DNA of 31,647 nucleotides from the IMG/VR virus record IMGVR_UViG_3300025151_006915, positions 1-31,647 of that record; one strand, 5' to 3'. The DNA is from a virus. Shown one piece after another: positions 1 through 31,647 of this stretch. A model generated the notes under the pieces. It was not told the origin of the DNA and searched no databases. It worked only from the letters and a program-made list of their open reading frames with translations. Each line of letters starts with the position of its first letter. The first letter of the stretch is position 1. The position numbers were made by a program, and so were the translations under genes.

Positions 1-1657
1 TGTCCTGATCCGGCTATTTGCACTGCGGTAATTTCATATGGTGTAGCACCCTGATTAATAATTATTGTAACATTTGTAGCATATTCGGCCGTTAGGTTAA
101 CGTTTATAAAGTTTGCAGTAATATCACCTGCTGGTGTTGTGTGATAAAATACGTGTCCATCATTCCAGTTATGAGCAACAACTCCTGATTGTCCTGTTAG
201 TGTTTGGAATTTTTCTTCTACACCTCTATCAAAATGCACGTCTTTTGTAAATGTTGTTTCTGCTCCAGTGCTTGCCGCATCAGTAATACCATATCCACCA
301 AGTGAAGTTGGTGTTCCTGACAGCGAACCAAATGCTCCATCAAACGCATCAGTAATACCATATCCTGCTATTGTGGTTGGTTTGGCAGAAATATCTGCAA
401 ATTCTAAATTGTTAATTGTTACTGTATTGAAATCAATTGAAGTAGCACCAGTAAAATCTACTGCACCTGTTGGTGCCATATTGTTTAATGTCGCCGCATC
501 TGATATTCCGTAACCAGCAAGTGTTGTTGGTTTGCCTGTAAGGTCAGCAAACGCAACGGTTGTAAGATAATCTGTACCTGCCACTGCCGCTGAAATATTT
601 CCTGAACCGTCTGCTTTTACTATTCCTGTGATAGCACCTACTACCGGATCTGTTTCTGTAACAGTTAGACCATTTACAGTAGCACCTGTAAAGTCTACAG
701 TCGTTCCGCTTGGAAAGTCTACATTGTTAGAACCACTTCCTATAGTGACCAACGTTGTTTGTGATGCACCAATGTTTACATTACCTGATGTAAGTGCTCC
801 ACTACCACCTGTAATGTTTGCGTCACCACCTGTGCTGTTTGTTTCTGTAGCATCACCACCTGAGATTGCTAAATCATTGCCATCTGCAACACCTGCTCCA
901 ACTGCCTCTGCTTCTAAACCAGTACCAGTCAAAGCACCGCCTGTTGTAAGTGCATCTGTTATTCCATATCCAGCAAGTGTTGTTGGTGTACTTGTAATGT
1001 TGGAAAATGCTGTTGTCACACCTGTTAACGCACTACCGTCTATTGCTGGTAAAGCACCTGTGAGTGTAGTTGCATTTAGTGTGCCATATACACTGTCAAC
1101 TAATATAGTTGAGTCTGCGGCAACAACATCTACTGATTGTGTTGATCCTGCTGGGATCACTATACTTGAAGTTGCGTTGGAAATAGCAGTATCTACTTGT
1201 GTTTGTGTATAAGCATCTGCAATTCCATAACCTGACAATGTTGTTGGTGTTCCTGTTACTGCACTAAAGGCTATTCCGCTTACAGTTATGCCAGTTAAAG
1301 CACTTCCGTCTATTGCTGGTAGAGCTCCTGTCAATGCTCCTGCATTAATTGTACCTCCTACACCGTCAATTAGCACAGTTGAATCATCTGCAAAAACACT
1401 ACCTATAAAATCACCTTTTACAGTGTTGTTAGATGAATCTACAATAATTGATGAATCCTGGCCTATTAAATCACCTTGAACTGCATTTACTGCAAGAGTT
1501 CCACCAGTTGCTCCAGATGTTCCTGTTACAATTTTAAGGTTTGCTACATCACCATAAACTTCAGTAAAGTTTTCGTTGATTTTTATCATAGCTAATCTTA
1601 ATGGATCACCGCCTCCACTGTTTGCTGCTGATCCTACATTTATTGTTTGAATAGCCA

Positions 1658-1658
<1 letters not shown>
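1..1658 (-). CDS. Phage tail fibre protein, C-terminus cut by window edge
   Basis: A minus-strand frame starts at the ATG at 1658 and stays open to base 1, giving at least 552 residues with no stop. The start MAIQTINVG is followed by a motif (KINENFTEVYG) that also occurs near the N-terminus of the upstream 2185-residue protein, so both may attach to the virion through this region. The body is low in charge and rich in Gly, Thr, Ala and Asp. It carries five copies of a TPTTLAGYGITDA-type unit, which is the phage tail-fibre repeat, and two copies of an LTGALPAIDGSALTG unit. The ATG overlaps the TAA of the upstream gene as TAATG, so the two are probably translationally coupled. A role in host recognition is inferred; the receptor-binding tip would lie outside the window. 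Confidence 0.85.
277..1252 (-). repeat. Five tail-fibre repeats (GxPTTLxGYGIxDA)
   Basis: Five degenerate in-frame copies encode (G/S/A)(T/K)P-T-(T/S)-(L/I)-x-GYGI-(T/S/A)-DA, at about 1213-1252, 951-991, 491-536, 343-386 and 277-316. The spacing is uneven (roughly 66 to 460 bases). The units match the phage tail-fibre repeat pattern and are the sort of sequence at which fibre genes recombine. Confidence 0.8.
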
Positions 1659-8227
<6,569 letters not shown>

Positions 8228-8593
8228 TTAAAACTGTGGTACTTTTAATGTGTCCATATCAAAGTTTACACTAACTCCGCATCCGCAACTACTATGTGCA
8301 TTTGGATTGCGTATTTCAAAGTTTGAGCCAACTAAACTTTTTACATAATCTACTTCTGTTCCTATTAGGAACATTAAACTGTGGGAACCTACTACAAAAG
8401 CACAACCATTTGCGGTTTTTACTACTTCATCACCATCTTCTATGTCGCTAGGACTTGCAATAGTACCCCAATCGTACTCAAATCCTGCACATCCGCCACC
8501 CTTTAAATTGAGTGTGATGCCATAGCAGTCATTCTCTTCACTAAGTAGATCTATTTGTTTTTCTGCAGCTGGAGTTAAAGTTAGTATGCTCAT
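8228..8593 (-). CDS. A-type iron-sulfur cluster carrier (IscA/ErpA/HesB family)
   Basis: The 121-residue protein has the full A-type carrier signature: C35 in GGGCAGF, and C103 and C105 in SSCGCGVSV near the C-terminus. This matches the three Fe-S ligands of IscA (about 107 residues). The family receives assembled clusters and passes them to apo-enzymes in the cytoplasm. HesB-like genes are known in marine phages. Here a client is obvious: the same window encodes six radical SAM enzymes, each needing at least one 4Fe-4S cluster; the link is inferred. A late-type box (GATAAATA) lies 16 bases upstream of the ATG and an AAGGA ribosome site is in the leader. The gene runs straight into the giant fibre gene. 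Confidence 0.93.
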   Translation of the reverse strand: MSILTLTPAAEKQIDLLSEENDCYGITLNLKGGGCAGFEYDWGTIASPSDIEDGDEVVKTANGCAFVVGSHSLMFLIGTEVDYVKSLVGSNFEIRNPNAHSSCGCGVSVNFDMDTLKVPQF

Positions 8594-8608
8594 AGTGTTC
8601 CTTTCTAA

Positions 8609-8616
8609 TATTTATC
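8609..8616 (-). promoter_or_regulatory. T4-type late promoter box GATAAATA
   Basis: The minus strand reads GATAAATA, one base from the T4 late consensus TATAAATA. It lies 16 bases before the ATG of the Fe-S carrier, with an AAGGA ribosome site between. It would place the carrier and the long fibre genes under late control. Confidence 0.6.
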
Positions 8617-8625
8617 GGTTGTTTT

Positions 8626-8631
8626 TATAAT
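8626..8631 (+). promoter_or_regulatory. Possible -10 box (TATAAT) for the plus-strand gene
   Basis: A perfect TATAAT on the plus strand ends 18 bases before the ATG at 8650. I see no good -35 hexamer at the right spacing. It is the only candidate promoter for the single plus-strand gene and sits back to back with the late box of the Fe-S carrier. Confidence 0.35.
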
Positions 8632-8649
8632 CTTAATGTAAATATAGTT

Positions 8650-8937
8650 ATGTATATAAAAGAATATTTGATTGATACTTGGCATATGCGCCGTAGCAAA
8701 CTTGGAAAGCAACATACATATAGTCGTAAAAAAACTATAGTTTTGATGAGATGCGATGCTTGTGATTCAGAATTTACTCGCCCTAGAGGTAAAATGGATC
8801 CTAAAAGACTAAGCAATAATTATTTCCACGTTTGTGACAACTGCGATGCTAAAAAATTTGCACAAAAACAAGGAGTACAAAAAAAGAAAGTTTGGAATCT
8901 ACGTGCCAGTAGTGATATGCCTATATGGAAAATTTGA
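8650..8937 (+). CDS. Small basic zinc-ribbon protein (hypothetical, 95 aa)
   Basis: This is the only convincing plus-strand gene. It is strongly basic at the N-terminus (RRSKLGKQHTYSRKK) and holds a four-Cys zinc ribbon: CDAC at residues 34-37 and CDNC near residue 62, separated by a basic linker (RPRGKMDPKRL). Such a protein could bind nucleic acid or act as a small regulator; this is inferred from composition and no catalytic motif is present. The start is uncertain: ATG at 8650 has no clear ribosome site, and in-frame ATGs at codons 13 and 33 also precede the zinc ribbon. It is divergent from the Fe-S carrier, and its 3' end overlaps the 3' end of the opposing SGNH-like gene by 39 bases. 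The reading frame looks like protein, unlike the opposing frame, which lacks any motif. Confidence 0.75.
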   Translation: MYIKEYLIDTWHMRRSKLGKQHTYSRKKTIVLMRCDACDSEFTRPRGKMDPKRLSNNYFHVCDNCDAKKFAQKQGVQKKKVWNLRASSDMPIWKI

Positions 8938-9585
8938 ATCATACATATTTTCTAGTGCTTTAAAATCCATTCCTTTCGTTATTTTTTTGTGAAATTTGTT
9001 ACATTTATCAATCATAACTTGATTTATTTCTATATTATAATATTCTGCTATTTTGCCAGCTATTTCTATATGACCTGGAATAGTTGGATGTCCGTCAGTA
9101 AAAGGTTTAGGTGTCCAAGGAGCTGATTTAAACCTGTATTTTCCTGGATATTTTTTATGAATATCTGATAAGTTTACATAATCCTGTAAATGTACCATTG
9201 ACATATGATAATGTTTTATCCCAATAGTTTCGCAAATTGCTTTTGTTGCTAGTATATAGTTATTAGTTTTTTCGTATTCAAAATCTTCGTTATACCATTC
9301 TTTTATTTTATTCCATATGTGTTTGTTTTCTTCACTGAATGCAATATTTCCATCGTTGAAAGTCCATCCATCCTTTTTAAGATAATCAAACCTGCCAGGA
9401 GAAGTCCATTGCAAAACAATTGCATCATATAAATTTAATTGTTGTGTTTTATATAAATGGCAGAAAATATAAAATATACGCTCATTGCCTATTCCAGACA
9501 ATCCGTATCTATCTGCTTGAAGTATATCTGCATAGGTAGGCCAAACATAGTTTGTAAAGCTACAGCCGATTGCCGCTATTTTCAT
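8899..9585 (-). CDS. SGNH/GDSL-hydrolase-like protein (228 aa)
   Basis: The N-terminus MKIAAIGCSFTNY has the SGNH block I shape, with S9 as candidate nucleophile. GIGNER at residues 31-36 fits blocks II/III with Gly and Asn, and FTDGHPTIPGH near 162-172 supplies the Asp and His of block V, although spaced DxH rather than the usual DxxH. These enzymes are esterases or acyl-transferring hydrolases that often act on sugar O-acyl groups. The substrate here cannot be read from sequence. Two relatives sit at the end of the radical SAM operon (16195-17534), so the genome holds a small family. The ATG overlaps the stop of the preceding 54-residue gene by four bases (ATGA). Confidence 0.7.
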   Translation of the reverse strand: MKIAAIGCSFTNYVWPTYADILQADRYGLSGIGNERIFYIFCHLYKTQQLNLYDAIVLQWTSPGRFDYLKKDGWTFNDGNIAFSEENKHIWNKIKEWYNEDFEYEKTNNYILATKAICETIGIKHYHMSMVHLQDYVNLSDIHKKYPGKYRFKSAPWTPKPFTDGHPTIPGHIEIAGKIAEYYNIEINQVMIDKCNKFHKKITKGMDFKALENMYDSNFPYRHITTGT

Positions 9586-9746
9586 CCTTGCCTATAAATT
9601 GTCCACGCACCATAAGCAATAGCCGCATAAGCAATTAATTTTGTTAGCGGTGAAAAGATAATAATAGCTGCTCCAGCGGCAACCATTATTACGCCATCAA
9701 TTGTTGATCGTTCTGCTAAACGTTGCTCTATCCATTTTTTGATCAT
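9582..9746 (-). CDS. Small membrane protein (54 aa)
   Basis: This short frame runs from ATG at 9746 to TGA at 9582 and encodes MIKKWIEQRLAERSTIDG followed by a hydrophobic stretch (about residues 19-48, VIMVAAGAAIIIF onward), ending YRQG. It is preceded by GGAG eight bases upstream, which is a good ribosome site. It overlaps the 96-residue gene upstream by 50 bases in another frame and the SGNH-like gene downstream by four. The cytoplasmic N-terminus is charged and amphipathic, followed by one or two membrane passes. Similar small proteins occur in T4-like cyanophages, as far as I recall. Function unknown. Confidence 0.75.
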   Translation of the reverse strand: MIKKWIEQRLAERSTIDGVIMVAAGAAIIIFSPLTKLIAYAAIAYGAWTIYRQG

Positions 9747-9987
9747 TATTCAATCTCCTAATTAATTTTTCAAGTACAGCAAGTCTTGCATCTTGATTTC
9801 TAACTTTTTCCTCAAGTGCTTGCACATATGCCTGTGTTGGTATTTGTTTTTCTGTACCGTCTTCGCCTAACATTGTAAAACTGTTAACGCCTTGGCCTTT
9901 TAAACCTCCAAGCACTCTATTTGGATTTTTGTTATCCACTTGTTTTGCATCTTTTCTTGCATACATTTGATTTAAAAAATTTGTCAT
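9697..9987 (-). CDS. Hypothetical protein with C-terminal coiled coil (96 aa)
   Basis: The protein begins MTNFLNQMYARKDAKQ. Its middle (GGLKGQGVNSFTMLGEDG) is Gly-rich and probably flexible, and residues about 55-80 (QALEEKVRNQDARLAVLEKL) form a clear heptad coiled coil, suggesting an oligomer. No enzyme motif is present. It follows uvsE with seven bases between genes and overlaps the small membrane protein. A late-type box overlaps the uvsE stop codon just upstream. It may be a small virion or scaffold-like protein, but there is no direct evidence. Confidence 0.75.
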   Translation of the reverse strand: MTNFLNQMYARKDAKQVDNKNPNRVLGGLKGQGVNSFTMLGEDGTEKQIPTQAYVQALEEKVRNQDARLAVLEKLIRRLNNDQKMDRATFSRTINN

Positions 9988-9991
9988 ACTG

Positions 9992-9999
9992 TATTTATG
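9992..9999 (-). promoter_or_regulatory. Late-promoter-like box CATAAATA
   Basis: The minus strand reads CATAAATA, one base from the T4 late box, and it includes the TAA stop of uvsE. It is only four bases from the next ATG, so any transcript would be leaderless or nearly so. It may be chance. Confidence 0.3.
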
Positions 10000-11125
10000 C
10001 CGCCATTTCTTTGGACTCTTCAGTTATACTAAAAAGTTGTCCACTGGCCAAGTTCTTCATCTTTGCTTCGACCATAATGTCTGCCCATTCCCAATGAGAC
10101 AAAGCCCACTCGTTGCAAGCATTGTTCCAACAGTAATCTGAATGTGCTCTAAGTTTTTGTTTTTTGTAACCAGCTTCTAAAAGTTTTTCCATATCTGGTC
10201 TAACATCCTGTCTATGTTCATTGAGATAATCTTCACGACAAAGACTATAATGCATAGTAGGACGAACACCACGCCAGCTATCAATAATACGCTTGATCCT
10301 ATCGTCATTTGCTTCTATATACTCCCCTGTGTTTACCCAGTGATGGTGTATGTCTAACACCAATGCACAATGTTTTTCAAGTTCTAGGCTTGCTTCGAGA
10401 CCCCATTTGTTTTCGTCGTTTTCGATAGTAATACAGTTTCGTGCTTCTGGAGACAGTCTTGGAAGGACGTCTTTGATACCTTCTGGACCTCTTCTGCCTG
10501 AGATGTGGATGTTACATTTGAAGTCTTGCCATTCTTGACCAAAACCCATCCACCTCGCGAGATTGATGTGATACTCGAACTCATCTATTGACCTTTCTAC
10601 AATTTCCTCGTTATCGGAGGCGAGCACCGTAAATTGTCCTGGGTGCATCGATAATCTGACATCCAAAAGCCGTGCGGCCTCACCAACCTTTGCATATTCT
10701 CTTTCACAGTATTCAACAACGTCAGGCTTAGACCAAAAATACATCCAGCTAGACTCGGTAGCACAAGGAAGCTGATTGCTACCCAATCGGACCATACGAA
10801 GTTCTCTAGGAAGACTTCCCACATACTCAACCAATCTCCTTGCCGCAGATGCATTGTGTACCATAATATCCCACAACCTTTGTTCTGCAACATCCTTTGT
10901 TTGTCTATTTAGCCACGCAACTGTAGTACATTTTTCTGTTAGAGGACGCTGTATTTCTTCAAGTATTTTAGGTTTTTGATTTTGATTTGGATGCAGATAT
11001 TTGCAAGCAAAGCCAATACGTTTTTTTGTACTTTGACTATCTAAAAAATCTGCACAACTAGTAAATATCAAGTCATTGTCTGTCATACTTTTATAATACT
11101 TAACTTTAGGAATAGTGTCAATCAA
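9995..11125 (-). CDS. uvsE: UV damage endonuclease UvsE/UVDE
   Basis: The 376-residue protein matches the UvsE family, TIM-barrel endonucleases that nick DNA 5' to UV photoproducts and start excision repair without a glycosylase. Visible family segments include RIGFACKYL near the N-terminus, RLSMHPGQFTVLAS, NIHISGRRGPEGI, the metal-binding ITIENDENKWG, LDIHHHWV and AHSDYCWN, which together supply the His, Glu and Asp metal ligands. Marine phages of the sunlit ocean often carry this gene. It overlaps the upstream 115-residue gene by eight bases and belongs to the transcription unit of the promoter at 11763-11791, which suggests early expression. Confidence 0.95.
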   Translation of the reverse strand: MIDTIPKVKYYKSMTDNDLIFTSCADFLDSQSTKKRIGFACKYLHPNQNQKPKILEEIQRPLTEKCTTVAWLNRQTKDVAEQRLWDIMVHNASAARRLVEYVGSLPRELRMVRLGSNQLPCATESSWMYFWSKPDVVEYCEREYAKVGEAARLLDVRLSMHPGQFTVLASDNEEIVERSIDEFEYHINLARWMGFGQEWQDFKCNIHISGRRGPEGIKDVLPRLSPEARNCITIENDENKWGLEASLELEKHCALVLDIHHHWVNTGEYIEANDDRIKRIIDSWRGVRPTMHYSLCREDYLNEHRQDVRPDMEKLLEAGYKKQKLRAHSDYCWNNACNEWALSHWEWADIMVEAKMKNLASGQLFSITEESKEMAA

Positions 11126-11465
11126 TTTTTATGTTCTTTCTTAATGTTCCTGCCTTGGTAAAATATGTTTCACGCAAACTTGCCAATGCACCTTCTACAA
11201 TTGTAGGATATTTTCCTAAAAATGTTCCTGCTTCTAAGTCACCTTTAGTGATAAATTCTTTATGCCTATGCTCAATTTTATCCCAACAGGCTAACATTGT
11301 CTTGCCCATATCATCAAAAAATCCATCAGTAAAGATAGCATCATCTTGTTTATAGTAAGCAAATGATGCCATAAGGTAATATGGCACCATCATATTAATA
11401 TTCTTTTCGAATATTTTTGCAGCTATTGTATCTAACATTATTCTATATTGTTCTCTCGCTTCCAT
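11118..11465 (-). CDS. Hypothetical protein (115 aa), T4-like marine phage type
   Basis: I do not recognise this protein. It is mostly helical by composition, begins MEAREQYRIMLDTIAAKIFEK, is rich in aromatic residues (VPYYLMASFAYYKQDD), and ends with a basic tail. No signal peptide, Cys cluster or nucleotide-binding motif is present. It overlaps the membrane-protein gene upstream by 28 bases and uvsE downstream by eight, so it is co-translated with both. Early expression is inferred from the promoter ahead of the membrane-protein gene. Confidence 0.7.
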   Translation of the reverse strand: MEAREQYRIMLDTIAAKIFEKNINMMVPYYLMASFAYYKQDDAIFTDGFFDDMGKTMLACWDKIEHRHKEFITKGDLEAGTFLGKYPTIVEGALASLRETYFTKAGTLRKNIKID

Positions 11466-11689
11466 ACTCTATGTTTAGCTTCGCTCCAAACAATCACTGC
11501 AATAGAAAAAACTACCATAGGAATGACAATTGTCAATCCGCCATATAGTTCCGCTTCTAATGGCCTGACTCCATACCACATATATAGATGTGATAAAGCA
11601 AACACAGATGCGTAGACCGCAGCTAAAAATGCAATCCACTTGGTTATGATTTTTGTTGCTTCAAAAGCAATTTTAGTATTTTTACTCAT
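11438..11689 (-). CDS. Small two-pass membrane protein (83 aa)
   Basis: The protein has two hydrophobic segments, at about residues 17-37 (WIAFLAAVYASVFAL) and 52-68 (LTIVIPMVVFSIAVIVW), with a basic C-terminal tail (EAKHRVWKRENN). An inner-membrane protein with both ends in the cytoplasm is the simplest topology. The ATG follows AAGGAACC at good spacing. It is the first gene after the promoter at 11763-11791, with a leader of about 65 bases that holds a six-base-pair AT stem (TAATAC/GTATTA). Function unknown; early phage membrane proteins can alter host entry or metabolism, but nothing in the sequence shows this. Confidence 0.75.
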   Translation of the reverse strand: MSKNTKIAFEATKIITKWIAFLAAVYASVFALSHLYMWYGVRPLEAELYGGLTIVIPMVVFSIAVIVWSEAKHRVWKRENNIE

Positions 11690-11762
11690 TTTAGGTTCCT
11701 TTCATATGTTGAGTAAGGTAGTCCTCCCTAATACTGCTCCTGTATTACTGCCTCGTATATTA

Positions 11763-11791
11763 CTTATATACTATATATAGTGTCCTGTCAA
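11763..11791 (-). promoter_or_regulatory. Sigma70-type promoter, TTGACA-17-TATAAG
   Basis: The -35 TTGACA is at 11791-11786 and the -10 TATAAG at 11768-11763, with an exact 17-base spacer. The -35 includes the TGA stop of the metallophosphoesterase. It would drive the membrane protein, the 115-residue protein, uvsE and the genes down to 8899. Confidence 0.8.
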
Positions 11792-12312
11792 CCAATTAAT
11801 GCGTCAAGGTTGACAGGAGTATAGTTTGTTTGTTCTACGCAAACACATTTATATGGACCTTTAGGTGACGGATTGCTGTGTATATGCCCGTGTACATTTA
11901 ACAAAGGTCCATTACCAAATCTATGTGATTCGGCAAGTGTACTTTCGTGTTGCGGAGTATGGCTTAACAATAATCCTAAGTCACTAAAATCTTTCCAAAA
12001 CAATATTTGTTTGAAAAATGGACTCATAAATCCTGGATTATCGTGATTACCTAACACAAGATATTTCTTGCCAGGCAATTTGGTAAAGTTGTCTTCCATC
12101 CAAGATACTTTATCGTGGCCAAAAAGAACATCACCTAAATGATATATTGTATCTTCTGGCTTTACTGTTTGACTCCACATATCCATCATATGTTCATCCA
12201 TATGATTCACATTGTCAAACCCTTCTCTAGGCGGTTTTCCTGCATAGTCCTTAAACGTAAGAATTGCTTCGTGCCTAAAGTGTGTATCACTTATAACCCA
12301 AGTATTTGCCAT
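11788..12312 (-). CDS. Calcineurin-like metallophosphoesterase (174 aa)
   Basis: All parts of the metallophosphoesterase metal site are visible: D9 and H11 (ISDTH), D61 (HLGDV), N89 and H90 (LGNHD), H118 (LLSHTP), and H141 and H143 (VHGHIH). The length fits the small YfcE/phage type. The enzyme would cleave a phosphate ester with two metal ions in the cytoplasm; the substrate is not shown by sequence. It has its own promoter just upstream and an AGAGGC ribosome site. The C-terminal Gly codon and stop (GGT TGA) form part of the next promoter. The family assignment is secure. Confidence 0.92.
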   Translation of the reverse strand: MANTWVISDTHFRHEAILTFKDYAGKPPREGFDNVNHMDEHMMDMWSQTVKPEDTIYHLGDVLFGHDKVSWMEDNFTKLPGKKYLVLGNHDNPGFMSPFFKQILFWKDFSDLGLLLSHTPQHESTLAESHRFGNGPLLNVHGHIHSNPSPKGPYKCVCVEQTNYTPVNLDALIG

Positions 12313-12339
12313 TTTTTGCCTCTTTGTGCCTACAAATAC

Positions 12340-12367
12340 ATAATAGCATCTATTATTGGTTTGTCAA
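12340..12367 (-). promoter_or_regulatory. Sigma70-type promoter, TTGACA-16-TATTAT, with palindrome
   Basis: The -35 TTGACA (12367-12362) contains the TGA stop of the glycosyltransferase gene. The -10 TATTAT is at 12345-12340. A perfect inverted repeat ATAATAG-ATG-CTATTAT (12340-12356) overlaps the -10 and could be an operator. It would drive the metallophosphoesterase. Confidence 0.7.
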
Positions 12368-13056
12368 CCCCAATGTTGTTTTACCCAAGCATCGTTTGCA
12401 TCAGCAGGGTTAGGCTCACCGTGAAATACTGCAACACTACAGTCAGGTTTGATTTGAGGAGGAGCATCTACTATAAAATTACGTTTTCCTTTATAAACTT
12501 GTAAGTCACGCCTGTCCCGCATTTCCCATTTGTAACTTTGTATCCAGTCATCTGGCCAGTAAACGAAGTTTTTTATATTCTTATACATCCAATCTTGATC
12601 GCCGCGATTACGTTGCATATGCTCTCTAGGACTATGTTTGAACTGGTCGTATATATTTGCAAACATACCCTTTTGTAATCTAAAAACACTGCTATTGACT
12701 CTATCAAAATCTTTTCGTATGCTCCTGTTGAAATCTCTAATTATACAAAATCTTTCTTTTTTGTAATCAAATAATTTATCAATATTGTTAAAAATAATAA
12801 CATCAAGATCAAAATAAAGTATTGTTCCTTCTAATGGAATATCATTGCTAAAGAAGTATGTTTTATGCCACCACCCATCTAGGTTTATATCGGGTAATGG
12901 CATTGTTTTGATTTCTTTATCTATGCCTTTTCTGTTTTCTGTAAAGCAAATAAATTCGTGTGGCACTGTGCAATGCCGTTTAGTCATAGCAAATAGTTTA
13001 TTAACATAATCTGAGGAATATTTTTGTCCCCATTTCAAGCACACAATATAATTCAA
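12364..13056 (-). CDS. Glycosyltransferase, GT8-like (230 aa)
   Basis: The protein has a GT-A fold pattern: MNYIVCLKWGQKYS at the start, the DxD metal motif in YFDLDVIIF (D83, D85), NSSVF near 121, GDQDW at 152-156 and a C-terminal VFHGEPNP (H212) expected near the donor phosphate. This matches the glycogenin/LPS-type GT8-like family common in marine phages. It would transfer a sugar from a nucleotide sugar. The start is TTG at 13056, overlapping the upstream TGA as TTGA; the next Met is residue 24, which would remove the first beta-strand, so TTG is preferred. It is the last gene of the queD-kinase-nucleotidyltransferase unit. The acceptor is unknown. Confidence 0.82.
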   Translation of the reverse strand: MNYIVCLKWGQKYSSDYVNKLFAMTKRHCTVPHEFICFTENRKGIDKEIKTMPLPDINLDGWWHKTYFFSNDIPLEGTILYFDLDVIIFNNIDKLFDYKKERFCIIRDFNRSIRKDFDRVNSSVFRLQKGMFANIYDQFKHSPREHMQRNRGDQDWMYKNIKNFVYWPDDWIQSYKWEMRDRRDLQVYKGKRNFIVDAPPQIKPDCSVAVFHGEPNPADANDAWVKQHWG

Positions 13057-13466
13057 ATCTCAAGCTCACCTGTATCACGCATTGTTTGTCTAATTTTTGT
13101 TGCACTTATATTGTGTATTTCTTCGCCTAAATCGTGTTCGGTAAAAGTATATCCTACACCTCTACCATAACTTATATCTACAATATTAGGAACTAACCTA
13201 ATAACATACTTTTCGCCATACTTGAATCCATTCAATTCAAGCACCTTTTTAATATTGGCAATAACATCAGAAGCTTTGAAAGGATTATCATCTTGCACCA
13301 TAGTTCTACCACCGCTTGCATCTTCCTTTTGTGGAACAGTTCTTACCATAATGATAACTTGTCCTGTTTCTGCCAATGCACGTTTAAACAGCTCTGTGTG
13401 TCCTTTATGCCAAGGTTGCCATCTACCAAGTAGTTGTGTTGTTGGTTTGAAGTCGTTAAACACCAT
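13053..13466 (-). CDS. HxGH nucleotidyltransferase (cytidylyl/adenylyltransferase-like, 137 aa)
   Basis: The nucleotidyltransferase signature HxGH is at residues 20-23 (GRWQPWHKGHTELF) and the second signature ISATKIR at 120-126, as in NMN adenylyltransferases, PPAT and glycerol-phosphate cytidylyltransferases. Such enzymes join a nucleotide to a phosphorylated substrate with release of pyrophosphate. GRxQPxHxGH is typical of the NadR/NadM type, so an NMN adenylyltransferase is one possibility. The gene overlaps the upstream P-loop kinase by 11 bases, and the pair recalls the two halves of NadR or a split sulfate-activation module. The ATG at 13466 begins MVFNDFKPT. Substrate unproved. Confidence 0.82.
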   Translation of the reverse strand: MVFNDFKPTTQLLGRWQPWHKGHTELFKRALAETGQVIIMVRTVPQKEDASGGRTMVQDDNPFKASDVIANIKKVLELNGFKYGEKYVIRLVPNIVDISYGRGVGYTFTEHDLGEEIHNISATKIRQTMRDTGELEI

Positions 13467-13881
13467 TTCTTTCCATCCATATTTTTATTACTTGCATAAG
13501 TTGTTCGTGTGTGTCGCTAAACCATTCGCTCACGTGATAATCGCACATATACGGAGGCTCAAAAACTTTATTTGTATCTTCATATGTGCTTTCTTTGATT
13601 GTATCCATAAAAACGGTAAAGTCAGCATCAAAATCATATCTTGCTTTTTCAGTAGGACAAACAAAATCTGCAATAGCAATTTTACCTGCCAGCTCTACAC
13701 CTTCAGCAAGATATTTCATACGCAACGCTTGGCGTGTTCGTCCTTCTTTGCTAAAGTCCCAATCGTTATACTTCGTTCGTACTTGATCAGCATTTATATG
13801 AACACCATTGATTAACTCTGCAAATGGTTTTGCTAATGTAGTTTTTCCACTTCCAGGTAATCCAAATATTAGTATTTTCAT
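13456..13881 (-). CDS. P-loop kinase, adenylylsulfate-kinase-like (141 aa)
   Basis: A Walker A motif GLPGSGKTT is at residues 7-15, followed by HINADQVRTKYNDWDFSKEGR, which fits the APS kinase (CysC) arrangement of DxDxxR and the Arg-rich lid. The protein is shorter than typical CysC (about 200 residues) and its C-terminal part (CDYHVSEWFSD) is divergent. It would transfer a phosphate from ATP to a small molecule; APS is the family precedent but is not certain. It overlaps queD by four bases (ATGA) and the nucleotidyltransferase by 11, so these three proteins are probably made together. Confidence 0.8.
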   Translation of the reverse strand: MKILIFGLPGSGKTTLAKPFAELINGVHINADQVRTKYNDWDFSKEGRTRQALRMKYLAEGVELAGKIAIADFVCPTEKARYDFDADFTVFMDTIKESTYEDTNKVFEPPYMCDYHVSEWFSDTHEQLMQVIKIWMERNGV

Positions 13882-14357
13882 TCGTTTGCAATAAACATCT
13901 TCTTAGTGTTAAAGTAAGGTGTATATATAGCACTGTTAGCACCGTGTTCTGCACACTCTACTTCTACACAACCACAACGACCGTCTGTCATTTCACTAAC
14001 AAGTTTGTTTGCAAAATTCCAAGCGTGATATGCAAATTTTTCAACACCTACACCATCTAGCACAGTTAATTCTGCAAGTCCTTTGGATGCAAGTAATTCA
14101 AATGTTTCCATTTCTGGATCATCTTTGTCTAATACAACTTTGTGATCAAATGTATCTTCTAACCAAGCCTTTAGCGGTTTAAGACCACCAAAATCAACTA
14201 CCCAGTTTCTTTCATCTAATTCACGTGCTTCAAATGTAAATTTGAATTGTAAACTATAACCGTGTAAAAATTTGCAATGTGAATGTGCCTTAGGTTGTCT
14301 AAAGCAGGCACTTAATCCAATGTTGTGCCCGTATGTTTTTGTTGAATAATAATTCAT
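13878..14357 (-). CDS. queD: QueD-like 6-carboxytetrahydropterin synthase / PTPS family
   Basis: The 159-residue protein has the family layout: catalytic Cys region SHCKFLHGYSLQ (C28, H32), VVDFGGLK at 53-60, FDHKVVLD (H72) and a C-terminal VEVECAEHGANSA holding the pterin-binding Glu. In QueD this enzyme turns dihydroneopterin triphosphate into 6-carboxytetrahydropterin, on the way to preQ0 and queuosine or 7-deazaguanine DNA. Two of the three usual zinc ligands look changed: the first His (FxAAH) is F19 and the second His of HGH is Y34, while nearby H25 and H27 could compensate. Other marine phage homologues, as I recall, share the HGY form. No QueC, QueE or DpdA gene is in the window. It is first in its operon. 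Confidence 0.85.
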   Translation of the reverse strand: MNYYSTKTYGHNIGLSACFRQPKAHSHCKFLHGYSLQFKFTFEARELDERNWVVDFGGLKPLKAWLEDTFDHKVVLDKDDPEMETFELLASKGLAELTVLDGVGVEKFAYHAWNFANKLVSEMTDGRCGCVEVECAEHGANSAIYTPYFNTKKMFIANE

Positions 14358-14362
14358 TGTAT

Positions 14363-14420
14363 ACTCCTTTGCTAATGGAGTGTGCGGAATATTTAGAGAG
14401 GGTCGAACACATAGTCCTCT
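14363..14420 (-). promoter_or_regulatory. Structured queD leader: stem-loop plus hairpin hiding the ribosome site
   Basis: The leader between the promoter and the queD ATG holds AGAGG (14420-14416), a 14-base loop, and CCTCT (14401-14397). Loop bases GTGT (14410-14407) can pair with ACAC (14383-14380) to make an H-type pseudoknot. A second hairpin, ACTCC (14381-14377) with GGAGT (14367-14363), covers the ribosome site and shares bases with ACAC, so the two folds exclude each other. The arrangement resembles a translational riboswitch, and a preQ1-type aptamer would make sense ahead of queD, but the A-rich preQ1-I tail is poorly matched. The bases are seen; the regulation is inferred. Confidence 0.4.
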
Positions 14421-14428
14421 TAGTATTA

Positions 14429-14457
14429 ATAATACTAGTTATCTTTATCATTGTCAA
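14429..14457 (-). promoter_or_regulatory. Sigma70-type promoter, TTGACA-17-TATTAT
   Basis: The -35 TTGACA at 14457-14452 lies in the last codons of the upstream membrane protein (GTT GAC AAT). The -10 TATTAT is at 14434-14429 with a 17-base spacer. A TAGTATT/AATACTA palindrome (14421-14437) overlaps the -10. It drives queD, the kinase, the nucleotidyltransferase and the glycosyltransferase. Confidence 0.75.
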
Positions 14458-14740
14458 CCTGAAGTTCTTTGCGAATACCTTGTAATTCATTTGTAGCAAA
14501 TGTCATATCATTATTCATTTGTTGTAGTAATTTTATGAGATATACTATACCTCTCATAGTCCACCACCACCATATTACCGCTGTCATAAAATATAAACCA
14601 CAAGCGGTCCAAAAAAGATATTCAACTGGGCACCAGGTAGCGTACCACAGCAACATCAAGAATGCGGTAACAAAGATTGGCGCTAGTATTGCAGCTTTGT
14701 TCCACCACAATACTTCTTTTCGTAATTTTTCTAATGTCAA
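14435..14740 (-). CDS. Membrane protein with two passes and C-terminal coiled coil (101 aa)
   Basis: Two hydrophobic segments are visible, about residues 16-35 (AAILAPIFVTAFLMLLWYA) and 41-60 (YLFWTACGLYFMTAVIWWWW), the second very Trp-rich. The C-terminal 40 residues (KLLQQMNNDMTFATNELQGI) are polar and heptad-like, so a cytoplasmic coiled coil is likely. There is no catalytic motif. The ATG has an AAAGGG ribosome site. The 3' end carries the -35 box of the next promoter. Function unknown. Confidence 0.75.
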   Translation of the reverse strand: MTLEKLRKEVLWWNKAAILAPIFVTAFLMLLWYATWCPVEYLFWTACGLYFMTAVIWWWWTMRGIVYLIKLLQQMNNDMTFATNELQGIRKELQVDNDKDN

Positions 14741-14757
14741 TATTAAATCCCTTTATT

Positions 14758-14775
14758 AGCCTATTTTGGGAGGCT
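14758..14775 (-). other. Weak intergenic hairpin (AGCCT/AGGCT)
   Basis: A five-base-pair stem with an eight-base loop lies between the Lys-rich protein and the membrane protein, just before the ribosome site of the latter. No T-run follows, so it is not a standard terminator. It may protect or process mRNA, or mean nothing. Confidence 0.25.
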
Positions 14776-14793
14776 TTTGCTCCGTATTAATAT

Positions 14794-15972
14794 TTAGTGT
14801 ATACATTTAAGGATAATAGTATCACTATTAAAACGTCCATTAAGTTTAATGTCAGTTGTTTTAATATTCTCCATAAACTTACGAAGTTGCACTTTGCCAG
14901 CTTTTTTAAATTCTTTAAGTGTTTCAGAAGGCTTTCTCAAAGTTTTTTGTATACTTTGTAATTCATTAAAGTGTAACAAAGTTGTGCCTTTGATTTGCAA
15001 ATTTGCGTGATCTTCTGCTATATATTTTCCTAACTTACGTGTTTTTGTATTGTATACCCAAACCTCCTGTGCGCCAATAATATCTAAAGGATTTACACTT
15101 ACTATTTGCAAATTGTCATCGGCTTGTTTGTATTTCAATTTAGATATAAGTTTTTCTTTGCTAGGTGCTTTTTTCAATCTTGGCTTACGGCCTGCTTTCG
15201 CTGTTTCTATAATAACATCACAAGCACCCATAATATTTTCTATTGCTGTTAAATAATTTTTTATGTCCCGCTTGCTTAGATGTGCATAACCTTCTCGTAA
15301 TTGATTGTGCATATCTTGCTCACGTTCGTCTTTAATTTTTTTAATTTGTGCAGGTGTTGGCATATTTTGAAGCAACCTTGCTTCTTCTAGTTCACCTTGA
15401 TATAATCCTTTAATTTTTCTAGCGTGAGCTTGACTTACTTTTTTTGCCAAAAAATGTTTAGAAAAGTTAAAACCTTTTGGATCAAAATTTTCCTTATCTG
15501 TAATAAAGCCATCCATCCATTCTTCAATTGCTTCACAGGCATCTAATGCTTGATCTTTTATTCGTTCTTGGATTGTTGGAACATAAACATTTTTCTTAAC
15601 TTTTTCTTCTTTTTTCTTTTCCTCAACTACTTTTGCACCTTCTTCAGAAAGTTCTTTAATCCACTTGTCTAATTTTCCAACATAACCTTCGTGAATCTTA
15701 TGAGGCCAATGTTCTTCAAAGTGAGCCGCAGTAGCCCAATGACTTTTGCCACCTATTTTCCAATCTGGTAATTTGTTTATATTACTAACAATTTTTTTAT
15801 CGTAATTCTTCTTAATAAACTCTTTAAGTTTAACAAGCCATTGTTTACTATCAATTTCGTAATGTATATAATACTGAGCTTTTTGCCAACCCCAATCTTC
15901 GCGAATGACATCCCAATCGTTGAGATTACGTTTTGCTCTGACCTTTTTACGTTTTGTTACTGATTTTGCCAT
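14794..15972 (-). CDS. Lys-rich hypothetical phage protein (392 aa)
   Basis: The protein starts with a strongly basic segment (MAKSVTKRKKVRAKR), has a Lys/Glu-rich helical stretch near residues 110-130, and a C-terminal half with a regular beta-rich look (IIGAQEVWVYNTKTRKLG). A second basic region lies at KAGRKPRLKKAPSKEKL. The C-terminal part resembles a conserved hypothetical protein of T4-like cyanophages, from memory. No catalytic motif is visible. DNA or RNA binding is suggested by charge only. It follows the 57-residue gene by nine bases with an identical AGGAGCATAAA ribosome-site sequence, and the pair is driven by the promoter at 16180-16208. Confidence 0.75.
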   Translation of the reverse strand: MAKSVTKRKKVRAKRNLNDWDVIREDWGWQKAQYYIHYEIDSKQWLVKLKEFIKKNYDKKIVSNINKLPDWKIGGKSHWATAAHFEEHWPHKIHEGYVGKLDKWIKELSEEGAKVVEEKKKEEKVKKNVYVPTIQERIKDQALDACEAIEEWMDGFITDKENFDPKGFNFSKHFLAKKVSQAHARKIKGLYQGELEEARLLQNMPTPAQIKKIKDEREQDMHNQLREGYAHLSKRDIKNYLTAIENIMGACDVIIETAKAGRKPRLKKAPSKEKLISKLKYKQADDNLQIVSVNPLDIIGAQEVWVYNTKTRKLGKYIAEDHANLQIKGTTLLHFNELQSIQKTLRKPSETLKEFKKAGKVQLRKFMENIKTTDIKLNGRFNSDTIILKCIH

Positions 15973-15981
15973 TTTATGCTC

Positions 15982-16155
15982 CTAGTTAAAGTCGGCTGGA
16001 CGGAGCTCTACTGCTTCTTCTAACTCCGCATACATAGTATAGATGTGTTTTACTAAGTCACGCTTGACACTATCTTGCAGTGGCATACTCATTACTAGTT
16101 CGTCTACTTCGTCAAGTTTACTATCAATTGCTTCTAGTGTTTCTTGTACAGACAT
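15982..16155 (-). CDS. Small acidic hypothetical protein (57 aa)
   Basis: The frame runs from ATG at 16155 to TAG at 15982 and encodes MSVQETLEAIDSKLDEVDEL, a middle helix (SVKRDLVKHIYTMYAELEEA), and the end ELRPADFN. It is acidic and almost wholly helical, with heptads that suggest a dimer. A strong ribosome site (GAGGAG, seven bases before the ATG) and its position straight after a promoter support it. The context is like that of small early phage proteins that bind host enzymes, but no target can be named. Confidence 0.75.
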   Translation of the reverse strand: MSVQETLEAIDSKLDEVDELVMSMPLQDSVKRDLVKHIYTMYAELEEAVELRPADFN

Positions 16156-16179
16156 TTTATGCTCCTCATTGTTTATCTA

Positions 16180-16208
16180 GTTATAACATAGGAATTAATA
16201 ATAGTCAA
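16180..16208 (-). promoter_or_regulatory. Sigma70-type promoter, TTGACT-17-TATAAC
   Basis: The -35 TTGACT (16208-16203) lies in the last codons (LDYY) of the SGNH-like gene. The -10 TATAAC is at 16185-16180 with a 17-base spacer. It drives the 57-residue and Lys-rich proteins. Confidence 0.65.
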
Positions 16209-16917
16209 GCTCTTTACACTTATTATCTATAAAATCTTTCCAAGCAATGTGTGCATCTAGTTTTAAATGCCAACATTCTGTTTTTTCAAATCCTCTTGCT
16301 AATGCCCAGTTAAGGAAAGATTTTCCAAATGACATCGGTTCTATGTATTTTTGTTTATCTAATTTTTCTAAAATTGCTTGATTATTCTGTGTTTTTTGTA
16401 ATTCTTGACAAGTATTGAACATCAAATACTTTACTTTTTGCCGGTCTAATATTCTTTGTAAATGCCAAGCATAGGTTGCCCACATATCAAATTCTTTAGT
16501 TTCTTCTAATATAATAGGAGTAATGCTGTGTATCCTTTTAAATTCTTTTGATGATGCAATTTCTGGCTCTTGACCAATGCTCAATGGAAAATACTTAGGA
16601 TCACTTTTTGCCATAGTAGGATGATAGTATTCGCTATCTTCAGCATATCTTAGTTCTGTTCTCAGTAAAGACGTCCAACCTATCAAAACTATATAATCTT
16701 CGTCTTTCTTTTTCATTCTAGTTAGCCAGTCAATAGTATTACGCCAAATATATTCGTTACTACCTCCAGGCATTGCTAGGTTTTGTATTTTAAAATTGTT
16801 TTTCTTTGCTAACAATGCCGCATAATTATTATTTAAATTAAACAAGCTAGACGATTGTTTACCATCCAACATTGTGCCATATGTATGGCTACAACCTATT
16901 GCTACAATAGAAGTCAT
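16195..16917 (-). CDS. SGNH/GDSL-hydrolase-like protein (240 aa)
   Basis: Block I is AIGCSHTYG with S10 as candidate nucleophile, PGGSNEYIW at 50-58 fits the Gly/Asn blocks, LIGWTSLLR at 78-86 is a family-typical strand, and LDAHIAW near residue 220 gives the Asp and His (DxH). It is the last gene of the radical SAM operon and overlaps its degenerate neighbour by four bases (ATGA). An esterase, or an acyl transferase acting on a sugar or on the product of the radical SAM enzymes, is plausible; the substrate is unknown. It is a paralogue of the protein at 8899-9585. Confidence 0.72.
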   Translation of the reverse strand: MTSIVAIGCSHTYGTMLDGKQSSSLFNLNNNYAALLAKKNNFKIQNLAMPGGSNEYIWRNTIDWLTRMKKKDEDYIVLIGWTSLLRTELRYAEDSEYYHPTMAKSDPKYFPLSIGQEPEIASSKEFKRIHSITPIILEETKEFDMWATYAWHLQRILDRQKVKYLMFNTCQELQKTQNNQAILEKLDKQKYIEPMSFGKSFLNWALARGFEKTECWHLKLDAHIAWKDFIDNKCKELDYY

Positions 16918-17534
16918 TTTTCTATCCTTTCAGATAATAACTTAGCAATAAGTTTTTGTCCGTCAACAGTATCAAAATTTTGTTTTAATTTTTTTACATA
17001 TTTTCTTATATTAGCTTTAGGATTTTCAACACCTATATATTTGGTTCTATCTATATTTTTTATCATATACAGTGTGTACGAATTCCATTCTATAGAAGTT
17101 TCTATATTATACATAAGATAATTTATATCTAAACTTTTTAGAAACTCTTGTAAACTATATACAATCGAACACCACCTTATATTTGTAAGATATTCATCTG
17201 TAAGTATATGTTCAAATCTAATTAATCGTTGAAATTCTATTTCTAAATTTTTTTGTCTTTTATGGAAAGTAAAATAATTTTTATCAATAAATCCATCTAC
17301 AGGAAATTTTTTATATATTCTTCTAAGTTCTACACTATGAACATTATTCCAACCAATTACTGGAAAAATATTTTCATTTTGTGAAATATATTTTGTAACT
17401 AAACGGAAAACACTTTGAGGTCCAGAAGTGCTTGTAGTCATATCTTGGAATTCGTATCCTAATTTATTAGCTAGGTGATAAGGTGCATTCTTTCCGCCTA
17501 CTAAGTTTTTGTCACCAAAAGCAACTAGGCGCAT
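16914..17534 (-). CDS. Degenerate SGNH-like protein lacking the catalytic Ser (206 aa)
   Basis: The start is set at ATG 17534 (MRLVAFGDKNLVGG): it overlaps the upstream TAA as TAATG and has GGAGG ten bases before it, whereas a TTG 21 bases earlier has no ribosome site. The fold resembles its neighbour (strand MRLVAFG, then VIGWNNVHS like LIGWTS), but block I reads GDKN where GxSxT is expected, and no C-terminal DxH is found. It is probably a binding or partner protein rather than an esterase. Co-translated with the radical SAM gene upstream and the SGNH-like gene downstream. Confidence 0.65.
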   Translation of the reverse strand: MRLVAFGDKNLVGGKNAPYHLANKLGYEFQDMTTSTSGPQSVFRLVTKYISQNENIFPVIGWNNVHSVELRRIYKKFPVDGFIDKNYFTFHKRQKNLEIEFQRLIRFEHILTDEYLTNIRWCSIVYSLQEFLKSLDINYLMYNIETSIEWNSYTLYMIKNIDRTKYIGVENPKANIRKYVKKLKQNFDTVDGQKLIAKLLSERIEK

Positions 17535-18859
17535 TACATATATTCCTCCATCCAAGGTATGTAATCTAATATGTTTACATTTCTAAATTTATCACTTGCT
17601 TTTGTGTTGTTGATATATTTTTGCCAGTCACCTTCATTTGGTTGTTCATTAAGTTGATTCTTTAATCCTAAAATTGCATCTACAGCCCATTGTTCCCATT
17701 CAGGTAGTCCTGCATTTTGGAATTTTTTATGTTGTTTCTCTAGCATTTCATTCATAAGTTTTTTACGTTCGTTTGGTAAGTTTCTTATATGTAGATTTCT
17801 TGGATACTCAACTATGTTAAAATGCGGCAAGCAATTTTGGTATCCGTGATTACCCCAATCCCAGGTATAGTGCCAAGTATCATAATTTTCTTTACACCAA
17901 TCTAAAACATTAGGCAAATCGTGTAAGTTCATAACGCTTAGTGTAACGTGTGTATGAACAATAACTCCTGTGCGTGTTTTGCTAAACTCTTTTAACTTTT
18001 CTATATTACGTTTAATTATTTTCCATTTACTAGGAAATCTAACATAGTATGCTAAATCATCTGTAGCATCGATGCTCAAACTTAGTACAACACCTCTAAA
18101 CTTATCCCAAATATCCAACAACCTATCTGGTATAGTTGTGCCATTTGTATTGTAATGTAATTCAATATTTTGGCTCCATCCTTTATCTATGATATGCTCT
18201 AACCAAGCATAGTGTTCATTTACTACTAAAGGTTCTCCACCAATAAAATTTATTATTTTTACGTTTGGTAAAACATCATCAAAAAAGTTTTCTTCAAATG
18301 CTTTAATAAACCAAGGATCTGTACTGCTTAATTTTCCAATTTTATAAGCAGTTTCATCCCAATCAGTGTGTGGTACAGTAGGACCTTCTTCAATCCACCT
18401 ATGACTTGCCCAAGGATTACAACTACGACATTTTAAATTACAAACATTGCCTAAACTAATATCTAAATATGTAATTGCTTGTGGATCTAAAAAGCCATCT
18501 TCACTTACGTGCTTCAAACTCTTATCTATATGTTCTTCGTATATTTCATTTGAAGTTTGCCTAAAACTACGTATGCCATCTTTTTCTAATTTAAAACATT
18601 CAGCACAGCCCGGCGGTTGTTCACCTTTGAGTAATCCTTCTCTAATTTTCATTATTTCTGGATCGTTTATAAATTCGCTTAAATTTTGAGCGGCATTTAC
18701 TTTATCGTTATATTCTGGTGTATCTTGGAAGTTTATACCAGGCATAAACTTTCTTGTCTCTTGTCTACTAAAACAGCAAGGTCTGCTACGTCCGTGAGGA
18801 TGTGTGCTAAAACTTTGCATTGCGTGGTAGCAAAATGTATCAGGCGATGAGGTGGACAT
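17534..18859 (-). CDS. Radical SAM protein with N-terminal twitch-like domain (441 aa)
   Basis: The CX3CX2C cluster motif is CNLKCRSC (C140, C144, C147), which binds the 4Fe-4S cluster that cleaves S-adenosylmethionine. FIGGEPL is the SAM-contacting GGE motif. Before the core lies a Cys set (C10, C28-C29, C85, C88) like a SPASM/twitch half placed N-terminally, the pattern of the N_twitch_rSAM family; it probably binds an auxiliary cluster. Substrate unknown. It overlaps the upstream radical SAM gene by 20 bases and the downstream gene by one. It is the last of six radical SAM genes in the operon. Confidence 0.9.
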   Translation of the reverse strand: MSTSSPDTFCYHAMQSFSTHPHGRSRPCCFSRQETRKFMPGINFQDTPEYNDKVNAAQNLSEFINDPEIMKIREGLLKGEQPPGCAECFKLEKDGIRSFRQTSNEIYEEHIDKSLKHVSEDGFLDPQAITYLDISLGNVCNLKCRSCNPWASHRWIEEGPTVPHTDWDETAYKIGKLSSTDPWFIKAFEENFFDDVLPNVKIINFIGGEPLVVNEHYAWLEHIIDKGWSQNIELHYNTNGTTIPDRLLDIWDKFRGVVLSLSIDATDDLAYYVRFPSKWKIIKRNIEKLKEFSKTRTGVIVHTHVTLSVMNLHDLPNVLDWCKENYDTWHYTWDWGNHGYQNCLPHFNIVEYPRNLHIRNLPNERKKLMNEMLEKQHKKFQNAGLPEWEQWAVDAILGLKNQLNEQPNEGDWQKYINNTKASDKFRNVNILDYIPWMEEYM

Positions 18860-19832
18860 TTTCTGGACTCGCTTTGCTTATATTAAAATCTGCCGCACAA
18901 TGACAATGTGTTTTTGGACAAATAATACCTTCACTTAATTTGATATCAAATTCTCCTTGTACTATATTACCAACAATTGGACCTACACCACAGCTGGCTT
19001 GTTGTATGCGACCGTTAGGATGTATATGTAAACTTTCGTGTATATTACAAGTCCATCCTTTAAAAAAGTTTTTACGTTCAGTGATTATTAAATTTGTATC
19101 TATTGCTTCAATTGTATCATCTTCATAATGCACTTTTGCCCAAGCGTAATTTGGTTCTTTATGTATAGGAATGACTTGTTGTCTTGCACTACTGTTTTTC
19201 TTGAAGAAATCCATTTGCCACTGTTCTTTATAAAAATATGGATCTGTGCTAGGTCTTAATTCATCATACACAGGTGCATATTCTATCATATAATTATCAC
19301 AAGTATCTTTAATTTTGTCGCCAAAATCAATACATTGTTGAAAATGCTCGTGATGCATCATTATTCTTGAACACAAATAATTTTTCTTATCTTGTAAAAA
19401 TTTGTAGCATTTTAAATATTTTTCTTCTTTTGTCCATTCTGCGTGATAACTTGCAACAACATCTTCAAATAAATGATGATGTTCTTCCCACCATTTTACC
19501 GAACGACTGAAATTTGTATTAATACCTACACAACTACCTGGCCATTCTGCTATTTCTCTAAACTTTTCTACAACAGGAATAAGTCCTGCCCACATTGTTG
19601 GTTCGCCACCGCTTAGATATAATTTAAAATATTTGTATCCTTTATCTTTGTAATGCAACATTATGCGTTCTAGGGTAGATACAATTAAGTTTATATCATC
19701 CTCGTTTTTATTTCTACCTGCCCAATTCCATTCACTACAGTATGTACACCTGAAATTACACCAGTCATTAACTTGCCAAACTAAACTTACCCATTTATCC
19801 TTTGCAGGAATAATTGCTTTTATGTTTTGCAT
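18840..19832 (-). CDS. Radical SAM protein with C-terminal SPASM/twitch-like Cys cluster (330 aa)
   Basis: The core motif is CNFRCTYC (C25, C29, C32) close to the N-terminus, with LSGGEPTMW as the GGE motif. Unlike its neighbours it has no N-terminal Cys set. Instead the C-terminus has GWTCNIHE, QASCGVG, then CPKTHCHCAAD, which looks like an auxiliary cluster domain. That domain type is common in enzymes that modify peptides or carry out sugar or alcohol oxidations. It overlaps the radical SAM genes on both sides, by 20 and 13 bases. Substrate unknown. Confidence 0.9.
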   Translation of the reverse strand: MQNIKAIIPAKDKWVSLVWQVNDWCNFRCTYCSEWNWAGRNKNEDDINLIVSTLERIMLHYKDKGYKYFKLYLSGGEPTMWAGLIPVVEKFREIAEWPGSCVGINTNFSRSVKWWEEHHHLFEDVVASYHAEWTKEEKYLKCYKFLQDKKNYLCSRIMMHHEHFQQCIDFGDKIKDTCDNYMIEYAPVYDELRPSTDPYFYKEQWQMDFFKKNSSARQQVIPIHKEPNYAWAKVHYEDDTIEAIDTNLIITERKNFFKGWTCNIHESLHIHPNGRIQQASCGVGPIVGNIVQGEFDIKLSEGIICPKTHCHCAADFNISKASPENVHLIA

Positions 19833-21028
19833 ACATCTTCCAATATATAATTCAATGTAGGAAATATATCAGCAAACTTGTGTTTTCTATATTTGTCATT
19901 GATTGAAATAAATTGTTTCATACGATTTATATTTTCTGCAGAATATTTATTAGTGTTCTGTGTGTAGTTAATGATTCTTTGAACAGGATCTTTATGCATA
20001 GTTGTTTCAAGTGTAAACAACTTGCCTATAACTTTGTGTTGTATTTCTCTTGGCCAAACGCAACTGTGTAATTGATCAGGATGTTCTAAGAAAATAGGAA
20101 CAAAGTCTACACGTCTAGTCTGACGTGACTCTAACCAACGTATAAGTCTATCTATATCAAATACATTCCACGCTTGATATACAAAATAAATTTTTAGTTG
20201 TACTTTTTCTGGCAATGTCATTGCTTTTGAAAAGTTTTCTTCTACTTTGTTCCAATCTGTAGGATAACGTATGTACATATTGTGATCGCCATAACCATCA
20301 ATACTCATCTGAACTTCACTGCTATCAAAGAAATCTAATTTACTGTAAAATCCTTCAGGCCAAGTTGTCATATTTGTTGTCCAAGCCACGTGACATTTTG
20401 TATTTCCTGCTTCAACTAACTTATCCAATACGTATTGATTTGCTTGAATTAAAGTAGGTTCACCGCCTGTCATATACAAACGTTCTAAAGTTGGTGCTAC
20501 TTGGTCTACAAAGTCTCGAAATTCTTGTGTTTCATACCATTGCCAATCGTGTGCTTCTACACTTTTGATTTCGTGGTTCCATTGGTCGCTTAACCATTGC
20601 GGAAGTTTTTCATTGGCAACAATTTTTTTACGTTCTTTGTAAATGTTATCACTGCTAACACTCCAACAACTGTTGCATTTTAAGTTGCAGTGGTTGCCAA
20701 GCCTTAGTTCCAGGTGAGTAGGATTGCTATGCAGTAATGGTTGTTTATAATTTTCATTTGCCCATTGCCTACTACTTTGTAAACCTTTTTCTTCGTGCTC
20801 ATAACAACGACTGCATTCTTTTACAGGTTTGCCAGCAAGCATATTAGAACGTACATCTAACATATATTTGCTATTCCAAATGTTGTGCCAATCGGTTTTA
20901 CCTAATACAGCATCTTTGCCATCTAACTGAATATAATCTTCCCCATATACGTGACAGCAAAGTTTACATCTACCATCTGTATTTGTATGAACATTTATAA
21001 ATGGATACACACAATATGTATCAGACAT
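19820..21028 (-). CDS. Radical SAM protein with N-terminal twitch-like domain (402 aa)
   Basis: The start is chosen at ATG 21028 (MSDTYCVYPFINVH), which has AAGGAAA upstream and matches the short N-termini of its paralogues; an ATG 27 bases earlier has a poorer fit. The core motif is CNLKCNSC (C114, C118, C121) and MTGGEPTL is the GGE motif. The N-terminal Cys set is C6, C21, C24-C25, C72 and C75, in the twitch-like order. It overlaps the B12-type radical SAM gene by eight bases and the next gene by 13. Substrate unknown; likely acts in series with the other five. Confidence 0.88.
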   Translation of the reverse strand: MSDTYCVYPFINVHTNTDGRCKLCCHVYGEDYIQLDGKDAVLGKTDWHNIWNSKYMLDVRSNMLAGKPVKECSRCYEHEEKGLQSSRQWANENYKQPLLHSNPTHLELRLGNHCNLKCNSCWSVSSDNIYKERKKIVANEKLPQWLSDQWNHEIKSVEAHDWQWYETQEFRDFVDQVAPTLERLYMTGGEPTLIQANQYVLDKLVEAGNTKCHVAWTTNMTTWPEGFYSKLDFFDSSEVQMSIDGYGDHNMYIRYPTDWNKVEENFSKAMTLPEKVQLKIYFVYQAWNVFDIDRLIRWLESRQTRRVDFVPIFLEHPDQLHSCVWPREIQHKVIGKLFTLETTMHKDPVQRIINYTQNTNKYSAENINRMKQFISINDKYRKHKFADIFPTLNYILEDVCKT

Positions 21029-23177
21029 CCCATTTTCCTTTTCCTTGCCAATCATACTTAAAACTTAAATCTGTATCTCTAAATCTATAAAATTCTCTTT
21101 GATGCTGTTTGAATATAGCACTATCAAATGCATTGTAAGGATCTTTTCCTTTTTTGTTTTCATCGCCTTTCCACGCAAGTTTTCTAGCTCTTATTACAGC
21201 ATTACCATTATCTCGTGTAAAATCCATAATTGCCCATATGGGACTCCAAGGATCAACACTCATTCTTTCTTTACCATCTTCAATCCAATATTTGTCATCC
21301 CAGTTTTTATGTATATCTTGTTTGTAATCCCACCAAAAATCTGCTGTCCAGTTTCCTTGATCGTCAATAGTGAAATCATACTCTGCATCTAATGGAGCGG
21401 CATTCCTGTTTCCCCATTCCTCATACTCCCAATCTTTTCTAAACTTAAGATTTAATTTATATCCGCCTTTGGTTCTCCATAATATTCTTAAAAATGGCCA
21501 AATTTCATTTACTAAGCTATCAGCAAAGTTTCCTAAATTTGGTTTTATAATATTATAATCAAAATTGTCGTAATTGTAAACTAAATCATTTAATCTATCA
21601 GGATCATTAAATTCTATTTTATAATGCTTTTGTCGTAAACTATGCCTAGTTGGTAAACTACAAATTTTATCTGTTTGCAAGAAGTCAGTAAAAATACTAA
21701 AACTTTTCATCTTAATTAGTTTATGGACAATACTTGCTTTCAAGTCTTTTGTAATCCAATGATCATAATAGTAAAAAGGCATCAAATTAAATTTGTCAAA
21801 GTTTTGTCCAACAATAGTATCTACACCTACACTGAATCCTGTTCCTTGACTTACAGCAATCAATCCTTGATTACGTATACGCCATAAAAATGTAAGTGTA
21901 TCTTCAAGCTCTTTTGGTCCTTCGTTAGGAAAACCTACAATCCAGTTTGTCATTGCATCAACGCCCGCGGCAAATCCATCACGAAAGTTTGCTTCCATTT
22001 CTTCCACAGTTACTTTTTTGTCCATTGCGTCTAAAACAACTTGACTACCTGATTCAATACCATAATTTAGCACTTCGCAACCACCTGCTTTTAAGTCTTT
22101 ATAGTATTCTGCATCCATACGTCCATCACATCTAGCATATCCGGTCCAGTGTATATCTAAACCTTTTTCAGCAACACCTTTGACAAACCCACGTAGCTCG
22201 TTTAGATTTCCATTTACAAGACTGTCAATAAACCAAAATACATTTGTTCCGTGTTCATAGTACATATGTTCTATTTCGTTAAGTGTGCTAAACGCATTTC
22301 TTTGTCTATACTTCCAAAAATGTGTTTCTTCACAGAACGTGCATTTTGCAATACAACCTCTTGATATTTCGCACAATGCACCGTTAGGAAACTTATATTT
22401 GCTAAAATCAAAATCACTATAATCAGGTAATGGTAGTGTGCTTAAATTGTAGCGTTGATTCTCTGGCTGTCTAACAATTTTACTTACAGCATCTTCGTTG
22501 TATTCTATTTGTTTTTCATTTTCAATACTTGCAAGCATCAACAATAAAGGTTGTTCTCCTTCACCGTTTACTACATAGTCATAAATTTCTTCACCTTTAT
22601 AGTAACTTGCGTGTGTAGCAGGTCCGCCAACAATAATTTTGACGTTTGGCATACGCTTTTTAATCTCTGTTGCCATCCATTTACAAGGTTCTTCGTTACA
22701 ATAATACAAACTAAACCCTACAACATCTGGTTGAAACTTTTCCATTTCTTCAATGTACTCAAGCAATATAGGTTCTAAGTGTTTGTGTATGTCTTTATAG
22801 TACTCATCTTTGTACCAATGCCAATCACGTAAAGGATTCCAAGGATCAAAAGGTATGTCCCATTTCTCTTTTAAAAATCTACTGTAAGATTCCACGTTAA
22901 TATCAAAACTTTTACACGCATATCCTGCACGTTTGATAGCACTTGCTAACTTTGCAACATTATAAGGCGGAAAACTTGGATCCCATTCTGGTAACAAACA
23001 CAAACATATTTTAGTTTTTCTATTTACGTCATACTCAATAGTAAGTTCTTGCAAACCTTTTTGTACAGGTTTACTGTATTGCTGTATAACCTGCATTGTA
23101 GCAACGTGTTTATCTTCACTAAATGTAGGTTTGTCTGGCTTCTCTCTATCCGGATCTTTGTACTCAAAAAATCCCAT
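21021..23177 (-). CDS. B12-binding-type radical SAM protein (718 aa)
   Basis: Residues about 55-215 form a Rossmann-like B12-binding-type domain (LPEWDPSFPPYNVAKLASAI, then QPDVVGFSLY and IIVGGPATHA), without the DxHxxG motif, as is usual in this class. The radical SAM motif is RGCIAKCTFC (C275, C279, C282), followed by YGIESGSQ typical of the group. Known members methylate unactivated carbons, cyclise or contract rings using cobalamin and SAM. A C-terminal region of some 230 residues, rich in Trp and Asp (WTADFWWDYKQD), is unusual. Its ATG overlaps the upstream stop as TAATG. Substrate unknown. Confidence 0.9.
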   Translation of the reverse strand: MGFFEYKDPDREKPDKPTFSEDKHVATMQVIQQYSKPVQKGLQELTIEYDVNRKTKICLCLLPEWDPSFPPYNVAKLASAIKRAGYACKSFDINVESYSRFLKEKWDIPFDPWNPLRDWHWYKDEYYKDIHKHLEPILLEYIEEMEKFQPDVVGFSLYYCNEEPCKWMATEIKKRMPNVKIIVGGPATHASYYKGEEIYDYVVNGEGEQPLLLMLASIENEKQIEYNEDAVSKIVRQPENQRYNLSTLPLPDYSDFDFSKYKFPNGALCEISRGCIAKCTFCEETHFWKYRQRNAFSTLNEIEHMYYEHGTNVFWFIDSLVNGNLNELRGFVKGVAEKGLDIHWTGYARCDGRMDAEYYKDLKAGGCEVLNYGIESGSQVVLDAMDKKVTVEEMEANFRDGFAAGVDAMTNWIVGFPNEGPKELEDTLTFLWRIRNQGLIAVSQGTGFSVGVDTIVGQNFDKFNLMPFYYYDHWITKDLKASIVHKLIKMKSFSIFTDFLQTDKICSLPTRHSLRQKHYKIEFNDPDRLNDLVYNYDNFDYNIIKPNLGNFADSLVNEIWPFLRILWRTKGGYKLNLKFRKDWEYEEWGNRNAAPLDAEYDFTIDDQGNWTADFWWDYKQDIHKNWDDKYWIEDGKERMSVDPWSPIWAIMDFTRDNGNAVIRARKLAWKGDENKKGKDPYNAFDSAIFKQHQREFYRFRDTDLSFKYDWQGKGKWDV

Positions 23178-24385
23178 TATGCAATGCCTTCTAGTTCAGG
23201 AAATACCTCAAACACATCTTCTTGTCTAAGTTTATCTACTTTAAATGTTTTGTATAAAAACATTTTGACTTCTTCGGATCTATCATCATTAATAAAATTC
23301 AAAATACTTTCATAATCTTTTTTTACGTGATTTATATTATTAAATTGATCAAGATATTTTAAGTGTTCTAAATATCTTAATCTAATTTTATCCTTTTTCT
23401 TAACTGGTAAAATACTTAACCGCATATAAGTTGGATCTAATAATATATTAATCCTTATATTTGCAGGTTCTAGTAATCCTTGTTCAATCCATTCTTTATG
23501 AAAATCTGGTAGATTTAACACGTTATAAACGCTTACAGTGGGGGTCAATTCAAAATAAACTTGTGGACACTGCTCTAGCATATCTCGCCTATTTTGCACT
23601 ACAATATCCCAATCCATATTTTTACGTAGATATTCACCACGTTTATGGTTTGCATCTAAACTTGCCGCAACTCTTACTTTATCAAATGCATTCCAATATT
23701 CAAAAGCTGTTTTCTTTTTGAATCTCATTTGCGTAAAGTTAGTGGTGTAGTCCATTGCTACATCACGCTTGCCCATTGCAATCCATTTATCAAGTATATC
23801 ATAATGTGCTTGTGTTATCAAAGGTTCGCCGCCAGCCCAATATACACGTTCAACACTCTCTAGTAATGGCTCAAGTTCATCCATAAAACTCTTCATTTCA
23901 TCACGTACTTGCAATATTTTAGGATGATTTAATTCTCCATACATTTGTTTGTGATCTTCAAACCAACTACTGCTAAACTGTGGACCACAACTACGACATT
24001 TTAAATTACATAAATTACTAAAACGAATATCCATATAGGCCATATTTACATCACCAGCACTACCATCATCGCTTGTGTTCATAACTTTTTGCCAGTGTTT
24101 ATCTGCGAAATTAGTAATACTGCTGTTGCGTAATGTTTGCATTCCGTTGTCTTCAAGCTCATAACAACGTCTACATTCTTTGCTTGGCTCACCTGATAAC
24201 ATATTCAAACGTATCTTACGCATTTGCTCACCGTTCCATATGTCTTGTAAACTTTGTGTTTGTGTATTACCAATTGGATAGTCAGGATCACTCATACAGC
24301 AAGGATATGTAAATCCAGCAGGCCACAGATGCATATGTACCCAAGGCATCATACAAAAGTGTTTGTTATCTTTTACACTAGACAT
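23177..24385 (-). CDS. Radical SAM protein with N-terminal twitch-like domain (402 aa)
   Basis: The core motif is CNLKCRSC (C126, C130, C133) with YWAGGEPLI as the GGE motif. The N-terminal Cys set is C11, C29-C30, C71 and C74 (FCMMPWVH, TYPCC, CRRC). It is closely similar to the preceding gene at 24378-25586 over the whole length (FSNLCNxKCRSCGPxFSS, NVLNLPDF versus NVVDLRHI), so the two are recent paralogues, perhaps a heterodimer or two steps on related substrates. It overlaps its neighbours by one and eight bases. Confidence 0.9.
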   Translation of the reverse strand: MSSVKDNKHFCMMPWVHMHLWPAGFTYPCCMSDPDYPIGNTQTQSLQDIWNGEQMRKIRLNMLSGEPSKECRRCYELEDNGMQTLRNSSITNFADKHWQKVMNTSDDGSAGDVNMAYMDIRFSNLCNLKCRSCGPQFSSSWFEDHKQMYGELNHPKILQVRDEMKSFMDELEPLLESVERVYWAGGEPLITQAHYDILDKWIAMGKRDVAMDYTTNFTQMRFKKKTAFEYWNAFDKVRVAASLDANHKRGEYLRKNMDWDIVVQNRRDMLEQCPQVYFELTPTVSVYNVLNLPDFHKEWIEQGLLEPANIRINILLDPTYMRLSILPVKKKDKIRLRYLEHLKYLDQFNNINHVKKDYESILNFINDDRSEEVKMFLYKTFKVDKLRQEDVFEVFPELEGIA

Positions 24386-25586
24386 ATAAATCCTTTAGTT
24401 CTGGAAAAACTTTTAAAAAGTTTTCGCCACGCTTCAAATCCATTTTTTGCATTTGTACTCTAAATTCAGGTATTAAATGTGTATCGTCACTATTATACAT
24501 AAAGTTTACAATGTTGTCGAGTCCATTATTCAAAAATTCTTTGCGTTGGGGATACATTTTTCTTTCATCAATATCTTGCTTTAGTAATTCAATATTTTCT
24601 TTGGCTTTTGCTTTTATGTGTTCAGGCAATATTGTACAACTCATCCATTCTGGACCAACCAACAAATTACTGAGATTTATGTCGTAATCAGTAGGAATGT
24701 CGTGTTCAAAAAGATAATTTACAATGTGACGCAGGTCAACAACATTCAAAGCACTGATAGTTGGATTAGGTTGTATAACTACACCTTTGTCGTAACTGTG
24801 TTCAAAATTATCACGTATCCAACACAAGTTTGTAAACACTGTATCCCAAGTTTGTCCTGCTCGTGTATACTCTGCTTTCTTGCCTACTTGATCCAAACTC
24901 ACACAATAGAATATACGATCAAAATGTTGCCAATAATCTTTTATGTGTTTGCCTTTTAGGCTTAGGCGTGTGGCGTTGCTGTTGTATGTCAGTCTCGGTT
25001 TGAGTCCACGCTCTATGAGCATATCTAGCAATCTATAATGCTGTGGCATAAACAAACTTTCGCCGCCTGTAAAATAAACTTCTTCTATAGTTGGTAATAC
25101 TTCTTCAATTTCTTCCCACATATCTTGATGATTGATTTCTACAATTTCTGGCTTGCCTATCAAATCCTCTGACCACTTACTACTAAAATGAGGTCCACAA
25201 CTTCTGCATTTCATATTACACAAGTTACTAAATCTAATGTCAAAATATGCCAAGTTCATTTGTTCTACTGTGCCATCTTCTTGAGTAGTTTTAACTAAAT
25301 CGTAATGATGATTGTATTCAGTGTTAAACTTGTGTCTATAACTTATTATACCTTGCTTGTCATAGTTGGTGCATTTAGCACAACCTTCGCTTGGTTCATT
25401 GGCCAGCATACGTAAACGAAGTTTACGCATCTTTTCACTGTTCCACGCACCTTTAAGTCCACTACGATTTATATTATCAACCGGCATATCCCAATGGTAT
25501 ATACAACAAGGATATGCATCACCTGTCTGCCAAACACTCATATGTGTCCAAGGAGCCATACAAAAGTTTTCTTTGAATTCAGACAT
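24378..25586 (-). CDS. Radical SAM protein with N-terminal twitch-like domain (402 aa)
   Basis: The core motif is CNMKCRSC (C123, C127, C130) and YFTGGESLF is the GGE motif (GGES rather than GGEP). The N-terminal twitch-like set is C9, C27-C28, C69 and C72 (FCMAPWTH, YPCC, GCAKC). Both this protein and its paralogue end in a similar segment (ENFLKVFPELKDL and EDVFEVFPELEGI). It is the first radical SAM gene of the operon, with GAGG before the ATG and only one base after the stop of the putative glycosyltransferase gene. Confidence 0.9.
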   Translation of the reverse strand: MSEFKENFCMAPWTHMSVWQTGDAYPCCIYHWDMPVDNINRSGLKGAWNSEKMRKLRLRMLANEPSEGCAKCTNYDKQGIISYRHKFNTEYNHHYDLVKTTQEDGTVEQMNLAYFDIRFSNLCNMKCRSCGPHFSSKWSEDLIGKPEIVEINHQDMWEEIEEVLPTIEEVYFTGGESLFMPQHYRLLDMLIERGLKPRLTYNSNATRLSLKGKHIKDYWQHFDRIFYCVSLDQVGKKAEYTRAGQTWDTVFTNLCWIRDNFEHSYDKGVVIQPNPTISALNVVDLRHIVNYLFEHDIPTDYDINLSNLLVGPEWMSCTILPEHIKAKAKENIELLKQDIDERKMYPQRKEFLNNGLDNIVNFMYNSDDTHLIPEFRVQMQKMDLKRGENFLKVFPELKDLYV

Positions 25587-25587
25587 A

Positions 25588-26748
25588 TTACCTCGTTGCT
25601 TTTAGCACTTGTTTTTCTATGTCCAACCAGCTAATACGTCTGTTGTAAAAGTTGTCATAGTTATAGTATAATTTATCAATAAAATCTTGTGTGAATTTAT
25701 TTTTATAAACTTTAATATCAGTGTATTTTATTTTACTTATAAATGAACTTGCTTCATCAAAACTTTCTACTTTTTTAGTATCAAAAAAATCCTCAAAAGT
25801 ATAATAGCCATTATGACGCAACCTAGAATGATGATCAGGATTGCCAATTATAAAAAACGGATGACAGTGAACAATTGCTTTAAATGTTTTTTCTGTCAGA
25901 AAAGCAAATCTAAAACTACTTTCTGTAACAATACTGAAAAGACTATCATTATAGTAATTCAAAATACTATTATTGTAGTTAATAGGATTTATATCCAATT
26001 TATCTAAAACTTTGCCTTCGTATGTTTTGTTTAAAAACTGTTGATATTCTTGATGCAATGAACTTGGTATATATTTTAAAACAAAGTCACTACGTGCCAT
26101 TTGATTGTATATTTCAATATCTAGCAACGGTAGATGATAACTTATGTGAGATTGTTCTTTCATTTTCAATCTCCATAGATTGAAATAAAACCATATCCTG
26201 TGAGCTTTTTGATTTCTATTTAAACACAAAAACTTTTTTGAAGCCGCAAGATTAATTGATCTTCTATCAGTTGCACCAGGCAAAAATTTTTGGTGATATC
26301 TAGTAAAACTTTCCCAATAATCTATATAGATAAATTTTAATCCATAACTGTTGTTTAGATGTGTGAAACAACTTGTCATTATTAAAACTTTTTGTTTGTT
26401 TATACGTTGCCTTTGAAGTTGCTTGATAATTAGTTTGTAATCAATTTCTCCTTCTAATAGTGTAACTATAATTAAAAATGTATCTTTATCTTGATTAATT
26501 TTATCAATAGTTTTTTTATGTAAACGTATTCTATAGGTTACTGGCATTTGGATTGATAACATAATAAATTTTTTATCAACGTCAATATTATCAATTCTAT
26601 CTAAATTGTAAAAATTTCTAAATGAAAAGTCATCAAAATGCCCAAATGCATTCTCTACACTGAATCCTTGATCAAGTGTATCAGTTCCTAGTGATATATG
26701 TCCGAAAGGATAGGCTAATGTGTTAGCCAAAAAGAAGCCATATGTCAT
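25588..26748 (-). CDS. Putative glycosyltransferase, exostosin/fucosyltransferase-like C-terminus (386 aa)
   Basis: The C-terminal third has the pattern SSFRFAFLTEKTFKAIV, then PFFIIGNPDHHSRLRHNGY and TFEDFFD. The TEKTFKAI segment recalls the donor-binding motif of exostosin and GT10 fucosyltransferases (EKxxxxAI). The N-terminal half is poorly conserved and unrecognised. It would transfer a sugar in the cytoplasm; donor and acceptor are unknown. It is the first gene after the promoter at 26754-26782 and heads the radical SAM operon, which suggests that the operon makes or decorates a glycan. The predicted transcript start falls on the ATG, so the message may be leaderless. Confidence 0.5.
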   Translation of the reverse strand: MTYGFFLANTLAYPFGHISLGTDTLDQGFSVENAFGHFDDFSFRNFYNLDRIDNIDVDKKFIMLSIQMPVTYRIRLHKKTIDKINQDKDTFLIIVTLLEGEIDYKLIIKQLQRQRINKQKVLIMTSCFTHLNNSYGLKFIYIDYWESFTRYHQKFLPGATDRRSINLAASKKFLCLNRNQKAHRIWFYFNLWRLKMKEQSHISYHLPLLDIEIYNQMARSDFVLKYIPSSLHQEYQQFLNKTYEGKVLDKLDINPINYNNSILNYYNDSLFSIVTESSFRFAFLTEKTFKAIVHCHPFFIIGNPDHHSRLRHNGYYTFEDFFDTKKVESFDEASSFISKIKYTDIKVYKNKFTQDFIDKLYYNYDNFYNRRISWLDIEKQVLKATR

Positions 26749-26753
26749 ATTAT

Positions 26754-26782
26754 ATTATAACTTAATTACTACTTTTTTGCAA
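26754..26782 (-). promoter_or_regulatory. Sigma70-type promoter, TTGCAA-17-TATAAT
   Basis: The -10 is a perfect TATAAT (26759-26754); the -35 TTGCAA (26782-26777) lies in the last codons of the upstream nucleotidyltransferase gene, with a 17-base spacer. It is the only promoter seen ahead of the ten-kilobase radical SAM operon. Confidence 0.6.
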
Positions 26783-27356
26783 GAAGTTTTTCTCTATGCG
26801 GTTCGAGGTATTTTGCAACCATATCAAAGAATGTTATATCTTCACCTGGTACATCAATTTTGGTATCTGCTGGTACTCCAGCGGCATCTGCAAATTCTTC
26901 AGGGCTGTTATCTAAAACAGCCTTTCGTAAAGCTGTTGCACTGCTTAACCTTGGAGTTGCTTTTGTTACAATTTTTTGGAAGTTATAAGATCCGTGGGGG
27001 CCTTCTTGTCCATTGTATTGTTGTAAAGTTTTCGGCACCCATTGTTCATCTGTAAATAATACAAGAGTTGACTCAGGATGTTTTGTATATAATTCACTTG
27101 CAAGTGTTAACCAGCTTTGGCTTGCAATAATATGATCACGCACTTCTGGCCAAATAGTTTCCATAGCTTTTATTTTGATTTGAAAAGGTAAAGGATCTTT
27201 AGGACCAATAGTTGCCATATTTGTTCCTACATACCAGTAAGTTTCTTGACTTGCCATTTCCCAAGCGGCTTTGTGTCCTTTATGTGGAGGGTTAAATCTT
27301 CCAAAAATAAGTCCAACTGTTTCTCCTGGTGCTTCAAATAATTCTCTAAGTCTCAT
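26769..27356 (-). CDS. HxGH nucleotidyltransferase with capsid-targeting-like N-terminus (195 aa)
   Basis: The signature HKGH is at residues 25-28 (GRFNPPHKGH) and LSSATALR at 137-144 is the second motif, so the protein is a nucleotidyltransferase of the cytidylyl/adenylyl type. The first nine residues, MRLRELFEA, are outside the domain and resemble the leader of T4 Alt (MELITELFDE) and of T4 internal proteins (MKTYQEFIAEA), with a possible prohead-protease cut after LFE. It may therefore be packaged in the capsid and injected. Substrate unknown. Its ATG overlaps the transglycosylase stop by four bases, and it is the last gene of the capsid-targeted cluster. Confidence 0.8.
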   Translation of the reverse strand: MRLRELFEAPGETVGLIFGRFNPPHKGHKAAWEMASQETYWYVGTNMATIGPKDPLPFQIKIKAMETIWPEVRDHIIASQSWLTLASELYTKHPESTLVLFTDEQWVPKTLQQYNGQEGPHGSYNFQKIVTKATPRLSSATALRKAVLDNSPEEFADAAGVPADTKIDVPGEDITFFDMVAKYLEPHREKLLAKK

Positions 27357-28111
27357 ACGCTTCTAGACCTTTCCTGCATAATTTTTAAAACATCATTTGC
27401 ATATCGTATGGCTCTTGAGTTTCTAACTCCAGCAGGTCCTCCATTGTAAATTGCTGCCATTTCACCAAAACTTTTCGCCCCATACTTGTCTCGTGCAACT
27501 GCAAGATAACCAACGCCAACTTCTGCTATTGCTTGTGGATTCATATCAATTAGATCTTGCTCAGTATAATTTTTATTAAACAATTTATTTACATCATCCA
27601 TTGCAGGTTTACGCACTTGCATAATGCCATATGCTTTATGTTTTAAATTTTTATCGCCAATAGCTTTTGGATTCATTCCACTTTCTTTTTGTGCTATTGC
27701 CATTACAAAATTTTTACTTATTCTGTATCTATCGGCATAATGTCCTAATAGGTTAACAACATCATCTTGCTTCCAAGTAGATGTGCGTGGCAAATCGTCA
27801 ACATCTGGATCAACACCACGTGGTGTTTGCATTGGAGGAGGTGTTTTACCTGTTTCTATATCGATAATTTGACGTATAGTATTCTTACCTGCATCACCGT
27901 CTGCTGTAAGTCCTGAATCAGATTGAAACTGTCTTACTGCACGAGTTGTATTAGGACCATAAATGCCATCTACTTTACCAGCATCATATCCATTATCGTT
28001 TAACCATTGCTGTAATTCTTTAGTTGCTTCCCTGTCTCGACGCCTCCATAAGCCTCCAGACATATTAGGATTTAGATGCATAAAAGGATTATAAAGTTCT
28101 AATAGTTTCAC
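27353..28111 (-). CDS. Peptidoglycan-binding lytic transglycosylase (252 aa)
   Basis: Residues about 22-80 form a PG_binding_1 domain (KELQQWLNDNGYDAGKVDG, then YGPNTTRAVRQFQ). The C-terminal half is an SLT-type transglycosylase: AIAQKESGMNPKAIG holds the catalytic Glu (E143), followed by AYGIMQV and YNGGP. It would cleave the glycan strand of murein. I choose GTG at 28111 (MKLLELYNP): it overlaps the previous TGA as GTGA and has AGGTGG eight bases upstream, whereas an earlier GTG at 28123 lies against that ribosome site. No secretion signal is seen. The short MKLLE start resembles its neighbours' leaders, so it may be a virion enzyme acting at entry rather than the lysis endolysin. Confidence 0.88.
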   Translation of the reverse strand: MKLLELYNPFMHLNPNMSGGLWRRRDREATKELQQWLNDNGYDAGKVDGIYGPNTTRAVRQFQSDSGLTADGDAGKNTIRQIIDIETGKTPPPMQTPRGVDPDVDDLPRTSTWKQDDVVNLLGHYADRYRISKNFVMAIAQKESGMNPKAIGDKNLKHKAYGIMQVRKPAMDDVNKLFNKNYTEQDLIDMNPQAIAEVGVGYLAVARDKYGAKSFGEMAAIYNGGPAGVRNSRAIRYANDVLKIMQERSRSV

Positions 28112-29232
28112 GATGGTGTCCACCTTTTTCTCGGAACAAGTTTTACATTACCAAACTTTTTATCACCAGCATATCTAACTCTACCTTCACCGTTGGTATC
28201 CCAAATGTCACCTTGTTCTCCTTCTAATTGGTCTATTACCTCATCTTTCATACGTTGTATCATTTTAACCAATTCTATGATTGCAGAAATAGCATTGCCT
28301 GCTTGTGTGTTTAACTCTACAATTTTGTTTTGTTTGTTTGCACTTACTTTGCTTTGCGACAGCCAATTGAAAAAATGCTGTTCACTTAAACTGTCTAATT
28401 GTTTAGCTTTAGCAGTTTGATTAACATAGGTGTAAATTATATTTTTTAAATCAGCAAGTCCTTTTACAGGCTGTAAAAAGTTATCAATTTGATTTGCGTG
28501 TTGTTTTACAAAGCCTTCTACCCTATCGATTGCTTGCACATTTACTTTGACAGGTGTTTTATTATATACTGGCCCTAAAACAATTACATTTGGATTGTTG
28601 CTAAATGCACTAAAGTCTTGCATTGGTTGTTGTGAACTATCAGGCAATCCCCATTGTTGGAAAAATGCGTGTCCTACAACCATTATATTTGCCCTATCAA
28701 TTTGCTTGCCTAAATCGCTTTCTGCCCTAACGTGATAGCAAGTTTTTGATTTAGGATTTGGACAAAATGTGTATACACCATCCTTCTTCTCTGGTTTACT
28801 TAAAAACAAGCCATCTGCATAAACATATCCTACAAAGTCTGTAGGAGTTGCCTTATCAAATTCATCATATAAACTTGCAAATGTATTTCCAAATTCTTTA
28901 CGAGCTTGTACTTCGTCTGGTGTTTTAGGTGATCCAGATTGGTTTATAATAAAGTCAGCAACCTCCTCTGGAGATTTTGCAGCAACGCCTTTAGACCAAG
29001 CGTTGTGTCCACCTAAAACTAGAGGACCACCGTTTTCTTCTCTGCCCCAATATATTTGTGGATTGCCATCCCATTTCATTCTTATGCTGTTTGATCCTTC
29101 AGCTGTGGCAAAGTCTTTCAAATGTTCTAATGCTTCTATAGTGCCTGCACTGCCGTAGAAGAATACTAGGTCTTCCAAATGATTGAAAGCTCTGCCTAAT
29201 GGTTTTGCTTCTACTAATTCTCTATAGCGCAT
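28108..29232 (-). CDS. Ligase/capping-type nucleotidyltransferase-like protein (374 aa)
   Basis: A KxDG motif, K53-W54-D55-G56 in RMKWDGNPQIYWGR, matches motif I of the DNA/RNA ligase and capping-enzyme superfamily, where Lys takes the covalent AMP or GMP. DFVGYVYADGLF near 132-143 can serve as motif III, and the C-terminal EGRV (349-352) and VKLVPR (363-368) as motifs IV and V. It resembles a DUF family of T4-like cyanophages (DUF6267, from memory). The start MRYRELVEA looks like a capsid-targeting leader with a cut after LVE. A long helical insertion (about 240-345) separates motifs III and IV. Polynucleotide ligation is plausible but unproved. TAATG overlap with the upstream gene. Confidence 0.65.
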   Translation of the reverse strand: MRYRELVEAKPLGRAFNHLEDLVFFYGSAGTIEALEHLKDFATAEGSNSIRMKWDGNPQIYWGREENGGPLVLGGHNAWSKGVAAKSPEEVADFIINQSGSPKTPDEVQARKEFGNTFASLYDEFDKATPTDFVGYVYADGLFLSKPEKKDGVYTFCPNPKSKTCYHVRAESDLGKQIDRANIMVVGHAFFQQWGLPDSSQQPMQDFSAFSNNPNVIVLGPVYNKTPVKVNVQAIDRVEGFVKQHANQIDNFLQPVKGLADLKNIIYTYVNQTAKAKQLDSLSEQHFFNWLSQSKVSANKQNKIVELNTQAGNAISAIIELVKMIQRMKDEVIDQLEGEQGDIWDTNGEGRVRYAGDKKFGNVKLVPRKRWTPS

Positions 29233-29753
29233 TATTTCATTCCACGTTGTGCTTTATATTGTGCAAGACTTGATCCGACCTTTGTTGGATTTTGTGCTTT
29301 ATATTGTGCAATCGACATAGGAATCTTGTCTGGATTTTGTGCTTTGTAATCTGCAATCGATTTATACTGTTTTGGTGCAGGTTTAGGATTTACAGCATTA
29401 AGCATCATATCCATTGCTGTGCTTGACATAATCTTTAGATCATTACTCTGTTTTCTAAACAAAAGATATTCAGGAGATTTCAAAGCAGCGGCACCTTTCA
29501 ATCCTTTTTTGGCAACTGCATTACGATACACATTTCTTAGTTCTTGTATCTTTGCTTGCACCAAGGCAGATAATTTTTCATAATTTGCATTTGTAATACC
29601 GCCTAATTTTTTATAAATGGCCTGTGCATCTGCTTGTGCATTTGGTTTTACTGCTAAAACTTTGTTGATATCTCCACCATAATTTCTATCATAATTTACA
29701 ACAGGAATATCTGCTGTTGTCAAATTTTCTCTTATAATATCTTTAATTTTCAT
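29232..29753 (-). CDS. Helical hypothetical protein with C-terminal SIAQYKAQNPxK repeats (173 aa)
   Basis: I do not recognise a family. The N-terminus MKIKDIIREN fits the capsid-targeting pattern (possible cut after IRE). Residues 40-115 are helical and basic (KLSALVQAKIQELRNVYRN). The C-terminus has three copies of S(I/L)A(D/Q)YKAQ(N/R), the first two followed by P and ending in a basic tail. Size, charge and context recall T4 internal head proteins (IPI-III), which bind DNA in the capsid and are injected. It overlaps neighbours as ATGA and TAATG. Confidence 0.6.
   Translation of the reverse strand: MKIKDIIRENLTTADIPVVNYDRNYGGDINKVLAVKPNAQADAQAIYKKLGGITNANYEKLSALVQAKIQELRNVYRNAVAKKGLKGAAALKSPEYLLFRKQSNDLKIMSSTAMDMMLNAVNPKPAPKQYKSIADYKAQNPDKIPMSIAQYKAQNPTKVGSSLAQYKAQRGMK
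29244..29360 (-). repeat. Three C-terminal peptide repeats (SIAxYKAQNPxK)
   Basis: Residues 132-170 contain SIADYKAQNPDKIPM, SIAQYKAQNPTKVGS and SLAQYKAQR, a unit of about 15 residues or 45 bases. The DNA copies are also similar (TGTGCTTTATATTGTGCAA type on the plus strand), so copy number may vary among relatives. Confidence 0.8.
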
Positions 29754-30598
29754 CTGCTGTCCGCCAATCTGTTTATTAGTTCTACAATCCTGTAGTAGTT
29801 TTTATCTCCAAGTGTTTGTACACTTTCAGGAAGTGCTTTGCCTTCTTTTTCAAATGCTTCTTTTGCTTTTGCAACAAGTTCTTCAAAATCAGGTTGTCCT
29901 TTGATAGCCGCAATAATGCTTTCAACTGTTCTTGTGTCTACTTCTTTTGCATTTGGGCCTAACAGTAATTGTGCAATTTGATTCCAATCATTTGCAACCA
30001 GTTCACCTGATTCAGCATTTTGTAAACCAAACTTAGGACTATATTTAAATCCTTTTGCCCTAGCAATACTAGATAACAACACTGCTCTATCTTTACCACT
30101 GAACTCTTGTGTTCCGCCACGTTTTGAACCTATTTGGAATTCTGGATTGTCCGTAAACATAAAATCTGTTTGTACATAACCATTTTCACTATTACCATTT
30201 ATTGGCGTTCTAAAATGCACCTGGTCCCCTGCGTCTTTTATCCAACCATCTGTTTTGGTGCGTCCTTTGTTCATAATATCTTCTTGACTTACTCCGTGTT
30301 TAATAAGCCAATCATACAGTCGCTTTATAATATCTTCTTTATTAACTTTGTTTAGATCTGTATTTAAATCTAAGTCGCCGGAGGAATTTTTCTCAAATGT
30401 ACCATCTGGATCGTTCTTACGCCCTGTAGTGCCTAAATAATTCACAGGTAAACTATCATCGCCTTTTTCAGACATCCAATCATAACCTGTAATGATTTCT
30501 AAAAATTGAACAGTGGTATCTACATCTTTTGTAGCGATTCTTTGAGTTAAAGGACCACTATCTGTTTTAAATATATTTCCGCCTTCTTTTAATATCAT
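29750..30598 (-). CDS. Pol-beta-type nucleotidyltransferase-like protein, capsid-targeting-like leader (282 aa)
   Basis: The start is ATG at 30598 (MILKEGGNIF), with AGGTGG eight bases upstream; an earlier GTG at 30610 lies within that ribosome site. LGTTGRK at 55-61 followed by GDLDLNTD at 74-81 gives the GS/GT and DxD (D75, D77) metal motif of the pol-beta nucleotidyltransferase fold, and VQTDFMF gives the third Asp (D145). Such enzymes add nucleotides to RNA, protein or small molecules. The leader MILKE fits the LxE cut of a prohead protease. It is the first gene of the capsid-targeted cluster and has both a late box and an early-type promoter upstream. Target unknown. Confidence 0.65.
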   Translation of the reverse strand: MILKEGGNIFKTDSGPLTQRIATKDVDTTVQFLEIITGYDWMSEKGDDSLPVNYLGTTGRKNDPDGTFEKNSSGDLDLNTDLNKVNKEDIIKRLYDWLIKHGVSQEDIMNKGRTKTDGWIKDAGDQVHFRTPINGNSENGYVQTDFMFTDNPEFQIGSKRGGTQEFSGKDRAVLLSSIARAKGFKYSPKFGLQNAESGELVANDWNQIAQLLLGPNAKEVDTRTVESIIAAIKGQPDFEELVAKAKEAFEKEGKALPESVQTLGDKNYYRIVELINRLADSR

Positions 30599-30630
30599 AG
30601 ACTCTACCACCTATTCCTCACTATGTAGAG

Positions 30631-30638
30631 TATTTATC
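30631..30638 (-). promoter_or_regulatory. T4-type late promoter box GATAAATA
   Basis: The minus strand reads GATAAATACT, 32 bases before the ATG of the pol-beta-type gene. It is the same variant as the box of the Fe-S carrier and would give late expression to the capsid-targeted cluster, as expected for virion proteins. Confidence 0.6.
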
Positions 30639-30647
30639 GCATATAAA

Positions 30648-30676
30648 ATATTACAATAATTATCTATGCTTGTCAA
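30648..30676 (-). promoter_or_regulatory. Weak sigma70-type promoter, TTGACA-17-TAATAT
   Basis: The -35 TTGACA (30676-30671) includes the TGA stop of the zinc-ribbon gene, with a 17-base spacer to TAATAT (4 of 6). It lies just upstream of the late box, so the cluster could be read at two times. Confidence 0.4.
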
Positions 30677-30834
30677 TCAATCTTTTCTAGCTCACAACTT
30701 CCTTTGTGTCCACAATGCGGACAATGAAATGTATATCTTTCTATTTTCATTTTTTCCATTGTTGCATAAGTAAACCAGTTTTTGCATTTAGTGCAAGTTA
30801 AATGCCATATTGTTTCTTTAACTGCTTTGAACAT
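30673..30834 (-). CDS. Small zinc-ribbon protein (53 aa)
   Basis: The frame runs from ATG at 30834 to TGA at 30673 and encodes MFKAVKETIWHLTCTKCKNW followed by FTYAT and a basic stretch, then FHCPHCGHKGSCE. CTKC (14-17) and CPHC (38-41) make a four-Cys zinc ribbon. An AAGGG ribosome site lies six bases before the ATG, within the end of the upstream gene, which it overlaps by 17 bases. It may bind nucleic acid or a protein partner. Function unknown. Confidence 0.78.
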   Translation of the reverse strand: MFKAVKETIWHLTCTKCKNWFTYATMEKMKIERYTFHCPHCGHKGSCELEKID

Positions 30835-31057
30835 TTTTTACCCTTCTAAAAAAGCCTTCAGGCGATTGCATACAGGCAATAAGTTCTTCCCACATTGCCG
30901 GACTAATTTCTAATACGTGTTCTACATCTAAAACTGGATCATCTTGGGTTATATAAACAAGATCATCATATGCTTGCACTTTCAAGTCTCCGTGAGTACC
31001 TGTTTCGTCCATTATGGTAATACAAACTTCGTCCCAATCAAACTCTACTGTATACAT
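30818..31057 (-). CDS. Acidic conserved-type hypothetical phage protein (79 aa)
   Basis: The sequence begins MYTVEFDWDEVCITIMDETG and is acidic, alternating strands and ending in a helix (PAMWEELIACMQSPEG) with a basic tail. Similar small proteins occur in T4-like cyanophages, from memory, next to structural genes. No catalytic motif is visible. A perfect late box TATAAATA lies five bases before the ATG, so late transcription with an almost leaderless message is likely. It overlaps the zinc-ribbon gene. Confidence 0.75.
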   Translation of the reverse strand: MYTVEFDWDEVCITIMDETGTHGDLKVQAYDDLVYITQDDPVLDVEHVLEISPAMWEELIACMQSPEGFFRRVKNVQSS

Positions 31058-31062
31058 AAAGA

Positions 31063-31070
31063 TATTTATA
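31063..31070 (-). promoter_or_regulatory. Perfect T4 late promoter box TATAAATA
   Basis: TATAAATA on the minus strand lies between the tRNA cluster and the 79-residue gene, five bases before its ATG. In T4 the start site is about six bases after the box, which here would fall on the ATG. Confidence 0.75.
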
Positions 31071-31078
31071 AATTGAAA

Positions 31079-31172
31079 TGGTAGTCCTGACAGGATTCGA
31101 ACCTGTATCGCTCTCTAATCTGGAGACTGTGCCGGATATAAGCCGGGTGTTTTACCTTTAAACTACAGGACT
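31079..31172 (-). tRNA. tRNA with UAU anticodon (Ile-type codon) and long variable arm
   Basis: The acceptor AGTCCTG pairs fully with CAGGACT, followed by A73 and an encoded CCA. The D stem is GTTT/AAAC, the anticodon loop CTTATAT (anticodon TAT, reading AUA), and the T arm ACAGG-TTCGAAT-CCTGT. Between anticodon and T arms lie about 24 bases with a TCTC/GAGA stem, a class II variable arm that is not expected for tRNA-Ile. The outer anticodon-stem pair is C-C. Confidence 0.75.
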
Positions 31173-31175
31173 ATT

Positions 31176-31251
31176 TGGTGCTCCCGGTAGGATTCGAACC
31201 TACAGTCGACCCGTTATGAGCGGGGGGCTTTAACCGTTAAGCTACAGGAGC
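31176..31251 (-). tRNA. tRNA-Met or tRNA-Ile2 (CAT anticodon)
   Basis: The acceptor GCTCCTG pairs with CGGGAGC (one T-G pair), followed by A73 and encoded CCA. D stem GCTT/AAGC, loop CTCATAA (anticodon CAT), T arm GTAGG-TTCGAAT-CCTAC. Whether it is elongator Met or lysidine-modified Ile (AUA) cannot be decided by eye. Confidence 0.9.
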
Positions 31252-31253
31252 AT

Positions 31254-31337
31254 TGGTGGGCGATCCAGGAATCGAACCTGGCGTGCGTTTCCGCGGAGGA
31301 TTTACAGTCCCCTGCCACACCTTGTAGCATATCGCCC
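31254..31337 (-). tRNA. tRNA-Tyr (GTA anticodon)
   Basis: The acceptor GGGCGAT pairs fully with ATCGCCC, followed by A73 and encoded CCA. The anticodon loop CTGTAAA gives GTA. The variable arm is long, as normal for bacterial tRNA-Tyr, and the T arm is CCAGG-TTCGATT-CCTGG. Confidence 0.92.
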
Positions 31338-31338
31338 G

Positions 31339-31414
31339 TGGAGTGGGTGATTGGACTCGAACCAACATAACAGGGATTTGCAATCCCGCCCGTAACCATT
31401 CCGGGCACACCCAC
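31339..31414 (-). tRNA. tRNA-Cys (GCA anticodon)
   Basis: The acceptor GTGGGTG pairs fully with CACCCAC, followed by T73 (the Cys discriminator U) and encoded CCA. D stem CCCG/CGGG, anticodon loop TTGCAAA (GCA), T arm GTTGG-TTCGAGT-CCAAT. Confidence 0.9.
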
Positions 31415-31418
31415 ATAA

Positions 31419-31491
31419 TGGAGCGGAATACCGGATTCGAACCGATTCCATCAGCTTGGAAGGCTGAGTCCTCTCCCAGGAGAAATTCCGC
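31419..31491 (-). tRNA. tRNA-Gly (TCC anticodon)
   Basis: The acceptor GCGGAAT pairs fully with ATTCCGC, followed by T73 (the Gly discriminator) and encoded CCA. Anticodon stem TCAGC/GCTGA with loop CTTCCAA (TCC). The D arm is short (TCC/GGA). T arm TCGG(T)-TTCGAAT type is intact. Confidence 0.9.
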
Positions 31492-31494
31492 ATT

Positions 31495-31579
31495 TGGCAC
31501 AGGTGGCGAGATTCGAACTCGCTCAGCTTACGCACTGGTTTTGGAGACCAGCATACCTCTCCAACTGTATCGCACCTGC
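31495..31579 (-). tRNA. tRNA-Trp-type (CCA anticodon) with enlarged variable region
   Basis: The acceptor GCAGGTG pairs with CACCTGT (first pair G-T), followed by G73 and encoded CCA. D stem ATAC/GTAT, anticodon stem CTGGT/ACCAG with loop CTCCAAA (CCA), T arm GCGAG-TTCGAAT-CTCGC. The variable region is 12 bases (TGCGTAAGCTGA), longer than the five expected for Trp, and position 8 is C rather than T. Confidence 0.75.
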
Positions 31580-31584
31580 ATACC

Positions 31585-31647
31585 TGGCGGTTGGACAGGG
31601 ATTCGAACCCTGGGAACGCTTTACACGTTCAACTCCTTAGCAGGGAG
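31585..31647 (-). tRNA. tRNA-Ser (GCT anticodon), 5' half beyond the window
   Basis: The 3' part shows the anticodon stem ACTCC/GGAGT with loop CTGCTAA (GCT), a long class II variable arm (GAACG/CGTTC), the T arm CAGGG-TTCGAAT-CCCTG, acceptor strand TCCAACC, G73 and encoded CCA. The D arm and 5' acceptor strand are cut off by the window edge. Confidence 0.85.

Follow-up and report, generated by a model that had tools for sequence, protein, structure and literature searches.

A conserved radical SAM gene module in aquatic phages and its possible role in making and attaching an unusual sugar

What use would a marine virus of bacteria have for six radical SAM (rSAM) enzymes encoded one after another? 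The window considered here, the whole 31,647-nucleotide stretch of DNA that was analysed, contains a minus-strand block (16195-26748) of nine tightly packed genes, designated A to I, six of which (B, C, D, E, F and G) encode rSAM enzymes. The nine open reading frames (ORFs) described in an earlier sequence-only reading of this DNA are all present on that strand and, judged from their coordinates, A and B are separated by a 1-nt gap and the other seven junctions are overlaps of 1-35 nt. We consider it reasonably likely that the operon allows the phage to produce an unusual sugar and transfer it to an acceptor in the course of infection; in this proposal the sugar nature of the substrate, each reaction, the acceptor and any gain for the phage are inferred. 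The sugar would probably be amino- or guanidino-decorated. The nine genes and one gene outside the operon are as follows.

25588..26748, minus strand: gene A, glycosyltransferase-like, predicted GT-B fold; 386 aa
24378..25586, minus strand: gene B, N-terminal-twitch radical SAM; NF033640 363 bits; CX3CX2C at residue 123; twitch Cys 9, 27, 69, 72
23177..24385, minus strand: gene C, N-terminal-twitch radical SAM; NF033640 401 bits; CX3CX2C at residue 126; twitch Cys 11, 29, 71, 74
21021..23177, minus strand: gene D, cobalamin-binding radical SAM; PF04055 56 bits; PF02310 39.5 bits (cut-off 32.1)
19820..21055, minus strand: gene E, N-terminal-twitch radical SAM; NF033640 305 bits; CX3CX2C at residue 123
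18840..19832, minus strand: gene F, radical SAM with C-terminal Cys cluster; PF04055 31.5 bits
17534..18859, minus strand: gene G, N-terminal-twitch radical SAM; NF033640 322 bits; CX3CX2C at residue 140
16914..17555, minus strand: gene H, degenerate SGNH paralogue of I; nucleophile Ser and DxH lost (alignment with I)
16195..16917, minus strand: gene I, SGNH-type; DUF6071 match (PF19547 34.5 bits, cut-off 27)
8228..8593, minus strand: A-type Fe-S carrier (IscA/HesB type), outside the operon; PF01521 52 bits

The matches of B, C, E and G to NF033640 ('twitch domain-containing radical SAM') cover the whole length of each protein, and all exceed the curated cut-off of 170 bits. The Pfam rSAM profile PF04055 was found in all six rSAM genes, five times above its curated cut-off and just below it for C, the identity of which is safe despite this because its NF033640 score stands so far above the threshold of that family. 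Among 147 distinct relatives of B, C, E and G, CX3CX2C is kept in all and the N-terminal four-Cys twitch pattern in 143, the four misses being one fusion, one fragment and two proteins with a longer insert. Gene F has invariant cysteines at residues 25, 29 and 32 (the CX3CX2C motif starting at residue 25) and, towards its C terminus, at 262, 281, 305, 310 and 312. Gene D combines a B12-binding domain with an rSAM core, both PF02310 and PF04055 scoring above cut-off, and its structural model (pLDDT 78) has TsrM as the best Foldseek match (E 7e-13), followed by OxsB, TokK and AprD4; D is probably a C-methylase, although OxsB and AprD4 are not known to have methylation as their main reaction. The sub-typing proposed from sequence (four N-terminal-twitch enzymes, B12-binding D and F with its C-terminal cysteines) was therefore correct. 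The twitch part of C aligns, weakly (E 4.8e-4), to the auxiliary domain of the butirosin aminocyclitol dehydrogenase BtrN, and the cysteines of the two correspond. This likeness is restricted to one auxiliary cluster domain, which lies C-terminal to the rSAM core in BtrN but N-terminal in the module enzymes, with no full-length similarity, and the twitch enzymes were accordingly not assigned to BtrN.

Genes A to G form a conserved module. Specifically, they are contiguous and keep their order and strand in 17 of 17 complete sibling viral loci, which excludes a chance grouping. The sequence-only reading had named two findings that would speak against a single pathway, namely families never found together elsewhere and key cysteines missing in relatives; instead, the module recurs, and all 254 relatives retain CX3CX2C. 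A scan of viral contigs located relatives of D at 204 places and of F at 249, and related blocks are present in hundreds of aquatic viral contigs. Within about 10 kb of 64 distinct D loci, an A-type glycosyltransferase occurs in 56 and an SGNH gene in 46. The scan anchored on F, which is independent of the D anchor, yielded 44 distinct loci, 43 with twitch rSAMs, 33 with SGNH genes, 28 with A-type glycosyltransferases, 18 with DegT and 15 with an amidinotransferase; no other gene accompanies the twitch enzymes as constantly as F. The same scan showed D to be optional, and the idea that D is the heart of the module was dropped. Two siblings (L130 and L140) lack exactly D, cleanly and alone, so that D appears to be an optional tailoring step. 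No relatives of D were found with two alignments in 84,980 prokaryote genomes, a result that, given the exact short-pattern seeds, excludes near relatives only. Among phage records, neither a megablast search with the region nor tblastn searches with A and with I returned a match. A scan of viral contigs for close relatives of A alone also found none and missed even the known siblings, which indicates that A evolves too fast for the seeds used.

Gene A has no Pfam match, and its profile found no match among PDB sequences. Its AlphaFold2 model (pLDDT 85.6) reaches VIA-align Z scores of up to 12.3 with GT-B enzymes, including T4 BGT, FUT9 and a bacterial alpha-1,3-fucosyltransferase; the 50 matches listed are all glycosyltransferases of GT-B fold (Z 10.4-12.3 over 250-308 residues), and 282 chains score Z >= 8. 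With its two Rossmann-like domains, the modelled A is a GT-B glycosyltransferase. H183, R184, E286 and K287 are invariant across 20 homologues, and the fold and TEK-type motif resemble GT10 fucosyltransferases, with no Pfam or PDB sequence match. Identity among relatives falls to 34-41% for A while the rSAMs hold 69-88%, as would be expected if the product were constant and its attachment varied. In one lineage (L048/L049), A and B are fused in a single 792-aa ORF (A, 16-393; B, 397-791). Of the two SGNH-like proteins proposed at the other end of the operon, I holds up, with its Ser, Asn and DxH blocks intact in the alignment with H (GCSHT, GGSN and DAH); H is merely a degenerate relative.

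Further clues come from genes that lie beside the module rSAMs in relatives: a StrB1-type amidinotransferase, a DegT aminotransferase, an O-carbamoyltransferase, a nucleotide-sugar epimerase, a C-methyltransferase and extra glycosyltransferases. Among solved structures, the amidinotransferase is closest to StrB1 from the streptomycin pathway (E 3.5e-18; 1.2e-60 for the copy in Synechococcus phage S-SCSM2R), an inosamine-phosphate amidinotransferase that it matches over the full length, and the carbamoyltransferase is related to the novobiocin enzyme, GdmN and TobZ. Locus L025 and its contig G019 add an epimerase, a full DegT, a sugar C-methyltransferase-type protein, a sulfotransferase and a carbamoyltransferase. 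Similar company is kept elsewhere: N-terminal-twitch rSAMs are interleaved with GT8 genes in the cultured Vibrio phage K566, rSAMs occur with an amidinotransferase and a nucleotide-sugar transferase in Campylobacter CP220 and F379, S-SCSM2R combines glycosyltransferases, DegT, an rSAM and the amidinotransferase, and AG-345-D19 has a twitch rSAM, a carbamoyltransferase, an SGNH gene and an amidinotransferase. Neither the window nor G003, the closest long relative (134 kb and possibly incomplete), contains amidinotransferase, DegT9-type or carbamoyltransferase genes, and the corresponding steps are therefore borrowed from relatives.

Under the sugar pathway that we favour, the twitch enzymes B, C, E and G together with F would act by radical chemistry on a sugar or cyclitol, for example through oxidation or removal of a hydroxyl or inversion of a centre; D, where present, would add a methyl group; A would transfer the activated sugar; and I may add or remove an acyl group, perhaps assisted by H in a non-catalytic role. 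The sugar could end up either on a protein of the virion (tail) or on a glycan of the host surface. The earlier suggestion of glycan synthesis or decoration is supported by the GT-B fold of A, the A-B fusion, the sugar-tailoring partners and the GT8 genes of K566. The change to the host surface that it raised as a possibility is not distinguishable from a modification of the virion. Counting against the sugar pathway are the partner genes missing from the window and G003, the weak BtrN match confined to the cluster domain, and the lack of any family or PDB sequence match for A. The operon also contains neither a flippase nor a polymerase, and SPASM/twitch enzymes act more often on peptides, their best-known substrates being peptides and proteins. 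Extended to other viruses, the proposal would be that aquatic phages share a modular rSAM pathway for an aminocyclitol- or guanidino-type sugar, using enzymes of the aminoglycoside-antibiotic type (BtrN-like, StrB1-like, DegT and TobZ-like), that the product is placed on the virion or host surface, and that versions were assembled independently in unrelated phages (Campylobacter phages, a cyanophage, a Vibrio phage and huge freshwater phages); this generalization is tentative and, on balance, doubtful.

The known preference of SPASM/twitch enzymes for peptides also favours a different explanation, in which the rSAMs directly modify a phage structural protein or side chains of other proteins (by methylation, epimerisation or cross-links) and the glycosyltransferase and SGNH proteins finish the work or act beside it. 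D scores with C-methyltransferases of RiPPs, and several divergent phages have genes with tail2185-type matches at a distance of a few kb from their rSAMs. We nonetheless regard this as rather unlikely, the recurring partners being sugar-tailoring enzymes and no conserved precursor peptide having been found nearby: as the sequence-only reading had observed, none is visible, there is no room for one between the genes, and the one small ORF left over on that strand (57 aa, 15982-16155) lacks homologues in all relatives examined, which weakens a RiPP reading. Less likely still, the product would be a small diffusible compound, similar to an aminoglycoside or aminocyclitol, directed at the infected host or at competitors. 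The BtrN-like auxiliary domain and, in relatives, the StrB1-like amidinotransferase, TobZ-like carbamoyltransferase and DegT would suit such a product, but the three partner genes are absent from the available sequence of the window lineage, and general rather than targeted inspection recognised near the module neither a cyclitol-forming synthase nor genes for export or self-resistance. It is very improbable that the pathway yields hypermodified DNA bases to which A would add a sugar in the manner of the T4 glucosyltransferases. T4 BGT and AGT are among the nearest folds of A, the window has a QueD-type gene, and in one sibling (G005) a QueC match adjoins a further rSAM; conversely, QueC occurs in only 1 of 11 related records, none of which has a thymidylate synthase/dCMP hydroxymethylase family match (the records are possibly fragments), and F, tried as QueE, scored 16.6 and 21.6 bits against cut-offs of 206 and 260 (TIGR03365 and TIGR03963). 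A counter-defence or viperin-like chain-terminator system is extremely improbable. F does resemble prokaryotic viperin weakly (NF038283, 33.7 bits), but this is below the curated cut-off of 180, so that F was not classed as a viperin, and the remaining rSAMs encoded here show viperin similarity of equal size.

Phages with many rSAM genes have been noted, without explanation, since 2010, and the earlier description of the operon as exceptional for a phage was too strong. The T4-like Campylobacter phages CP220 and CPt10 (Firehammervirus) have 11-12 rSAM genes, including an exchangeable five-rSAM cluster with an amidinotransferase (PMC2853527). They resemble the present module in their many rSAMs and their amidinotransferase and nucleotide-diphospho-sugar transferase genes, but in the stretch examined a single rSAM matches a module profile (F-like, weakly), the twitch set and D are missing and the order differs. 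The marine T4-like TARA_ERS488813_N000010 has 12 rSAM genes (PMC5332604) and, like the window, an A-type Fe-S carrier; compared by description, it was reported as a count, with module, partners and pathway undefined. In pelagimyophages, which are marine myophages, rSAM cassettes have been described within the host-recognition region, where tail genes and glycosyltransferase genes surround them; the passages on these cassettes do not describe their composition or function (PMC7029224). A literature search for virion glycosylation with radical SAM returned no match, and one combining amidinotransferase, phage and radical SAM returned the Campylobacter phage paper as the sole relevant match. The new elements are a defined core, the genes of sugar chemistry that accompany it and its reappearance in unrelated phages. 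The fixed core of twitch rSAMs and F, the fusion of a glycosyltransferase to a twitch rSAM, the optional B12 enzyme and the recurring amidino-, amino- and carbamoyltransferases turn the earlier counts into a testable proposal, that viruses make unusual sugars, for which Vibrio phage K566 and Synechococcus phage S-SCSM2R are culturable. If true, the N-terminal-twitch family would gain a likely substrate class, and known virus-coded glycosylation would be extended.

The single promoter suggested for the nine genes was not confirmed: another gene of the same orientation ends 20 nt before gene A starts, and promoter-like matches (88, against 73.7 +/- 8.5 in shuffles) are not clearly commoner than expected. 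The late promoter TATAAATA matches the window once (31063-31070, minus strand), less often than chance would give. The window also carries the QueD-type gene mentioned above. The A-type Fe-S carrier is a possible source of clusters for the rSAMs, a link that would tie it to the operon in function.

The 31.6-kb virus contig carries nine genes (A to I) on the minus strand, from 26748 down to 16195, whose ORF coordinates leave one 1-nt gap and seven overlaps. Six of the nine are radical SAM enzymes according to Pfam and NCBIfam: B, C, E and G are members of NF033640 (NCBIfam), with an auxiliary 'twitch' cluster preceding the radical SAM core, D contains a B12-binding domain and F has a Cys cluster at its C-terminus. 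Gene A matched no family in Pfam/NCBIfam profile searches. The SGNH motifs are intact in gene I; its relative H is degenerate. The flanking genes are consistent with a T4-like marine phage:

Flanks: tail-type proteins
Flanks: six tRNAs
Flanks: PG-binding/SLT lysis-type protein
Flanks: UvdE
13878-14357: QueD-type gene
Flanks: A-type Fe-S carrier

In G003 (134 kb), the long contig most closely related to the window, the ribonucleotide reductase is ~70% identical to cyanomyophage enzymes. An additional SGNH-like protein (GCSFT, DGH) lies outside the operon at 8899-9585, and many freshwater phages have matches to its profile near D.

The operon is a genuine unit maintained by selection. A scan of viral contigs with D identified 22 close relatives, then 204 in total, of which 80 were fetched; all contigs compared are metagenomic and mostly partial, and the loci were collected by exact seeds, with redundant contigs collapsed only at identical D or F sequences. 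Genes A-G are adjacent, in the same order and on one strand in all 17 contigs holding the whole stretch, and four more distant contigs (L025, L045, L046 and L054) keep the genes but with the order changed or interrupted. CX3CX2C is present in 254/254 distinct relatives of the six radical SAM enzymes, and 143 of the 147 distinct twitch relatives retain the four-Cys twitch pattern. A search of 84,980 prokaryote genomes for D, using two sets of seeds, found no relative, which rules out near relatives only. A separate scan anchored on F yielded 249 relatives; among 44 distinct new F loci, 43 contain twitch enzymes (two or more in 41) and only ~8 contain D. L130 and L140 are otherwise ordered as their siblings, with C abutting E and D exactly missing. 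The module core thus consists of the twitch enzymes and F, and the D step can be dropped. A diverged form with additional twitch enzymes is present in L025 and its kin.

Multi-radical-SAM phages as such are already known: CP220/CPt10 encode 11-12, including an exchangeable five-enzyme cluster with an amidinotransferase (PMC2853527), a marine T4-like genome has 12 together with an A-type carrier (PMC5332604), and pelagimyophages carry cassettes in host-recognition regions, for which their authors favour O-chain change (PMC7029224). The portions of these three reports consulted propose no pathway.

Several lines of evidence point to a sugar. The model of gene A (pLDDT 85.6) resembles GT-B glycosyltransferases (Z up to 12.3), and its conserved residues include a TEK-type motif, probably near the nucleotide site predicted by analogy with GT10. 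In two contigs of one lineage (L048:6417-8792 and L049:6417-8792), A and the twitch enzyme B form a single 792-aa ORF. The twitch domain aligned with the BtrN auxiliary domain, Cys on Cys (E 4.8e-4). Relatives add an amidinotransferase closest to StrB1, with conserved C317, H197, D199 and D80 (L010 numbering), which we take to be the catalytic set, as in the family generally; a truncated DegT; a carbamoyltransferase closest to the novobiocin enzyme, GdmN and TobZ; and an epimerase, a sugar C-methyltransferase-type protein, a sulfotransferase and a cytidylyltransferase-cupin. Amidinotransferase, DegT9-type and carbamoyltransferase genes were not found in the window lineage (the window and G003, possibly incomplete).

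The same company recurs in other phages. Campylobacter CP220 and F379 share it, and GT8 genes lie between twitch enzymes in Vibrio phage K566, near a PagP-annotated gene. In the Synechococcus phage S-SCSM2R, one run (L105:6998-13751) comprises glycosyltransferases, truncated DegT (DegT9), a radical SAM enzyme, a 2OG oxygenase and a StrB1-like amidinotransferase (490 bits against the amidinotransferase profile built here); this cultured cyanophage is a good bench system. A contig of a single-cell marine virus holds, within 8 kb, a twitch enzyme, a carbamoyltransferase, two SGNH-like genes and an amidinotransferase. Tblastn with the amidinotransferase matched six phage records, two from the same CP220 genome and two from the same single-cell virus, with radical SAM genes within a few genes in all except one single-cell-virus contig.

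Under the proposed mechanism, the twitch enzymes and F would act on a sugar or cyclitol by radical chemistry (oxidation, deoxygenation or epimerisation), D, whose model has TsrM, OxsB, TokK and the aminoglycoside dehydratase AprD4 among its nearest folds, would add an optional methylation, A would catalyse transfer, and I acylation or deacylation. Identity to siblings outside the immediate clade is 69-88% for the radical SAM enzymes and only 34-41% for A and 22-44% for I, a sequence pattern that fits a constant building block with varying attachment. The acceptor may be a tail protein, given that the operon has neither a flippase nor a polymerase and that tail-type genes lie near the module in several lineages, or a host surface glycan, given the PagP-annotated neighbour in K566 and the O-chain view expressed for pelagimyophages (PMC7029224).

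Two recurring families adjoin the module. One (L025:2572-3567 and a cluster of 50 loci), with some long, repetitive members bearing a motif like FDFSWxPDPxxPPYIYxWGNQW, may be another glycosyltransferase-like family. The other, a ~180-aa protein beside A in several lineages (L045:4091-4630, L048:5858-6421, L008:1-477), matched no family in profile searches, and its HRD...H pattern is reminiscent of aspartyl/asparaginyl hydroxylases. G003 encodes two more B12-type radical SAM proteins (C1:40658-42343 and 73314-74774), whose best match, far below the cut-off, is to PhpK-type P-methyltransferases. Sibling G005 has a QueC match (C1:56783-57431) beside another radical SAM gene, which, together with the QueD-type gene of the window, suggests that some of these phages have a distinct deazaguanine pathway.
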